From contig NZ_BBRB01000006.1 in NCBI RefSeq assembly GCF_000975055.1, positions 10,409 to 74,408 on the forward strand: a stretch of DNA of 64,000 nucleotides, given 5' to 3'. A program made the translations under genes and the position numbers. Under the pieces are notes generated by a model that worked only from the letters and a program-made list of their open reading frames with translations, made no database searches and was not told the DNA's origin. Below, in pieces: positions 1-64,000 of this stretch. The first letter of the stretch is position 1, and every line of letters begins with the position of its first letter. The DNA comes from Demequina sediminicola (lineage in GTDB: Bacteria > Actinomycetota > Actinomycetes > Actinomycetales > Demequinaceae).

Positions 1-136
1 GAATCTCTGTGTCGACCTTGTCGGTGGAGACCTCGAGGAGAGGCTCGTCGACCTCGACGGTGTCGCCGACGGACTTCAGCCAGCGGGTAACGGTGCCTTC
101 GGTGACAGATTCACCGAGAGCGGGAAGTGTGACGTC
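1..136. repeat. Lipoyl-domain direct repeat, copy 1
   Basis: Direct repeat with 412..547 (offset 411 nt). Reading the two side by side I find one mismatch in 136 nt (A at 51 versus G at 462), which changes one residue (Val versus Ala). It encodes the core of the second lipoyl domain of sucB and is cut by the window edge, so the repeat may extend further. Confidence 0.9.
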
Positions 137-556
137 CTGGCCTCCGGACGCTGCGGGTGCAGAAGCAGGTGCAGGGGCGGACTCCTGCGCTGGCGCCGAT
201 GCCTCAGCAGGGGCAGGCGCAGAAGCTGCGGCTGACTGCGGTGCTGGGGCTGATTCCTGTGCCGGGGTCGCGGGTGCGGATGCTGGCTCGGGAGCGGACT
301 CCTGGGCGGGCTCTGCGCCTGCGTCGCCGATGCGGGCCAGAACTGCGCCGACCTCGACGGTGTCGTCTTCCTCAGCGAGGATCTCGGTGAGGGTTCCGGC
401 GACTGGCGATGGAATCTCTGTGTCGACCTTGTCGGTGGAGACCTCGAGGAGAGGCTCGTCGGCCTCGACGGTGTCGCCGACGGACTTCAGCCAGCGGGTA
501 ACGGTGCCTTCGGTGACAGATTCACCGAGAGCGGGAAGTGTGACGTCGTTGCTCAT
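1..556 (-). CDS. sucB: Dihydrolipoamide acyltransferase E2 (partial, N-terminal part)
   Basis: N-terminal part of the lipoylated E2 core of a 2-oxo-acid dehydrogenase complex, which carries acyl groups on swinging lipoyl arms; the remainder lies beyond the window edge. The visible part holds a first lipoyl domain (codons 1 to about 78, lipoyl lysine Lys43 in TDKVDT), a long Ala/Pro/Glu linker, and most of a second lipoyl domain with the same TDKVDT motif. The start is ATG at 556; an in-frame ATG at 565 is an alternative, and a GGAG precedes both. The gene follows lpdA on the same strand after 20 nt, so E3 and E2 are probably co-transcribed. The choice between a succinyl- and an acetyltransferase cannot be made because the catalytic domain is not in the window; sucB is the usual actinobacterial assignment. 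The two lipoyl domains are almost identical at DNA level. Confidence 0.85.
412..547. repeat. Lipoyl-domain direct repeat, copy 2
   Basis: Partner of the repeat at 1..136, encoding the first lipoyl domain of sucB. The linker between the two copies (about 137..411) is Ala/Pro-rich and is not part of the repeat. Confidence 0.9.
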
Positions 557-576
557 AGTGGGCATTGTCTCCGAAA

Positions 577-1962
577 TTAGTCGTGAGCGTGTAGTGGCTT
601 ACCGGCGAGGGCAAGATGCGCTTCGCCGATGGCCTCATTTTGAGTGGGGTGCGCGTGGATCAGGGGCGCAACATCTTCGGGGTGTGCATCCCAGTTCACG
701 ATGAGCTGTGCTTCACCGATCTGCTCGCCAACCCGTGCGCCGAGCATGTGCACGCCGACAACGGGGCCGTCCTTGACACGCACGAGCTTGACGAAGCCCT
801 GAGTGCCGAGAATCTGACTCTTGCCGTTGCCTCCGAGGTTGTACTCGAGCGTCTCGACGGCATCGGCGCCATGCTTTTCCTTCGCGATGGCTTCGGTGAG
901 ACCGACGGAAGCGACTTCGGGCTCGCAATAGGTCACGCGTGGGATGTTGGCTTCCTCAATCGCCTGCGGGTTGAGACCAGCGATGGTTTCCGCCACGAAG
1001 ATTCCCTGAGCGAATCCACGGTGAGCAAGCTGGAGACCGGGAACAATGTCTCCGGCCGCGTAGATGTTGGCAACGCCGGTGTGGAGCTTCTCGTCGGTGA
1101 GGACGAACCCGCGATCCATCCGGATGCCCTGTTCTTCATAGCCAAGGCCGGTGGTGCGAGGGCCACGGCCCACTGCGACCAGCAGAATCTCTGCTTCGAG
1201 CACGGTGCCGTCTTCGAGGGATACCTTGACGCCGGAGTCGGTCTGCTCGACGCCCTGGAACTTCACGCCGACCTTGAAGTTGATCTTGCGCTTACGGAAT
1301 GCGCGCTCAAGGCCCTTGGACAGTGCCTCATCCTCATTAGGTGCGAGGTGGGGGAGGCCCTCAATCACCGTGACGTCAGAGCCAAACGACTTCCATACGG
1401 AAGCGAATTCCACGCCGATGACTCCGCCGCCAAGGACGATCGCGGACTGCGGAACAACATCGAGGCCGAGGGCCTGGTCCGAGGTCATGACGCGGCCGCC
1501 GATTTCAAGGCCGGGAAGCGAGCGGGCGTAGGAGCCGGTCGCGAGCAAGATGCTCTTGCCTGTGTAGCGCTCACCGCGAACTTCGACGGCGTCAGGGCCA
1601 ACAAGTGTGCCGTGGCCTTCGATCACCACGACCTTGCGGGACTTAATGAGTCCCTGCAGTCCCTTGTAGAGCCGGTCGATCACGCCCTCCTTGTAGGAGT
1701 TCACGACGGACATGTCGATGCTCTCGAGGGTGGTGTTGATGCCGTACTTGGAGCCTTCGCGGGCGTTGTCGGCCAGTTCCGCTGCGTGCAGCAGCGCCTT
1801 TGTCGGGATGCAGCCGTTGTGAAGGCATGTGCCTCCAACCTTGGACTCTTCGACAAGTCCGACGGTCAATCCCAGTTGGGCGGCGCGCAACGCAGCGGCA
1901 TAACCGCCGGAGCCTCCGCCAAGAATAAGTAGGTCAAACGAGCGTGGGGTGGACTCGGTCAC
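577..1962 (-). CDS. lpdA: Dihydrolipoyl dehydrogenase (E3)
   Basis: FAD-dependent disulfide reductase that reoxidises dihydrolipoyl groups of 2-oxo-acid dehydrogenase complexes with NAD+. The 461-residue product has the full family layout: N-terminal FAD dinucleotide fold ([13 protein letters not shown]), redox-active disulfide in [14 protein letters not shown], a second nucleotide fold for NAD ([13 protein letters not shown]), the FAD motif YAAGDI, and the C-terminal His-Glu base motif [11 protein letters not shown] chose GTG at 1962 because AAGGAG lies 9 nt upstream and the protein then begins just before the FAD fold; the open frame extends to 2001 without homology-like sequence. It lies 20 nt upstream of sucB on the same strand. 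Confidence 0.95.
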
Positions 1963-2054
1963 TATGCAGAACTCCTTGTGAGGAAGTGGGTCACTAACCA
2001 TCTTGCCACTGGTGAGCCTAGGCGTTCACCGCCACGCGTGACTACCCTGGGGCC

Positions 2055-2390
2055 ATGAGTATTTTTTCCCGCTTGTTTGGGACCAAGAAAGAAGAGCCTC
2101 AGGCAGGTACCGGCTCCAAGCGTGCCCGGGATGAGACGGTTGCACACCTGAAGGAGTTTGTGCGCACGCGACCAGATTGTGAGGCGTTCATTGAGCCTCC
2201 CACCCGCGTGACGCAGACAACCATGGTGGTTGTCGCGGGAAGTGGCGAGTGGACACGTCGTCGCGTCCCCGACCAAGCGACCGCCAAAAAAGTGGCGTCG
2301 CAGCTTGGCATCGTTGCATTCGATGTGAATCTCTCGGGGTATCCGTCGCGGATGCGCGAATGGAATGAGAGCCAACGCAAACCCCGTTGA
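2055..2390 (+). CDS. Small hypothetical protein
   Basis: Soluble protein of 111 residues; I do not recognise a domain. It begins with a short amphipathic, basic N-terminus (MSIFSRLFGTKKEE) and has no membrane segment or signal peptide. A TACCCT hexamer ends 6 nt before the ATG, matching the leaderless-start pattern of many genes in this window. It is transcribed divergently from lpdA and convergently with pepA, with a strong shared hairpin downstream. Codon use looks like that of its neighbours, which supports a real gene; function unknown. Confidence 0.7.
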   Translation: MSIFSRLFGTKKEEPQAGTGSKRARDETVAHLKEFVRTRPDCEAFIEPPTRVTQTTMVVVAGSGEWTRRRVPDQATAKKVASQLGIVAFDVNLSGYPSRMREWNESQRKPR

Positions 2391-2476
2391 TCGCTATTGG
2401 CGAACAGTATCGGGGGCATCAGTCGGCACCCAGGGGAGCCCGCCACGATGCCAGCGCATCACGAGGCGCGCATACA

Positions 2477-2513
2477 CGAAGGGCCCGACACACCATGTGT
2501 GTCGGGCCCTTCG
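2477..2513. terminator. Bidirectional terminator hairpin between convergent genes
   Basis: Perfect 16-bp GC-rich stem (CGAAGGGCCCGACACA and its complement) with a 5-nt loop, placed between the stop codons of the small hypothetical gene (+) and pepA (-). No long T-run follows, as is common for actinobacterial terminators. Confidence 0.8.
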
Positions 2514-2525
2514 TTGTCGTGGCGT

Positions 2526-3965
2526 TTAGACGCCTGCGCGCGCTTCGAGGAAGCGCAGCATGGTGCGGACCGATGCGCCCGTCGCGCCCGACGGGTTGTG
2601 TCCCCATGCGCTGCCCTCGTTGAACGCAGGGCGAGCAATGTCGAGGTGGGCCCATGGCGTCTCACCCACGAACTCCTTGAGGAACAACCCTGCGGAGAGC
2701 ATCCCGCCGGCTGGTTCCCCGATGTTCTTGAGATCAGCGACCTTGGAGTCGAGGCTTTCGCGCAAGTGCGCGGGAAGTGGCATGGGCCAGAACAGCTCGT
2801 CTGCCTGTCCGGCGGCGTCAACTACTTCGTTGCGGACCGACTCGCAACCCATGACTGCCGAGGTGCGGGTACCGAGTGCGACGCCCTGTGCTCCGGTCAA
2901 GGTCGCGATGTCCAAGACCACGTCAGGGTTGTCTTCGATAGCACGGGCCAAGCCGTCTGCCATGACCAACCGGCCCTCAGCGTCGGTGTTGAGCACCTCG
3001 ACAGTGCGTCCGCCGTAGATGCGGATCACATCGGAAGGGCGCTGCGCGGTACCGGACGGCATGTTCTCAGCGAGGCATAGCCAACCTGTGACCTTGACCG
3101 GCAACTTTGCCTGCGCCGCTGCCATGATGATGTGCAACACAGCCGCGGCTCCCGACATGTCGGACTTCATCGTCTCCATGCCCTTCGGCGGCTTCAGCGA
3201 GATGCCGCCGGTGTCGAACGTGATGCCCTTGCCGACTAGCGCGACGTGTGCATTGGCGTCGTCAGGCGCCCACTCCAACTTCACCATGCGCGGCAGGCGT
3301 GACGAACCCATACCCACGGCGAGGATGCCGCCAAAGCCTTCGTCGGCAAGACGCTGGGGGTCGTACACCTCGACATCAACACCGAGCTGTTCGCCGTAGT
3401 TGACGGCAACGTCAGCAACGGCTGCGGGGAACATGTCGAGCGGGGGAGTGTTCACGAGGTCGCGGGTTCCTGCAACGGCGGCCGCAATGATGCGCGCGCG
3501 GTCGATGCTGGCCTCCGACGCTCCGGCAACCTGCCATGAAGCCCCTTCGTAGCCAGCGACGGCATCGTCCGACTTGTACTCGTTGAACGTGTACGAACCG
3601 AGGATCACGCCCTCACCCACCGCAGAGTGGGCCGCATCGTCAGAGGCGGGAAGCGCCACGACAACGGCCTCAGGCTGCTTGCCCACGGCACGAGCTGCTG
3701 CACCGGCGGCTTCGCGGAGGTCTCCTTCGGAGCCGTCTCCGATGCCGACGAGGACGATGCGAGTGGCGGCAACGTCCGTTCCCGGAAGAACCTTGACCGA
3801 GCCGACCTTGCCGCTCGGTTCGAGTGTGGCTGCCGCGGTGGCGATGGAAGTTCGGACGTCCTCCGGCAGGAGGTCGTGTGAGGTGACATCACCGTCGTAC
3901 CCAAGGATCAGGGCATCGGCAGCGATCGTGGAAACAATGTCGCTTGTGGCGTTCAATGAGGTCAT
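2526..3965 (-). CDS. pepA: Leucyl aminopeptidase (M17)
   Basis: Cytosolic dinuclear-metal aminopeptidase that removes N-terminal residues from peptides. The 479-residue protein has the M17 layout: a variable N-terminal domain and a C-terminal catalytic domain carrying GKGITFDTGGISLKP (metal Lys and Asp) and the signature NTDAEGRLVMADGL (metal ligands and catalytic Arg). ATG at 3965 is preceded by TAGGGT exactly 6 nt upstream with no Shine-Dalgarno, so the transcript is probably leaderless. It diverges from pyrD with only 32 nt between start codons. Confidence 0.95.
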   Translation of the reverse strand: MTSLNATSDIVSTIAADALILGYDGDVTSHDLLPEDVRTSIATAAATLEPSGKVGSVKVLPGTDVAATRIVLVGIGDGSEGDLREAAGAAARAVGKQPEAVVVALPASDDAAHSAVGEGVILGSYTFNEYKSDDAVAGYEGASWQVAGASEASIDRARIIAAAVAGTRDLVNTPPLDMFPAAVADVAVNYGEQLGVDVEVYDPQRLADEGFGGILAVGMGSSRLPRMVKLEWAPDDANAHVALVGKGITFDTGGISLKPPKGMETMKSDMSGAAAVLHIIMAAAQAKLPVKVTGWLCLAENMPSGTAQRPSDVIRIYGGRTVEVLNTDAEGRLVMADGLARAIEDNPDVVLDIATLTGAQGVALGTRTSAVMGCESVRNEVVDAAGQADELFWPMPLPAHLRESLDSKVADLKNIGEPAGGMLSAGLFLKEFVGETPWAHLDIARPAFNEGSAWGHNPSGATGASVRTMLRFLEARAGV

Positions 3966-3971
3966 GTCTTG

Positions 3972-3991
3972 ACCCTATCTCGCGATAGGTT
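3972..3991. promoter_or_regulatory. Back-to-back leaderless promoters of pepA and pyrD
   Basis: The pepA-pyrD intergenic space contains the inverted repeat CCTATC-N4-GATAGG (3974..3989). Each arm supplies an outward -10-like hexamer, TAGGGT for pepA (3972..3977) and TAGGTT for pyrD (3986..3991), and each hexamer ends exactly 6 nt before its start codon. The assignment as promoters is inference from spacing and consensus. Confidence 0.55.
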
Positions 3992-3997
3992 GTCGGC

Positions 3998-5008
3998 GTG
4001 TATCGGGCCTTCTATGACCATGTTCTCAGCCGAGTCGACGCGGAACGCGCGCATCGATTTGGTGTGTTGTCGTTCCGTTATGGCGGGTGGGTGTTTCGCC
4101 TTGCAAGAAAGGCGCGCCGAGGCTCATCGCCCGCGCCTGCCGTTCAGGCTATGGGGATTGAGTTCCCTGGTGTCGTAGGCCTCGCGGCGGGAATGGACAA
4201 GAATGCGGAGGCCGTGGTCGGTCTGGCCGATGCCGGCTTCGGTTTCATCGAGATCGGGACGGTGACGGCACTTGGGCAACCGGGAAACGACAAGCCCAGG
4301 TCCTGGCGCGAGACAGATGTTCGCGGGTTGCGTAACCGTATGGGGTTCAACAATGACGGAGCCGACGACGTCGCTGCCCGCTTGGCTGAGACTCGTGCCA
4401 CGCCGCGTGGGCGCGCCGTGGTGCTGGGTATCAACATCGGGAAGACGAAGGTGACACCGGCGGACGAGGCTGCTTCGGACTACGCCTACTCCGCCACCAA
4501 ATTGGCACCCTACGCCGACTATCTTGTGGTGAACGTCTCGTCACCCAACACCCCTGGTTTGCGCGATCTGCAATCAGCGGAGTCATTGCGCCCAATCCTT
4601 ACGGCAGTGCGTGAAGCCGCCAACGCCGCAGTCACTGATCGACAGGTGCCACTACTGGTGAAAATTGCGCCCGACTTGGCAGACGAGGACGTCGACGCAG
4701 TGGCGGATCTTGCCGTGGAACTCGGACTCGATGGCATTACCGCGACCAACACCACCATCAACCACGCTCGTGGGCCGGGAGGGCTTTCCGGACCGCCCGT
4801 CAAGGAACGTGCCGTCGAAGTAGTGTCACGCCTGCGCGAACGTGTCGGACCAGAAATGGTGATTATCGGCGTGGGTGGCATCGAGACCACAGCAGACGCT
4901 CAGAGACTTCTCGATGCTGGAGCCACGTTGCTGCAGACCTATACCGGATTTGTGTACAACGGTCCAGGCTGGGTCGCACGGATGAACGCCGAGCTCGCTG
5001 CCGACTGA
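3998..5008 (+). CDS. pyrD: Dihydroorotate dehydrogenase (quinone), class 2
   Basis: Membrane-associated flavoenzyme that oxidises dihydroorotate to orotate in pyrimidine synthesis, passing electrons to menaquinone. The 336-residue length and the N-terminal extension before the barrel fit class 2. Visible motifs are GLAAGMDKNAEAV (FMN site), VNVSSPNTPGLRDLQ (catalytic Ser region), KIAPDL, TNTTI, GGLSGPPVKERA and the phosphate-binding GVGGIETTADA. The GTG start at 3998 sits 6 nt after TAGGTT and has no Shine-Dalgarno. It is not clustered with other pyr genes here. Confidence 0.95.
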   Translation: MYRAFYDHVLSRVDAERAHRFGVLSFRYGGWVFRLARKARRGSSPAPAVQAMGIEFPGVVGLAAGMDKNAEAVVGLADAGFGFIEIGTVTALGQPGNDKPRSWRETDVRGLRNRMGFNNDGADDVAARLAETRATPRGRAVVLGINIGKTKVTPADEAASDYAYSATKLAPYADYLVVNVSSPNTPGLRDLQSAESLRPILTAVREAANAAVTDRQVPLLVKIAPDLADEDVDAVADLAVELGLDGITATNTTINHARGPGGLSGPPVKERAVEVVSRLRERVGPEMVIIGVGGIETTADAQRLLDAGATLLQTYTGFVYNGPGWVARMNAELAAD

Positions 5009-5042
5009 CGGGTGCACGTTGACGAGTCGCTGGGGCACTGAG

Positions 5043-6149
5043 TCAGTGCGTCAGTACTCCCGCTGAGGGATACGCCGGGACATGGGGGACGTCACTTGCG
5101 CGCTGTACTGCGCGACGACGGAGTAGCGCACGTGCCGTGCCCCAAGCAGCTACTGTCCAGCCAGCCAGAAGTAGTACGAAGAGGACTGCAGCGAGCCAGG
5201 CAAAGATGGCTGCGCCGGTCACTGCAGCAAGACCTGCCGCGCCCGTCACGCATGTGCCAACAGGGAACGTAAACGACCACCAGGTCATGGCATACGGCAG
5301 CTTTCCGCGGGCGATGCGTAACCCCACCGCGAGACTTGTCGCGAGCCAGAGCAACGCGAAGCCCATGACCGGGACCCCGTAGACGATGGCCGCCGCAGAA
5401 AGTGCGGCCGTGCTCATCCCTAGGGCTGTTGACGCGTGGATGGCGAGCATGGCTATAGCGGTGGTCGATTGGCCGAGTGGCCCCAGCACGATCCACAACG
5501 GGGCTATCTGAGCAGGATCGTTGAGCGGGTGGTGCGCCATCTTCCACCACAACGTTCCTGTCATCAGTAGTGCTGCCAGACCTGATGCGCCAAAGAGCGC
5601 CAACGACGTGAAGGCCATGGCCTGGGCCGCACCCGGACTATCAATCCTGTCGACCAGCATCGCACCTGTCGTGGCCGAGACCATGGGTGCGACGACCGGA
5701 AGGAGCCAGGCAGGACTTGCCGCATCGAGAGCAATTCGCTCGGACGTGAACTGCATGGCGGGAACCACGATCGCGGCGCCCACCGCAAGGATGGTGCCAA
5801 TGACCCACAGCGCCTCATCCATGGTGACTGCGAGCTCATCGCCGAGGAAGCGAGGACCGACGGCAAGTGTGGCACCTCCGACAGCCAATGGGGCCATCGC
5901 GAGCGCCCCAAAGAACGGTGCAGCTTTGGGGTCGCGCAACTCGCGCATGAAGAGGCCACGGTCGCGCCAGTACTGACTCACCATGTACCCGGTCGCAAGA
6001 ACGAGGAGGAGGACGGATGCAATCCAGAACATATCGCCAATGAGGTGAAGAAAGGGTGCATCGAAGGGGAGTGCGCCTGTAGCGGTGGCGATGATGGCCG
6101 TTCCCATGACGGCAGTGAACCACTGGGGAGTGTAGGCAAGGGACTTCAT
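5043..6149 (-). CDS. TDT-family transporter (tellurite-resistance/dicarboxylate type)
   Basis: Integral membrane protein of 368 residues with about ten hydrophobic helices, resembling the SLAC1/TehA/MAE1 group (TDT family) that exports anions such as sulfite, malate or tellurite-related species. The N-terminal PQWFTAVMGTAIIATATG is typical of the first helix of this family. I start at ATG 6149, directly before that helix; the open frame runs on to 6209 without homology-like sequence. It is divergent from a LysR regulator, which probably controls it. The substrate cannot be read from the sequence. Confidence 0.85.
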   Translation of the reverse strand: MKSLAYTPQWFTAVMGTAIIATATGALPFDAPFLHLIGDMFWIASVLLLVLATGYMVSQYWRDRGLFMRELRDPKAAPFFGALAMAPLAVGGATLAVGPRFLGDELAVTMDEALWVIGTILAVGAAIVVPAMQFTSERIALDAASPAWLLPVVAPMVSATTGAMLVDRIDSPGAAQAMAFTSLALFGASGLAALLMTGTLWWKMAHHPLNDPAQIAPLWIVLGPLGQSTTAIAMLAIHASTALGMSTAALSAAAIVYGVPVMGFALLWLATSLAVGLRIARGKLPYAMTWWSFTFPVGTCVTGAAGLAAVTGAAIFAWLAAVLFVLLLAGWTVAAWGTARALLRRRAVQRASDVPHVPAYPSAGVLTH

Positions 6150-6203
6150 ACTTCGATGATCGGTGTCAGAAGTCAGCGGCGGTAGAGTGACTTGACGAGG
6201 GAT

Positions 6204-6222
6204 CCACAAGCGAATGTTGTGG
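6204..6222. promoter_or_regulatory. Inverted repeat, candidate LysR operator
   Basis: CCACAA-N7-TTGTGG, a perfect 6-bp dyad between the divergent TDT transporter and LysR genes, ending 8 nt before the regulator's ATG. LysR-type regulators typically bind dyads (T-N11-A) in such shared regions. The assignment is inference. Confidence 0.4.
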
Positions 6223-6230
6223 GAGGTGTG

Positions 6231-7124
6231 ATGCCGGAACCATCGATTGAAGAGCTACGGATGCTCCTTGCTGTGAAGTCGCGCGGGTCACTGACTGCTG
6301 CTGCCGAGGACTTGGGTGTCAGCCAGCAAGCCGTGTCTCAGCGCATGCGCACGCTCGAGCGCAAGCTTGGACTCTCCCTGTTCGCTCGCACCGCTCGTGG
6401 CACCACGCTCACGTCGAACGGTCTGCTGGTAGCCGACTGGGCCGCTACGGTTGCCGGGCGCATGGATGCTCTTGTCACTGCTGCGGAAGCGCTGAGGGTG
6501 GGATCCGCAGCGCAATTGCGAGTGTCTGCATCGATGACTATCGCTGAACACCTGGTCCCTGGATGGCTGGTTGCCTTGAACGCGACGGATCATGCTCCGC
6601 GCGTCGAGCTCACTGCCGCGAACTCAGCGGCCATCATTGAGCGCGTCGCCGCAGGGGAGGATGACCTTGGACTCATCGAGACCCCGGCCGTTCCGCAGCG
6701 CCTCAAACACCTACGGATCGCCACAGATGAGGTAGTGCTCGTTGTTGCGCCGGGGCACCCATGGGCACGTCATCGCAGCATCGACGTGCAGACTCTCGCG
6801 TCGACGGCATTGATCACGCGTGAGGCTGGCTCCGGCACACGGGTCACATTGGAGCGATCCTTGGCGAAGGAAGGTCTCTCGTTGACGCGCCCACTCGCCG
6901 AACTCTCGACGACCGCTTCAATCCGTGCTCTCGTGCTCGCCGGCGGTGGGGCAGCGGCCATGAGCGAGCTTTCTGTGCGCGACGACGTCGAGTCGGGCAC
7001 ACTTGTGCGCGTCGCGATCGACGCGGAGCCCCTGCTGAGACCGTTTACGGCGGTGTGGGACGCAAGCAAGCCGCTGGCGCCGGCGGCACGGGAGTTCCTT
7101 GACATTGCGCGCTCAACTGGGTGA
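6231..7124 (+). CDS. LysR-family transcriptional regulator
   Basis: DNA-binding regulator of 297 residues. The N-terminal winged helix-turn-helix (about residues 4-63: LRMLLAVKSRGSLTAAAEDL then VSQQAVSQRMRTLERKLG) is followed by a LysR substrate-binding domain. ATG 6231 follows GGGAGG closely; the frame opens earlier at 6192 but those codons look non-coding. Its divergent neighbour is a TDT transporter, so the likely target is that gene and itself. The inducer is unknown. Confidence 0.9.
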   Translation: MPEPSIEELRMLLAVKSRGSLTAAAEDLGVSQQAVSQRMRTLERKLGLSLFARTARGTTLTSNGLLVADWAATVAGRMDALVTAAEALRVGSAAQLRVSASMTIAEHLVPGWLVALNATDHAPRVELTAANSAAIIERVAAGEDDLGLIETPAVPQRLKHLRIATDEVVLVVAPGHPWARHRSIDVQTLASTALITREAGSGTRVTLERSLAKEGLSLTRPLAELSTTASIRALVLAGGGAAAMSELSVRDDVESGTLVRVAIDAEPLLRPFTAVWDASKPLAPAAREFLDIARSTG

Positions 7125-7256
7125 ACGCCGCCTCGTGGCGACGGTGCAGAGCATCGGGCACGACAAAGATGTGAAAGCCGGGAACGGTCTGAGGATGTGG
7201 GGCGTTTCCTAGATGCGACCCCGTGTGGGAAGCAATATTGTTTTCTCCTTTGATGC

Positions 7257-7292
7257 ACGTTGGCCCGGGTCCATTAGGACCCGGGCCAACGT
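7257..7292. terminator. Bidirectional terminator hairpin
   Basis: Perfect 16-bp stem ACGTTGGCCCGGGTCC with an ATTA loop between the convergent LysR and aldo/keto reductase genes. The preceding stretch, 7125..7256, shows no other feature I can support. Confidence 0.85.
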
Positions 7293-7316
7293 GTTTCTTA
7301 CAGTAAAGGCGCGCCC

Positions 7317-8336
7317 TTAGCTGCCGTAGATCCGGCCCTGGGGGTTCGTCTCAAGAGTCTTGGCCGGGTCGCGCTCGACGACTCCTCCGAGCACCTCATC
7401 GATGCGTTCCAGGAGCGGTTGAGGGATCACGACACCGGAAGCTTGAACGTTCTCGCGTACCTGTTCGGGGCGGGAAGCACCGATGATTGCAGCAGAGACG
7501 TTGTCGTGGTGCAGCACCCACGCAAGAGCCAACTGAGCCATCGACAGGTCCAACTCGTCGGCAATGGGCTTGAGACGCTGCACCCGTTCCAAGACGTCGT
7601 CATTGAGGAAGCGCTTGATCATGTTGGCGCCGCCCTTCTCGTCGGTGGCGCGCGAGCCCTCGGGCAGTGGTGCGCCGGGCGCATACTTACCGGTGAGCAC
7701 TCCCTGTGCGACAGGCGACCACACGATTTGGCTGACGCCTACTTCCTCTGAAGCCGGCATCACCTCGTCCTCGATGACGCGCCACAGCATTGAGTACTGA
7801 GGCTGGTTGGAGATCAGCTGGAAGCCGAGGTCCTTGGCCAGCGCGGCGCCCTGACGGATTTGGTCAGCTGACCACTCTGAGACACCGATGTAGTGAGCCT
7901 TGCCCTGGCGTACGACGTCCGCGAACGCCTGCATCGTCTCTTCAAGCGGCGTTTCGTAGTCAAAACGGTGAGCCTGGTAGAGGTCGACATAGTCTGTTTG
8001 GAGTCGCTTGAGAGATCCATTGATGGATTCCATGATGTGCTTGCGTGACAGACCTTCGTCATTGGCTCCACCGGGACCTGTGGGCCAGTAGACCTTTGTG
8101 AAGATTTCAAGCGACTCACGGCGCTCGCCAACAAGAATGTCGCCGAGCACCGTCTCCGCTGCCGTGTTGGCATACACATCGGCCGTATCGAACGACGTGA
8201 TGCCGACATCCAGCGCTGCCTTCACGCATGCGGCAGCTTGGTCGTTCTCAACCTGGGAGCCGTGGGTCAACCAGTTTCCATAGGTGAGTTCTGAGACCTT
8301 GAGTCCAGAGTTTCCGAGATAGCGATGTTTGATCAT
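7317..8336 (-). CDS. Aldo/keto reductase
   Basis: NADPH-dependent oxidoreductase of the aldo/keto reductase superfamily, 339 residues, closest in feel to the potassium-channel beta-subunit-like (AKR6) group. The catalytic tetrad is visible: Asp and Tyr in FDTADVY, Lys in FTKVYWP, His in YQAHRFD. The cofactor-binding C-terminal part includes AAIIGASRPEQVREN. ATG 8336 lies 6 nt after TAGTCT on the minus strand, fitting the leaderless pattern. The substrate is not predictable; it stands alone between terminators and DUF3043. Confidence 0.9.
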   Translation of the reverse strand: MIKHRYLGNSGLKVSELTYGNWLTHGSQVENDQAAACVKAALDVGITSFDTADVYANTAAETVLGDILVGERRESLEIFTKVYWPTGPGGANDEGLSRKHIMESINGSLKRLQTDYVDLYQAHRFDYETPLEETMQAFADVVRQGKAHYIGVSEWSADQIRQGAALAKDLGFQLISNQPQYSMLWRVIEDEVMPASEEVGVSQIVWSPVAQGVLTGKYAPGAPLPEGSRATDEKGGANMIKRFLNDDVLERVQRLKPIADELDLSMAQLALAWVLHHDNVSAAIIGASRPEQVRENVQASGVVIPQPLLERIDEVLGGVVERDPAKTLETNPQGRIYGS

Positions 8337-8462
8337 CAGTTCAGACTAAGCGTCGCTCGGTCGCCACGGCTGGCAGACCCAGAGTGTTTCGCACCGAGCG
8401 GACATACCGCGGGACTAGATTCAGGCGACGCAGCAGCTCTCCAACGGTGTGCTCGAAGCGCG

Positions 8463-9065
8463 TTATACCGGGTATTCGCCGCGCTTGACCTTGGGCTTGG
8501 GCATCCGGAAGCGGCGCATATTGAGAGCGCGTGAGATGACATAAAAGGTCCAGCCGCGGGGGAGGTGTCCCTCGCCGAACTTCTTGATGAATTGCTTCTT
8601 GATGCGGCGTACCGAGATGAACGTCTCGACCGCAGCAATCAGCACAATGGCGTAAAAGACTAGGACGAGAAGGCCGCCTACTGGCCCCATCTGCGCTGTA
8701 AAGAGCGACGCGAACACGAACAACAACGCCAGGGGGAGGAGGAACTCGCCGATGCTGTAGCGCGCATCCACCCAGTCGCGGAGGAAACGACGTTCTGGCC
8801 CACGGTGTTCGAGTGGCATGTTGCTCTCGTCGCCTGCCTTCAGCGCGCGATACTCCGCGTCGCGTTGGGCGCGGGCCTTCTCCTTGCGAGCTTTGGCTTC
8901 TGCCTTGCCATCGTCCATCAACGTGCGCCGACGCGCAGCTTCCTGGTCTTTGCGCTTGGGGGTCGGACGGCCCTTCTTGTCGCTCGACACCTCGGTAGCG
9001 TCGCTCTCTGGCGTCTGCGCTTCCGTGGCGTCGGCGGGCTTATCGGCAGGGGACTTGTCAGTCAT
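8463..9065 (-). CDS. DUF3043 membrane protein
   Basis: A 200-residue actinobacterial DUF3043 protein. The first about 90 residues are highly charged ([15 protein letters not shown] and a Lys/Ala/Arg/Glu-rich helix, perhaps coiled coil). Two adjacent membrane segments follow at about residues 108-150, then a basic C-terminal tail ending in [14 protein letters not shown] 9065 has GAGG 5 nt upstream and is preferred to the TTG at 9068. It follows nadA after 33 nt on the same strand and may be co-transcribed. Function unknown. Confidence 0.85.
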
Positions 9066-9098
9066 CAATTCCTCGGGTGGTGCTTACAGAACAAACAG

Positions 9099-10304
9099 CT
9101 ATTTCGCGGTGGCACTGATGCCGGGCAGGGCCAGCATACGGTCAAGCGCAATCTTCGCTTCCGCCTGAGTTTGGGGGTCGACCACGATTTGATTGGGAAC
9201 CTCGCCTGCGACAAGAGTTTCCAACGCCCACACCAGGTGTGGGAGGTCAATGCGGTTCATGGTTGAGCAGAAGCACACCGTGTCCTCAAGGAACATGATC
9301 TTTTTATCTTGGTGGGCGTTTGCTAACCGGCGCACGAGATTGAGTTCGGTGCCAATCACCCATGATGAGCCGGGTTCGGCCTCGTCGAGTTTCTTGATGA
9401 TGTACTCCGTCGAGCCCACATAGTCAGCGGCCGAGACAACCTCGTGCGTGCACTCGGGGTGGACCAGCACATTGATATCCGGTACTTGCTCGCGCGCTGC
9501 ATCGACATTCTCCTTGCGGAAACGTCCGTGCACGGAGCAGTGACCCTTCCACAGGATGATGCGAGCAGCCTGAAGTTCCTCGAGAGTGTTCCCCCCAAGC
9601 GGCTTGCGGGGATCGAAGACGACGCAGTCGTCGAGCGAGTAGCCGAGCTTCAGCACGGCCGTGTTGCGGCCGAGGTGTTGGTCGGGAAGGAACAGCACCT
9701 TTCCGTCTCCTTCGAGGCCACCTACCTGGTCGTAGGCCCAGCGGAGCGCCACCTCTGCATTCGATGACGTGCAGACGACACCGTTGTTGCGACCACAGAA
9801 TGCCTTGATCGCGGCGGTGGAGTTCATGTAAGTGACGGGCACCGTCTGATCGGCGATGCCGGCCTCAGCAAGTTGCTCCCAGGCGTCAGAAACCTGATTG
9901 ATGTTGGCCATGTCAGCCATCGAGCAACCTGCGGCCATATCGGGGAGAACGACCTGCTGGTCTTCACCGGTGAGGATGTCTGCGCTTTCCGCCATAAAGT
10001 GCACGCCACAGAAAACAATGAACTCCGCCTCTGGACGCGCGGCCGCGTCCTTGGCAAGTTTAAAGGAATCACCCGTGACATCAGCGAACTGAATAACCTC
10101 GTCCCGCTGGTAGTGGTGTCCTAAGACGAATACCCGGTCGCCCAGCGCATCCTTAGCGGCACGGGCGCGCTCAACGAGGTTGGGGTCGGAGGCATCGGGC
10201 AATCCACCCGGACAATCCACACCTCGCTCGGAAAGCGGATCACGCTTGCTTCCTAGGAGAAGCAGTGCTGGCGACTGGCCTGGCTCGGAGAACGTCGTGC
10301 TCAT
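9099..10304 (-). CDS. nadA: Quinolinate synthase
   Basis: [4Fe-4S] enzyme that condenses iminoaspartate with dihydroxyacetone phosphate to quinolinate, the precursor of NAD. The 401-residue protein carries the family motifs GHHYQ, the cluster cysteine in FCGVHFMAE (about Cys99), DMAAGCSMAD, HPEC, and the C-terminal cysteines of the VCFCSTMN region. nadB and nadC, normally its operon partners, are not adjacent. Instead it is divergent from a glycerate-kinase-like gene and close to the Fe-S genes erpA and a desulfurase-like gene. Confidence 0.95.
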   Translation of the reverse strand: MSTTFSEPGQSPALLLLGSKRDPLSERGVDCPGGLPDASDPNLVERARAAKDALGDRVFVLGHHYQRDEVIQFADVTGDSFKLAKDAAARPEAEFIVFCGVHFMAESADILTGEDQQVVLPDMAAGCSMADMANINQVSDAWEQLAEAGIADQTVPVTYMNSTAAIKAFCGRNNGVVCTSSNAEVALRWAYDQVGGLEGDGKVLFLPDQHLGRNTAVLKLGYSLDDCVVFDPRKPLGGNTLEELQAARIILWKGHCSVHGRFRKENVDAAREQVPDINVLVHPECTHEVVSAADYVGSTEYIIKKLDEAEPGSSWVIGTELNLVRRLANAHQDKKIMFLEDTVCFCSTMNRIDLPHLVWALETLVAGEVPNQIVVDPQTQAEAKIALDRMLALPGISATAK

Positions 10305-10344
10305 TCGGTCATTGTCTCACGTAAGGGAAGGCACACTAGAGACC

Positions 10345-11331
10345 ATGCATGCACTGCTCCTCACAGACGGTTGGCCGCACGAACAAGGCCTTGCCGGTGC
10401 CGACGCAGTTGCAGCCGTAGCGAGCAGTTGCTGGAGCGCGACGCGGCCTCTCGACACCGTGGCGTCGATTGCCTTGGGCGATGGCGGGCCCCGAAGTGCC
10501 GATGTCTTGAGTGACCTGGAACAGATAGCGCCAGGCGTCGATGGAGCGAGGGTCGGCTCCACACTTGTGCTTGCACCGGCTGACTCCAGCTCGCGTTGGG
10601 ATCCGCGCGCGCTCGGAGAGGCGCTCGTTGCGCTTGCGAGGCAAAGTACGCGCACCGAGACCAGCATCGTGATTCCAGTGGGGGACACCGACCCTGCAGG
10701 AGATGCAACACAACTCTGGGCGCAGACTTCAGCCGCCGAACTTCGCAACGCCTGCATGACGCTTCCCATCGAGGTACTCGTGACGAGCGACAAGCCGCTC
10801 CTCGGACTCAAGGGCATGAGTTCGGTTCTCAGAGATGGGAGGGAAGCCGATGCCGCGATTGCCTTGGCAGCACAGCATCAGGAACGGAGATGGAGCGACA
10901 TCGCGCGTGAGGTCGACGCGCTAGCCCCCGCCAACCTTTTGGGCCCTGCCCGGTTGTCCGATGCCCCGGGAACTGGGTGTGCCACAGGCCTCGCTTACTG
11001 TTTGGCGGGCGTAGGTGCCAAGGTGAACCGCGCATCGGCCCGTCTTGCCGAGATCTCCGGCGCCAGCCACGAGGCAGCGGATTTTGTCCTGGCCATCACT
11101 CCAGAGGTGACACCCGCGCAGCTGGATCATGGCATCGCTGCTGCGGCAAGTTCACTTGCCGCCCGGCGAGGGGTGCCGTGCGCGATCTTGAGTCCTCAAG
11201 TCTGGGTTGGCCGGCGTGACCTCATGGCAGCGGGAGTGGTGGCCGCCCACGAAGGAACCCCCGGAATGGACCATCTTGCTGACCATGTGGTGCGCGTATG
11301 CCATACCTGGTCGCCCGCATCCAACGCGTAG
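10345..11331 (+). CDS. Glycerate-kinase-like protein, probably degenerate
   Basis: A 328-residue protein that aligns in outline with the GlxK glycerate kinase family: the late segments LLGLKGMSSV, APGTGCATGLAYCLAGVGA and AADFVLAITPEV match in order the family's Asp-region, PGAGAAGGL and GEGR segments. Expected catalytic signatures are altered: the GGSATNDGG region reads PVGDTDPAGDA and GEGR reads TPEV. Kinase activity is therefore doubtful. ATG 10345 gives the natural N-terminus MHALLLTDG; the frame opens earlier but overlaps nadA. It precedes erpA by 63 nt. I call the family with moderate confidence and the function as unknown. Confidence 0.6.
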   Translation: MHALLLTDGWPHEQGLAGADAVAAVASSCWSATRPLDTVASIALGDGGPRSADVLSDLEQIAPGVDGARVGSTLVLAPADSSSRWDPRALGEALVALARQSTRTETSIVIPVGDTDPAGDATQLWAQTSAAELRNACMTLPIEVLVTSDKPLLGLKGMSSVLRDGREADAAIALAAQHQERRWSDIAREVDALAPANLLGPARLSDAPGTGCATGLAYCLAGVGAKVNRASARLAEISGASHEAADFVLAITPEVTPAQLDHGIAAAASSLAARRGVPCAILSPQVWVGRRDLMAAGVVAAHEGTPGMDHLADHVVRVCHTWSPASNA

Positions 11332-11394
11332 TGGGAAAAACGTTCAAATCCGCGTACATTAGTTGCTGTACGTACTAGAGAAAGGAGGCGCCCG

Positions 11395-11748
11395 ATGACG
11401 GATACCGCGACCGAGGTACCGACCCACGGAGTCGTGATTACCGATGCCGCCGCAGACAAGGTCAAGAGTCTGCTTGAGCAGGAAGGCCGTACGGACCTTC
11501 GGCTGCGCCTTGCAGTGCAGCCGGGCGGATGCTCCGGCCTCATCTATCAGCTCTACTTCGACGAGCGCTCGCTCGACGGAGACGCGTTGCGCGAATTTAA
11601 CGGCGTAGGCGTCATTGTCGACAAGATGTCCGTGCCATACCTCGATGGAGCGACGATTGATTTCGCCGACACCATTGAGAAGCAGGGATTCACGATTGAC
11701 AACCCCAACGCCGCGAGTTCGTGTGCATGCGGAGACTCCTTCTCCTAA
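11395..11748 (+). CDS. erpA: Iron-sulfur cluster insertion protein (A-type carrier)
   Basis: IscA/ErpA/HesB family carrier of 117 residues that delivers Fe-S clusters to apo-proteins. The three conserved cysteines are present: one in QPGGCSGL and two in the C-terminal SSCACGDSFS. A strong Shine-Dalgarno (AAAGGAGG) lies about 7 nt before the ATG. It is the only gene in the window expressed with such a strong ribosome-binding site in this area. Neighbours are nadA (an Fe-S client) and a cysteine-desulfurase-like gene, and respiratory Fe-S proteins follow. Confidence 0.92.
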   Translation: MTDTATEVPTHGVVITDAAADKVKSLLEQEGRTDLRLRLAVQPGGCSGLIYQLYFDERSLDGDALREFNGVGVIVDKMSVPYLDGATIDFADTIEKQGFTIDNPNAASSCACGDSFS

Positions 11749-11767
11749 GCACTCGGTCCTCGTTGCA

Positions 11768-11803
11768 CATCAGGGTGGTGAAGTTCGCTTCACCACCCTG
11801 ATG
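11768..11803. terminator. Terminator hairpin after erpA
   Basis: Perfect 16-bp stem (CATCAGGGTGGTGAAG) closed by a TTCG tetraloop, between the convergent erpA and desulfurase-like genes. Confidence 0.85.
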
Positions 11804-11854
11804 CATGTCTAGCCCGGTGCATGTCGAGAGACTCACGGTGGCGAGCGGACGGTG

Positions 11855-12985
11855 CTATTCGTCCGAAGCCATTGATCCTCGGACTCCTTCGATCACGCGC
11901 GGCATGGTCGCAATGAACCGCTCGACGTCGTCGTCGGACACACCAGGATGCAGGCCAATGCGCACGTTTCCATGGGTCAGAGCACCCATCGCTGCGAGTA
12001 CTTGACTCGGCTGAAATTGAGATTTGCCGCAGGCGGAGCCTGACCCCACGGAGAACCCCTCTCTGTCGAGTCGGGAGACGAGGGGTTCGCCGTCGAGGTA
12101 GAGGAATGCGGCCGTCACGAGGTGGGGCAGCCGTTCCACGGCATCACCAACGATGTGAACCCCCTCCATCCGCGACATATCGTTGCGAATCCGAGACACC
12201 AGGTCGAACTGGCGCTGGCCTTCTGAGGTGAGCGATTCCATGCGTTCCTGGAGGGCAACGGCCGATGCGAGGGCTAGAGGAACGCTGACACCGCCTGGCG
12301 CCCACGGGTCATCGCCGTCTGGCCACGCTTCGAGCCATCGCGTCTGTGGACGTATCGCCACAACCGCGAGCCCGGCGGGTGCGCCCCAATCGGCCGGGTC
12401 AGCAACCAACGCATCCCAGTGGCTCGGTGGCTCGACGTGACCGAGGCTCGCAGTGGCGTCTACGACCAACGGCACACCGGCGGCGGACGTGATCGCGTGA
12501 ACGTCATCGAGTCGCTGAATAGTGCCGATTTCGTGATTGGCATGCTGTACCGCGGCTATCGCGGTAGCAGGGTGGCCCACATAATCGGCTAGCGCCGCAA
12601 GGTCGATGTGGCCCTGGGGATCGACTTGCACTCGGTCGACCGCTCCATTCGCGATGAAATCTGCGACGTCGATCACTGCCTCACGCTCAATGGCGGACAC
12701 CACGATGCGGTCGCGCCCACGCCGTGCCGCGTAGGTAGCGCGGAGAAGGCGTTCAAACGCCATGGGAACTGAGTGGGCGAAGTGCACGTTCTCAACAGAG
12801 ACACCGAGGACATCGGCAATTGCACCTCGCGCGCCATCGAGGAGAGCGCGTGACTGCCGAGCTTCGGACGTTAATCGGGTGGGGTCAGCCCAGCCGTCCG
12901 CGATTCCGGCATTGAGGGCTTGGACTGTGCGGGCGCTGACGGGTGAGCGACCGCCGGCATCGAGAAACGTACGGCGCGCTGGCAT
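11855..12985 (-). CDS. Cysteine-desulfurase-like protein lacking the PLP lysine
   Basis: A 376-residue protein clearly of the NifS/IscS class-V aminotransferase fold (N-terminal FLDAGGRSPV, HANHEIGTIQ, VVDATASLGH, C-terminal loop SVGSGSACGK, VRIGL). Checked against IscS, it keeps the PLP-nitrogen Asp (D176), the mobile-loop sulfur-acceptor Cys (C319) and a conserved Arg (R342). It lacks the Schiff-base lysine (D199 at that position, in DPADWGAPAG), the PLP-stacking His (R101), the Gln of D-x-x-Q (A179) and the GAT motif (SVPM). It should therefore not be a normal PLP desulfurase. ATG 12985 is preferred; GTG 12991 is possible. It is divergent from ctaC and convergent with erpA. Confidence 0.8.
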   Translation of the reverse strand: MPARRTFLDAGGRSPVSARTVQALNAGIADGWADPTRLTSEARQSRALLDGARGAIADVLGVSVENVHFAHSVPMAFERLLRATYAARRGRDRIVVSAIEREAVIDVADFIANGAVDRVQVDPQGHIDLAALADYVGHPATAIAAVQHANHEIGTIQRLDDVHAITSAAGVPLVVDATASLGHVEPPSHWDALVADPADWGAPAGLAVVAIRPQTRWLEAWPDGDDPWAPGGVSVPLALASAVALQERMESLTSEGQRQFDLVSRIRNDMSRMEGVHIVGDAVERLPHLVTAAFLYLDGEPLVSRLDREGFSVGSGSACGKSQFQPSQVLAAMGALTHGNVRIGLHPGVSDDDVERFIATMPRVIEGVRGSMASDE

Positions 12986-13017
12986 AGTCACACGTTATCG
13001 CGCGCTAGACTGGCCGC

Positions 13018-13887
13018 GTGTCCTCAACTGATCGATTCCGCATGCCCCGAAAGGCCGCCATCGGAGCCGGTGCCGTAGGTGTCGCGCTCGCGCTAGCAGG
13101 CTGCTCCCAAGGCATTGAAAATGGTGCGCTCCCGTCGACGCCGGAGATTACTAATCAGACCGGCACCGTCATTGAACTTTGGAATGGCGCGTGGATTGCA
13201 GCGCTCGTCGTCGGCGTCATTACCTGGGGTCTCATCCTCTGGTGCGTCGCGGTGTATCGCAAGCGCAAGGGCGACAACAAGTTGCCGGTGCAGACGCGGG
13301 TCCACCTGCCACTCGAATTGATGTACACCTTGGTGCCGATCATGGCTATTGGTGTGCTCTTCAAGTACACGGCCGAGGACATTGCTGAGATCACTGCGAT
13401 TCCTGAACAGTCTGATATTGAGATTCAGGTGGTCGGCAAGCAGTGGAGCTGGGACTTCAATTACCTCAGTGATGACGTGTTCGACCCGGGCGTCCAGGCG
13501 CAACTCACGGGAGAAGATGGCGTGGAGGCTACATTGCCTACTCTCTACCTTCCGGTCAATGAGAGTGTGCACTTCTACCTCGACTCACGCGACGTCATTC
13601 ACTCCTTCTGGATTCCCGCCTTCCTCTACAAGGAAGACACCGTGCCAGGCCGGACCAACGAGTGGGCAGTGACGCCTACCCAGACCGGCACGTACCAGGG
13701 CAAGTGCGCAGAACTCTGCGGTGAGTTCCACGCCTCCATGCTGTTCAACGTCAAGGTTGTTGAACGTGACGAATACGACGCGTACATGCAGGAACTCCGC
13801 GACAAGGGTTACGAAGGCGCACTCGGACTCGAGTACAGCCGCGACCAGGTCGTCGAATTTGCTACTGAACACGGAGAGACCGAGTAA
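13018..13887 (+). CDS. ctaC: Cytochrome c oxidase subunit II
   Basis: Lipoprotein subunit II of the aa3 terminal oxidase, carrying the CuA centre that accepts electrons from the bc1 complex. The 289-residue product has a Tat/Sec-like basic N-terminus, a lipobox (LALAGC, Cys at about residue 28), two membrane helices and a cupredoxin domain. CuA ligands are seen in DVIHSFW and [15 protein letters not shown] 13018 lies 6 nt after TAGACT with no Shine-Dalgarno, suggesting a leaderless message. The stop overlaps the ctaD start (TAATG). Confidence 0.95.
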
Positions 13888-15608
13888 TGGCCACCGTTGA
13901 CCCCAGCTCCAACCACGACCTGGCGCCTCAAGTAGCACCAGCCTCATCTCACCGTTCAGGGTCGCTTGTGGTGAAGTGGATCACCTCCACCGACCACAAG
14001 ACGATCGGGTACATGTACCTGATCACCTCCTTCTTCTTCTTCATCATCGGTGGTGTGCTTGCGCTACTGATCCGTGCTGAGCTCTTTGCGCCTGGTATCC
14101 AGGTCGTTCAGTCCGCGGAACAGTACAACCAGTTGTTCACCATGCACGGCACCATCATGCTGCTGCTGTTTGCTACCCCGTTGTTCGCCGGATTTGCGAA
14201 CGTCATTGGACCGCTTCAGATTGGCGCACCAGACGTGGCGTTCCCTCGTCTGAACATGTTTGCCTACTGGCTCTACCTCTTTGGCGGCCTGATCGCTGTC
14301 GGTGGGTTCTTTACACCTCAGGGTGCAGCCTCGTTCGGTTGGTTCGCGTATGCGCCACTGTCGAACGCGGTCTACTCACCCGGCGTGGGTGGAAACCTCT
14401 GGGTGTTCGGCCTTGCACTGGGTGGCTTCGGAACGATCCTTGGTGCGGTGAACTTCATCACGACCATCGTGACGATGCGTGCCCCCGGTATGACCATGTT
14501 CCGCATGCCAATCTTCACCTGGAACGTCCTCGTGACGTCGATGCTGGTGCTTGTGGCGTTCCCGCCGCTCGCCTCGGCACTCTTCGCGCTCGGCTCTGAC
14601 CGTGTCCTGGGGTCACAGGTCTTCAACCCGGACAATGGCGGTGCCATCTTGTGGCAACACCTGTTCTGGTTCTTTGGCCACCCCGAGGTGTACATCATTG
14701 CGTTGCCGTTCTTCGGTATCGTGTCCGAAATCTTCCCGGTGTTCTCTCGCAAGCCACTGTTCGGCTACCACGGCCTGGTCTACGCGACCATCGCTATTGC
14801 GGCGCTGTCAGTGACCGTGTGGGCTCACCACATGTATGTCACGGGTGCAGTGCTGCTGCCGTTCTTCGCGTTTATGACCATGCTGATCGCGGTGCCCACA
14901 GGCGTGAAGTTCTTCAACTGGATAGGCACGATGTGGCGAGGGAAGCTCACATTCGAGACTCCGATGCTGTGGTCCGTCGGGTTCCTCATCACCTTCCTCT
15001 TTGGTGGACTCACTGGTGTCATCCTGTCCGCGCCGCCGCTGGACTTCCCGATCTCCGACTCCTACTTCGTGGTAGCGCACTTCCACTACGTCGTGTTTGG
15101 AACCGTGGTGTTCGCCATGTTCGCTGGCTTCTACTTCTGGTGGCCCAAGTTCACTGGCAAGATGCTCGACGAGACGTGGGGCAAGATCCACTTCTGGTTG
15201 CTGTTCATCGGCTTCCACACCACGTTCCTTATCCAGCACTGGCTGGGCGCAGAGGGCATGGCTCGACGTTACGTTGACTACCTCGTTGAGGACGGCTTCA
15301 CCTTCATGAATCAGGTGTCCACCGTCGGCGCCGTTATCTTGGCACTCTCGACGTTGCCGTTCTTCTGGAACGTTTACATCACGTCCAAGCGTGCCCCGCA
15401 GGTGACTGTCGACGACCCGTGGGGTTACGGCAACTCGCTCGAGTGGGCGACAAGCTGCCCGCCACCACGCCACAACTTCACGTCGATTCCGCGCATTCGT
15501 TCTGAGCGTCCCGCGTTCGACCTCCACCACCCAGAAGCAGCAGCACGTGACCACGCGAGCGCCCAGCACGCGACCGTGGACGCTGCACCCGTGAGCAAGG
15601 GGGAGTGA
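13887..15608 (+). CDS. ctaD: Cytochrome c oxidase subunit I
   Basis: Catalytic heme-copper subunit of the aa3 oxidase, 573 residues with twelve membrane helices. Visible metal-site motifs are the heme a histidine in TMHGTIML, the CuB/Tyr segment [10 protein letters not shown], the CuB histidines in WAHHMYVTG, and the heme a3/a histidine pair in [11 protein letters not shown]. The ATG overlaps the ctaC stop by one base, so translation is probably coupled. ctaF follows after 3 nt. The His-rich C-terminal tail after the last helix is poorly conserved. Confidence 0.97.
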
Positions 15609-15611
15609 CCC

Positions 15612-16013
15612 ATGCGTCTTGAAGCGAACATCTTTACTCTGCCATCGATTTTCTTCATCGGTGCGGCACTCGTCTACGGCTTCTTGTCGGACTGGTCCGA
15701 ATGGGTTGGCATCACGTGCATCATGCTGACCTTTGGCATGTTCATCATGGTGGGCATCTACTTCAAGATGCTTGAGAAGCGTCACGGAATTCGCCCTGAG
15801 GACCGTGAAGACGGCGAGATCGCTGAACTCTCCGGAGAACAGGGCTTCTACGCTCCGTGGAGCTGGTGGCCGCTGGTGCTCGCAGCTGGCGCGGCGCTGG
15901 CCTTCCTGGCCCTCGCTGTGGGCTGGTGGATTCTTGCCCCCGCCGTGATCGTCGGTGTTATCGGTCTGGCTGGGTGGGTCATGGAGTTCTCGCTGGGACG
16001 CCACGCTCACTAG
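15612..16013 (+). CDS. ctaF: Cytochrome c oxidase subunit IV (actinobacterial)
   Basis: A 133-residue membrane protein with four hydrophobic segments (two N-terminal, two C-terminal, joined by a charged loop containing HGIRPEDREDGE). It matches the small actinobacterial subunit IV by position directly after ctaD, size and the motif GEQGFYAPWSWWP. It completes the ctaC-ctaD-ctaF operon, which ends in a strong hairpin. Confidence 0.93.
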   Translation: MRLEANIFTLPSIFFIGAALVYGFLSDWSEWVGITCIMLTFGMFIMVGIYFKMLEKRHGIRPEDREDGEIAELSGEQGFYAPWSWWPLVLAAGAALAFLALAVGWWILAPAVIVGVIGLAGWVMEFSLGRHAH

Positions 16014-16051
16014 AAGGACTAGATTTGTCAGTCCTTGAGACTGAACGACCT

Positions 16052-16084
16052 CAATGCCCGGACCGCTCAGTGGTCCGGGCATTG
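16052..16084 (+). terminator. Terminator after ctaCDF
   Basis: Perfect 13-bp stem (CAATGCCCGGACC) with a 7-nt loop, followed by TTGTG. Confidence 0.85.
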
Positions 16085-16102
16085 TTGTGTCATCATTGTG
16101 CG

Positions 16103-16636
16103 GTGATCAATCCCACCTCCGCCGCTTGTGACGTGGCTCCGCTGAGCGCGTCCGATGGCTCAATCATCGCGGAGTTTGTGGTGCTGTCCATGAACTGGCG
16201 GGGGACTGAGGGCTGGACAATTGAGTCTGTGGCGGCTGACGCGCACCTTCGCAAGTACAGCAATGCCTGGGGCCTGAGCTCCTACGACCGGGGCGTGGTG
16301 GCTCGAAGTCGTCAAGGTACTGCCCTCGGAGCCTGCTGGTCACGCTTGTTCCATCCCGATGACCCGGGTTATGGGTTCGTGGACAGCACTACGCCTGAAC
16401 TCGGTCTTGCTGTAGTACGAGGCGCCCGGGCACGGGGGATTGGCGGCATGTTGCTTGACGCACATCTGTCGCAACTCGCGCAGCTAGCGTGTGCTCAGGT
16501 GAGCCTCAGTGTCGAGGATGGCAACGAGTCGGCACGCGCTTTATACACTAGCCGCGGCTTCGCCGTTGTCGGCCGTCATGGCAACTCGGACACGATGGTT
16601 CGTGCCCTCGGCAGTGATGACGCCGTGTGCCTTTAG
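16103..16636 (+). CDS. GNAT-family acetyltransferase
   Basis: A 177-residue protein with the acetyl-CoA-binding segment typical of GNAT enzymes (LAVVRGARARGIGGMLLDA, the R/Q-x-x-G-x-G/A loop) and the C-terminal beta-bulge pattern NESARALYTSRGFAVVG. GTG 16103 is the first plausible start after the ctaF terminator; upstream codons in the same frame overlap ctaF and look non-coding. Its stop overlaps the convergent K+ channel gene by 4 nt. The acetyl acceptor is unknown. Confidence 0.85.
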   Translation: MINPTSAACDVAPLSASDGSIIAEFVVLSMNWRGTEGWTIESVAADAHLRKYSNAWGLSSYDRGVVARSRQGTALGACWSRLFHPDDPGYGFVDSTTPELGLAVVRGARARGIGGMLLDAHLSQLAQLACAQVSLSVEDGNESARALYTSRGFAVVGRHGNSDTMVRALGSDDAVCL

Positions 16637-17352
16637 GCATCTCGCTCAGGGCGGCGAGCAATGCCGACGAGGCGAGCGATCACGACCGCGACAAAGAGAG
16701 TGCCCATGACGGCTTCGAGCGAACCCAACGAACGCGCCCACGGCGCAACGGGGACCACGTCTCCATAACCCAAGGTCGAGAGCGTGACGTAGCTGTAGTA
16801 GAAGAGGCCATGCCACTCGATCACACCGTCGACGGCCTGGGTATCGAGGTAACTTCCAGGGCTCGTGTACTCGAGCAGGCTGGCAATGGAGCCAAAGACA
16901 CCGCCGAGTAGTAGGTACGCCGACACCGCTACGAGGATGAGGTCGACGGAGCGGACCTTCGGTGGCGGCGAAAGCAGGACTGCGCCAAGCGCAATCAGGA
17001 GCGTCAGCTGGAGCAGCCCGATAGTCGCGATGAATGTTGCCTCAGCTGTCGAGTCTTCTTGCTGGATTGCGAACCACACGCCGGCCGCAGTCAGCAGCAG
17101 AGATGCGATCATCACGGCCCAATAGCGCCCAGGATCATCGGCGGAGATACGCACCCCGAAGTACAGGACTCCGGTATAGGTCAAGAGATACACAATGGTC
17201 CATATCGGACCTTCGAGTGTGATGGGGTAGCCAAACTGGAGGAGTACCAGTGAGGCCAGGAGGATTCCTAGCACCCAACGGTTTCTAATGGGAGCGTCAC
17301 GATGCCGGCGTGGCATTGCCACGGAAAAACGGCGGTGGTGACGGTTTGACAT
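16633..17352 (-). CDS. Two-pore-domain-type potassium channel protein
   Basis: A 239-residue membrane protein with a C-terminal ion-channel module: pore helix and selectivity filter TLGYGD at about residue 194, flanked by two helices, preceded by roughly five further hydrophobic segments. The start ATG 17352 has GGAGGAG 5 nt upstream. There is no voltage sensor with regularly spaced arginines and no cytoplasmic RCK domain. It sits between the oxidase and sodA with no operon partner. Likely role: K+ conductance and membrane potential. Confidence 0.85.
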   Translation of the reverse strand: MSNRHHRRFSVAMPRRHRDAPIRNRWVLGILLASLVLLQFGYPITLEGPIWTIVYLLTYTGVLYFGVRISADDPGRYWAVMIASLLLTAAGVWFAIQQEDSTAEATFIATIGLLQLTLLIALGAVLLSPPPKVRSVDLILVAVSAYLLLGGVFGSIASLLEYTSPGSYLDTQAVDGVIEWHGLFYYSYVTLSTLGYGDVVPVAPWARSLGSLEAVMGTLFVAVVIARLVGIARRPERDA

Positions 17353-17432
17353 CGTTTCTCCTCCAAGGCGAGTACGCCTCACAATGTACCGACAGTTGGG
17401 GCGCACGGGCAGAAGGCACGGCCACAATGCAA

Positions 17433-17467
17433 CGAGGGCGGGACCCCTCGACGGGGTCCCGCCCTCG
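17433..17467. terminator. Terminator hairpin after sodA
   Basis: 15-bp stem (CGAGGGCGGGACCCC) with a 5-nt loop immediately 3' of sodA. The adjoining stretch 17353..17432 upstream of the K+ channel shows no other feature. Confidence 0.8.
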
Positions 17468-17489
17468 CGGAATCTAAATACCGGTGGTG

Positions 17490-18107
17490 TTAGGCGATGA
17501 TGCCCTCGACCGATACGGCCTTGGCAAACCGTGACTGGACGTTGGCCCAATCAACGACGTTCCACCACGCCTTAACGTAGTCGCCCTTGACGTTGCGGTA
17601 CTGAAGGTAGAAGGCGTGCTCCCACATGTCCAGCATCAGCAGCGGAATCAAACCGATAGGCACATTGCCCTGCTGGTCGTACAACTGCACGATGACCAAC
17701 TTCTTGCCGAGGGTGTCCCATGCGAGGATCGACCATCCGGAGCCCAGAATCGTCATAGCGTTCTGAGTGAAGTGTGCTTGGAACTTCTCGAACGAGCCGA
17801 AGTTATCGTCAATGGCAGCGGCGAGTTCGCCAACGGGCTTGTCGCCACCATCGGGGGACATGTTGGTCCAGAAGATGGAGTGGTTAGTGTGACCACCCAT
17901 GTGGAAGGCGAGCGCCTTCTCAAGGCCACCCACGGCCCCGAAATTGTCGGTGTCGCGTGCTTCTGCAAGCTTCTCGAGGGTGGTGTTCGCGCCTGCGACA
18001 TAGGCCGCGTGGTGCTTGCTGTGGTGGAGTTCCATAATCTCACCAGCGATGTGGGGATCCAACGCGCCATAGTCGTACGAGAGATCCGGCAGTGCGTAGT
18101 CAGCCAT
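17490..18107 (-). CDS. sodA: Superoxide dismutase (Mn/Fe family)
   Basis: Cytosolic dismutase of 205 residues that converts superoxide to hydrogen peroxide and oxygen. Metal ligands and signatures are visible: [10 protein letters not shown] (first His), [10 protein letters not shown] (second His), and the signature [13 protein letters not shown] (Asp and His). [10 protein letters not shown] is also typical. The start ATG 18107 has GGAGGA 4 nt upstream. Metal preference cannot be fixed by eye. A 10-bp palindrome CCACATGTGG lies at 18144..18153, upstream of the gene, and might be an operator. Confidence 0.96.
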
Positions 18108-18288
18108 ACTTCCTCCTGCTTCATGCGTGGCCACGACAGATAGCCACATGTGGGTTTCCGGGTACGGGACGAGCCTATCGCCAAGCAGGGCGTTCGAGGC
18201 GCCTCTGCCTAGGTATGTCAACACCTTGGGTCGCCGGAGCATTCCGCAGGAAGACCCGCCTGTGCAGCACGGGGCACAGTACGCAATG

Positions 18289-18327
18289 AAAAGGCGGCCC
18301 CACCCATGAAGGGTGAAGCCGCCTTTC
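18289..18327 (-). terminator. Terminator of the ctaE-qcrCAB operon
   Basis: Stem AAAGGCGGC/GCCGCCTTT with a second inner stem (CACCC/GGGTG) directly downstream of qcrB on its strand, followed by T-rich sequence on that strand. The rest of 18108..18288 holds the sodA upstream region. Confidence 0.75.
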
Positions 18328-18345
18328 CTGTGAGACGAGCGTGGT

Positions 18346-20073
18346 CTACTTCTCCGAGGCCTGCTCGTCTTCTACCTTTTCCCACTCTTCGGTAAGCCGC
18401 GCATCGGCTTCGTCAGCCTCTGCGCCCTCGGCTTTTCCCTCAGCTGAGGGTCCGTGGTCGTGGTGGTGGAGTGCCTCTTGGTACTCTTCCCAGCTCACTG
18501 GCTCAACGCGCTCCTCGTAGAAGAAGCGAGACAGCTTCTGCTTGCGACGATCCCACTTGTAGCCGGGGCGACGCACACCAAGTTCATTGAACTCGGGTTC
18601 GATCTCCAATGGCTTGCGGTTGTCATAGTTGACGCGCAACCAGACTTCCTGCTCGTCGAGCGGAGTGTGAACCTCGATGTACTCACCGTTTTCGTGGCGG
18701 ACGATCGTGCCGGATTCGTGCCCGTGGAGCACCAGTTCGCGGTCCTTGCGCTGGAGGCCGAGGCAGATACGTTTGGTAATCCAGAACGCGATGGGCGGCA
18801 AGATGAAGATGGCCCATTGGAAGAAGATCGTAAGGTCGTTGAGCGATAGATGGAACATGTTCGCGACGATGTCGTTGGAACCCTCGAGTACGAGGATCAC
18901 GTAGAACACGATGGTCGCGACACCGATCCCGGTCCGTACGGGAACGTTTCGAGGACGGTCGAGTACGTGCTTCTCGCCCTTGTCGCCGGTGGCCCAGGCT
19001 TCGATCCACGGGTACAGCGCGATGAATCCAAAGAACAGCCCTGGAACGATAACTGCAGGGATCAAAATGTTCCACGACAGCGTGTAACCCCACAGCTCCC
19101 ACTCCATTGGCAGGCCAAAGAGCCAGCCTGGCATCAAGCGCAAGGCGCCATCAACAAACAGGATGTACCAGTCAGGCTGCGTTCCCGCGGAGACAGGAGA
19201 GGGGTCGTATGGCCCGTAGTTCCACACTGGGTTGATGGTGAACACTGCCGCCATGAGGGCGACAATGCCGAAGACAACGAAGAAGAACCCGCCGGCCTTC
19301 GCGGTGTACACGGGGAACAAAGGCAGGCCGACAACGTTCTTGTGAGTCTTGCCGCCGCCTGGGTACTGAGTGTGCTTGTGCAAGAACACGAGGAACAGGT
19401 GCAAGCCCACGAGCGCAAGAATCAAGGCGGGAACCAAGAGCACGTGTGCTGTGAACACGCGTGGAATCAGCGCTGTTCCCGGGAACTCTCCACCGAACAT
19501 CCAGTACGAGGTGTAAGAGCCGATCAGGGGAATCGACTTGATCACACCGTCAACGATGCGAAGACCGTTTCCGGAGAGCACGTCGTCGGGGAGCGAGTAT
19601 CCGGTGAAGCCGGCTGCGAGTCCCAGGATCATGAGCGTGAAGCCCACGAGCCAGTTGAGTTCACGCGGCTTGCGGAACGCGCCGGTGAAGAACACGCGGC
19701 ACATGTGGGTCATGATCGCAGCGAGGAAGAGCAACGCGGACCAGTGGTGAATCTGACGAATCAGCAGACCGCCAGGTACCTCAAACGACGTGTACAGCGT
19801 TGATTCAAATGCCTTGGTCATCTCAACGCCGTGCATCGTGGCGAAGGCGCCGTCATAGTGAACGGTCTCCATGGATGGCACGAAGAACGCCGTGAGGAAG
19901 ACACCAGAGATCAACAGAATGATGAACGAGTACAGCGCGATCTCGCCCAACATGAAGGACCAGTGGTCGGGGAAGAGCTTGCGTGCGAAGAACTTGACGA
20001 AGCCACCAATAGAGGTGCGCTCGTCCACGTAGTTCGCGGTACCCGCTGCGGCGGAATTCACTTTGGTCCCCAT
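18346..20073 (-). CDS. qcrB: Cytochrome bc1 complex cytochrome b subunit
   Basis: Menaquinol-oxidising b-type cytochrome of the bc1-aa3 supercomplex, 575 residues. The heme-ligand histidines occur in [10 protein letters not shown] and [17 protein letters not shown]; the Q-site motif is PDWYILF, the actinobacterial equivalent of PEWY. The product has the long soluble C-terminal extension typical of actinobacterial QcrB, ending in a very acidic tail. The ATG overlaps the qcrA stop (TAATG), and it is the last gene of the operon. Confidence 0.97.
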
Positions 20074-21155
20074 TAGTGGCTCTCCTCCTCGGCCTCAGCA
20101 CCGGAGCTATCGCCCTTGAGGCGCTCCCAGTACGACGGGCCTACAGGCTCATCAAAGTCGTTCTTCGCCACGATGTAGCCTTCGTCGTCAATCGCGATCG
20201 GCAACTGCGGCAACGGTCGCTTGGCAGGACCGAACACAACCTTGGCGCCGTCAGAGACATCGAATGTCGACTGGTGACAGGGGCACAGCAGGTGGTGTGT
20301 CTGCTGTTCGTAAAGGGCCACCGGGCAGCCCACGTGCGTGCAGATCTTGGAGTAAGCGACGATGCCGTCGAACGACCAGTCCTCGCGGCCTGGGACGATC
20401 TTGAGGTCGCTGGGGTCAAGGCGGACGAGGAGCACCACTGCCTTGGCCTTGGCGTCCATCTTGTGGTGGTGGTCGAGGTCGTTGAGTCCCTCGGGGATCA
20501 CGTGATAGGCCGAACCGACTGTGACGTCCGCAGCCTTGATGAGAGCACCATCAGGGTCGCGTGCGAGGCGTACTCCCGGGCCCCACATGGTGTGGCGGAA
20601 CTTGGAAACGTTCCAATCACCACCCATGTTGCCGATCTGGGGAACCAATATTGCCAGCGGCGCGATCGCCATTGCTGTGATGAGCGAGCCTTTGAGTACG
20701 CTGCGGCGCTTGGCACCTTCGCCTTCACCACCGGCGAGACCTGAGTCTTCTGCACCGTCTTTCAAGTTCTGAATTGCGGCAGCACGATTCTCGTCAGAGC
20801 TTCGCATTTCATGGCGCTCTTCAACCATCTCGTGGTCGCGCATGAGGGTCTTTGCCCAGTGGATGGCGCCAAAGCCGATGCCTGACATCGCGAGGAAGAC
20901 GCCGATACCAATCCACATGTTGACCGACTGAATCGTCGCGACGTCTCCGCCGTCACCGGTGTCCTTGGTGAAGTAGGCCCAGAGGGCGATGACGGTTCCT
21001 ACGGCGGACAAGCCGAAAAGGGCAGCGACCTGGCGCTCGGCACGCTTGTCGGCCTTGGGGTCTACATCCGCCCGGCGCGGGCGGTGATGTGCCAGACCTG
21101 GATCGACAAAGCCTTCCTGAGGCGCGTCGTCGGGGGTGTTTTCAGGGGTACTCAT
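20073..21155 (-). CDS. qcrA: Rieske iron-sulfur subunit of the bc1 complex
   Basis: A 360-residue actinobacterial Rieske protein with three N-terminal membrane helices (two near residues 45-105, one near 155-175 after a basic KRRSVLKG stretch) and a C-terminal [2Fe-2S] domain with CTHVGC and CPCHQS ligand boxes. The start ATG 21155 overlaps the qcrC stop (ATGA); the frame is open further upstream but inside qcrC. It sits between qcrC and qcrB in the conserved order. Confidence 0.96.
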   Translation of the reverse strand: MSTPENTPDDAPQEGFVDPGLAHHRPRRADVDPKADKRAERQVAALFGLSAVGTVIALWAYFTKDTGDGGDVATIQSVNMWIGIGVFLAMSGIGFGAIHWAKTLMRDHEMVEERHEMRSSDENRAAAIQNLKDGAEDSGLAGGEGEGAKRRSVLKGSLITAMAIAPLAILVPQIGNMGGDWNVSKFRHTMWGPGVRLARDPDGALIKAADVTVGSAYHVIPEGLNDLDHHHKMDAKAKAVVLLVRLDPSDLKIVPGREDWSFDGIVAYSKICTHVGCPVALYEQQTHHLLCPCHQSTFDVSDGAKVVFGPAKRPLPQLPIAIDDEGYIVAKNDFDEPVGPSYWERLKGDSSGAEAEEESH

Positions 21156-21934
21156 GAAGAACGTGCTCCTACCCAGACAGTGCTCGCAATGATCAGGCCG
21201 AGCAGGACCAGCCATGCCCACATGCCTTCAGAAACGGGGCCAATAGCGCCAAGGGACAGACCGCCGGGCGAACCGTCCTGCTGTGCAGCGAGGTAGGCGA
21301 TGACGTCGCGCTTGTGCTCTGGCGTGATGTTGGCGTCGTTGAAGACTGGCATCGACTGCGGTCCGGTCAGCATGGCCTCGTAGATGTGGGTGGGGGTGGT
21401 GTCGAGCACCGACGGGGCGAACTTGCCCTGCGTCAGTGCGCCACCGCCACCGATCGAACCGTGGCACATCGCACAGTTAGTGCGGAAGACTTCCATACCG
21501 TTCGCGGCGTCACCCAGGCTGGGATCAACCTGTTCAGCAGTAGGGATCGCGGGGCCGGCACCGAGCGATGCTACCCATGCGGCGAGCTGGTTGATTTCTT
21601 CCTGCTCGAACTGGACTGGCTTTGCCGGAGCTTGTGGGCCGGAGGCTTGCATGGGCATACGGCCCGTTCCGACCTGGAAGTCGACGGCTGCAGCACCGAC
21701 ACCCACTAGCGAGGGAGCCACTCCGTCTTGGCCTTCAGCGTCGAGGCCGTGGCACGAAGCGCAGTTCGCGGCGAAAAGTCGTTCACCAGCGGCAACGTCA
21801 TCAGCAGATGCCTCAGCGGTTGCGGTGGCTGAGGGAGCGGCGATTGCGGCTCCCATAGTAATGAGAGCGAGGAGCGCCAGGACAAGGAACAGCGGTGCTG
21901 CCTTGTGATGGCGCTTCTTGGCAAGAGCGTTCAT
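21152..21934 (-). CDS. qcrC: Diheme cytochrome c subunit of the bc1 complex
   Basis: A 260-residue cytochrome cc that replaces both cytochrome c1 and soluble cytochrome c in actinobacteria and hands electrons to CtaC. It has an N-terminal membrane anchor, two heme-binding motifs (CASCH, CAMCH) each followed by a Met-ligand region, and a C-terminal transmembrane helix. ATG 21934 is preferred to the preceding TTG. It begins 10 nt after ctaE. Confidence 0.96.
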   Translation of the reverse strand: MNALAKKRHHKAAPLFLVLALLALITMGAAIAAPSATATAEASADDVAAGERLFAANCASCHGLDAEGQDGVAPSLVGVGAAAVDFQVGTGRMPMQASGPQAPAKPVQFEQEEINQLAAWVASLGAGPAIPTAEQVDPSLGDAANGMEVFRTNCAMCHGSIGGGGALTQGKFAPSVLDTTPTHIYEAMLTGPQSMPVFNDANITPEHKRDVIAYLAAQQDGSPGGLSLGAIGPVSEGMWAWLVLLGLIIASTVWVGARSS

Positions 21935-21944
21935 CAAATTTTCC

Positions 21945-22574
21945 CTACTGAACCAGGTAGATCACGGCAAACAGCACGATCCACACCACATCGACAAAGT
22001 GCCAGTAGTACGACACCACGATGGTGGTAGTCGCCTCGTGGGTGCCGAACTTCTTCGCGGCAAAGGAACGGGCAAGTACGAACAGCATGGCGATCAATCC
22101 GCCGAGCACGTGTAAGCCGTGGAAGCCGGTGGTGAGATAGAACACCGATCCGTAGGGGCTCGACGAGATCGTGAGGCCGTGCTGGACGAGCTCTGCATAT
22201 TCAAAGACCTGACCGGCGATGAACACGGAGCCCATGATGAACGTGAGGACGAACCACTCGTGCATTCCCCACTGTCGCAAGTTCCAGATGGAGCCTGTGC
22301 GGCGGCGCTGATAGCGCTCGGCGGCAAAGACTCCGAACTGCGCGGTGAAGGAGGACAACACTAGGACAGTGGTGTTGGCAAGAGCGAATGGCACATTCAG
22401 CAACTGAGTTTCCTCAGCCCAGACCTCGGGGACCTGAGCGCGGAGCGTGAAGTACATCGCGAAGAGGCCCGCGAAGAACATCAACTCAGAACTGAGCCAG
22501 ACGATCGTGCCTACTGCTACCTGGTTGGGTCGCGTGGCATGGATAGGTGACGGCATAGTCGTCGCTTGGGACAT
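21945..22574 (-). CDS. ctaE: Cytochrome c oxidase subunit III
   Basis: A 209-residue oxidase subunit III with five membrane helices and the typical segments [24 protein letters not shown] and [16 protein letters not shown] start at ATG 22574; ATG 22583 is equally possible and would add three residues. First gene of the ctaE-qcrC-qcrA-qcrB operon, the usual actinobacterial layout, separate from ctaCDF upstream. Confidence 0.95.
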
Positions 22575-22680
22575 AGGTCCCATTATTGCGTACGTAAAAG
22601 GTTCTGGGCGCCACGACGCGGCGGTCATCCTTAGACCGGTTCTGATGCCTTAACGATTTGGGTGGCGATAACGTGCCAGA

Positions 22681-23133
22681 ATGGTTCGTATGAGTGACGT
22701 GGCCATCCCCGAAGAGCAATCACTAGCGGCTTCTCCCGCCCGAATTCTGCTGTACAGCGATGATCGCAACGTACGCGAGAAGGTGCGGTTCGCCGTAGGT
22801 TCCACCACACACGGCCGGCCGATCGAGTGGCTTGAGGTCGCTACTCACGACGCTGTGATCGATGCTGCAGACAGCCAGAAGTGGGATCTCTTGGTCCTGG
22901 ACGGTGAGGCTGCAAAGTCTGGTGGCATGGGCGTGTGCCGCCAACTCAAACACGAACTATACGTTTGCCCTCCCATTCTCTTGCTCGTCGGTCGACCAGG
23001 AGATGCCTGGCTTGCGACGTGGTCCGAGGCCGATGCTGCTGTGGCACACCCGCTGGATCCCTTCGTGACTCGCGAGAGCGTCGATGCATTTTTCGCCCCA
23101 GCCGCAGCTACGACAACGACGCCGTCGGCCTGA
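22681..23133 (+). CDS. Atypical response-regulator receiver-like protein
   Basis: A 150-residue stand-alone protein with a receiver-like fold: the acidic pair in YSDDRN (D27, D28), a phosphoacceptor-like Asp in LLVLDGE (D74) and a predicted alternating alpha/beta pattern. The conserved Thr/Ser (LLLVGR) and Lys (AVAHP, His123) that normally complete the site are missing, and there is no output domain or kinase nearby. It is divergent from ctaE and precedes trpD. GATAAC lies 8 nt before the first ATG; ATG 22690 is an alternative start. Its role may be regulatory or structural; function unknown. Confidence 0.65.
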   Translation: MVRMSDVAIPEEQSLAASPARILLYSDDRNVREKVRFAVGSTTHGRPIEWLEVATHDAVIDAADSQKWDLLVLDGEAAKSGGMGVCRQLKHELYVCPPILLLVGRPGDAWLATWSEADAAVAHPLDPFVTRESVDAFFAPAAATTTTPSA

Positions 23134-23209
23134 CTGACTGACGACACCCGTGGCGGCTCAGGAATGGGCCCACCGAACAGCGCACAGATCACAAACCCAG
23201 GGGAGCACC

Positions 23210-24250
23210 GTGGCTACTTTGCAAGAGTTGCTTGGCAAGCTGGTTGAACATCAGGACCTGACTGCGGAGGAAACTGCCTCCGTCATGGATGACGTGCTCA
23301 CCGACGCGGCCTCGCCGGTTGCGATGGGCGCCTTCCTCGCGGCACTGCGCGTGAAGCGCGAGACCCCGGAAGAGGTCGCTGGCCTTGCCTCCGCAATGCT
23401 CGATCACGCTGTCCGGTTCGAAGTCCCTGGGCGCTCAGTGGACATTGTCGGAACCGGTGGAGACCGTTTTTCTACGGTGAACATTTCGACTATGGCTTCG
23501 CTCGTGATCGCCGGCACCGGAACCACGGTGGTGAAGCACGGCAATCGCGCGGCAACGTCTAAGTCCGGAAGTGCGGATGTGCTGGGTGCTTTGGGCGTCA
23601 ACCTCGATCTTCCGCCAGAGCGAGTTGCCGAGCTCGCCAATGACGTAGGAATCACGTTCTGTTTCGCGCAGGTGTTTCATCCGGCTATGAAGTTTGCGAT
23701 GCCGATCCGCAAGGAGATTGGCGTACCCACGACCTTGAACATCTTGGGTCCACTGACGAATCCCGCGCAGCCGCAGGCGAGTGCAATTGGTTCCTCAAGC
23801 ATGCGAGTATCGCCAGTCCTTGCGGATGTCATCGCATCCCAGGGGCGGGAAGCTCTCGTCTTCCACGGGGACGACGGGCTTGACGAGCTGGCTGCCACCT
23901 CGCCGTCGACCGTGTGGGAAGTGCGTGGCCAGGAAGTAGTCCAGCATCGTCTCGATGCTGTGGCGGACTTGGGCCTCACACCGATCACGATCGACGACCT
24001 CCGAGGGGGCACTGCAACCGAGAACGCCGACGTGGCACGTCGGGTCTTGGACGGCGAGTCAGGGGCCGTGCGTGAGACCGTGATCTTGAATGCAGCTGCT
24101 GGCTTAGTGGCCGATGGGTCACTGGAAGGTACTGCGTCAGGCACGCTCGTCGAGCGGTTCTCTAGCGCCATCGCGCTATGTGAGGAGTCGATCGACTCGG
24201 GTTCTGCGGCCGGGGTATTGAACCGTTGGGTGGCTGCTACCCGCTCTTAG
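23210..24250 (+). CDS. trpD: Anthranilate phosphoribosyltransferase
   Basis: Transfers the phosphoribosyl group of PRPP to anthranilate in tryptophan synthesis; 346 residues. Family motifs are visible: GTGGDRFSTVNIST (PRPP/metal loop), KHGNRAATSKSGSADVLGALG and the glycine-rich NILGPLTNPA. GTG 23210 has GGGGAG 5 nt upstream; the frame extends earlier to 23150 without homology-like sequence. It is isolated from other trp genes and lies beside ctaE-qcr, as in Mycobacterium. Confidence 0.95.
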   Translation: MATLQELLGKLVEHQDLTAEETASVMDDVLTDAASPVAMGAFLAALRVKRETPEEVAGLASAMLDHAVRFEVPGRSVDIVGTGGDRFSTVNISTMASLVIAGTGTTVVKHGNRAATSKSGSADVLGALGVNLDLPPERVAELANDVGITFCFAQVFHPAMKFAMPIRKEIGVPTTLNILGPLTNPAQPQASAIGSSSMRVSPVLADVIASQGREALVFHGDDGLDELAATSPSTVWEVRGQEVVQHRLDAVADLGLTPITIDDLRGGTATENADVARRVLDGESGAVRETVILNAAAGLVADGSLEGTASGTLVERFSSAIALCEESIDSGSAAGVLNRWVAATRS

Positions 24251-24260
24251 GGGCGGGGCG

Positions 24261-25970
24261 CTACTCGTTGTTCCACAACATCCGGTGCGTTCTGTCCTGG
24301 CGGCGAGCTTCTACCCACGCGAGGTGCTGACCGGCACCCGTCGCAGGGCTAGACCAAGTGCCGTCGACGTAGAGCAACCGAGTGCCGGGTTTCTCTAACC
24401 ACGAGAGCACGATCTCCTGTTCCTCAATAAGTGCGGCATCGGCGTCTTCGGGATCAGTGTGCACCGCCTCGTCCCTTGCTTCGCGAAGGGCATCTGCAGC
24501 AGCCCATACGCCTGTCTTCACTCGCGCGGCGCCCGTGAGTCGGCCGTGCGCAACTGAGGCCAGTTCCCAGCCGTCTTCATCTGGCCGGACTGCGATGATG
24601 CTGCAGCTTTGCAGAGACAAAAGCCGGTCCGCACGGTGAGCCGCATCAACCACAATGCTGAGCTTGTCACGCGACTCGATTGCGCGCTCATAGTCCTCGG
24701 CCTGTGAATACCGCGCGACAGTTGATGCAATCGGCGCAACCACCCTGGCGATGTTCTGGTCGAGCGCAGCGCGGGTGAGACTTACGGCGCTGTCGTAACC
24801 AGTCTCATTGCCCGCAACACACGGCGCTGAACACGCGCCCATGTCTTTGAGTACACATGCACGCGCTTGTGGAGATGGTGTCAGCGGAAGTCGGGTAGTG
24901 CAGGTTCGCGTTCCTAGAGCCTCGTGCAGAGCCTCAATCGCAATGCGTGCCTCTGCGGTGCTACGAAAGGGACCTAGTGACCCTTGCCGGCGCGTCGTCC
25001 CGTAGTTGACGACGAGTCGCGGATGGGGTTCATCGGAAAGGCGAATCCATGGCGTCCGTTCACGGTGCTTCGAGCGCACGTTGAACTGCGGTTGCCACTG
25101 ATGGATGAGGCGAACCTCATGGACGGCTGCCTCGAGGGCACTTTCGCACACGATGGTGTCGACCGTTGTTGCAAGTTCAACCATTGCCTTGACGCGTGTG
25201 CGTGTTTCAGCACGCGTGAAGTACTGCTTGACCCGTGACCTCAGATCTCTGGACGTGCCCACGTAAAGTGGATCGCCCTGCGGCCCGCGGAAGATATAGA
25301 CGCCGGGTTGCGTCGGAACGGTGTCAGCGATCCTCGCTTTGCTTCTGATGCGCGCGGGCACTGTGGACTTGAGGGATGCCAGGTCCTCACGATGTGTGAC
25401 CCCGAACGCAGCAAGCCGTTCGAGCATGCGGAACATGATCTCGCTCGTGGCTCGTGCGTCCGAAAGGGCTCGGTGGTCGGGCGTCACCGTAGTGCCGAAA
25501 ATACGAGCCAAAGTGGAGAGTTTGCGATTGGGGGCTTCCTCTTTAGTTACCGTCCGTTGCGCGAGCAGCAACGTGTCAACGACTTCGTTGTGCGGCGCCG
25601 CGTACCCATGTTTGCTACATGCGGCACGGAGGAAGGACACATCGAAACGCGCGTTGTGTGCCACGAGCACGCTGTCACCAAGGAACTCGAGAAACGACGG
25701 GAGGACTTCACCGATCGAGGGCGCGTTGACGACCATTGCATCGGTAATCCCGGTGAGTCGCACCACGATGGGCGAAATCGCGGAGCCCGGATTCACGAGG
25801 GTTTGGAACTCACCAAGAACTTCTCCGCCCCGGACCTTCACGGCGCCGATTTCCGTGATTCCACACTCATGCGGGGAGGTGCCGGTCGTCTCCAGGTCAA
25901 ACACCACGAACGTTGTTGCTGACAAGGGCTCACCGATCTCGATGAGGGACCGTTCCTGCGTGAAAGTCAT
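24261..25970 (-). CDS. DEDDh exonuclease fused to UvrC-like GIY-YIG nuclease
   Basis: A 569-residue two-domain protein. The N-terminal part is a DnaQ-like 3'-5' exonuclease (FDLETTGTSP with Asp-Glu, VAHNARFDVSFL, and HRALSDARAT with the His-Asp pair). The second is the N-terminal half of UvrC: GIY-YIG catalytic core (GVYIFRG...LYVGTSRDLRSRV, with the Glu of EAAVHEVRLI) and the Cys-containing ACSAPCVAG segment. The C-terminal UvrC nuclease and HhH regions are absent. The architecture resembles M. tuberculosis Rv2191, which lies in the same neighbourhood. ATG 25970 follows TATCCT by 7 nt; ATG 26000 is an alternative. Likely role: DNA repair. Confidence 0.88.
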   Translation of the reverse strand: MTFTQERSLIEIGEPLSATTFVVFDLETTGTSPHECGITEIGAVKVRGGEVLGEFQTLVNPGSAISPIVVRLTGITDAMVVNAPSIGEVLPSFLEFLGDSVLVAHNARFDVSFLRAACSKHGYAAPHNEVVDTLLLAQRTVTKEEAPNRKLSTLARIFGTTVTPDHRALSDARATSEIMFRMLERLAAFGVTHREDLASLKSTVPARIRSKARIADTVPTQPGVYIFRGPQGDPLYVGTSRDLRSRVKQYFTRAETRTRVKAMVELATTVDTIVCESALEAAVHEVRLIHQWQPQFNVRSKHRERTPWIRLSDEPHPRLVVNYGTTRRQGSLGPFRSTAEARIAIEALHEALGTRTCTTRLPLTPSPQARACVLKDMGACSAPCVAGNETGYDSAVSLTRAALDQNIARVVAPIASTVARYSQAEDYERAIESRDKLSIVVDAAHRADRLLSLQSCSIIAVRPDEDGWELASVAHGRLTGAARVKTGVWAAADALREARDEAVHTDPEDADAALIEEQEIVLSWLEKPGTRLLYVDGTWSSPATGAGQHLAWVEARRQDRTHRMLWNNE

Positions 25971-26067
25971 GAGGCTGAGGATACGTCCGCTGTCTGACAT
26001 GGTGGCTTGACGCGGAGCACGGGCCCACTGGCCCAGCCATGTCAGACCCCACTTTTACAGTCAGAAC

Positions 26068-26298
26068 ATGATTATTGAATGCAAGGAATGTGAGAAGCGT
26101 GGACGCGACTGCGGCGATTGCCTCGTAGGGTTTCTGACGTCGAGGCCTCAGCGACATCGGTTCGGGGACGCTCAGTCGCCCCCGGTCGATGAGTTGCCAC
26201 AGATGGACGCTGACCAGCGACGGGCAGTGGGATACCTGATTGACGGAGGCTTGGTAGCGCCGTGGAGGCGAGAATCCCACGCTATACGTGCGAGCTGA
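26068..26298 (+). CDS. Small Cys-pair protein
   Basis: A 76-residue protein beginning MIIECKECEKRGRDCGDC: four cysteines in two pairs (C-x2-C and C-x2-C), possibly a metal site. The C-terminal half contains DADQRRAVGYLIDGGLVAP, which looks like a short conserved helix. ATG 26068 follows TACAGT by exactly 6 nt, supporting a real leaderless gene. I recognise it only as a small conserved actinobacterial type; function unknown. Confidence 0.65.
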   Translation: MIIECKECEKRGRDCGDCLVGFLTSRPQRHRFGDAQSPPVDELPQMDADQRRAVGYLIDGGLVAPWRRESHAIRAS

Positions 26299-26392
26299 CC
26301 ACAAACCTGGGACCTGTGCGAGCAATGAAGGCGGCGGGGCGCGATAGTCTCTCTAGGTACATTCCCCTTCACCTCGCAAGGAGCTCACTGGC

Positions 26393-27382
26393 ATGTATGC
26401 AGTTGGCGTCGACATCGGTGGCACCAAGATCGCAGTAGGAGTTGTTGACGACGACGGTCGCATCCTGGAGCAGGTGCGTCGTCCGACGCAGCCGGAGGCG
26501 CCAGAGAGCATCGACGCGGCAATCGCCGATGCAGTGACAGAACTCGCCACTCGGTACGAGTTCGAAGCTGTGGGACTCGCCGCGGCCGGTTTTGTTTCAT
26601 CGGATCGTGAGCGCGTGCTGTTTGCGCCGAATATTGCGTGGCGTGACTATCCGCTAGCTCAGCGCGTGGCATCGAAGCTTTATCGGACGGATCTCCACAT
26701 CGTCGTGGAGAACGATGCGAATGCTGCGGGATGGGCTGAGTTTGCCTACGGTCCCGCGCGTGACGTATCCAGCATGATCATGCTGACAATCGGCACTGGC
26801 CTAGGTGGCGCCATCATCACGGACGGGCAACTTGTGCGTGGATCCGCTGGCTTTGCAGCTGAACTTGGCCACGTGCGCGTTGTCCCAGACGGGCACCCGT
26901 GTGGCTGTGGCCACCGTGGTTGCTGGGAGCAGTACGCGTCTGGCTCGGCGCTCGTGCGGGAAGCCAAACGTGCCGCGAGCGAGCGCTCGGTCCGAGCCGC
27001 AGATCTCCTTCGCCGGGCAGACGGTCATGCCTCAGCTATTAAGGGTCCTCACGTCACCGCCGCGGCCGACGCCGGGGATGAACTAGGCATTGAACTTCTC
27101 CACGAACTTGGCCACTGGATCGGGGCCGGCGCTGCGTCGATGTCGGCCGTCCTTGACCCCGAGATGTACGTCATCGGCGGGGGAGTGGTGGCAGCGGGAG
27201 ACCTGTTGCTGAAGCCGGCACGTGAGTCATACAGCGCCGCGCTACCGGCTCTGGGACACCGACCCATCGCGGACATCGTCCCCGCATCGATGGGCAACGA
27301 CGCCGGAATCGTGGGTGCGGCCGCGCTTGCCCGTGACTCCGCCGGAGTCAGCGGCAGTAGCCGCACGGGAGGCATTCTTTGA
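26393..27382 (+). CDS. glk: ROK-family glucokinase
   Basis: Sugar kinase of 329 residues, most likely glucose phosphorylation with ATP or polyphosphate. Motifs: ATP phosphate loop DIGGTKIAVGVVD, catalytic Asp in VENDANAAGWAEF, IGTGLGGAII, and the ROK signature with the zinc-binding CGCGHRGCWEQY. No N-terminal helix-turn-helix is present, so it is a kinase, not a repressor. AAGGAG precedes the ATG by about 10 nt. It starts a run with plsC (2-nt gap) and is followed by PPi-phosphofructokinase, fitting glycolysis. Confidence 0.9.
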   Translation: MYAVGVDIGGTKIAVGVVDDDGRILEQVRRPTQPEAPESIDAAIADAVTELATRYEFEAVGLAAAGFVSSDRERVLFAPNIAWRDYPLAQRVASKLYRTDLHIVVENDANAAGWAEFAYGPARDVSSMIMLTIGTGLGGAIITDGQLVRGSAGFAAELGHVRVVPDGHPCGCGHRGCWEQYASGSALVREAKRAASERSVRAADLLRRADGHASAIKGPHVTAAADAGDELGIELLHELGHWIGAGAASMSAVLDPEMYVIGGGVVAAGDLLLKPARESYSAALPALGHRPIADIVPASMGNDAGIVGAAALARDSAGVSGSSRTGGIL

Positions 27383-27384
27383 CT

Positions 27385-28101
27385 ATGTACTACCGCCTTT
27401 TCAAGAACGCGCTCATCGGCCCTCCCGCGAAGGCGTACTACCGCCCATGGCTCGAGGGCGGTGAGCACGTTCCCGAAGCAGGTGGTGCCATCTTGGCAAG
27501 CAACCACCTATCGTTCTCAGATTCAATCTTCTTGCCATTGGTACTCAAACGAAAAGTTGTCTTTCTTGGGAAGGCTGAGTACTTCACAGGTAAAGGACCA
27601 AAGGGGTGGGCTACTCGTGCGTTCATGGAGGGCGTAGGTGTGATCCCCGTACACCGCGGTGGCGGTCGAGCGTCCGAGGCGGCGCTACGTACGGGGCTTG
27701 AAGCCCTCCACGCTGGAGAGTTGCTGGGGATCTACCCCGAGGGCACCCGGAGCCCGGATGGTCGCCTGTACCGCGGAAAGACCGGCATGGCACGTATGGC
27801 CATTGAAGCTGGAGTGCCCATTCTTCCTGTCGCAATGATCGACACCCATATTGCGCAGCCGATCGGGCAAAAGGTCCCTTCGCGCCACCCGATTGGTGTC
27901 CGGATCGGCGAACCGATCAGGATTGATGCCTATGCAGGCTTACAGGAAGATCGGGAAGCGCTTCGCGAGCTCACCGACATCGTTATGCAAGACATCGCAG
28001 CGCTCTCTGGCCAGGAGTACGTCGATCGGGATTCGGCGCAGTACAAGCGCCAGTTGGAACGCGAAGAGCGCGATTCGGCCGAGACTCTCCCGGACGAGTA
28101 G
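27385..28101 (+). CDS. plsC: 1-acyl-glycerol-3-phosphate acyltransferase
   Basis: Phospholipid-synthesis acyltransferase of 238 residues. It shows the HX4D box (NHLSFSDSIFLP), the glycerol-phosphate-binding EGTR block (YPEGTRSPDG), and the later VPILPVAM segment. ATG 27385 comes 2 nt after the ROK kinase stop; a TTG at 27379 would overlap it. The last 40 residues are charged. Membrane-associated by family. Confidence 0.88.
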   Translation: MYYRLFKNALIGPPAKAYYRPWLEGGEHVPEAGGAILASNHLSFSDSIFLPLVLKRKVVFLGKAEYFTGKGPKGWATRAFMEGVGVIPVHRGGGRASEAALRTGLEALHAGELLGIYPEGTRSPDGRLYRGKTGMARMAIEAGVPILPVAMIDTHIAQPIGQKVPSRHPIGVRIGEPIRIDAYAGLQEDREALRELTDIVMQDIAALSGQEYVDRDSAQYKRQLEREERDSAETLPDE

Positions 28102-28123
28102 CAGGCAGGCACACAAATCCCCC

Positions 28124-28129
28124 TAGAAT
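28124..28129 (+). promoter_or_regulatory. -10 element upstream of pfp
   Basis: TAGAAT between plsC and pfp, about 36 nt before the pfp ATG. It would give a short leader carrying AAAGG before the start. No clear -35 box is seen. Confidence 0.4.
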
Positions 28130-28165
28130 GGCGGAGGAAAATAACCCTGCCACGAAAGGTCTGAC

Positions 28166-29365
28166 ATGTCGGTCCGCCGCGTCGCCCTGCTCACTGCGGG
28201 CGGTTTCGCCCCGTGCCTATCCTCCGCTGTCGGAGGTCTGATTGGTCGTTACACCGAAATCGACCCCGAGGTCGAGATCATCGCCTATCAGCACGGCTAT
28301 TGGGGACTGTTGCGCGGCGAGTATGTGACTGTCACGCCCACCGTGCGCGAGAACGCAGGAATTCTTCACGAGTTCGGTGGTTCGCCGATCGGAAACTCCC
28401 GAGTCAAGCTCACCAACTACGACGACTGCTTCCGCCGCGGACTCGTCAAGGAAGGTCAGGACCCCCTCGCCGCTGCCGCTGAACAGCTGAAGGCCGATGG
28501 CGTCGATGTGCTGCACACCATCGGCGGCGACGACACGAACACGACTGCTGCTGATCTTGCTGCTTACCTGCACGAAAACGAGTACGAGCTCACCGTCGTG
28601 GGTCTGCCCAAGACCATCGATAACGACGTCGTGCCGATCAAGCAGTCACTGGGTGCCTGGTCCGCAGCCGAACAGGCTTCTGTCTTTGCGCAGAACGTGA
28701 TCGGCGAGCATCGTTCAGGCCCGCGCATGCTTATCATCCATGAGGTGATGGGCCGTGCCTGTGGCTGGCTTACGGCCGCGGCGGGCATGAAGTACCGCGA
28801 GTGGCTTGATGCACAGCGCTGGGTGCCTGAGATTGGCCTCATGCGTGAACGCTGGGACATCCACGCCCTTTATGTGCCAGAAATGCCTATCGATCTGGAC
28901 GCTGAAGCGGAGCGACTCAAGTCGGTCATGGATGAGAACGGCAACGTGAATATCTTCATCTCCGAAGGCGCTGGAGTGCCGGAAATTATCCGTGAAATTG
29001 AGGCCGCTGGTGGTGAGGTTGAGACCGACCCATTTGGTCACGTCAAGCTCGACACCATCAACCCCGGACAGTGGTTCGCGAAGCAGTTCGCTGACCGCCT
29101 CGGCGCAGAGAAGGTCATGGTGCAGAAGTCGGGATACTTCTCACGTTCGGCCCGTGCAAACGCGCAGGACCTCCGCCTGATCAAGTCGATGACGGACTAC
29201 GCGGTTGAGGCTGCATTCCGCCGCGAACCCGGCGTTGTGGGTCACGACGAAGAGGACGGCGGGCGTCTCAAGGCAATCGAGTTCTCGCGCATCGCGGGTC
29301 ACAAGCCTTTCGACACCAACACTCCTTGGTACCGCGACATGCTCGCGGACATCGGTCAGGGGTAA
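28166..29365 (+). CDS. pfp: Pyrophosphate-type 6-phosphofructokinase
   Basis: Phosphorylates fructose-6-phosphate (reversible if PPi-dependent). The 399-residue protein has the two residues that mark PPi use: Asp in GGDD (residues 120-123, where ATP enzymes have Gly in GGDGS) and Lys in PKTIDND (148-154). The substrate region MGRACGW is present. ATG 28166 has AAAGG about 8 nt upstream. It is followed by the class II DAHP synthase after only 3 nt, so the two are probably one transcript, linking glycolytic and aromatic pathways. PPi specificity is inferred from these residues. Confidence 0.9.
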   Translation: MSVRRVALLTAGGFAPCLSSAVGGLIGRYTEIDPEVEIIAYQHGYWGLLRGEYVTVTPTVRENAGILHEFGGSPIGNSRVKLTNYDDCFRRGLVKEGQDPLAAAAEQLKADGVDVLHTIGGDDTNTTAADLAAYLHENEYELTVVGLPKTIDNDVVPIKQSLGAWSAAEQASVFAQNVIGEHRSGPRMLIIHEVMGRACGWLTAAAGMKYREWLDAQRWVPEIGLMRERWDIHALYVPEMPIDLDAEAERLKSVMDENGNVNIFISEGAGVPEIIREIEAAGGEVETDPFGHVKLDTINPGQWFAKQFADRLGAEKVMVQKSGYFSRSARANAQDLRLIKSMTDYAVEAAFRREPGVVGHDEEDGGRLKAIEFSRIAGHKPFDTNTPWYRDMLADIGQG

Positions 29366-29368
29366 TGC

Positions 29369-30715
29369 ATGAGTGAGGCAGCTCTTGAGGCCGCCGGAGT
29401 TGATTCGTACCTGAAGTGTGACGCTAAGCAGCAGCCCAAGTGGCCTGACGCTGATGCGGTGCGTGAAGTGACGTCTCGACTGCGCCAGGTCCCCCCGCTC
29501 GTCTTCGCTGGCGAAGCTGATGTCTTGCGTGAGCAACTCGCTGCTGCGGGACGCGGCGAGGCGTTCGTTCTCCAGGGTGGCGATTGTGCGGAAATGTTCG
29601 CGGAAGCGACCGCGGATCACATCCAGAACAAAATCAAAACCATCCTGCAGATGGCCGTCATTCTGACGTACGGGTCTTCTACTCCCATCGTCAAGATGGG
29701 CCGCATGGCGGGGCAGTACGCGAAGCCGCGCTCAGCCGATACTGAAACTCGTGATGGCGTCACGTTGCCCGCTTACCGCGGTGACATCGTTAACTCGCAT
29801 GCGTTCACGGAAGAGTCACGCGTGCCGAATCCTGAACGGTTGATGGACGCATATCACGTCTCCTCGTCGACTCTGAATCTCATGCGTGCTTTCACGCAGG
29901 GTGGATTCGCGGATCTGCGCCGAGTTCATGCCTGGAACAAGGGCTTCGCAGCTAACCCTGCGTATGCCAAGTACGAGCAACTCGCGGCTCAGATTGACCG
30001 AGCTGTGCGCTTCATGGGCGCGGCGGGCGGTGATTTCGATGCCTTGAAGTCAGTGGACTTGTTCTCAAGCCACGAGGCGCTCTTGCTGGACTACGAACGT
30101 GCCTTGACTCGTATTGATTCGCGTACGGGCAACGCCTACGACTGCTCAGCGCACTTCCTGTGGATCGGTGAACGTACGCGTGAACTTGACGGGGCTCACG
30201 TTGAGTTCATGTCCAAGATTCACAACCCCATTGGTGTGAAGTTGGGCCCGACAGCAACGGGGGAGGACGCACTGGCCTTGGCCGAGCGCCTCAATCCAGA
30301 GAATGTTCCAGGGCGATTGACTTTCGTCGCACGGATGGGTGCCCCGCGCGTGCGGGAGTCTCTCCCCCCGATTGTTGAACGTGTGCGTGACGCAGGCATT
30401 AATGTGACCTGGCTGACCGATCCGATGCACGGCAACACCTTTACGTCGGACTCTGGCTACAAAACACGTCGTTTCGACACCATCCTTGACGAGGTCCAGG
30501 GCTTCTTTGAGGTCCATCGTGAGGCTGGAACTGTGGCGGGTGGGCTGCACGTGGAGCTCACCGGTGACGATGTGACCGAGGTGATGGGCGGGGTCGAAGA
30601 GATCGACGATGCCGGTCTCGCTCAGCGTTACGAAACGAAGGTTGACCCGCGACTGAACCACCAGCAGTCGCTTGAGATGGCGTTCCAGGTGTCTGAGTTG
30701 CTGAGCCAGCGCTAG
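29369..30715 (+). CDS. aroG: 3-deoxy-7-phosphoheptulonate synthase, class II
   Basis: Condenses PEP and erythrose-4-phosphate, the first step of the shikimate pathway. The 448-residue protein is of the plant-like class II type, with metal Cys in LQGGDCAEMF, KMGRMAGQYAKPRS, IGERTR, KIHNPIGVKLGP and TDPMHGNTF. The gene begins 3 nt after pfp. It ends at a strong terminator facing pknL, the same neighbour order as in M. tuberculosis (aroG next to pknL). Confidence 0.95.
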   Translation: MSEAALEAAGVDSYLKCDAKQQPKWPDADAVREVTSRLRQVPPLVFAGEADVLREQLAAAGRGEAFVLQGGDCAEMFAEATADHIQNKIKTILQMAVILTYGSSTPIVKMGRMAGQYAKPRSADTETRDGVTLPAYRGDIVNSHAFTEESRVPNPERLMDAYHVSSSTLNLMRAFTQGGFADLRRVHAWNKGFAANPAYAKYEQLAAQIDRAVRFMGAAGGDFDALKSVDLFSSHEALLLDYERALTRIDSRTGNAYDCSAHFLWIGERTRELDGAHVEFMSKIHNPIGVKLGPTATGEDALALAERLNPENVPGRLTFVARMGAPRVRESLPPIVERVRDAGINVTWLTDPMHGNTFTSDSGYKTRRFDTILDEVQGFFEVHREAGTVAGGLHVELTGDDVTEVMGGVEEIDDAGLAQRYETKVDPRLNHQQSLEMAFQVSELLSQR

Positions 30716-30730
30716 ACCATCCAAAAGCCA

Positions 30731-30770
30731 AGAGAGGGGCCCACCGCGAATCCGCGGTGGGCCCCTCTCT
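30731..30770. terminator. Bidirectional terminator between aroG and pknL
   Basis: Perfect 18-bp stem (AGAGAGGGGCCCACCGCG) with an AATC loop, between two convergent genes. It is the longest perfect hairpin stem I noticed in the window. Confidence 0.9.
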
Positions 30771-30788
30771 ATGTCAGGATTTTCAGCG

Positions 30789-32741
30789 TTAGTACTCGAG
30801 ATAGACCCCGGAGCCTTGTTCCACATCGGTTCCGGCGGCCGGCTCAATATTGAAGACGACTGTGGAGAAGTTCCATGGATTGTCATCGCCGGTGACGGTG
30901 AGCCCGTCCGCTTCAAGGGCGGCCTTGGCGTCCGCATACTTCATACCGCGCACATCCTGGATGGTGACGAGGGGAAGGCCTTCAGAAACGGTGATCGTCA
31001 TTGCCTGGGTGCGTGTGCCCGCTGTGCCAGCTTCTGGGGTTTGTGCGTAGACCTCGCCCGTAGCAACGCTCTCTGTGCGTCCGTAGTTCACCTCTGCGTC
31101 AATGCCAAAGGTTTGGAGTAGCGCGAGGGCGTCGGCTTCCGTCATGCCCACTAGATCCGGAGTCTCGATTGGTTCGGGGCCTTCGGAGACAGTGAGCTCA
31201 ACGGGGGTGTCGTGGTCGACCGATTGATCTGCTTCAGGTGAGACAGCAATCACGAGGTCAGCCTCGACGGTATCGGAGTGCTCGAGGACGGGGTCCGCAA
31301 CGGTGAAGCCCACGTCCGTGAGCGTTTCCTCGGCCTCGGCACTTGTCATGCCGGTGACATCAGGGACGGTGAGTTGCAGTTTGCCGAGGGAGACGAAGAT
31401 GGTGACTTCTGCGCCGTTGAGTGCCCGCTGTTGAGCGGCAGGGTCGGTGTTGACGACGTTTCCGGCGGCAATGGCATCGTCGTGGGTTTCCTCGGTGGTG
31501 ACATCGAAGCCCAAATCTGTGAGCACTCGAGTTGCTTCTTCTGCGGTTTGAGCGGTCACGTCGGGGACGGTGGTGTAGGCGCCGGGGCCGACGGCTTGGT
31601 ACCACCAGATGCCCAGAGCGCCCATGACGAGGAGCGCTGCTGCGATCGCTCCGATCCACCAGCCTGCCCTGTGACGCTGTTGCTCGGGTTCGATGGCCTC
31701 GGGGTCATCGTCAGTCAGTTGAGTGTCGTATGTGACGAGCACAGCGTCAGAGCCTTCGAGACCGATGGGTAGTGCGACCGTTGACCCTGACGGGGGTTCA
31801 TGGAGCACTGCAGTTGCCGCGGCATCGGACGACGTGGTCGCGACTGCCCCGGAGGGGGGAGTCGCTCTGCGTGCAAGGGTGGGGTCATCGAGCGAGCCGT
31901 GAAGGTCTCGGACGAGAGCGAGTGCTGCACGGGCGTCTTGCGGACGTGCATCGGCAGCTCGGGACGTCAGTGTCGCTACTGCCTCGTCGATCTCGACGGG
32001 TAGCCACGCGACCTGCGAGGACGGCGGTGGCACGTCTTCGTGGACATTGCGCGATGCGAGAGCGAGGGCGGTGTCGGCCGAGAACGGCTGTGTGCCTGTG
32101 AGAAGTTCGTAGAGCAGAATGCCGGCGGCATAGACATCGGTGCGGGTGTCTGCTGTGCCGTGTGTCACGAGTTCTGGTGCTAGATACGCCACGGTGCCGA
32201 GCAGTGTGCCAGTGGTGGTGCTGGTCACTTCGGTGACGGCGCGGGCAAGACCGAAGTCCGTGAGTTTGGGTTCGCCCTCGGAGTCAATGAGGACATTCTC
32301 CGGCTTGAGGTCGCGGTGCACGAGGCCTTGTGCGTGAGCGACTGAAAGAGCGGCGAGAACCTTATCTGTGATGTCCAGTGCATCGCCGACGCTGAGTGTG
32401 CCTTCGCGGTTGAGCAGTTGGCGAAGGTTTTCGCCGCGAACGTACTCCATCGTGAGGTAAGAGATATTGCCGTCGACACCTTGGTCGTAGACCCTCACCA
32501 TTCCGGAGTGGGTCAGTCGAGCGGCAGCTTTTGCCTCGCGTTGAAACCGCGCGACGAAATCTGCTCCCGTGGCATCCGCTGCAAGGTGGGGATGCATGAC
32601 CTTCAATGCAATCTCGCGTTCGAGGTTGTTGTCGAAGGCGACGTAGACAGTCGCCATTCCACCGGCTGCGATGCGTTCGCGCACCTCGTAGCGGCCGTCG
32701 ATGAGACGGCCAAGGAGGGGGTCGGTCAAGGTCTCGGACAC
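30789..32741 (-). CDS. pknL: PASTA-domain serine/threonine kinase, PknL type
   Basis: Membrane Ser/Thr kinase of 650 residues. The kinase domain (about 18-285) has the Gly loop IAAGGMATVYV, Lys47, catalytic HRDLKPEN (142-149), DFG (162-164) and a Thr-rich activation loop (TSTTTGTLLGT). A transmembrane helix lies near 361-381, and four extracellular PASTA repeats run from about 391 to 650. It is assigned as PknL because aroG lies on one side and an Rv2175c-like gene plus a polyprenyl synthetase on the other, as in Mycobacterium. The GTG start follows TAGAAT by 6 nt, so it is probably leaderless. Likely senses cell-wall fragments. Confidence 0.92.
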   Translation of the reverse strand: MSETLTDPLLGRLIDGRYEVRERIAAGGMATVYVAFDNNLEREIALKVMHPHLAADATGADFVARFQREAKAAARLTHSGMVRVYDQGVDGNISYLTMEYVRGENLRQLLNREGTLSVGDALDITDKVLAALSVAHAQGLVHRDLKPENVLIDSEGEPKLTDFGLARAVTEVTSTTTGTLLGTVAYLAPELVTHGTADTRTDVYAAGILLYELLTGTQPFSADTALALASRNVHEDVPPPSSQVAWLPVEIDEAVATLTSRAADARPQDARAALALVRDLHGSLDDPTLARRATPPSGAVATTSSDAAATAVLHEPPSGSTVALPIGLEGSDAVLVTYDTQLTDDDPEAIEPEQQRHRAGWWIGAIAAALLVMGALGIWWYQAVGPGAYTTVPDVTAQTAEEATRVLTDLGFDVTTEETHDDAIAAGNVVNTDPAAQQRALNGAEVTIFVSLGKLQLTVPDVTGMTSAEAEETLTDVGFTVADPVLEHSDTVEADLVIAVSPEADQSVDHDTPVELTVSEGPEPIETPDLVGMTEADALALLQTFGIDAEVNYGRTESVATGEVYAQTPEAGTAGTRTQAMTITVSEGLPLVTIQDVRGMKYADAKAALEADGLTVTGDDNPWNFSTVVFNIEPAAGTDVEQGSGVYLEY

Positions 32742-32806
32742 GGCAACATTCTAAGGGTGGCTTGCAGAGTTCTTGGTGTGCGGGTCACGGTGCGGCGCGT
32801 TGCGCC

Positions 32807-34126
32807 TCAGTATTGCTCCATGAGGGCGAGGACGGACGCGACATAGCGCTTGGTGTCGTCGTACATGCCGTACTTGCGGACACCGGCCTCACCTTGGTAG
32901 TAGCCAGCAATGGCGATACTCAGGTCTTGGCCGTCGCGTGTGAGGTGGCTAAGGATGGAGATTCCTGCCTCAACGTTGTCCACAGGAGTGAGGAGATCCA
33001 GGTCGCGGCCCACCATGTCCGATGCCCACTCACCAGAGCTGGGGATCACCTGCATCGCTCCAACTGCGTTGGCAGGGGATACCGCACGCATGTTGAAGCC
33101 TGACTCTTGATACGCGATGGCTTGTGCGAGTGCTGGGTCGACCCCGTAGCGATGGGCAGCGGCAACAATCATTGCCTGCATCTGATCGCGGGAGGGCACT
33201 TCGCTGGCGTTGAGTGCTGCCTTGTTCCGGTTCGCAGCCTCCACGGTAGGGGCATCGTATGTGCGGCCCGCGAAGGTATCCCCGACAAGTCCGGTGGGCG
33301 TGCCGCCGGAGATCGAGAGTTCCTGACCCACTGTGATGAGCGACGGGTTCTTGATGTCGTTGGTGGCCACGATGTTCGCCAACGGGACACCTTGGTTTGC
33401 AGCGATTGAGGCCAGCGTGTCGCCTGCTGCGACGGTATACGTCACCGGTGCGTCGCTACTGGTCTCGTTCACGCTGGTGCTGGTGGCGAGCGGCGTGTTG
33501 GATGTGGCAGACGTGCTTCCGGCAGCGGTGCCGCCCGGGATTGAGAGTTCTTGCCCCGGGCGAATGAGGGTGCTTCCGGCGAGGTTATTGGCAGAGTTGA
33601 TCGCGGAGACTGAGGTGCCGTATTGCCGAGCGAGGTCCCAGACCGTGTCGCCCTCCGCGACAGTGTGAGTCGGTGTGCCCGCCGTGTTCGCAGTGGTGGT
33701 CGCTGAGGAGCCGGGAATGGTGATGGTCTGACCAAGTCGGATGACGGCTGTGGGTCCGAGGTCGTTGGCGGCGGCAATTGCCGACACCGTGGTGCCGTAG
33801 GCGCGGGCTAGTCCCCATACGGTGTCGCCGTCACTGACAGTGTGCGTCTGCGCTTGCGCCGAGGCGGCGCCTTGGGCGGAACTGGGGATGGTGAGGGTTT
33901 GGCCGATGACGATCAGGCCGTGGCTGTTGAGCCCGTTGCTCTCGATGATGCTTGAAACGCTCGCACCGTAGCGCGCAGCGAGTTGACTCACGGTCTCGCC
34001 GGGGGAGACGCGATGCTGCTCATCAGCGAAGGCTGGGGATGCACCTAAGGCGCTAAGTGCGATCGCGGCAGTGGCGCACGAGACTGTGGTGCGCAGTGTG
34101 CGTTGGGAGAAAGTGATGCGGCCCAC
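32807..34126 (-). CDS. Secreted LysM lytic transglycosylase
   Basis: A 439-residue exported cell-wall enzyme. It has a signal peptide (about 1-34, ending ASPAFA), four LysM peptidoglycan-binding repeats (each ending in a GQ-x-L-x-IP-like segment) and a C-terminal SLT domain with the catalytic Glu in AYQESGFNMRA, then NAVGAMQVIP and AGYYQGEAGV. GTG 34126 has AAGGAG 6 nt upstream. It is inserted between pknL and the Rv2175c-like gene. A CRP-like site lies 33 nt upstream of its start. Confidence 0.92.
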   Translation of the reverse strand: MGRITFSQRTLRTTVSCATAAIALSALGASPAFADEQHRVSPGETVSQLAARYGASVSSIIESNGLNSHGLIVIGQTLTIPSSAQGAASAQAQTHTVSDGDTVWGLARAYGTTVSAIAAANDLGPTAVIRLGQTITIPGSSATTTANTAGTPTHTVAEGDTVWDLARQYGTSVSAINSANNLAGSTLIRPGQELSIPGGTAAGSTSATSNTPLATSTSVNETSSDAPVTYTVAAGDTLASIAANQGVPLANIVATNDIKNPSLITVGQELSISGGTPTGLVGDTFAGRTYDAPTVEAANRNKAALNASEVPSRDQMQAMIVAAAHRYGVDPALAQAIAYQESGFNMRAVSPANAVGAMQVIPSSGEWASDMVGRDLDLLTPVDNVEAGISILSHLTRDGQDLSIAIAGYYQGEAGVRKYGMYDDTKRYVASVLALMEQY

Positions 34127-34158
34127 GGCATACTCCTTGCTGGAACAGTTGTGTCTGA

Positions 34159-34174
34159 TGTGACAGATGTTACA
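34159..34174. promoter_or_regulatory. Candidate CRP/FNR-family binding site
   Basis: TGTGA-N6-TTACA, one mismatch from the canonical CRP dyad TGTGA-N6-TCACA. It lies between the divergent LysM transglycosylase and Rv2175c-like genes. Mycobacterial Crp controls the resuscitation factor rpfA from a similar site, so a link to a muralytic gene is plausible. Inference only. Confidence 0.4.
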
Positions 34175-34238
34175 AAAGTGACTGTAGTCATCTCAAGTGA
34201 CGTACGCAAGGGTTGCGCAGCATTTGTACGCTGTACGT

Positions 34239-34592
34239 GTGAGTGAATCCTTAAATTGGCTGTCCGTGCCCGAGTTTGCCGACGCGCTATCCGTGGAGCC
34301 GGCGCAGGTGCGCGACATGCTGCGCCAGCGCGACATCGTTGCCGTGCGGCGGGGGGAGAACAACGCGCTACACATTCCCGCCGAGTTCTTGATCTATACG
34401 GAGGGATCGCGCACACGCGTGATTCCGACTTTGCCGGGCACCCTGACGCAATTGAGCGATGCGCGATTGACGGATGACGAGATGATCGAGTGGCTTTCGA
34501 CAGACCTCGACGAGCTCGGTACAACACCTCTTGACGCACTTCGCGAGGGCAAGCGTGCCCCTGTGCGTCGTGCTGCCCAGTCACTGGGATAG
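34239..34592 (+). CDS. Rv2175c-like DNA-binding protein
   Basis: A 117-residue protein with an N-terminal helix-turn-helix-like region (WLSVPEFADALSVEPAQVRDML) and a C-terminal region containing PTLPGTLTQLSDARLTDDEMIEWL, both typical of the actinobacterial Rv2175c family. Rv2175c is known in M. tuberculosis as a DNA-binding substrate of the adjacent kinase PknL. GTG 34239 lies 6 nt after TACGCT and has no Shine-Dalgarno. Here a LysM transglycosylase separates it from pknL. Phosphorylation of this copy is inference. Confidence 0.85.
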   Translation: MSESLNWLSVPEFADALSVEPAQVRDMLRQRDIVAVRRGENNALHIPAEFLIYTEGSRTRVIPTLPGTLTQLSDARLTDDEMIEWLSTDLDELGTTPLDALREGKRAPVRRAAQSLG

Positions 34593-34600
34593 CTCTCGCT

Positions 34601-34617
34601 GGGGCAGGAGACGCCCC
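34601..34617. terminator. Weak hairpin between convergent genes
   Basis: GGGGC-N7-GCCCC between the Rv2175c-like gene and the polyprenyl synthetase. The stem is only 5 bp, so function as a terminator is uncertain. Confidence 0.35.
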
Positions 34618-34621
34618 TTGT

Positions 34622-35695
34622 CTAGTGCAGTCGGTGCACAGCCGCGTGCGCGATTGTGCTCAGGACACGCGCTCCTTCGGGCTCGAGGTCGACCGCGAAG
34701 AGCTCCGAGTTGGCGCTGGAATACAAGGCGCTGATCTCTTGCTCCGCTCGGTCAAGGGCGCCGGTGTCCATGACCGCGGACACCGCATCGCTGACTTGTT
34801 CCTGGGTCGCAGCGCGATCCCCGAGGCACTGCTCAATCGCAGCGCGGGTGCCGGAGTCGCCGTGGGTCCATGCGTCCCAGATCAGCAAGGTGCGCTTGCC
34901 TTCGCGAATGTCGTCGCCGGAAGGTTTACCGGTGAGCTCGGGGCTTCCCACAAGACCTAGAACGTCGTCTCGCAACTGGAATGCCAAACCCAGGGAGACT
35001 CCCGCCTTATGGAGCTGTGCCACACGCTCTTTCGACGCGCCGGCGGCAACCGCCCCCATGGCCAGGGGGTACTCGGACGAGTAGGAGGCTGTCTTACAGC
35101 GCATCACTGTCAGGATCTCGTCGCGCTGGTCGCCGAGGGACGCGAGAGGCTGGACAGCGGCTCGCATGTCGGCGTACTGCCCCAACGTGACGAGCTCTGC
35201 CATCTGGGCGAACATTTGTGAGAGCGCGTAGCCGGTGTCTGCGGCACTGTGATGAGCATCGGAAACTAGCCGGTGAGAGGCCATCAGCGCCACGTCGCCG
35301 GCAAGGATTCCTCCAGCCTTCCCATAGTCTTCGCCTGATCCTTCCCAACGTTGATCACCGTGGAAGGTTTCGATACGTCGATGGGTTGCTGGCATCCCGC
35401 GGCGCGTGTCTGATCCATCGAGCACATCGTCGTGGAGCAGCGCAGCGGTCTGGAACAACTCGAGCCCTGCCGCCAGCGATGTCACGGCAGCTTCGTTGGA
35501 TCCTGTGTGTGCTCGATGCGATGCAAGCATGAGGAGAGCCCGTAGTCGCTTTCCTCCCGATGCGGCATCCCGCAATGGCGCAATGATCTCCTTCGAGGCA
35601 TCCCCAACGGAGGCGACCGAGGCCTCCACTGCATCGAGACCTCTAAAGATGGCATCGTCGGTGGCGTTCTTCCAGAGCGCGGCGAGATCAGTCAC
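34622..35695 (-). CDS. Polyprenyl (isoprenyl) diphosphate synthase
   Basis: Chain-elongating prenyltransferase of 357 residues that builds isoprenoid diphosphates such as the menaquinone side chain. The first Asp-rich motif is LLHDDVLDGSDTRRG (DDxxD); the second is QLRDDVLG, where the usual last Asp is Gly, as in many members. Product length cannot be read by eye. GTG 35695 follows TACGCT by 6 nt; the frame opens to 36112 through non-coding-like sequence. The homologue next to Rv2175c in M. tuberculosis is idsA2. Confidence 0.92.
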   Translation of the reverse strand: MTDLAALWKNATDDAIFRGLDAVEASVASVGDASKEIIAPLRDAASGGKRLRALLMLASHRAHTGSNEAAVTSLAAGLELFQTAALLHDDVLDGSDTRRGMPATHRRIETFHGDQRWEGSGEDYGKAGGILAGDVALMASHRLVSDAHHSAADTGYALSQMFAQMAELVTLGQYADMRAAVQPLASLGDQRDEILTVMRCKTASYSSEYPLAMGAVAAGASKERVAQLHKAGVSLGLAFQLRDDVLGLVGSPELTGKPSGDDIREGKRTLLIWDAWTHGDSGTRAAIEQCLGDRAATQEQVSDAVSAVMDTGALDRAEQEISALYSSANSELFAVDLEPEGARVLSTIAHAAVHRLH

Positions 35696-35801
35696 GTCCT
35701 CAGCGTAAGCCCCCGTCCCCAGAGCGATGAAACACGGTGCGCGCTCCACAGATGTCTGCGAAGACCTCGGAGGCAGAGGTGTGTTCGCCAGTGTGGTCGC
35801 T

Positions 35802-36833
35802 ATGACTAGTGAGAGTATTCGTGGCCCTGGCGAGTTGATCGCCGTCATCCCGCTGTTGATTGGATTCGTGCCCCACGAATCCGTTGTCGTGACCGGACTC
35901 GACGATGGCGGAGAAGTGGCAGTGATCATGCGCGTGGAAAGGGGTGATCTAGGAGTTCCTGACCTGGTGGAGCCGATGATGGCCGATGTCACCGCCACCT
36001 TGCGGAGAGAAGGGGCGACCAAGGTCATTCTCGTGTCGTGGACAACGGACGACGTGAGCCTTGGTTGTGAGGCGCTAGACGTCCTTACGCCGCGTCTCGA
36101 GCACGACGTCAAGGTGCTCGATTCGTGGGCTACCGACGGTCGGACCTATGGCGGTCCCGGCTGTGCCGATCAGCGCTGTTGCCCACCGGGAGGAAGGCCG
36201 ATTCCGCAGTGCACGGCTATTCCGATGGCCCGTGTCTCGCGGCGGATCGGCCATCGCCCCCTTCCGCCGTCATCCGATCAGCGGCAGCAGGTGCGCAACA
36301 TCGCGCGCGTAGCCCAGCGATGGGAGAAGAAACTGGAGCTCGGGCGTGACGAATGGTGTGAGCGGAGCTGGAAGGAGATCCGGTCACACATGGAGGCTCC
36401 AGCAGGCGCTCCTGCTTGGGGCAAAGTCCTTGGGGGACTTCAAGATGTGCGCGTGCGTGATGCGCTGATCGTTTCTTGGCTGGGTGCAAGCGACGAGGTG
36501 ATTAGTGATGTGCTTCATGGAAGGGATACCGAGGGCGTCGATGACGTGATGTCTGGTGCGTTGCGACCAGGAACGGCAACCATCCCCGAACCTTCTGACC
36601 TGGTATCTGCTCGAGAGTGGGTCGAGACCCTTGTCACGGTCGCGACCCAGCGACGCCGTGCCGTGGCGCATAGTCTTCTGGCAGTCTTGCACTGGTGGAA
36701 TGCTGACTTGGCCGGCTGTGAGGCTGAAACGAGGCGAGCCCTCGCCTGTGATCCGGGCTACTCTTTGGCGAGCCTCCTAGCTGACATGTGTGCGTATGGA
36801 CTCAGGCCGGGATGGGCGCAGACGCGGGGTTGA
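35802..36833 (+). CDS. DUF4192 family protein
   Basis: A 343-residue actinobacterial DUF4192 protein. The N-terminus [21 protein letters not shown] followed by SVVV is the hallmark of the family. A Cys-containing mid-region ([11 protein letters not shown]) and a helical C-terminal segment with TPR-like character ([22 protein letters not shown]) follow. ATG 35802 is chosen because the homology begins there. It is divergent from the polyprenyl synthase and upstream of the primary sigma factor. Function unknown. Confidence 0.88.
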
Positions 36834-36881
36834 GCGGGGAATCACTGACGGGCGGATCCGCGCGAGGTCGCCTTCCAGGTG

Positions 36882-36907
36882 GAACCTGACAGTTGACATA
36901 GTCGTTA
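36882..36907 (+). promoter_or_regulatory. SigR/SigH-type promoter motif 1 upstream of sigA
   Basis: GGAAC (36882..36886) and GTT (36905..36907) separated by exactly 18 nt, the arrangement of Streptomyces SigR and mycobacterial SigH promoters. It lies about 220 nt before the proposed sigA start. A TTGACA at 36894 in the same stretch has no good -10 at proper spacing. Confidence 0.5.
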
Positions 36908-37050
36908 TACTTAAATGGATTTGCGTGATGCGCTTCGGAGCCGCCTCTCACCATCTCCCCACCAGACACACAGCACGCGTGCTTTGTGCCCTGCGGAAGC
37001 CGGGAAGGGGATGGCATGGGTGGGCGGCGCCGAGGTCCCTCACGTGTCGT

Positions 37051-37076
37051 GGAACGTTTTGCGTTCCATATTTGTT
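37051..37076 (+). promoter_or_regulatory. SigR/SigH-type promoter motif 2 upstream of sigA
   Basis: A second GGAAC (37051..37055), exactly 18 nt before GTT (37074..37076, followed by G). Transcription would begin near 37082, giving a leader of about 45 nt with AAGGAG before the proposed start codon. An inverted repeat TGGAACG-N5-CGTTCCA overlaps its -35 part. Streptomyces hrdB is known to have a SigR-dependent promoter, so the position is biologically sensible. Confidence 0.6.
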
Positions 37077-37125
37077 GACGTTTCGTAACGCGCCATCCGC
37101 GCGCTCCAACGAGAAGGAGAAGGCC

Positions 37126-38406
37126 ACGACTACCGCAGCCTCGTCCACAGCCCGCAAGTCCGCTTCCACCAAGGCAGGATCTTCATCGGCTGAAGCGTCC
37201 AGTGAGGAGACCGTGGAGTCGACCAGCGCCTCGGAAGCCCCAAAGAAGCCTGCCGCCAAAAAGGCTCCGGCAAAGAAGGCAGCGCCCAAGCGCAAGCCTG
37301 CAGCGAAGAAGGCTCCCGCCAAGAAGGCTGCTCCCAAGAAGGAGACCATCAAGGCCTCGGATGTGCCCGAGGAGCGTGAGCTCGAAGAGCCGGACGAAGA
37401 GCCAAAGAAGCCGTCCAACACCGATGACGAGAAGTCTGGCTACGTTCTCCGTACCGGCGATGACGATGCTCCAGTTCAGCAGGTCACGACGGCTGGTGCG
37501 ACTGCCGACCCGGTCAAGGACTATCTCAAGCAGATCGGTAAGGTCGCACTGCTGAACGCAGAGCAGGAAGTTGACCTGGCCAAGCGCATCGAAGCGGGAT
37601 TGTTCGCAGAGGAGAAGCTCGCGTCGGGTGAGAAGATCGCTCCAAAGATGCGTACTGAGTTGCAGTGGATTGCCAATGACGGGCGCCACGCGAAGAATCA
37701 CCTCCTTGAAGCGAACCTGCGCCTCGTGGTGTCTTTGGCTAAGCGCTACACCGGCCGTGGAATGCTCTTCCTGGACCTGATCCAGGAAGGAAACCTGGGT
37801 CTTATCCGTGCTGTAGAGAAGTTCGACTACACCAAGGGATACAAGTTCTCCACCTACGCAACCTGGTGGATCCGGCAGGCCATCACACGAGCCATGGCAG
37901 ACCAGGCACGCACCATTCGTATTCCAGTGCACATGGTCGAGGTCATCAACAAACTGGCAAGGGTTCAGCGTCAGATGCTGCAAGACCTTGGTCGCGAGCC
38001 CACCCCTGAGGAACTCGCAGAGGAACTCGACATGACGCCTGAGAAGGTGGTCGAGGTACAGAAGTACGGTCGCGAGCCAATCTCGCTTCACACCCCGCTG
38101 GGTGAAGACGGTGACAGTGAGTTTGGAGACCTCATTGAGGACTCAGAGGCTGTCGTTCCCGCCGATGCGGTGGGCTTCACTTTGCTTCAGGAAGAGCTCA
38201 CTAAGGTGATGGACACATTGTCAGAGCGTGAAGCGGGCGTCGTTGGAATGCGGTTCGGCCTGACGGACGGGCAGCCCAAGACCCTCGATGAGATTGGCCG
38301 AGTCTTTGGTGTGACGCGCGAGCGTATTCGCCAAATTGAGTCCAAGACGATGTCGAAGTTGCGTCACCCATCGCGCTCGCAAGTATTGCGCGACTACCTC
38401 GACTGA
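37126..38406 (+). CDS. sigA: Primary RNA polymerase sigma factor
   Basis: Housekeeping sigma-70 factor of about 426 residues. After a Lys/Ala/Pro-rich N-terminal tail ([10 protein letters not shown] repeats) come region 1.2 ([11 protein letters not shown], near residue 127), region 2 ([49 protein letters not shown]), region 3, and region 4 ([20 protein letters not shown] near 385). No ATG, GTG or TTG stands where homologues begin. AAGGAG is spaced 6 nt before an ACG at 37126, which I take as the likely start; two TTG codons at 37072/37075 lie inside the proximal promoter. The frame extends upstream to 36790 through non-coding-like sequence. Confidence 0.9.
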
Positions 38407-38450
38407 TTCTCCGACGCCCTCGGGGGAGGGATGGAGACAATCCAACATCA

Positions 38451-38485
38451 GCCGCCGGAGCGCTTGTCGCGCTCCGGCGGCTTTT
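38451..38485. terminator. Rho-independent terminator after sigA
   Basis: 13-bp perfect stem (GCCGCCGGAGCGC) with a 5-nt loop followed by TTTT, between sigA and the convergent symporter gene. Confidence 0.9.
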
Positions 38486-38512
38486 GCGTTTCCGAGGTCC
38501 GACCGCGGGTTG

Positions 38513-39985
38513 TTAGTCGACTGGCTGGCCCGGGTTCGCTTGAGGGGCACGTCCCGTGACTGATTGCTCGTCCTCCCATACCGCGATCCCGTTGATGCCG
38601 GGCAGAGTCGCACGTGTAAACACGGGATCGCGCCCGGCCTTCGCTTGCGCCGAATAGTCGCGAAGCATGACGACAACGAGCGGTGTGAGGACGGCTAGCA
38701 CGGGCATGTTGATCAACGCGAGAATTCCGAGCGCCCCGTCTGAGAGGGTCCACACCACACCCGCAGAAGCCAGGCATCCAAAGAACACGCACATTACGAC
38801 ACCAGTGCGGTAGAGCGACATGACACGTGGCTTCGACGTGATGTATGCGACGTTCGACTCTCCGTAGTAGTAACTACCAAGGATCGTCGAGAACGCCAGC
38901 AGGAACACGATCAGCGACAACACATGGCCTGCCCACGGCCCTAGCGTCGTTTCTACCGCGTTCTCCGTCAGTGTGATGCCTTCCGGAGCATTCGTCAGGT
39001 CAGGTTGGGACACGAGAATGATGAAGGCCGTGATGGAGCAGACGATCAGCGTGTCGAAGTAGACCCCCAATGACTGCACCAATCCTTGCTTGACGGGATG
39101 CGTGGTTGCCGCTGCCGCTGCAGCGTTTGGTGCGGTGCCAAGCCCGGCCTCGTTCGAGAACATTCCGCGTTGAATGCCGACGACAATCACGGAGCCCACC
39201 GCGCCACCTGCCACCGACGAACCCGTGAACGCGTCTTCGAAGATGAGCTGGAACACGACTCCAATCTGATCGGCGTTGCTGGCCACCACGAGGATCCCCA
39301 GGAGCAAGTACAACAATGCCATGCTTGGTACGAGCGAGGTGGTGAACCGGGCAATGCGACGGACGCCACCAAACACCACAAGAGCAGTGGCGGTTGCGAG
39401 AACGATGGCGACCAGGGGAGGCACCACTGCGCTGCTCAGGAATCCAGAACTCGACGTCACCGTTTCAGTGATGGTGTAGGCCTGAAGGGAGTTCACGATA
39501 AACGGGATCGCGACAATGAGCACGATGGCGTAAACGATGCCAAGAGTGCGGGAACCGATGCCCTTCTCCATGTAGTACGCCGGGCCTCCACGGAATCCGT
39601 CAGCCTCACGTCGCTTGAACAACTGGGCAAGGGTCGCTTCCACGAAACTCGTGGCACCGTTCACCAGAGCGAGAGTCCACATCCAAAACACTGCCCCGGG
39701 ACCACCGACGGCAATAGCTGTGCCCACGCCTGCGATGTTGCCAATACCAACCCGTGAAGCAGCGGACAGCATAAAAGCTTGAAAGGCTGACAACGACTGT
39801 GGGTTGCCGTCTTTGTCGAGTGGCGTAGCGTCCGTGAGTGTGGAAAACATGCGGGGCAACATGCGAATCTGGACCGCGCCAGTGCGGACCGTGAAGTAGA
39901 GGCCCAGCACGAGAATGATGGGCGCGGAGATCCACGTCCACAAGCTGTCAACCGCAGCCGCTACCCACTGGTCGATAGTGTCCAT
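38513..39985 (-). CDS. Alanine/glycine:cation symporter (AGCS)
   Basis: Integral membrane Na+-coupled amino acid carrier of 490 residues with about ten helices. It shows family segments RVGIGNIAGVGTAIAVGGPG, GGPAYYMEKGIG and the signature QRGMFSNEAGLGTAPNAAAAA. ATG 39985 begins directly before the first amphipathic helix; TAATCT lies 9 nt upstream. The C-terminal 40 residues are soluble. Alanine is the usual substrate of the family, but glycine or others are possible. Confidence 0.92.
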   Translation of the reverse strand: MDTIDQWVAAAVDSLWTWISAPIILVLGLYFTVRTGAVQIRMLPRMFSTLTDATPLDKDGNPQSLSAFQAFMLSAASRVGIGNIAGVGTAIAVGGPGAVFWMWTLALVNGATSFVEATLAQLFKRREADGFRGGPAYYMEKGIGSRTLGIVYAIVLIVAIPFIVNSLQAYTITETVTSSSGFLSSAVVPPLVAIVLATATALVVFGGVRRIARFTTSLVPSMALLYLLLGILVVASNADQIGVVFQLIFEDAFTGSSVAGGAVGSVIVVGIQRGMFSNEAGLGTAPNAAAAAATTHPVKQGLVQSLGVYFDTLIVCSITAFIILVSQPDLTNAPEGITLTENAVETTLGPWAGHVLSLIVFLLAFSTILGSYYYGESNVAYITSKPRVMSLYRTGVVMCVFFGCLASAGVVWTLSDGALGILALINMPVLAVLTPLVVVMLRDYSAQAKAGRDPVFTRATLPGINGIAVWEDEQSVTGRAPQANPGQPVD

Positions 39986-40142
39986 TGTGTTGCCAGATTA
40001 GTGGTGGGGCAGTACCACCGCTCCCTGGAATCTGGTGACGGCCAAGTGCGCTGTCTCAGCGGCGCATCCCCATCGGCTATCCACGTGGGTTCGGCGAGGC
40101 GTTATTATCGTGGTGCTACGGCATCAATCAGGGAGTTCTCTC

Positions 40143-40511
40143 ATGGACATCGTGCGCTACGCACTGCTCATCGCCCACTTCGTCGGCCTTGCAGCCATTC
40201 TGGGGCCCTTCCTTGATCAATGGCGTCACGACGTCAAGCGCATCACACGCACCATGGTCTGGGGTGCCCGGGCTCAACTGTTGACAGGGCTCTTGCTGGT
40301 CGGCGTTGCTGAGATGCAGGACTACGACGTTGATCACGTCAAGATTGCGGTCAAACTTCTCGTGGCTGTTGCCATTGCTGGCCTAGCTGAGGTGGGATCC
40401 AAGCGCACCAAGGCGCTCACCGCCGACAGCGTAGGCGGCGGCGTAGTGACGTTCTGGTGGCTCATCGGCGCACTCACGCTGGTTAACATCATCGTCGCGG
40501 TGACCTGGTAA
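40143..40511 (+). CDS. Small membrane protein
   Basis: A 122-residue membrane protein with about four hydrophobic segments (near residues 5-22, 40-57, 68-83, 100-121), separated by short charged loops including DQWRHDVKRITR. GGGAG precedes ATG 40143. It lies 4 nt before the next acetyltransferase gene, so the two are likely co-transcribed. I do not recognise the family; function unknown. Confidence 0.7.
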   Translation: MDIVRYALLIAHFVGLAAILGPFLDQWRHDVKRITRTMVWGARAQLLTGLLLVGVAEMQDYDVDHVKIAVKLLVAVAIAGLAEVGSKRTKALTADSVGGGVVTFWWLIGALTLVNIIVAVTW

Positions 40512-40515
40512 TCAC

Positions 40516-41010
40516 GTGTCGACGGTTCGCTTAGCGACGTCAGCCGATGCCGCGGAGATCGTGCACCTTGGTGCGCTGATGTATAAGGCGGTCGGTTCTA
40601 AGCCCACACCGACGTGGGCAGTCGATGCGACCCAGCTGGTGCGCGACCGCATCGGCCGTGATCTCATCGGCATGGTGATCGACGCGCCCGAGGGCGGCCT
40701 CGCATGCTGCGCTCTCCTGAACATCGCACCTCGCCTCCCAAAGCCCGGTGCCATGGCGCACCACATGGGCTACATCCAATGGGTTTCGACGGCGCCCCAG
40801 CATCAGCGCAAAGGTTATGCGCGCGCAGTGATGGACGCGTTGCTTGTGGAGACAGATAATCGGGGCATTGAGGTGGTCGAGTTGCACGCGACGCCCGTGG
40901 CACGCCCGATCTACGAAGACCTTGGCTTCTACGTCAAGCGCGACAATATTGCGATGTTGAGCGTACGAGGGCGGCCAGATATGCCGATTCCCGACGGAGA
41001 AGGCCTCTAA
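40516..41010 (+). CDS. GNAT-family acetyltransferase
   Basis: A 164-residue GNAT protein with the acetyl-CoA motif WVSTAPQHQRKGYARAVMDAL (Q-R-K-G-Y-A) and the C-terminal LHATPVARPIYEDLGF, where the conserved Tyr precedes LGF. GTG 40516 follows the preceding membrane gene by 4 nt. The substrate is unknown. Confidence 0.88.
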   Translation: MSTVRLATSADAAEIVHLGALMYKAVGSKPTPTWAVDATQLVRDRIGRDLIGMVIDAPEGGLACCALLNIAPRLPKPGAMAHHMGYIQWVSTAPQHQRKGYARAVMDALLVETDNRGIEVVELHATPVARPIYEDLGFYVKRDNIAMLSVRGRPDMPIPDGEGL

Positions 41011-41098
41011 ATCTTCGCGCCCACTACATACCGCACTAAGTGACACACCCCACTAGGGCTAGCACCGTCTCGTCTCAGTCAACACGCATGCTCATGCC

Positions 41099-41926
41099 TC
41101 AGTCGCCGTCGGTCCTGAGGTCAACAGACTCGAGACGGCGGTCACTGCGGAAGTCGAGCGCTGCGAACGGTGCAGCGAACGCTACGGTTGCGGCGAGGCC
41201 TGCCGCCCACATGACCGCGATGTCGTGCGGCTCACCCGAGCCGCGACCCACCGCGATCCAGGCAAGGCCCCATGCCATCGCCAGACCTGTGGACACTGCG
41301 AGCGTCGGACGCCACTTCAACGCGATGCTCATGATGGCTGCGAGTGCGGCGACCAGGGCCAGAACTACCACTGCCCACACCGTGCCGTCGCCCGCGTCGG
41401 CTTTCACTGCGTCGCGTCCAGCGGCGGTCACGTTCGCCACGGTTGCGACGGCGGACCAGCCCAGGTAGAGCCCCACTGTCACTTCGGTGACAGCGCGGTC
41501 GAGCACGTTCGATGCAGGAGTAGCGACGAGGCGGGCGGCAATCACGCCGAGCACAGCGACCAGCGCTGCCAGAACCAGCACTGATACCCAGAGCCACCCA
41601 GCCTGGACTACACCAATCCAGACGGCGTTCAACACCATGGACACGAGTACCCACCAGGACACTGCACGCATACGAGGATCCGCTGCGCGGGAGGGGAGTG
41701 CTTGCACAATGGCAAAGAGCACAAGTCCTACGTAGATGACGCTCCAGATTGCGAATGCTGGACTGTCGGGCGCGAGCAGTGTGGCATCGGCCGCTAAGGC
41801 GCCACCCGCGGCGTCAGCGATGTTGGTGCCGCCAAAGGCACCTGATCCCCATGCCGCGCCCATGACAGCAACCACGGCACCCACAGCAACGACGGCTTGA
41901 TGGATACGATCTCCTGCGGCGGACAT
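41099..41926 (-). CDS. TspO/MBR-like membrane protein
   Basis: A 275-residue membrane protein with about seven helices, resembling the longer actinobacterial relatives of the TspO/tryptophan-rich sensory family: LLAPDSPAFAIWSVIYVGL at the first hairpin and VLNAVWIGVVQAGWLWVSV after it. ATG 41926 has AAGGGAG 6 nt upstream and is preferred to ATG 41950. It stands alone between convergent and divergent genes. Ligand and function unknown. Confidence 0.7.
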   Translation of the reverse strand: MSAAGDRIHQAVVAVGAVVAVMGAAWGSGAFGGTNIADAAGGALAADATLLAPDSPAFAIWSVIYVGLVLFAIVQALPSRAADPRMRAVSWWVLVSMVLNAVWIGVVQAGWLWVSVLVLAALVAVLGVIAARLVATPASNVLDRAVTEVTVGLYLGWSAVATVANVTAAGRDAVKADAGDGTVWAVVVLALVAALAAIMSIALKWRPTLAVSTGLAMAWGLAWIAVGRGSGEPHDIAVMWAAGLAATVAFAAPFAALDFRSDRRLESVDLRTDGD

Positions 41927-42075
41927 GTGGTCTCCCTTTCGTCGGTTCATCAGGGGAAACGATGATGGGGGTGCCTCCTATTCCGAAGGCCACCGGACAC
42001 AGCGCGAGTGTGCGGCGCATGATCACTCGGTGCGCCTGAACGTCACGGTGGGGGCGGGCGCATATCCTTGTCGCC

Positions 42076-44175
42076 GTGGCTGCCTCTGATTACTCCGCAC
42101 GACACCTGTCCGTTCTCGAAGGCCTCGAGGCGGTACGTAAGCGACCTGGCATGTACATCGGGACCACGGATTCCCGTGGCCTCATGCATTGTCTCTGGGA
42201 AGTGATCGACAACTCCGTTGACGAAGCGCTGGGGGGCTATGGCGAAGAGATCGTGGTCATCTTGCACCCCGATGACTCAGTTGAGGTGCGTGACAGCGGT
42301 CGTGGAATCCCGGTGGACGTCGAACCCAAGACGGGGCTGACGGGCGTCGAGGTCGTCATGACTAAACTCCACGCAGGAGGCAAGTTCGGCGGGTCCTCAT
42401 ATGCGGCATCGGGGGGCCTGCACGGCGTCGGAGCATCGGTGGTAAATGCGCTCAGCGAGCGACTCGATGTGTGGGTTGACCGTGGAGGCAAAACCCACCA
42501 CATGGCGTTCCGCCGCGGCGAACCTGGCAACTGGGACGACCCGGCTTCGGGGCCCAGCACTGACTCAACCTTTGCGCCATTCACCACAGGCTCCGAGCTC
42601 GCTGTCGTCGGTAAGGTCGCCAAGGGGCGTAGCGGGACACGCATCCGCTACTGGGCTGACCGTCAGATCTTCAACAAGAAGGCTCACTTCACCTTCGAGG
42701 ACCTCATTACCCGAGCTCGCCAGACCGCGTTCCTTGTACCGGGACTGACGTTGACCGTGCGGGACGAGCGCAATCCCGACGAGATGAGCGAGGAGTCGTT
42801 CCGATACGACGGCGGCCCGCGTGACTTCGTTGAATTCATCGCTACCGATGCTGGTGTGACGGATACGTGGGAACTCAAGGGGGAGGGGCACTACTCGGAG
42901 ACAGTTCCCGTGCTCAAGGCCGACGGCACGCTGGTGTCGGAAGAGGTCGAGCGGACATGCCAAGTTGACGTCGCATTGCGGTGGGGCGTGGGGTATGAAA
43001 GCGAAGTGCGGTCGTTCGTCAACATCATCGCCACCCCCAAGGGAGGTACGCACCAAGCCGGGTTCGAGGCTGGGCTGACCAAGGTGCTGCGCAAGGTCAT
43101 CGAAACCAATGCACGACGGCTGAAGCTGACCGGCAAGGATGGCGCCGAGCGCATCGAGAAGGACGACATCATGGCTGGCATGACCGCAGTCGTGACGGTG
43201 CGGATCTCGGAGCCACAGTTCGAGGGTCAGACAAAGGAAGTGCTGGGCACGACTCCCGTCCGTGGAATTGTGGCCAAGGTCGTTGAGAAGGAACTGACCG
43301 CACTGATGACGTCTGCCAAGCGGGATGACAAGGCACAGGCCAACACCGTGATGGAGAAGATTGTCGCGGAAATGAGGGCGCGTGTGGCGGCGCGGAAGCA
43401 AAAAGAGATCTCCCGACGCAAGAATGCCCTCGAGACGTCCTCGCTTCCGGCGAAACTCGCGGACTGCCGTAGCAATGACGTCGAGACGTCGGAACTTTTC
43501 ATTGTCGAAGGTGACAGCGCACTTGGTACGGCCAAGCTCGCGCGTCAGTCCGACTTCCAGGCGCTCCTGCCGATCCGAGGCAAGATCCTCAACGTGCAGA
43601 AAGCTTCCGTGACAGACATGCTGCACAACGTGGAGTGCGCTTCGATTATTCAGGTTCTGGGTGCCGGATCGGGACGTACGTTCGATATTGAGCAGGCTCG
43701 GTACGGCAAGATCATTCTCATGACCGATGCGGACGTTGATGGAGCGCACATTCGCACATTGCTGCTCACGTTGTTCTTCCGCTATATGCGCCCGATGATC
43801 GATGCTGGCCGCGTGTACGCGGCTGTTCCGCCCTTGCATCGGGTGGAGGTGAAGGGCTCGCCTCGGCGTGAGAAGGAGTACATCTACACCTACTCTGAGA
43901 AGGAGCTCTCCGACACGCTCCGCGATCTGAAGCGTGCTGGACGAAAGTACAACGAGGACATCCAGCGGTACAAGGGCCTCGGTGAGATGGACGCGGATCA
44001 ATTGGCGGAGACGACGATGGACCCCACGCACCGCACCTTGCGCCGGATCACCGCTGAGGACGCTGAAGCCAGCGAACGGGTATTCGACCTGCTGATGGGT
44101 AACGAGGTCGCTCCACGCAGAGACTTTATTATTGCTGGTGCACAGAAACTTGATCTCGCGCAGATCGATGCCTAG
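42076..44175 (+). CDS. parE: DNA topoisomerase IV subunit B (GyrB-like)
   Basis: ATPase subunit of a type IIA topoisomerase, 699 residues. The GHKL ATPase domain shows EVIDNSVDEALGG, DSGRGIPVD and GGLHGVGASVVNAL; the TOPRIM part shows EGDSALGTAKLAR and the Asp triad in LMTDADVDGAHI; the C-terminal block RYKGLGEMDADQL is conserved. A GyrB/ParE pair near the primary sigma gene is the usual place for the second (ParE/ParC) enzyme in actinobacteria; the A subunit lies 4.6 kb away on the other strand. GTG 42076 follows TATCCT by 7 nt. Confidence 0.92.
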   Translation: MAASDYSARHLSVLEGLEAVRKRPGMYIGTTDSRGLMHCLWEVIDNSVDEALGGYGEEIVVILHPDDSVEVRDSGRGIPVDVEPKTGLTGVEVVMTKLHAGGKFGGSSYAASGGLHGVGASVVNALSERLDVWVDRGGKTHHMAFRRGEPGNWDDPASGPSTDSTFAPFTTGSELAVVGKVAKGRSGTRIRYWADRQIFNKKAHFTFEDLITRARQTAFLVPGLTLTVRDERNPDEMSEESFRYDGGPRDFVEFIATDAGVTDTWELKGEGHYSETVPVLKADGTLVSEEVERTCQVDVALRWGVGYESEVRSFVNIIATPKGGTHQAGFEAGLTKVLRKVIETNARRLKLTGKDGAERIEKDDIMAGMTAVVTVRISEPQFEGQTKEVLGTTPVRGIVAKVVEKELTALMTSAKRDDKAQANTVMEKIVAEMRARVAARKQKEISRRKNALETSSLPAKLADCRSNDVETSELFIVEGDSALGTAKLARQSDFQALLPIRGKILNVQKASVTDMLHNVECASIIQVLGAGSGRTFDIEQARYGKIILMTDADVDGAHIRTLLLTLFFRYMRPMIDAGRVYAAVPPLHRVEVKGSPRREKEYIYTYSEKELSDTLRDLKRAGRKYNEDIQRYKGLGEMDADQLAETTMDPTHRTLRRITAEDAEASERVFDLLMGNEVAPRRDFIIAGAQKLDLAQIDA

Positions 44176-44208
44176 ATAGACCGATACGACAAGGGTGCAC
44201 AGCGAGCA

Positions 44209-45525
44209 ATGGACGTGGTGAGTGGCCAGGACGACGAATGGGACGACACCCAAGTCCGGGCAACCCACGAACTCGAAGAATCCCTTGAACCCGTTGCACT
44301 CATCGAGCAATCCCGTGTCGTGATGCGTACGGGCCGGCTCATGCTGGCTGCGGGTACAGCAAGCTATCGAGTCAAGCAGGCGATGCGGGAGGTCGCGCTT
44401 GCACTGGGCGTCGACGGCCACACCAACCAAGTAGCTCTGACGGACATCGCGACGACCTCGCATCGTGGACGGATCTTCCGCACCGAGGTCGCAGAGAATC
44501 ACGTCTTTTCAGTGAATACAGACCGCTTGCTGCGGTTTGATCGGCTTCGGCGCACGTTGCCCGCTCACACCACGCCTCGCGAGGTTCATCGTGCACTCGA
44601 TCAGATTGAGGCCCGCGGTCCGCTGTACCCCGGCTGGGTCAATTCGGCTGTAGCGGGCTTGGCCTGTGCAGCCTTTGCTGTGTTGAACGGCGCTCTTGCT
44701 TGGGAAGTGGTGACGGTGCTCGTCGCTGCGGCCTGCGGCCAATGGACGCGTCGCGCCTTGGGCCACAAAGGATTTAATCCTTTCGGCGTCACCCTTGCTG
44801 CGGCCCTGGTCAGTACGGGCATCTACTCCGGCGTGGTGGGGATCATCAGCACCACCGGAGCCGACGTCGATACGCACGCGGCTGGAATGATCTCATCCGT
44901 CCTCTTCCTGCTACCTGGGTTCGTGCTGATCACGGGTGTGTTGGACATGGCGAAGATGGATCTCCAGGCAGGTATTCAGCGGATCACGTACGGCACCATG
45001 ATTACGATGGCCGCCGGTGTTGCGGTATGGGTGGTTTCGTTGGTGACCGCCTTCGATACCCGTCCACGTCCAGACCACGACTGGGGCGTCTACGGTGACA
45101 TTGGCGTGTGGGCAATTCCCTCGGCGTGTGGTGTCCTCGGTTTCTCGCTGATGTTCAACAGCCCCTGGCGAATGGCACTCACGGCCGCGTTGATTGGCTG
45201 TATTGCCAACACTGGGAGGCTCGCTGCCATGGACGCAGGGATGGAAACCCAGATTGCCACTGCCTTGGCGTGCATTCTGGTGGGTTGCTTGGCGGCGTTT
45301 GCAGCCAGGGGTGGGCGCTTTCCCGTCATCACGCTCTCGGTGCCTGCGGTGCTCGTGATGATTCCCGGTGTCGCCGCCCACGAAGCCCTGGTGGCACTCA
45401 ACGACTCGGACTACCTCACCGCGATGGGTGGATTGCTTGAGGTGACATTGGTGATGTTGTCGATCATGGTTGGGCTTGTCGTCGCAAAACTCCTGACAGA
45501 TAAACATTGGGCGTTCGCTGACTGA
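44209..45525 (+). CDS. thrE: ThrE-family threonine/serine exporter
   Basis: A 438-residue exporter with the two-part ThrE layout. The soluble N-terminal domain contains the family's GTASYRVKQAM and an N-terminal acidic tail. It is followed by about ten membrane helices in two five-helix blocks (one with KGFNPFGVTLAAALVSTG, one with VPAVLVMIPGVAAHEAL). It follows parE by 33 nt on the same strand. Exports threonine or serine by analogy with Corynebacterium ThrE. Confidence 0.88.
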   Translation: MDVVSGQDDEWDDTQVRATHELEESLEPVALIEQSRVVMRTGRLMLAAGTASYRVKQAMREVALALGVDGHTNQVALTDIATTSHRGRIFRTEVAENHVFSVNTDRLLRFDRLRRTLPAHTTPREVHRALDQIEARGPLYPGWVNSAVAGLACAAFAVLNGALAWEVVTVLVAAACGQWTRRALGHKGFNPFGVTLAAALVSTGIYSGVVGIISTTGADVDTHAAGMISSVLFLLPGFVLITGVLDMAKMDLQAGIQRITYGTMITMAAGVAVWVVSLVTAFDTRPRPDHDWGVYGDIGVWAIPSACGVLGFSLMFNSPWRMALTAALIGCIANTGRLAAMDAGMETQIATALACILVGCLAAFAARGGRFPVITLSVPAVLVMIPGVAAHEALVALNDSDYLTAMGGLLEVTLVMLSIMVGLVVAKLLTDKHWAFAD

Positions 45526-45582
45526 CCCTTTGCCCAAGCATGGGAATTCACTCACGGGCACATTGCCGCTACCCTCATGTTC

Positions 45583-48264
45583 GTGACTAACGAAGAGAAC
45601 CTCAGCTCCCCGGCCGAGCGATCCCTCGCACGACACGATGTCCCGGACCTTCTTCGGGACGATGTCCGCCACCTTGGCGGCCTTCTGGGTCGTGTCCTCG
45701 AGGAGTCCGGCGGTCCCGAACTCTTGGCTGATGTCGAGCGTGTCCGCGAGCTTACGATTCGCGCACACGATCTCGCCGGCGCCGAGGGTACTCGTGCTCT
45801 TCAAGAAGCAGAGGCCGTTGTCGAAGGCCTCACTCTTGAACGTGCGGAAGAGATCGCCCGTGCCTTCACCTGCTACTTCCACCTCGCGAATCTCGCGGAG
45901 GAACACCACCGTGTGCGCGTCCTGCGGGACCGCCAGGCTTCGGCGATGACAGAGGATGACTCCCTGTCTGAGGCCTTCGCCCAACTCGAGTCCGAACTGG
46001 GACGCGAAGAGGCCCTCCGTCGCGTCCAGGCGCTAGAGTTCCGGCCGGTGCTGACCGCGCACCCCACGGAGGCCCGCCGCCGTGCCGTGTCTGGAACCAT
46101 CCGGCGGATCTCGGACCTGCTCGAACAGCGAGACAACGATCACACCGGTGGAACGACCGGCGCGGAGAATGACCGCGCCCTGCTGGCAGAGATCGACACT
46201 CTGTGGCGGACATCGCTGATTCGCGCCCACAAGCCCACGGTCCTGGACGAAGTCCAATCCGCGCTGGCTGTCGTCGAATCAACCATGTTCGAGACCTTCC
46301 CCCGGGTGTATCGCCGACTCGACGACTTCCTGTTGGGAGACGACGCTGGTCGTGTTGAGCCACTGGCGCGCCCGTTCGTGTCCTTGGGCTCGTGGATCGG
46401 CGGAGACCGGGACGGAAACCCGAACGTCACGGCAGATGTCACCCGTGCAGCGGCGGCTCTCGCTGCCGAGCATGCGTTGACCCAGTTGGGTCGAGCTGCC
46501 ACTGTGGCGGCCAAAACTCTCACGTTGCACGAGCAGTCGACCCCTGCGTCGGCTGCTCTGCTGCAGCTGCGTCAGCGTCAAGGGCAGCTTGACGCTGACC
46601 TGAGCAACGAGGCCGAGACCGAATCGCCAGGCGAGCCGCACCGCGCAGCGCTGCTCTTCGTTGCGGCGCGTGTCGGAGCGACTCAGGCCCGCAACGCAGA
46701 CTTGCAATATGCGGAGCCTGAAGAGCTCGAAGCGGACCTCAAGGTCATCCAGGAGTCTTTGGTCGACTCAGGTGCCTCGAGGGCTGCATACGGCGCCTTG
46801 CAGCAGTTGCTGTGGCAGGTCCGTACCTTTGGCTTCCACCTTGCGGAGTTGGAAGTGCGTCAGCACTCCCAGGTGCACGCGGCGGCCTTGGCTGACATCG
46901 AAGCGCACGGCATCCACGGCGAACTCGAGGACAGTACGCGCGAGGTGCTGGACACGTATCGGGCTATCGGCGCGATTCAGCAGCGCTACGGCGTCCGCGC
47001 GGCCCGCCGCTACATCGTCTCGTTCACCCAGGCCCCAGAGCACCTCGCAGCGGTGTACACGCTCGCCGAGTACGCCTTCGGCGACGGAGACGCACCTATC
47101 ATCGACGCGGTACCGCTCTTCGAAACCTTCGATGACCTTGAGAACTCCGTCGACATTCTCGAGGCCATGATGACCAACCCGGTCGTGCAGCGCCGCCTCG
47201 AAGAAAACGGTCGCCGTATTGAGGTCATGCTGGGGTACTCGGACTCGTCCAAGGACGTCGGTCCCGTGGCTGCCACGTTGGCGTTGCACTCCGCTCAGGC
47301 GCGTATCGCCCAGTGGGCTGAGCGCCATGGCATCGCCCTGACGCTCTTCCACGGCCGTGGAGGCGCTCTGGGCCGTGGTGGCGGTCCTGCTAACCGCGCG
47401 GTGCTTGCACAGCCTGCAGGGTCCGTTGACGGGCGTTTCAAGCTCACTGAGCAGGGCGAGGTCATCCTTGCTCGCTATGGCGAGCCCACAATCGCTGAGC
47501 GACACATTGAGGAAGTCGCAGCGGCCACGCTGCTGCAGTCTGCTCCGTCGGTGGAGAAGCACAACACGGAGGCCACCGAACGGTTCGCGTCCTTGGCAGC
47601 ACGACTGGATGCCACATCGCGTGCACGGTTCCACGAACTTGTGCAGGCGGAAGGCTTCCCCCAGTGGTTTGCCCAGGTGACACCGCTGGAAGAGCTTGGT
47701 CTACTGCCGATCGGTTCACGCCCCGCGAAGCGCGGTCTCTCGGTCAACTCGCTTGATGACCTGCGTGCCATCCCGTGGGTGTTCTCGTGGAGCCAGGCTC
47801 GCATCAACCTTGCTGGTTGGTACGGGCTTGGAACGGCTCTCGCTGAATGCGGCGATGTCGAACTACTGCGCCAGGCGTACGCCGAGTGGCCGCTGTTCTC
47901 CACCCTGCTGGACAACATCGAGATGTCGCTGGCAAAGACGGATGAACTCCTCGCCAGCCGCTATCTTGCCCTCGGTGACCGTGATGACCTCGCGGAATTG
48001 GTCCTTGAAGAGATGCGCCTGACTCGCGAGTGGGTCTTGAAGGTCACCGGGAGTGAGTACCCGTTGGCACAGCGTCGGGTGTTGGGCCGAGCCGTGCAGT
48101 TGCGTGCCCCGTACGTTGACGCCCTGTCCCTGATTCAGGTGCGCGTGCTCTCGGTCCTTCGCCGTGAGGGGCAGGACATCGACCCCGAGGAGCAGGCCGC
48201 GCTGCGCAAGGTGTTGCTTCTGACCGTCAACGGGGTGTCGGCCGGACTGCAGAACACCGGTTGA
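45583..48264 (+). CDS. ppc: Phosphoenolpyruvate carboxylase
   Basis: Anaplerotic enzyme making oxaloacetate from PEP and bicarbonate, 893 residues. Motifs: the catalytic-His segment LTAHPTEARRRAV, GGDRDGNPNVT, MLGYSDSSKDVGPVA, the glycine loop FHGRGGALGRGGGP, and the C-terminal QNTG end. GTG 45583 is preferred to ATG 45577 because TACCCT ends 7 nt before the GTG, while the ATG would start within 1 nt of it. The family is allosterically regulated. Confidence 0.95.
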   Translation: MTNEENLSSPAERSLARHDVPDLLRDDVRHLGGLLGRVLEESGGPELLADVERVRELTIRAHDLAGAEGTRALQEAEAVVEGLTLERAEEIARAFTCYFHLANLAEEHHRVRVLRDRQASAMTEDDSLSEAFAQLESELGREEALRRVQALEFRPVLTAHPTEARRRAVSGTIRRISDLLEQRDNDHTGGTTGAENDRALLAEIDTLWRTSLIRAHKPTVLDEVQSALAVVESTMFETFPRVYRRLDDFLLGDDAGRVEPLARPFVSLGSWIGGDRDGNPNVTADVTRAAAALAAEHALTQLGRAATVAAKTLTLHEQSTPASAALLQLRQRQGQLDADLSNEAETESPGEPHRAALLFVAARVGATQARNADLQYAEPEELEADLKVIQESLVDSGASRAAYGALQQLLWQVRTFGFHLAELEVRQHSQVHAAALADIEAHGIHGELEDSTREVLDTYRAIGAIQQRYGVRAARRYIVSFTQAPEHLAAVYTLAEYAFGDGDAPIIDAVPLFETFDDLENSVDILEAMMTNPVVQRRLEENGRRIEVMLGYSDSSKDVGPVAATLALHSAQARIAQWAERHGIALTLFHGRGGALGRGGGPANRAVLAQPAGSVDGRFKLTEQGEVILARYGEPTIAERHIEEVAAATLLQSAPSVEKHNTEATERFASLAARLDATSRARFHELVQAEGFPQWFAQVTPLEELGLLPIGSRPAKRGLSVNSLDDLRAIPWVFSWSQARINLAGWYGLGTALAECGDVELLRQAYAEWPLFSTLLDNIEMSLAKTDELLASRYLALGDRDDLAELVLEEMRLTREWVLKVTGSEYPLAQRRVLGRAVQLRAPYVDALSLIQVRVLSVLRREGQDIDPEEQAALRKVLLLTVNGVSAGLQNTG

Positions 48265-48300
48265 TCGACGTGTGACCCTGTGAGACCCGTTGAGGTCCTT

Positions 48301-48345
48301 CGCGAGGGGCTGGCTGCTCGAGTGCTGAGTGGTTAGCCCCTCGCG
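48301..48345. terminator. Hairpin between ppc and the GNAT gene
   Basis: 11-bp stem CGCGAGGGGCT/AGCCCCTCGCG with a 23-nt loop, between two convergent genes. The large loop makes it less certain than the other terminators. Confidence 0.55.
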
Positions 48346-48351
48346 GCGTCT

Positions 48352-48771
48352 CTAGCCGAGTGGTGTGCCAGGTGGAAGTTCCCACGCGCGGGTATTGCGT
48401 TCGTACCCTATCCGGGGGTAATACTCGGACGCGGCGGGTGCTGCCGATAGCTTGAGCTTGCAACGAGGCCCGAGGTGCCCGACAAGTTCTTTCTGCAGGC
48501 GCAGGCCAAGACCTTGGCGCTGCAGCGATGCGTCAACCGCCAAGTCCGCGAGATAGCAATGCAGATGGAAATCGGTGATGGCGCGAGCTGCTCCGACGAG
48601 TACGCCGTGAGGTGTGCGGCCGGTGATGATCAGTGACGAGTGGTCGAGAGCGGCCTCAATGAGCGCGGGGTCGTCGACGGGGCGCCTGCGCGCGAGTGTC
48701 GAGCGCTCGAGCAGGTCGATGTACTCGTCCACCGGGACAGCGGCAGCACGCGCGACGACGACCTCGGTCAT
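48352..48771 (-). CDS. GNAT-family acetyltransferase
   Basis: A 139-residue GNAT protein. Acetyl-CoA-binding segment: DLAVDASLQRQGLGLRLQKEL (Q-R-Q-G-L-G); C-terminal AAPAASEYYPRIGYERN with the usual Tyr before the last strand. It starts 4 nt after the parC stop on the same strand and may be co-transcribed with it. The substrate is unknown. Confidence 0.88.
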   Translation of the reverse strand: MTEVVVARAAAVPVDEYIDLLERSTLARRRPVDDPALIEAALDHSSLIITGRTPHGVLVGAARAITDFHLHCYLADLAVDASLQRQGLGLRLQKELVGHLGPRCKLKLSAAPAASEYYPRIGYERNTRAWELPPGTPLG

Positions 48772-48775
48772 TCTT

Positions 48776-51217
48776 CTAGCCGATGCCCATCACCGGGGTC
48801 GACAGTGCGCTACCTGACCCGTCGCGTCGGCCGAACTCTTCCGGCAACGCGACTTCTTGGCCCGCGCCGGAAACTGCACGGGGTGGTGCGACCCCCACCC
48901 ACGCCATCGATAGTGCATCTTCACCGCGCAAGAAGCGATGCGCCCGGACCCCGCCCGTTGCCCGGCCCTTTGAGGGGTACTCGCTGAACGGTGTGACCTT
49001 GGCTGAGCCCGGCACAGTGCCGGGGAGGGCCGATGACGAGCCTGCAATGGTCACGACGAGCGAGTTCTCTGGATCGTCGACGACACCGAAATACACGGCG
49101 GACACGCCGTCGGGCATCTTGATGCCCGCGACGCCGCCGCCGGTTCGGCCCTGTGGCCGTGCGGACTTCTCATTGGCCTCGAAGTGCAGGAGCGCGGCTT
49201 GATCGGTGATGAAGACGAGCTCCGTCCCGTCGGGCGCGGGCGCGGCTCCAATGACGGCATCGCCGTCTTTGAGTGAGATGACTTCCCACGAGTCTTTGTT
49301 GGGTGCTGGCTCTGGCTTCACGCGCTTGACGACGCCTTGTGCCGTCCCGAGAGCGAGCGGGGTCTGTGAATCGAGTGGGACGATGCCAAGAGGGTGTTCG
49401 TCGCGCTCAAGGGTGACCAACTCCGCGAGCGGTGAACCTCCTCCGAGAGAAGGGGGTTCGCTCGTGGACGCGAGGGTCGGGATATCGAGGACGGACAAGC
49501 GGACGATGCGTCCCGCTGATGTCACGACGCCGATGTCTGCGCGCGCAGATGTGCTGATCGCCGAGCGGAGCGCATCGTGGGAACTGCGCCGGCCCTCCCG
49601 TACAGGAGGTTCGCTGTCGGCTGTACGTGCGACGAGCCCCGTCGTGGACAGCATCGCGTAGCAGGGGGAGTCCTCAATCTCCAAAGGTGCAGCCGTAGAT
49701 TTGCCTTTGGAACCGGGGATGGTCGCGGCGGACGTCACGGCACCGGCATCGGCGAGCAGAATCGTGCGCCGAGGAGTGCCATACTCTGCCGCGACCGCAT
49801 CCATTTCAGAAGCGACGACGGCGTGTAGTGCGGCGGCAGAACCGAGGATCTCCTCCAACTCAGCGATCTCTGCCAGCAACTTGGCCTTTTCGGTCTCAAG
49901 CTCGACGCGAGAGAACTTCGTCAGGCGTCGCAGTCGTAGTTCGAGAATGTACTCGGCTTGAATCTCGGACAGGTCAAAGGCAGTGCGGAGCCGGTCGCGT
50001 GCCTCCGTCGAGTCCTCGGAGGAGCGAATGATGTGAATGACATCGTCAATATCCAGGATCGCGATGAGGAGTCCATCAACCAGGTGCAGGCGGTCCTTGC
50101 GCGCGGTGAGGCGGTACTGGCTCCGGCGGCGAGTCACATCGACGCGGTGGTCGACCCACACGCGCAACATCTCTTTCAAACCTAGAGTGAGTGGCTGCCC
50201 ATTGACGAGCGCCACATTGTTCATGGAGAAGTTTTCTTCGAGGGGAGTGACCTTGTAGAGGCGTTCTAGTACTGCCTCGGCGTTGAACCCATTCTTGACC
50301 TCGATGACGAGCCGCAAACCGTGGTGGCGGTCAGTCAGATCGGTGACCGCAGTCACACCTTGAAGTTTCTTCGCGGAGACTGCGTCTTTTATCTTCTCGA
50401 TGACGCGTTCGGGGCCAACCAAGTAGGGGAGTTCGGTCACGACGATGCCTTGGCGGCGCGGGGTGACTTTTTCGATGCGCGTCGTGGCACGGGTGACGAA
50501 CTTGCCACGCCCTGTGGCGTACGCCTCGCGGACACCGTCGAGTCCAACGATCTTGCCGCCACCGGGGAGGTCTGGGCCGGGAACGAAGCGCATCAACTCT
50601 TCTAGTTCGGCTTCAGGGTTGTCGAGGAGGTGGCGTGCAGCGGAGATGACCTCGATGAGGTTGTGGGGAGCCATGTTGGTAGCCATGCCCACAGCAATGC
50701 CTGAGGCGCCGTTGACAAGGAGATTCGGGAATGCGGCAGGCAACACCTCGGGCTGGCGAAGCTTGTTGTCGTAGTTGGGCACAGTGTCGACCACGTCTTC
50801 GGACAAATCCGCGACCATGGCCATCGATGCCGTTGCCAATCGTGCCTCGGTGTAACGCGAAGCAGCTGGCCCGTCATCGAGGGAACCAAAGTTTCCGTGG
50901 CCATCAACGAGCGGCAGACGCAGCGAGAACGACTGGGCCATACGCACCAACGCGTCATAGATCGCCGAGTCTCCGTGCGGATGGTACTTACCCATCACTT
51001 CACCGACAACGCGTGATGACTTCACATGCGCGCGCTCAGGACGCAGCCCCATGTCCGTCATCGAATAGACGATGCGGCGCTGGACTGGCTTAAGTCCGTC
51101 CCGGGCGTCGGGCAGAGCGCGGGAGTAGATCACGGAGTACGCGTACTCCAGGAACGACGTCTCCATTTCGGAGGCGACGTCGATATCGATGATCTGTCCG
51201 TCGGGCGCGTCGGCCAT
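48776..51217 (-). CDS. parC: DNA topoisomerase IV subunit A (GyrA-like)
   Basis: DNA-cleaving subunit of the type IIA topoisomerase, 813 residues. The catalytic Tyr122 is in [11 protein letters not shown]; the quinolone-region equivalent [12 protein letters not shown] lies at about 79-90. A coiled-coil stretch ([21 protein letters not shown]) and a C-terminal beta-propeller region follow; I do not see the seven-residue GyrA box, which supports ParC over GyrA. The start ATG 51217 has GAGGAG 5 nt upstream; the frame opens to 51352 without homology-like sequence. It pairs with parE. Confidence 0.92.
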
Positions 51218-51341
51218 GTGACTCCTCAGCAAGGTCTGTAGACAAGATGACTGTGGGTATTCTGCCTTGTTCACGGCCCGCGGCACCTCATGCCACGCGG
51301 CGTAGGTGGAGACGGTCGCCGTGAAGTGGAACAATACCCGC

Positions 51342-51908
51342 ATGTCAGACACGCTCGATCAGGCCGTAGCCGTCGCAGGATACTACCCGGCGCTAGCCAA
51401 CAGTGTCGTGCGCCGCGCGTTGGCGGACGAACCAGTGGTGGCGCACTTTGTGCACGCCGAAACCACTTTCGATGAGCGCGAGGTTCGTCGTCACATGACG
51501 GTCTTGGTCCTCACGGAGACCAGGTTGCTGCGCATGCACATCGACGACGGCGCAGGTCACGCAGCGGGCGGTACCCATGAGGCATCAGCGACTGTCGAGA
51601 CCGCCTTGCTGAAGTCCGTGACCAACATCGCCATGACCCATGTCGTGCATCACCCCGAGAACTTCGCTGAGGGTGATGCTCCCCACGAACTCGCACTTGC
51701 TGTGGGGTGGGGGATTCACTCTCGGATCGAACTGGAGCCAGCGACGTGCGGCGATCCCAACTGTGAAGGCGACCACGGCTATTCGGGAGGCATTACAGGC
51801 GACGACACCCTGGTACGCGTGAGCGCGATTGCTGACGGGGCAGACACAGTCCGTGCACTCGAGGACTTCGCGGCACAGGTGCAGCGCGCTGTCGGCCGCT
51901 GGTCGTGA
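51342..51908 (+). CDS. DUF5998 family protein
   Basis: A 188-residue soluble actinobacterial protein of the DUF5998 type. It contains [26 protein letters not shown] near residues 35-60 (seen in two parts), a Cys-x4-Cys pair ([16 protein letters not shown]), and a C-terminal helix ending [11 protein letters not shown]. Its stop overlaps the GTG of the phosphodiesterase gene (GTGA), so the two are translationally coupled. Function unknown. Confidence 0.75.
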
Positions 51909-53074
51909 CGTTCACCGAGCGGCTCGCCGCGGCCGGTCTTGTCCTTCCTGACTATGGAGGGCGAGAGCTTGGTGCGGTGCTTCCTGCAGCGCTGTCTGCC
52001 GTGGGCGCAAGCGAAGCCGTGACATCGCGGGACGCAACTGCGGATCAGCGCCGTCTAGGGGTTCCGGACGCCTCCCATGTGGTCGTGGTGTTGCTCGATG
52101 GACTGGGGCATCATCTCCTCAAGTCTCGGCGCGGCCACGCCCCATTTCTGAGGTCCATCGACCAAGGCTTCATTTCCACGGGCTACCCGTCGACTACCGC
52201 ATCGGCTCTTGCGCTCTTGGGGACGGGCCAGCCATCGGGACGCACCGGGATGCTCGGGTATACGGTTCGGAACCCACGCACCGGAACGCTCGCAAATCTT
52301 GTGTCGTGGGAGGGCGCCTTTGAGCCAAGGCAATGGCAGCCGATGCCGGGGTTGCTTCACGAAGCAGCTTCAGCCGGGGTCTCCGTCACCACATTGGGCA
52401 AACGGCGCTTTGCTGGCTCAGGTCTCACCCAAGCCGCATTGAGTGGTGGCACATTTGTGGGCGGCGAGACGCTCTCCGAGCGGATCGACGGAGCCCTAGT
52501 CGCAGCGCGACGTCCGGGGGTCTCCTACTGCTATTGGGGCGAGATCGATGCGGCTGGCCACAAGCATGGTTGGCAAAGCAATGAGTGGGTCGCTGCGCTG
52601 GAGGACGCAGATCGCGAACTCGCGATGCTCGCGAGGGGCCTTCCGCGCAAGGCCACCATGGTGGTGACTGCAGATCACGGCATGGTAGACGTGACCGGTG
52701 CTCCGCGCTGGGACGCTGGAACGGACCCCGTCCTGCTTGAGGATGTGGAACTCACTGCGGGGGAGCCACGCGCTTTGCACCTTCATGTCAGCCGCGACGC
52801 CGACCCCACGGCTGTCGCCGCCCGGTGGCAGGAACATCTTGGTGGCCATGCAGCAGTGGCGACGCGTGAGGAAGCTGCGAGTGCCGGCCTCTTTGGCCAC
52901 ATCGATGAGGCCATCGCAGACCGCGTGGGGGATGTGGTGGTGGCAATGGCTGAACGGTCTACTGTCGTTGACTCGCGCACACAGTCACCCGCATCGATGG
53001 CCCTTGTGGGAGTGCACGGGTCCCTCACACGGATGGAGCGCGACGTGCCCTTGCTGATCGCTAGTGGGTCCTAG
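51905..53074 (+). CDS. Alkaline phosphatase superfamily phosphodiesterase
   Basis: A 389-residue type I phosphodiesterase/nucleotide pyrophosphatase-like enzyme with two metal sites: LLDGLG (first Asp), the Thr nucleophile in GYPSTTASALALLGTG, GEIDAAGHKHG, TADHGMVDV, and a final His in VGVHGS. No signal peptide or membrane anchor is evident, so it is probably cytosolic. GTG 51905 overlaps the DUF5998 stop. The natural substrate is unknown. Confidence 0.85.
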   Translation: MTFTERLAAAGLVLPDYGGRELGAVLPAALSAVGASEAVTSRDATADQRRLGVPDASHVVVVLLDGLGHHLLKSRRGHAPFLRSIDQGFISTGYPSTTASALALLGTGQPSGRTGMLGYTVRNPRTGTLANLVSWEGAFEPRQWQPMPGLLHEAASAGVSVTTLGKRRFAGSGLTQAALSGGTFVGGETLSERIDGALVAARRPGVSYCYWGEIDAAGHKHGWQSNEWVAALEDADRELAMLARGLPRKATMVVTADHGMVDVTGAPRWDAGTDPVLLEDVELTAGEPRALHLHVSRDADPTAVAARWQEHLGGHAAVATREEAASAGLFGHIDEAIADRVGDVVVAMAERSTVVDSRTQSPASMALVGVHGSLTRMERDVPLLIASGS

Positions 53075-53085
53075 CGCTCGGGTTC

Positions 53086-54123
53086 TTACTCGTTCTTGGC
53101 TCCAAAAACGATCTCGTCCCAACTGGGCACGGAACTGCGGCCCCGCCGAGGCTTCTTGGGCTCTGGCTCTGAGGGCTCCGGTGATGCTTGGGTGGCCTCG
53201 GCCTCAGGAGCGCTGGGAGCAGAGGCTCCGCGGTGGGAGCCTGCAGGGTGGCGAGGGTTGGGTGAAGGTGCCGTGAATCCGACATCGGCCTGGCGCTGAC
53301 GCTTGACCGCCGGGCCAAAGCCCTCGAAACCGCCGTCTTCGTCGTCTTCCTCGACAACATCCTCAGGTTCAACCACATCGCGAGTCCCGCGTCGTGTCTG
53401 TAGGTCGTCTAACAGCAACTCCGTTTGAGTGGGCTCGGCAACACGGGGTACCGCACCTGTTGCAGGAGTCGCAGGGCGTACCGCTTCGAGTGGCGCCTCG
53501 GCAACCTGACGTTCCTTGACAGCGCTGAGGTGGCGCTTGGGGATTGGTACATCAAGCAGTTCCGTCTCGGTCAGCCAACGCGACTCGTCATCCTGAGCGG
53601 ACAGCGTGTGTGCGTGGTGATCGTACGTCCACTCGGCGCGCACCGTTCGCCCATCGACGGTGAAGTCGACGGCAACGGTCCAGGGCGATTCAGGCTGGCG
53701 CCAGGCATCCCACCTGACCGATTCTGGCGCGACTCCACGGCCTGCGAGGCGGTCCATGACGAGGTCGCCAAGGATGGGGGAATCAGCGTCACGGCCGATC
53801 TTTGTGGACTGAGCCTGCTGGCCAATGTAGAACCGCTCGGCAAGGACAGGCGCTTCATAGCGGGTGAAGAGGTCGATGGACTGGCCGGTGAGCTCCGCTA
53901 GCTCCGCCGCGTTAAGGCCACCACGGATCCGCTGCTGGATCTCGCGAGGCGTGAGGGTAGCGTCCGCGGGCTCATCTGAATCTGAGGGACGGCGTGGGCG
54001 CACGGTTGCCGCTGCACGCCGAAGATCGTCGGTGAGTTCGAGTTCAAACTCGGTACCGGACTCATCGGCGACGATCAGGTGCTCGCCATCGTCAGCCGGC
54101 CGCACAAGGGATAGTCGCTTCAT
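53086..54123 (-). CDS. sepH: Cell division protein SepH
   Basis: Actinobacterial SepH (DUF3071) of 345 residues, which in Streptomyces interacts with FtsZ and promotes Z-ring assembly. The N-terminal domain is diagnostic: MKRLSLVRPADDGEHLI, then EFELELTDDLRRA and TPREIQQRIRGGLNAAELA with a helix-turn-helix-like segment. The C-terminal half is low-complexity and ends in a basic PKKPRRGRSSVPSWDEIVFG motif typical of the family. ATG 54123 gives the canonical start. Neighbours match the Streptomyces order. Confidence 0.92.
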   Translation of the reverse strand: MKRLSLVRPADDGEHLIVADESGTEFELELTDDLRRAAATVRPRRPSDSDEPADATLTPREIQQRIRGGLNAAELAELTGQSIDLFTRYEAPVLAERFYIGQQAQSTKIGRDADSPILGDLVMDRLAGRGVAPESVRWDAWRQPESPWTVAVDFTVDGRTVRAEWTYDHHAHTLSAQDDESRWLTETELLDVPIPKRHLSAVKERQVAEAPLEAVRPATPATGAVPRVAEPTQTELLLDDLQTRRGTRDVVEPEDVVEEDDEDGGFEGFGPAVKRQRQADVGFTAPSPNPRHPAGSHRGASAPSAPEAEATQASPEPSEPEPKKPRRGRSSVPSWDEIVFGAKNE

Positions 54124-54204
54124 GGCTTCAGGTTGCCACGCCAATAGCAGATATGTGGGCACGCCACGCGGCCGTGTCGTACTGGGCTCGGGCAGTATGG
54201 ACTC

Positions 54205-55029
54205 ATGTCTACTCCTGACGACCTGTTGCCGATCGCTCAGACCGTGGCGCGAGAGGCAGGGGAGTTCATCATCAGCATGCGCGACAAGGCCGAAGTCACC
54301 GCGACCAAGTCCTCCGAGGTGGACATCGTCACTCAGGTGGATGTCGCCTCGGAGCGCTTGATCCGACAGCGATTGAGTGAGTTGCGTCCTGATGACGGCG
54401 TCGTGGGAGAGGAAGGTGAGTCCTCGTCGGGCACGTCAGGCATCACGTGGATCATCGACCCGATTGACGGCACTGTGAACTATCTCTACGGCATCGATCA
54501 GTTTGCCGTGTCCGTTGCGGCCGTCAGCGGTGTTCCTGCTTCCTCGTCATGGCAATTGGAGGCGGGCGCAGTGTACGACGGATCGTCGACGTTGTGGTCC
54601 GCAGCGCGTGGTCGGGGAGCGCGAAGGAACGATGCCGTTCTCAAGGTAGGAGTTCGGCCTGCGCTCTCTGGGGCTCTGGTCGCCACGGGATTCCAATACG
54701 AATCTCATCGCCGCGCAGTGCAGGGCGCGATCGTCGCTGAACTCTTACCGCAGGTTCGTGACATCAGGCGTTTTGGGTCAGCGGCAGTCGATCTGTGTTT
54801 CTCGGCAGCGGGCGTGATTGATGCGTACTACGAGCAGGGACTGCACGCCTGGGACTTCGCCGCTGGAGCCCTGATCGCGCAGGAAGCAGGCATGATGGTG
54901 GCCGGATACGACGGAGAGCGCGCCGATGAGAGGCTTGTGATCGCTGCCCATCCGGAGCGATGGGACGAGCTTCACACGGCTTTGCGACGTGCCGGAATGG
55001 CACCCACCTGGGAACTCGCCACGCCGTAG
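54205..55029 (+). CDS. suhB: Inositol monophosphatase family protein
   Basis: Mg2+-dependent phosphatase of 274 residues acting on inositol phosphates or related sugar phosphates. Motifs: GEEGESS (Glu), WIIDPIDGTVNYLYG (metal Asp residues), and the C-terminal HAWDFAAGALIAQEAG. A CAGTAT hexamer lies 6 nt before ATG 54205. It is divergent from sepH. The substrate is not determinable by eye. Confidence 0.9.
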   Translation: MSTPDDLLPIAQTVAREAGEFIISMRDKAEVTATKSSEVDIVTQVDVASERLIRQRLSELRPDDGVVGEEGESSSGTSGITWIIDPIDGTVNYLYGIDQFAVSVAAVSGVPASSSWQLEAGAVYDGSSTLWSAARGRGARRNDAVLKVGVRPALSGALVATGFQYESHRRAVQGAIVAELLPQVRDIRRFGSAAVDLCFSAAGVIDAYYEQGLHAWDFAAGALIAQEAGMMVAGYDGERADERLVIAAHPERWDELHTALRRAGMAPTWELATP

Positions 55030-55140
55030 AGTCGCGCCGCGCAGATTTTTGGGGCAGAATGCGTGCGCTCGAGGGAACAAAAATGGCTTCCCCGACATTG
55101 TGTAGACGCAGGGTAGACGCGTGAAGGGAACAACCGCCTG

Positions 55141-55440
55141 ATGGCAACTGATTACGACGCACCTCGAAAGACCGACGATGAGATCTCAGCTGACTCCATT
55201 GAGGAGCTGAAGGCACGCCGCAATGACAAGACCTCGGGCGTGGTCGACGAGGACGAGACTGAAGCTGCTGAGGGCTTCGAGTTGCCTGGAGCTGACCTCT
55301 CGGGCGAGGAACTCTCGGTGCGTGTGCTGCCTGCTCAGCAGGACGAGTTCACATGCATGTCTTGCTTCCTCGTGCACCACCGCAGCCAGCTCGCAGAGTT
55401 CAAGGGCGATCAGCCCATTTGCTCTGAGTGCGCTTCTTAA
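55141..55440 (+). CDS. DUF4193 zinc-ribbon-like protein
   Basis: A 99-residue actinobacterial DUF4193 protein. The first half is acidic (KTSGVVDEDETEAAEGFELP) and the second has four cysteines in two pairs (FTCMSCFLVHH and PICSECAS), forming a likely zinc ribbon. TAGAC elements precede the start; a GGGAA lies 9 nt upstream. It heads the dut-DUF3710-OB-DUF3159 run. Function unknown. Confidence 0.88.
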   Translation: MATDYDAPRKTDDEISADSIEELKARRNDKTSGVVDEDETEAAEGFELPGADLSGEELSVRVLPAQQDEFTCMSCFLVHHRSQLAEFKGDQPICSECAS

Positions 55441-55453
55441 GCCCCAGTAGTTC

Positions 55454-55900
55454 ATGAGCGGCGTCGAGATCCTTGTTGAAACGACGAGTCCTGACGTCCC
55501 CATGCCCGCATATGCCCATCCAGGTGATGCGGGCGCAGATCTGACGACCCGCGTGGACGTGGAACTTGCTCCGGGCCAGCGCTCGACCGTACCGACGGGT
55601 GTCAAGATCGCGTTGCCCGACGGCTACGTCGCTTTGGTCCACCCACGCTCTGGACTTGCGGCGAAGCACGGTGTGACTGTCGTGAATGCTCCAGGAACGG
55701 TCGATGCGGGCTACCGTGGAGAGATTCGCGTGACGCTGCTGAACACCGATGCGACTGAGACGGTTCGGCTGAGTGTGGGAGACCGCATCGCACAATTGGT
55801 GATCCAGCAAGTCGAACGGGCAGCATTCGTGAGCGTTGAGAGCCTTCCGGACTCTGTCCGCGGTGATGGTGGATTTGGGTCGACAGGATTGGGAGCATGA
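55454..55900 (+). CDS. dut: dUTP diphosphatase
   Basis: Trimeric dUTPase of 148 residues that removes dUTP and supplies dUMP. All five motifs are present in order: AHPGDAGADL, LVHPRSGLAAKHG, VNAPGTVDAGYRGEI, VGDRIAQLVI, and the C-terminal RGDGGFGSTG. It begins 13 nt after DUF4193, and its stop overlaps DUF3710 (ATGA). Confidence 0.96.
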   Translation: MSGVEILVETTSPDVPMPAYAHPGDAGADLTTRVDVELAPGQRSTVPTGVKIALPDGYVALVHPRSGLAAKHGVTVVNAPGTVDAGYRGEIRVTLLNTDATETVRLSVGDRIAQLVIQQVERAAFVSVESLPDSVRGDGGFGSTGLGA

Positions 55901-56517
55901 GCGACGAGGCACAGAACTCGGCCGCGCAGAACGCGGACGGACTCGATACTTTGGGTGTCGCTGACGGCCCATGGGACTGGCCATCAGTTCCGGGCGACCG
56001 CGATTTTGTCTCGTATGGCGCACTGCGGCTTCCCGCCGTGGCGAACATGCGCGTCACCGGTGAGATCGACCCTAAAACCAAGCAGTGCGGAGCGGTCAGC
56101 ATTCGTGTCGCGGATTGCCAGGTTCAACTCCAGGTGATCGCCGCCCCACGAGGAACTAGCCAGTGGACGGAAGTGCGTCAGGCGATCTCGAAGCGACTTC
56201 GCACTGCCGGTGCGATCGAGGCGCAAGAGGGGCACTTTGGCCCGGAACTCTCGGCTCGCATGAGGAGCCGCACAAAGAGCGGCGAGTCTATCGAGATCCC
56301 CATGCGGTTTTTGGGTGTTGACGGGCCGCGTTGGCTCCTCAAGGCCGTCGTGATGGGACCGTCCGTTGACTCGTCCGAGACCCGTGCCCGCGTAGCTGCC
56401 CTCTTGAGCAACTGTGCCGTCGATCGAGGCGAAGAACCGATGATCGGCGGAACGGTGCTTGTGCTTGATGCGCCCGGATTCACTCCCGGCGATGACGAGA
56501 TCGATCAGGGCGCCTAA
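55897..56517 (+). CDS. DUF3710 protein
   Basis: A 206-residue actinobacterial DUF3710 protein with no membrane segments. The conserved core runs from YGALRLPAV through VQLQVIAAPRGTSQW to RWLLKAVVMGPS. The ATG overlaps the dut stop by 4 nt, so expression is coupled. Function unknown. Confidence 0.88.
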   Translation: MSDEAQNSAAQNADGLDTLGVADGPWDWPSVPGDRDFVSYGALRLPAVANMRVTGEIDPKTKQCGAVSIRVADCQVQLQVIAAPRGTSQWTEVRQAISKRLRTAGAIEAQEGHFGPELSARMRSRTKSGESIEIPMRFLGVDGPRWLLKAVVMGPSVDSSETRARVAALLSNCAVDRGEEPMIGGTVLVLDAPGFTPGDDEIDQGA

Positions 56518-56793
56518 GTGCCAGTTCCCGCAGACGTGACACGTGTTGAGGCATTGAAGCCTCGTACGGAAGCAACGGTGCGTGGGCGCATCGTTGCCCT
56601 GCGGGTGGAGCCGCGAGATGCAGCGCCGCAACTCACTGCTCGTGTCGACGACGGCACTGGGCGTGCGGACATGATCTTCATGGGCCGCAGAGACATTCCT
56701 GGAATCGAACCCGGTGCCGTGGTGACCTTTGCCGGACGCGTGAGTGCGGCGGAAGACATGCCGCGCATCTACAACCCCAAGTTCACGCTATGA
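56518..56793 (+). CDS. OB-fold nucleic-acid-binding protein
   Basis: A 91-residue protein consisting of a single OB fold (TVRGRIVALRVEPRDAAPQL, then TGRADMIFMGRRDIPGIEPG and TFAGRVSA). GTG 56518 starts immediately after the DUF3710 stop, and its own stop overlaps DUF3159 (ATGA). The family usually sits in exactly this order in actinobacteria. Likely binds single-stranded nucleic acid. Confidence 0.85.
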   Translation: MPVPADVTRVEALKPRTEATVRGRIVALRVEPRDAAPQLTARVDDGTGRADMIFMGRRDIPGIEPGAVVTFAGRVSAAEDMPRIYNPKFTL

Positions 56794-57557
56794 GCGACGA
56801 GCGTGACGTGCGGCCTGAGCCCCCTGAGGACGATGTGAGCGCGCCGGACGCCGGCGACGCTGAGCAGCATGAAGCTCCTCTCGAGGCTGCAGCCGATGCG
56901 GCGCGAGAGGGACGTTGGGGCAAACTCGCGGACGCTGAGGAGTTCTCCTTCACCGAGGCCGTGGGAGGGTGGCGCGGCTTTGTGGAGTCCGTCGCGCCCG
57001 GGTTTGTCTTTGTCCTGGTGTTCTTGACGGTGGGCGGCATGCAAGTGCCGGTGATCGCCGCAGTGGCCACGATGGTGATCCTGGTGGTGATTCGGCTTGC
57101 GCAACGCTCGTCGATTCAGCAGGCACTGTCAGGCTCCATCGGGGTGGCAATTGGAGCAATCTGGGCGTGGCGCACCGGCGAGGCTCGTGACTTCTATGTC
57201 TTCGGGCTGTGGATCAACATTGTCTACGGACTCGGCACTCTGCTCTCTATGGCGGTCCGCTGGCCACTTGTCGGCATCGTCATGGGTCTGTTCCAGGGCG
57301 ACTGGAAAGGCTGGCGGACCGACCCGGTACGTGTGCGGATCTATCAGCGCGCCACCGCCATTCTCGTCGTGATGTACGCGTTGCGCCTCGTGGTGCAAGT
57401 CCCGCTGTACCTGGCTGATCAGACCGCGGCTTTGGGGACAGCCCGACTTGCGATGGGTGTGCCCTTGTTTGCGCTTACTCTGTGGGTGGTGTGGCTGATG
57501 GTGCGGAACGCAGGACCGCGTCAAGCGCCTGAGGATCAGCCTCAGCAGACACAATAA
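56790..57557 (+). CDS. DUF3159 membrane protein
   Basis: A 255-residue protein with an acidic N-terminal tail of about 55 residues and about six membrane helices, with the family segments GWRGFVESVAPGFVFVLVF and DFYVFGLWINIVYG. The last 27 codons overlap, in antisense, the 3' end of the TrkA-type gene (83 nt). It ends the DUF4193-dut-DUF3710-OB-DUF3159 unit. Function unknown. Confidence 0.88.
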   Translation: MSDERDVRPEPPEDDVSAPDAGDAEQHEAPLEAAADAAREGRWGKLADAEEFSFTEAVGGWRGFVESVAPGFVFVLVFLTVGGMQVPVIAAVATMVILVVIRLAQRSSIQQALSGSIGVAIGAIWAWRTGEARDFYVFGLWINIVYGLGTLLSMAVRWPLVGIVMGLFQGDWKGWRTDPVRVRIYQRATAILVVMYALRLVVQVPLYLADQTAALGTARLAMGVPLFALTLWVVWLMVRNAGPRQAPEDQPQQTQ

Positions 57558-58161
57558 ACAGCAGCTCGTCGTGCGCTTCTAGGGTGTCGGCAGGGCTTGG
57601 CGCAATGGTCCTATCGGAGCGCACAATGCACGACAGGACCGTCTCAGCAGGCCACGGAATCTGCCGCACAGTAGACCCAACGACGGGGGAGTCTGGCGGC
57701 AATGTCACCTCGATGATGGACGCACCTGACTGGTGGAAGGTGAACACCGTGACCAAATCGCCGACGGCCACGGCCTCTTCCACCATCGCGGTCATGATGC
57801 GAGGGGTCGAGACTGCGACGTCCACACCCCACTGCGCGTCGTACATCCACTCATTGCGCGGGTTATTGACGCGCGCGACAGTACGGGGAACGCCATATTC
57901 GGTCTTGGCCAGGAACGAGACGACGAGGTTGGCCTTGTCGTCACCTGTGGCAGCAACAACCACATCCATTGTCTGGGTCTCGGCGTCTTGCAGCGCGCTC
58001 ATCTCGCAGGCATCGGCCAGCATCCAATCCGCTTCCGCGACTTGGGCCACGCGCATCGCGGCAGGATTGTTGTCCATGAGTAGCACTTCGTGACCATGGG
58101 ACAACAAGTCGCGCGCGATTGAGCGACCCACCGAACCTGCACCTGCGATGAGGACCTTCAT
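57475..58161 (-). CDS. TrkA-type K+ uptake NAD-binding protein
   Basis: A 228-residue cytosolic RCK protein: N-terminal Rossmann domain (AGAGSVGRSIARDLL and MDNN at the end of strand 2) and C-terminal RCK_C domain (SIIEVTLPPDSPVVGSTVRQIPWP in parts). It overlaps the upstream TrkA-type gene by 4 nt (ATGA), so the two form an operon. In actinobacteria such pairs (CeoB/CeoC) regulate K+ channels or transporters. Its 3' end overlaps DUF3159 on the opposite strand. Confidence 0.9.
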   Translation of the reverse strand: MKVLIAGAGSVGRSIARDLLSHGHEVLLMDNNPAAMRVAQVAEADWMLADACEMSALQDAETQTMDVVVAATGDDKANLVVSFLAKTEYGVPRTVARVNNPRNEWMYDAQWGVDVAVSTPRIMTAMVEEAVAVGDLVTVFTFHQSGASIIEVTLPPDSPVVGSTVRQIPWPAETVLSCIVRSDRTIAPSPADTLEAHDELLFIVSAEADPQALDAVLRSAPSATPPTE

Positions 58162-58823
58162 TTTTCCACTCCTGGAGCCTTGGAGACCACACGTTCGGCA
58201 GTATTAGCAGATTCCTCGGGCACCACAAAGTGTGCCTCGTCGTCTGACTGAATGACGGTGCTGGGGTCTGGCAGGAGTGCTTTGCCGAAGCGGACAAGGT
58301 AAGCGATGCGCGTGCCCGACGCGGCTTCGATCTCCGTCACCTTCCGACCCACCCAGGCGCGACTCAGGGCGAGTCGGCGTACTGAGACGCCCGCATTGGA
58401 ATCGGCGAATGTCTCTTCCTTGCCTCCAGGCAGGAGTCTCGACACAATTTGGGCGCTGGTCCACGGAACCGGTGCAACAGTGGGAATTCCCAGCCTGCGG
58501 TAGACCTCGGCGCGCCCAGAGTCGGAGATACGTGCAATGACGTTCTCAACGCCGTAGGTCTCGCGGACAACCCGCGCGGCGAGGATGTTGGAGTTGTCTC
58601 CGGACGAGACGGCAGCGAACCCATACGCATCTTCCACACCAGCAGAGATCAGCGTGTCGCGGTCGAATCCGATGCCAGTGATCTTCTGGCCTTGAAACTC
58701 GGAGGGCAGGCGCCGGAAGGCATCTCCGGCCCTGTCAATGATGGCAACGGAGTGCCCTCTGGACTCAAATTCGCTGGCGAGAGCGGCTCCAGTACGGCCG
58801 CAACCCATGATGACAATGTGCAC
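58158..58823 (-). CDS. TrkA-type K+ uptake NAD-binding protein
   Basis: A 221-residue RCK protein: Rossmann domain with MGCGRTGAALASEFE and IIDRAG, followed by RCK_C. GTG 58823 has GGGGGA 4 nt upstream and a TATAAC 10 nt upstream on the same strand. First gene of the two-gene unit with the preceding TrkA-type protein. It is divergent from an APC permease; in actinobacteria these three genes usually lie together. Confidence 0.9.
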   Translation of the reverse strand: MHIVIMGCGRTGAALASEFESRGHSVAIIDRAGDAFRRLPSEFQGQKITGIGFDRDTLISAGVEDAYGFAAVSSGDNSNILAARVVRETYGVENVIARISDSGRAEVYRRLGIPTVAPVPWTSAQIVSRLLPGGKEETFADSNAGVSVRRLALSRAWVGRKVTEIEAASGTRIAYLVRFGKALLPDPSTVIQSDDEAHFVVPEESANTAERVVSKAPGVEK

Positions 58824-58864
58824 GATCCCCCACGTTATACCCCTGGCGCTTAGGATGGTGCGAC

Positions 58865-60759
58865 GTGCGAGGACTTCTGCAGCGACTCAGGCGGTTGGTA
58901 TTTGGCCAACCCATTGCGACCGACGCCGTCGTGCCCGTGACTTTGCGTACTCGACTGGCACTGCCAGTCTTTGGCGCCGGCATTCTTTCGGCGGTGCTGT
59001 ACGCCCCCGATGCGGTGGTTGACGCGCTGCGTCGGGGCAGTCAGCAAGGTGCGATTCCCTTTATGGCAGTGGGTGTGGTGCTCATCATGCTGTTGCTGGG
59101 ATTCGCATATCGCTCCAATGTGCATGCGCGCCCGGACAGTCTGGGTGACTACGGGTTGGTGCGGGATGTGCTCGGTCGCAAGTCCGGGGTCGTGACGGGT
59201 GCGTCAGTCCTCGTCGACTATTTGTTTACCGTCGCGGTGTCCGTGGCAGCACTCACACAGCTCGTCGCGTTCCTCATCCCGCAACTTCAGGTATGGGACG
59301 TACCGCTGTCCGTGGGCATCGTCGGCATTGTCACTGTCGTCGCACTCCGAGTGATTCGTGAACGCGCACGGATCATCCTTGGTGTCTGGTTTGGCTTCCT
59401 CCTGGTGGTCGCGATCATGTTTGTCGTGGGTGTCACCAGCCACGGCGCCGACACCACATCACCCATTGCCGCGAATGCGCCTCAAACGTGGTCGATCTGG
59501 TTCTCGTATGCCGGAGCGATCGCTTCGGGTGCTGTGATGGTGACAGGAATTGAGCACCTTGCGGCCTCGGCTCCGAATCACGCTAAGCCACGTGGTATCC
59601 GGGCCGGACGCACCCTCATCATCGCGGTGACCGCCTCAGCAATGGCTTTCTTCCTTGTCGCGATCCTGGCGTGGATGTACCGCATTACGGGGTGGTCGAA
59701 GGGGCCGATCCTGCTGCAGGTGGCACAGGACGTGTTTAACAACGCCTTGGTCGTGTGGATCATTGCCGGAATTGCCGCCGCACTGCTGTATGCCGCCGTT
59801 GCCGCGGTGTTCCGCCGCTTCTCCAACCTCACAGCATTCTTGGCGCGTGATGCCTACCTCCCGCGTCAATTGACGATGCGCAACGACCGTGCAGTGCTCC
59901 GTGGCGGGGTGCTGCTCGTCGCCACGGCATCGGCCATTGTGGTGGCGCTGGCGGGTGCCGAAGTCGCGACGTTGATTCACCTCTACGTGATCGGCGTGTT
60001 CACGTCGATCGTGCTGAGTCAGATCGCGATGGTGCGGTGGGTCAACGGCAAGCTCCAACTCGCAACCGAGCGCAAGGCGCGACTGGGTCTCCATGGTCGT
60101 CGAGTGCTCCACGTTGCTGCGGCCGTCGTGGCAGCAGCTGTGTGGATCGTCGTCCTCGTCTTTAACTTCCTTAACGGTGCCTGGATCGCGGTGGCGTTGA
60201 TTGCCTCGTGGTGCTCATGCACGCCGTCAACCGGCACTATGCCGCGGTACGGGCCGACGTGCGGCTTCACAAGCACGACATGGAAGTCGCGCTGCCGAGC
60301 TCGACGCGCGGCGTGGTGCTGATTGCACAGCTGCACCGCCCAGCGCTGCGTGCACTCGCGTATGCCAAGGCAGCAAGGCACTCGACCCTCGAAGCTGTGG
60401 GTGTGCAGATCGAACGCGAACCTGCTGCGAAGCTCCAGCAAGACTGGGGACGGATCGACTCTGGTGTTCCGTTGGTTCTTCTGGATTCGCCGTACCGTGA
60501 TCTTGTGGGCCCTGTCATGGAGTACGTGACGACAATCCATCGATCGAATCCACGCGAAGTCGTGGTGGTCTACGTTCCCGAATACATTGTCGGCCGTTGG
60601 TGGGAGCGTTTCCTGCATAACCGGTCAACGACCAAACTGCGTCAGCAACTCCTGGGGCTCAAGGGTGTGGTCGTGGCAGCAGTGCCGTGGCACCTGGAAT
60701 CCGCGCGCGAAGATGCCGTAACCGAAGAAGTACCTGAACCCCATGAGGAGCTCCCATGA
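58865..60759 (+). pseudogene. APC-family amino acid permease split by a frameshift
   Basis: Amino acid/polyamine transporter in two frames. The first frame (58865..60322) encodes about ten membrane helices up to FLNGAWIAVALIAS, then turns into non-homologous sequence. The other frame, from about 60205 to 60759, encodes the expected continuation: VVLMHAVNRHY, a soluble domain with LRALAYAKAARHSTLEA, VVVVYVPEYIVGRWWE and AVPWHLE. One missing base near 60205 explains the break, and the true C-terminus overlaps the next gene (ATGA). There is no homopolymer at the site. GTG 58865 lies 8 nt after TAGGAT. It could be a real inactivation or a sequencing error. Confidence 0.8.
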
Positions 60760-61958
60760 GTGAAGACCTAATCGAAGTCACCGTCGGAGCACCCGCACAC
60801 GGTGGCCACTGCGTTGCGCGCGTGGACGGACGGGTCATCTTCGTTCGTCACGCCCTCCCCGGTGAGGTCGTCAAGATCCGCCTCACTGAGTCCGAGCCTG
60901 ACGCACGTCTGTGGAGGGCCGATGCTGTAGAGGTCATTGAGGCATCGTCAGACCGTGTGGATTCGACTTGGCCAGAAGCCGGGCCTGGCGGGGTTGGCGG
61001 CGGTGAGTTGGCGCATGTGTCGTTGTCCGGTCAGCGCGCCTGGAAGCGAGCCGTGCTTCAGGAGTCGTTCGAGCGCTTTGCAGGCCAGGATTTCCCCGGT
61101 GAGGTCCATGCTGCGCCTGGTGACGATGAACGTGGGGGACTGCGGTATCGCACTCGCGTCAGCGCGACCGCGAACGCTTCCGGCAATGCCGCGATGCGCG
61201 GGCATCGGTCCAAAGAGGCAATTGCTCTCAGCTCGATGCCGCTTGCCACCGAACAGATCGAGGAAGAACTCCTGACTCATCGCTGGCCAGCGGGTAGCCG
61301 CATCACCATCGCCCAGGGTTCGGACGGCACTGTACGCACGACAGTCGGCGACGTCCCTTGGTCGAACGGCAAGCCTGACCGTCGCAAGAACGCCGCCACG
61401 ACGGTGCGACAGCACGTGGAGTGGAACGGCCACACGTTTGACTATCGAGTGAACGCCGGTGGGTTCTGGCAAGTACACCGGGAAGCGCCGAACGTGCTGG
61501 TGAGCGAAGTGATGAGCCGCATTCGTGACGCCGAGACGGTGGCGGACCTCTACGGCGGGGCAGGGCTGTTTGCTCTGCCTCTCGGCGCCGCAGGCAAAAA
61601 CGTGACGTCAATCGAATCGGACGGTGCCTCGAGCCGTGCCGCGCGCCGTAACTGCCACGAATACCCCAGCGTGACAGTGCTGCCAGGTGACGTGCGCCGT
61701 CACCTCACCCAAGGCATCGGCTCTCGCGACGCGATCGTCCTCGACCCGCCGCGTAGCGGTGCAGGGGCAAAGACTCTTCAGGCGATGGCGGAGCATTCAC
61801 CGGCCACCGTCGTCTACGTCGCTTGCGACCCCGTGGCACTGGCTCGCGACAGCAAGACTATGGCTGAAATGGGCTACGCGCTCACGGACGCCACTGCATA
61901 CGACCTGTTTCCCATGACGCATCACGTGGAAACAGTCGCGACCTTTGTGCGACGGTAA
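60756..61958 (+). CDS. TRAM-domain class I SAM-dependent RNA methyltransferase
   Basis: RNA (uracil-C5 type) methyltransferase of 400 residues. An N-terminal TRAM domain (about 1-60) precedes the catalytic domain with the SAM site [22 protein letters not shown], the nucleophile Cys in [12 protein letters not shown], and the C-terminal [10 protein letters not shown]. The N-terminal Fe-S cysteines of RlmD are not evident. The ATG overlaps the permease stop, so the two are coupled. The target (rRNA or tRNA) is unknown. Confidence 0.9.
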
Positions 61959-62023
61959 AGCCGTCTCAAGAACACGTCAAGGCCGGTAGACTGTACGCCG
62001 GTCAACACCAACGGAGGATGTGC

Positions 62024-64000
62024 ATGAGCGAGAACACCCTGGGAGCCAAGGCCACACTGGATGTGGACGGCAAGGCTTACGAGATCTACCGCCTCGGTGC
62101 GGTACCCGGCTTGGAAAAGCTGCCTTACTCGTTGAAGGTGCTTGCTGAAGCACTGTTGCGTACCGAAGACGGCGCAAACATTACTGCCGACCACGTGCAG
62201 GCACTTGCCTCGTGGGACCCCAAGGCGGATCCCAACACGGAGATCCAGTTCACCCCAGCCCGCGTTGTCATGCAGGACTTCACGGGCGTGCCCTGTGTCG
62301 TCGACCTCGCCACCATGCGTGAAGCAGTGGTGGACCTCGGCGGCGACCCCGCTGTGATCAACCCGCTGGCACCTGCGGAAATGGTCATCGACCACTCGGT
62401 GGTCATCGACGTGTTCGGCCGCAAGGATGCGCTCGAACTCAACACTGACCTTGAGTACCAGCGCAACCGTGAGCGCTACCAGTTCCTGCGTTGGGGCCAG
62501 ACGGCATTCGACAACTTCAAGGTTGTCCCTCCGGGCACCGGAATCGTTCACCAGGTCAACCTCGAATACCTGGCTCGTGGCGTGATGACGCGTGACGTTG
62601 ACGGCGTCGAGCAGGCATACCCCGACTCCTGTGTGGGTACCGACTCGCACACCACCATGATCAACGGTCTGGGCGTCCTGGGCTGGGGCGTGGGCGGCAT
62701 CGAGGCAGAGGCAGCGATGTTGGGCCAGCCGGTATCCATGCTGATCCCCAAGGTCGTCGGTTTCAAGCTCACTGGCGCGATTCCGTCCGGTGCCACCGCA
62801 ACTGACGTCGTGCTCACGATCACGCAGATGCTGCGTCAGCACGGTGTCGTCGGAAAGTTCGTCGAGTTTTACGGCGACGGAGTGGGCGCTGTGCCGCTCG
62901 CCAACCGTGCCACGATCGGCAACATGTCGCCCGAGTTCGGTTCGACTGCCGCGATGTTCCCGATTGACGACGTCACCATCGACTACCTGAAGCTCACCGG
63001 TCGCAGTCCAGAGCAGGTCGCACTCGTCGAGGCGTACTGCAAGGAACAGGGCATGTGGCACGACCCCTCCGCAGAGGGCTACGTGGAGCCAGCATTCTCG
63101 GAGTACATCGAACTCGACCTATCGACTGTGGTGCCGTCCATCGCTGGACCCAAGCGTCCCCAGGACCGTATCGAGCTCACCGCGTCCAAGAACCAGTTCG
63201 CGAAGGACGTCAAGAACTACAAGGGTTCCAAGGACGGCGCAGGGTCCTACGTCGATGAGGCCGGCCAGGAGGTGCCACTGAAGGACGGCGACGTGGTGAT
63301 TGCCTCGATCACCTCGTGTACCAACACCTCGAACCCGTCGGTCATGCTGGCAGCCGCGCTCTTGGCGCGTAACGCCAATGCCCGTGGCCTCCAGGTGAAG
63401 CCCTGGGTCAAGACCTCGATGGCGCCTGGCTCCAAGGTCGTCACCGACTACTACGAGAAGGCTGACCTCTGGGGAGACCTGGAAGCATTGGGCTACCACC
63501 TGGTCGGCTACGGCTGCACCACGTGCATCGGTAACTCTGGCCCGCTACCCGAGGCCGTGTCGGGTGCCGTCAACGAGCACGACCTCGCTGTGGTGTCCGT
63601 GCTCTCGGGTAACCGTAACTTTGAGGGTCGCATCAACCCCGACGTCAAGATGAACTACTTGGCGTCGCCACCGCTCGTCATTGCATATGCCCTTGCCGGC
63701 ACGATGCACCACGACTTCGAGTCCGACCCGCTGGGTCAGGATTCTGAAGGCAACGACGTTTATCTGCGCGACATCTGGCCAGACCCCACCGAGGTCGAGG
63801 AGATTGTCCAGTCGTCCATCACGGAAGAAATGTTCGCCAAGGACTACGCGGATGTTTTCGCAGGCGACGAGCGCTGGCGCGGACTGCCCACTCCGGACGG
63901 TAAGACGTTCGACTGGGACGGCGAATCCACCTATGTGCGCAAGCCTCCGTACTTCGAGGGCATGGGTGCCACGCCCGAGCCCGTCAAGGACATCACCGGC
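62024..64000 (+). CDS. acn: Aconitate hydratase (partial, C-terminus missing)
   Basis: First 659 codons of a monomeric aconitase (full family length is near 900), running off the window end. It isomerises citrate to isocitrate with a [4Fe-4S] cluster. Cluster cysteines are at 432 (TSCTNTSNP) and 498/501 ([12 protein letters not shown]); [19 protein letters not shown] and the substrate loop GSKVVTDYY are also present. GGAGG lies about 7 nt upstream of ATG 62024, and a TAGACT (61987..61992) suggests a promoter. The preceding gap 61959..62023 has only this promoter region. Confidence 0.96.

Follow-up and report, generated by a model that had tools for sequence, protein, structure and literature searches.

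A cysteine desulfurase-like protein without the PLP lysine accompanies one type of quinolinate synthase in actinomycetes

Quinolinate synthase, NadA, carries a [4Fe-4S] cluster, and in C. glutamicum a NifS-type desulfurase for cluster assembly, NadS, is encoded with nadAC (PMC11995493, available portion). A NifS is likewise assigned to the B. subtilis NAD pathway in a table of PMC6522883. Some relatives of these desulfurases lack the lysine that binds pyridoxal phosphate (PLP). The accessible portions of two papers describe A. fulgidus IscS as a Lys-to-Asp protein with no desulfurase activity, whose Cys321 ligates a [2Fe-2S] cluster on IscU (PMC7585200, PMC9769115), and its structure is depicted with PLP (PMC9769115, legend). 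M. acetivorans IscS1, without the catalytic lysine, is suggested to act in the same way (PMC7585200, available portion). Our residue roles follow E. coli IscS, in which K206A and variants of H104, D180 and Q183 lose activity (PMC9978102, available portion). Here we describe a desulfurase-like protein, X, that lacks the lysine and tracks one NadA type, an association that is new here. Among the literature matches listed, we recognised no description of the lysine-less X family.

X is encoded in the window, the whole 64,000-nucleotide stretch of DNA analysed, between erpA and ctaC (Table 1). The protein is 378 residues long from its GTG start, or 376 from an ATG at codon 3. It scores 86 bits against Pfam Aminotran_5 (PF00266; cut-off 21.5), as expected of a class V aminotransferase fold, and stays below the cut-offs of the NCBIfam models for NifS (150.4 bits, cut-off 530.75) and IscS (80.4 bits, cut-off 643.2). 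Structure prediction returned a complete IscS-like fold (pLDDT 89.7, pTM 0.89) in which only residues 1-3, 224-233 and 320-326, the last being the Cys loop, fall below a pLDDT of 50. The model aligns over 357-372 residues, with Z scores of 44-46, to human Nfs1, M. tuberculosis IscS, E. coli IscS and A. fulgidus IscS. By sequence, the nearest PDB relative is A. fulgidus IscS (4eb5), which also has Asp at the lysine position. The intact IscS/NifS fold proposed in an earlier sequence-only reading is therefore borne out, and all residues named there are present at their number plus two, since that reading began at the ATG (position 12985) two codons after the GTG: D199 becomes D201, R101 becomes R103, A179 becomes A181, D176 becomes D178, C319 becomes C321 and R342 becomes R344, with SVPM at residues 74-77.

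Table 1 Features of the X locus, in window coordinates.
Feature	Position	Strand	Basis or conservation
nadA, 'locus type' quinolinate synthase with two additional conserved cysteines, Cys31 and Cys227; putative X partner	9099..10304	-	Pfam NadA, 333.5 bits; co-occurrence
erpA, A-type Fe-S carrier, convergent with X	11395..11748	+	Pfam Fe-S_biosyn; synteny
X, NifS/IscS-fold protein without PLP lysine, 378 aa	11855..12991	-	GTG start; ATG is codon 3
R344, equivalent of Arg354	11960..11962	-	111/111 lysine-less, 77/77 lysine-bearing
C321, sulfur-acceptor loop Cys (Cys328 of E. coli IscS), SGSAC loop	12029..12031	-	Cys in 111/111 lysine-less, 77/77 lysine-bearing
D201, PLP-lysine position (Lys206 of E. 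coli IscS)	12389..12391	-	Asp in 32/32 aligned genus copies
D178, equivalent of Asp180, PLP N1 contact	12458..12460	-	111/111 lysine-less, 77/77 lysine-bearing
E154, equivalent of Glu156, pocket residue	12530..12532	-	111/111 lysine-less, 77/77 lysine-bearing
R103, position of PLP-stacking His104	12683..12685	-	His in 77/77 lysine-bearing, 16/111 lysine-less
ctaC, encoding cytochrome oxidase subunit II, transcribed away from X	13018..13887	+	Conserved neighbour

Judged by the hallmarks of a desulfurase, X retains the loop cysteine (C321) and the equivalent of Arg354 (R344) and lacks the Schiff-base lysine, replaced by D201. Contacts to the PLP ring and phosphate are replaced as well, with R103, P76, D198, A200 and A181 standing at His104, Thr76, Ser203, His205 and Gln183 of E. 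coli IscS. X thus shares with A. fulgidus IscS the change of Lys to Asp together with a retained loop cysteine. It holds no substitute lysine: its sole Lys, K323, lies in the Cys loop and is unconserved among the 32 aligned genus copies, which speaks against takeover of the role by a lysine nearby. The residue roles used here follow IscS structures as well.

We compared 111 lysine-less with 77 lysine-bearing deduplicated homologues, grouped by the residue at the D201 position (excluding L169, L183, the duplicates L086-L090, the incomplete L081 and any row with 97% identity or more to another). Ser203 is kept in 6 of the 111 lysine-less copies versus 77/77 lysine-bearing ones, His205 in 0/111 versus 65/77, Thr76 in 36/111 versus 76/77 and Gln183 in 0/111 versus 57/77. 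The loop cysteine persists throughout while the PLP contacts are mostly lost, in agreement with the suggestion that the fold was reused with selective retention of this residue. The lysine itself gives way to Asp (80 copies), Ser (17), Ala (7), Thr (3), Met (2), Glu (1) or Gly (1). Because the phosphate and ring contacts are gone, PLP binding is argued to be lost, and we infer that lysine-less X does not bind PLP at all; the Asp, Glu and Arg that it conserves may have a structural role. The Cys loop reads SGSAC in 106 lysine-less copies, SGASC in two and TGSAC in one; in the remaining two it is altered and the Cys still aligns. These two come from a sister genus and read CGCTC (L047, G044:C6) and VGCSC (L048, G045:C144); the former is a second copy without the usual neighbours, and the latter adjoins erpA.

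To the extent that X was read, the lysine-less state is uniform in the window's order. At E <= 1e-30, X matched in 91 of 346 order genomes, one of which (G229) instead has a NifS with the lysine, next to nadA of the other type. Sequences read from 67 of the remaining 90 carriers (31 from the window's own family, 36 from others) were all lysine-less (67/67). In the class, 159 of 197 genomes match at E <= 1e-22 with ordinary IscS mixed in, and 132 match at E <= 5e-30, a threshold chosen after inspecting the list and leaving G415 (4e-23) and G419 (1e-29) outside; X was read in 38 of the 132. A phylum-wide search with a lysine-bearing X query matched ordinary NifS as well. We also collected 80 named or titled loci, all with a ctaC match and 78 readable (L169 and L183 were not). 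Of the 78, all 22 from Micrococcales are lysine-less, as are an Actinomycetales MAG and an unplaced MAG (L215, with Thr). Lysine-bearing copies come from Streptosporangiales, Micromonosporales, Propionibacteriales, Kitasatosporales, Jiangellales and Catenulisporales, from a Nanopelagicales MAG and from four further MAGs that are unplaced.

Lysine-bearing and lysine-less X occupy the same place. Most loci run nadA, erpA, X (on the opposite strand), ctaC, ctaD, sometimes with other genes intervening. The listed starts of X and ctaC are 26 bases apart (window 12991-13018), which means either that the two promoters share sequence or sit within a gene, or that one of the starts is wrongly assigned. 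In X-less genomes we read 14 erpA-ctaC gaps and found X in none; the gap was empty or held another ORF, which in L223, L224, L226, L227, L228, L230 and L231 resembles, by eye, a leucyl/phenylalanyl-tRNA-protein transferase. Three f37 genomes of 2.2, 1.5 and 1.3 Mb (L130, L133, L135) carry a diverged lysine-less X and locus-type NadA despite genome reduction.

The presence of lysine-bearing X at the same locus in other orders (77 copies) means that the family derives from an ordinary-looking desulfurase, and the lysine-bearing outgroups mark the lysine as ancestral. When the trait columns were left out of tree building, parsimony gave five, two or three changes between Lys and other residues; the two-change tree puts three long f37 rows inside the order's clade, and the three-change tree leaves them out. 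A single lysine-less clade was not rejected by the AU test (p 0.172 on the first tree set, 0.096 on the set without f37 rows), and monophyly of the order's copies was allowed (p 0.558). On these alignments, repeated independent loss of the lysine is favoured rather than established.

X follows one type of NadA. Searching the 346 order genomes with the window's NadA gave 220 matches at E <= 1e-40 in two clear groups, a locus type (E <= 1e-176, n=92) and another type (n=128). All 90 X carriers (E <= 1e-30) have locus-type NadA, and two of the 92 locus-type genomes show no X. Not one of the 126 genomes that lack a NadA match has X at this X threshold, and among the 128 with the other type the X query matched only the lysine-bearing NifS of G229. 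In the class, 131 of 132 X carriers (E <= 5e-30) have locus-type NadA, here defined as E <= 1e-160 plus the incomplete G424 and G530 (E 2e-102 and 4e-113; 71 and 65% identity); four of these 135 locus-type genomes show no X at E <= 5e-30. The genomes behind all these counts are not phylogenetically independent. Opening the seven exceptions, we found a full X in G533 and an X fragment at a contig edge in G502. The contig stops just past erpA in G285 and next to nadA, on the X side, in G090 and G467; in G483 and G475 it runs out some 2.4 kb from the outermost gene of the locus, towards the expected place of the missing gene. For these five, the gene may be missing from the assembly or from the genome.

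Absences are shared too. X and NadA are jointly absent within families that otherwise have both: f14 (G058, G074, G088), f16 (G075, G089, G103), f26 (G384) and f31 (G388, G411). In 20 X-less order genomes, erpA was kept in 18 and ctaC in 14. X thus resembles NadS in that its gene lies close to nadA and is inherited together with it. We also opened 20 loci of the other NadA type, drawn from the 128 order genomes and four further class genomes that have it. In every one of them (20/20) a NifS-like gene lies within reach, at 3.5-5.3 kb, and encodes both the lysine motif and the SGSAC loop, so that in the loci examined each NadA type goes with its own NifS-type protein. The NadA proteins differ too: Cys31, in the motif ERGV[DE]CPG[GD]LP, and Cys227 are both present in 48/48 NadA beside lysine-less X and 23/23 beside lysine-bearing X (setting aside L070, which has the other NadA type) and in 0/20 of the other type. 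As a speculation, these two cysteines are candidate contact points for X.

We regard the X-NadA link, as drawn from genome comparison, as well supported. X and nadA are near neighbours, so co-inheritance could partly reflect linkage, and X could be serving the pathway as a whole and not NadA in particular. The sequence-only reading had suggested, by way of example, a role for X in Fe-S assembly; that connection is supported, but co-occurrence points to NadA and not to a general role with ErpA or SUF proteins.

We therefore lean, with a probability of roughly 0.55, towards X as an Fe-S maturation partner dedicated to NadA, one that would make no sulfur itself and would dock or relay through Cys321. 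We infer the chemistry (relay or docking), the physical partnership with NadA and the loss of PLP binding. X would descend from a PLP-dependent cysteine desulfurase whose gene stood between erpA and ctaC and which was probably the private sulfur source of NadA. The PLP site would then have been dismantled in the window's order and some other lineages, X being retained because NadA still needs it. By the known route lysine-less X should draw no sulfur from cysteine. Most likely it would dock on NadA, where Cys321, on its flexible loop, would pass on a persulfide loaded by SufS-SufU (or IscS) or, alternatively, would retain a cluster intermediate during delivery of the [4Fe-4S] cluster to NadA. 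The invariance of this flexible-loop cysteine suggests that the hand-over step survives. Relay and ligand roles both stand, and sequence gives no choice among relay, scaffold and regulator.

A PLP-free relay would require an upstream donor, for which SufS-SufU is a possible candidate. The window's genome carries a complete-looking cluster of what we take, by reading, to be sufB, sufD, sufC, sufS and sufU, SufU being named also from a NifU_N search whose single match in the genome adjoins SufS. Besides SufS, an IscS-like protein is encoded. We rejected relay to TusA as a general route, as TusA (PF01206) has no match in the window's genome; it has none either in 3 of 14 controls, C. glutamicum included. 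One lysine-less X, at L058:7036-8493 (+), is fused to a TusA domain (57.6 bits) whose CPLP motif is intact, and this fusion fits a sulfur-passing role; it is the one such fusion seen among nine proteins run against Pfam and in rough motif scans, one of which misses L058.

Heterologous expression of NadA offers a further point of contact. All 19 f33 genomes with a NadA match carry the locus type (19/19); from a TusA fusion we take f33 to be Streptomycetaceae. According to the available portion of PMC8896826, S. cattleya NadA did not complement E. coli delta-nadA in any of four conditions (by itself, together with the SUF system of B. subtilis or of E. coli, or under anaerobiosis; Table 1 of that paper), although the protein was detected by mass spectrometry. 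This failure would fit a missing partner, with other causes possible. For M. smegmatis NadA, SUF genes alone sufficed for rescue (PMC8896826, same portion), so not every actinomycete NadA needs more than SUF. The broader proposal, at somewhat less than even odds, is that a PLP-free desulfurase relative became the obligate maturation partner of one NadA form in many actinomycetes, switching from making sulfur to passing it or docking more than once at the same locus and keeping its NadA partnership throughout.

The strongest competitor, unlikely but well short of negligible, is that X is a cluster-ligand or scaffold helper whose loop cysteine coordinates a nascent cluster on SufU, ErpA or NadA, with no persulfide involved. 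This is how A. fulgidus IscS, with the same Lys-to-Asp change and the nearest solved relative of X by sequence, is described as working. However, the archaeal protein keeps more of its PLP site (GAT and His in the alignment, and PLP in the structure) and shares 26-28% identity with X, versus 38-43% for seven lysine-bearing actinomycete X proteins. X is therefore nearer to its lysine-bearing actinomycete relatives, and the lysine-less state most likely arose separately from that of the archaeal IscS. A ligand or scaffold role is in any case compatible with the NadA link and only partly a rival to the dedicated NadA partner that we prefer.

We find it doubtful that X is a regulatory or structural pseudoenzyme, tuning Fe-S or NAD synthesis either through binding to the active IscS or SufS or by sensing NAD, or else cysteine, in its retained pocket. 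The retained Arg, Glu and Asp of the old substrate pocket would suit such a protein, and both SufS and an IscS-like protein are at hand in the same genome, but X follows the NadA type and a sensor has no obvious need for an invariant cysteine on a mobile loop. Still less probable is an X that remains a PLP enzyme, holding the cofactor without a Schiff base: the universal Asp180 equivalent speaks for it, but Ser203, His205, Gln183, His104 and Thr76 have largely or wholly gone from the lysine-less copies (see above and Table 1) and the E. coli K206A, H104, D180 and Q183 variants are inactive.

X is under purifying constraint in its genus. It matched in 44/44 genus genomes, its own included, with 53-75% identity in the others and without internal stops, one match (G013) ending at a contig edge before the Cys loop. 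Among 32 aligned copies 94 columns are invariant, including D178, D201, C321, R103 and R344, and Asp at 201 is present in 11 more (43 of 44 genomes read in all). Nei-Gojobori dN/dS was 0.07-0.27 in the 15 genus pairs with lowest pS, where the relaxed selection once considered for this gene is not apparent; over all 496 pairs the median pN/pS was 0.43, with synonymous sites near saturation. In seven further pairs, compared across the same genomes, dN/dS was 0.11-0.25 for X, 0.06-0.21 for nadA and 0.15-0.29 for ctaC, and the dN of X exceeded that of erpA. A decaying remnant of an ancestral desulfurase is accordingly the least credible reading, with decay as a pseudogene rejected on conservation, low dN/dS and retention: lysine-bearing homologues do exist at the same locus in other orders, as the sequence-only reading had foreseen for a decaying copy, the gene is missing from most sampled order genomes, the genus-wide median pN/pS reaches 0.43 at near-saturated synonymous sites and internal stops occur in the aligned stretch in some small f37 genomes and one other (G441, G378, G425, G473, G466), but decay does not follow, given lysine loss in every copy read from the order's carriers, intact genus copies, close-pair dN/dS in the range of the neighbours nadA and ctaC, Cys and Arg in all 111 lysine-less copies compared, and absences of X that go with NadA.

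Lysine-less X proteins look like cysteine desulfurases and by known mechanism cannot be, so annotation from the fold would be wrong for this part of the family. If the NadA link is true, NAD synthesis in this group relies on an unrecognised, client-specific Fe-S maturation factor, which could explain the inert actinomycete NadA in E. coli (PMC8896826, available portion). Lysine-bearing and lysine-less versions side by side make the roles of a desulfurase apart from desulfuration addressable. Lysine-less desulfurase relatives were already known, with A. fulgidus IscS as the archaeal parallel; the proposed NadA partnership is the advance.

Compared with known systems, X is like A. fulgidus IscS (4eb5, 4eb7, 4hvk; D199K mutant 4r5f) in its natural Lys-to-Asp change (Asp199 there), loop cysteine and full IscS fold, whereas the archaeal protein was solved with IscU, has more PLP contacts and shows no NadA tie in the present data. 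M. acetivorans IscS1 has likewise lost the catalytic lysine, but is archaeal and adjoins IscU1. Lysine-bearing actinomycete X lies beside erpA and/or ctaC like its lysine-less counterpart, goes with locus-type NadA where tested and has the same loop and Arg; it differs in an intact PLP lysine, His, Ser and GT motif. A TusA-like tail, recognised by motif, extends lysine-bearing X at four Kitasatosporales loci and in Actinospica, and Pfam shows it for L118. Finally, C. glutamicum NadS and B. subtilis NifS resemble X as NifS-type proteins assigned to NAD synthesis, but the NifS encoded beside the other NadA type here is lysine-bearing at every locus opened, and X is lysine-less.
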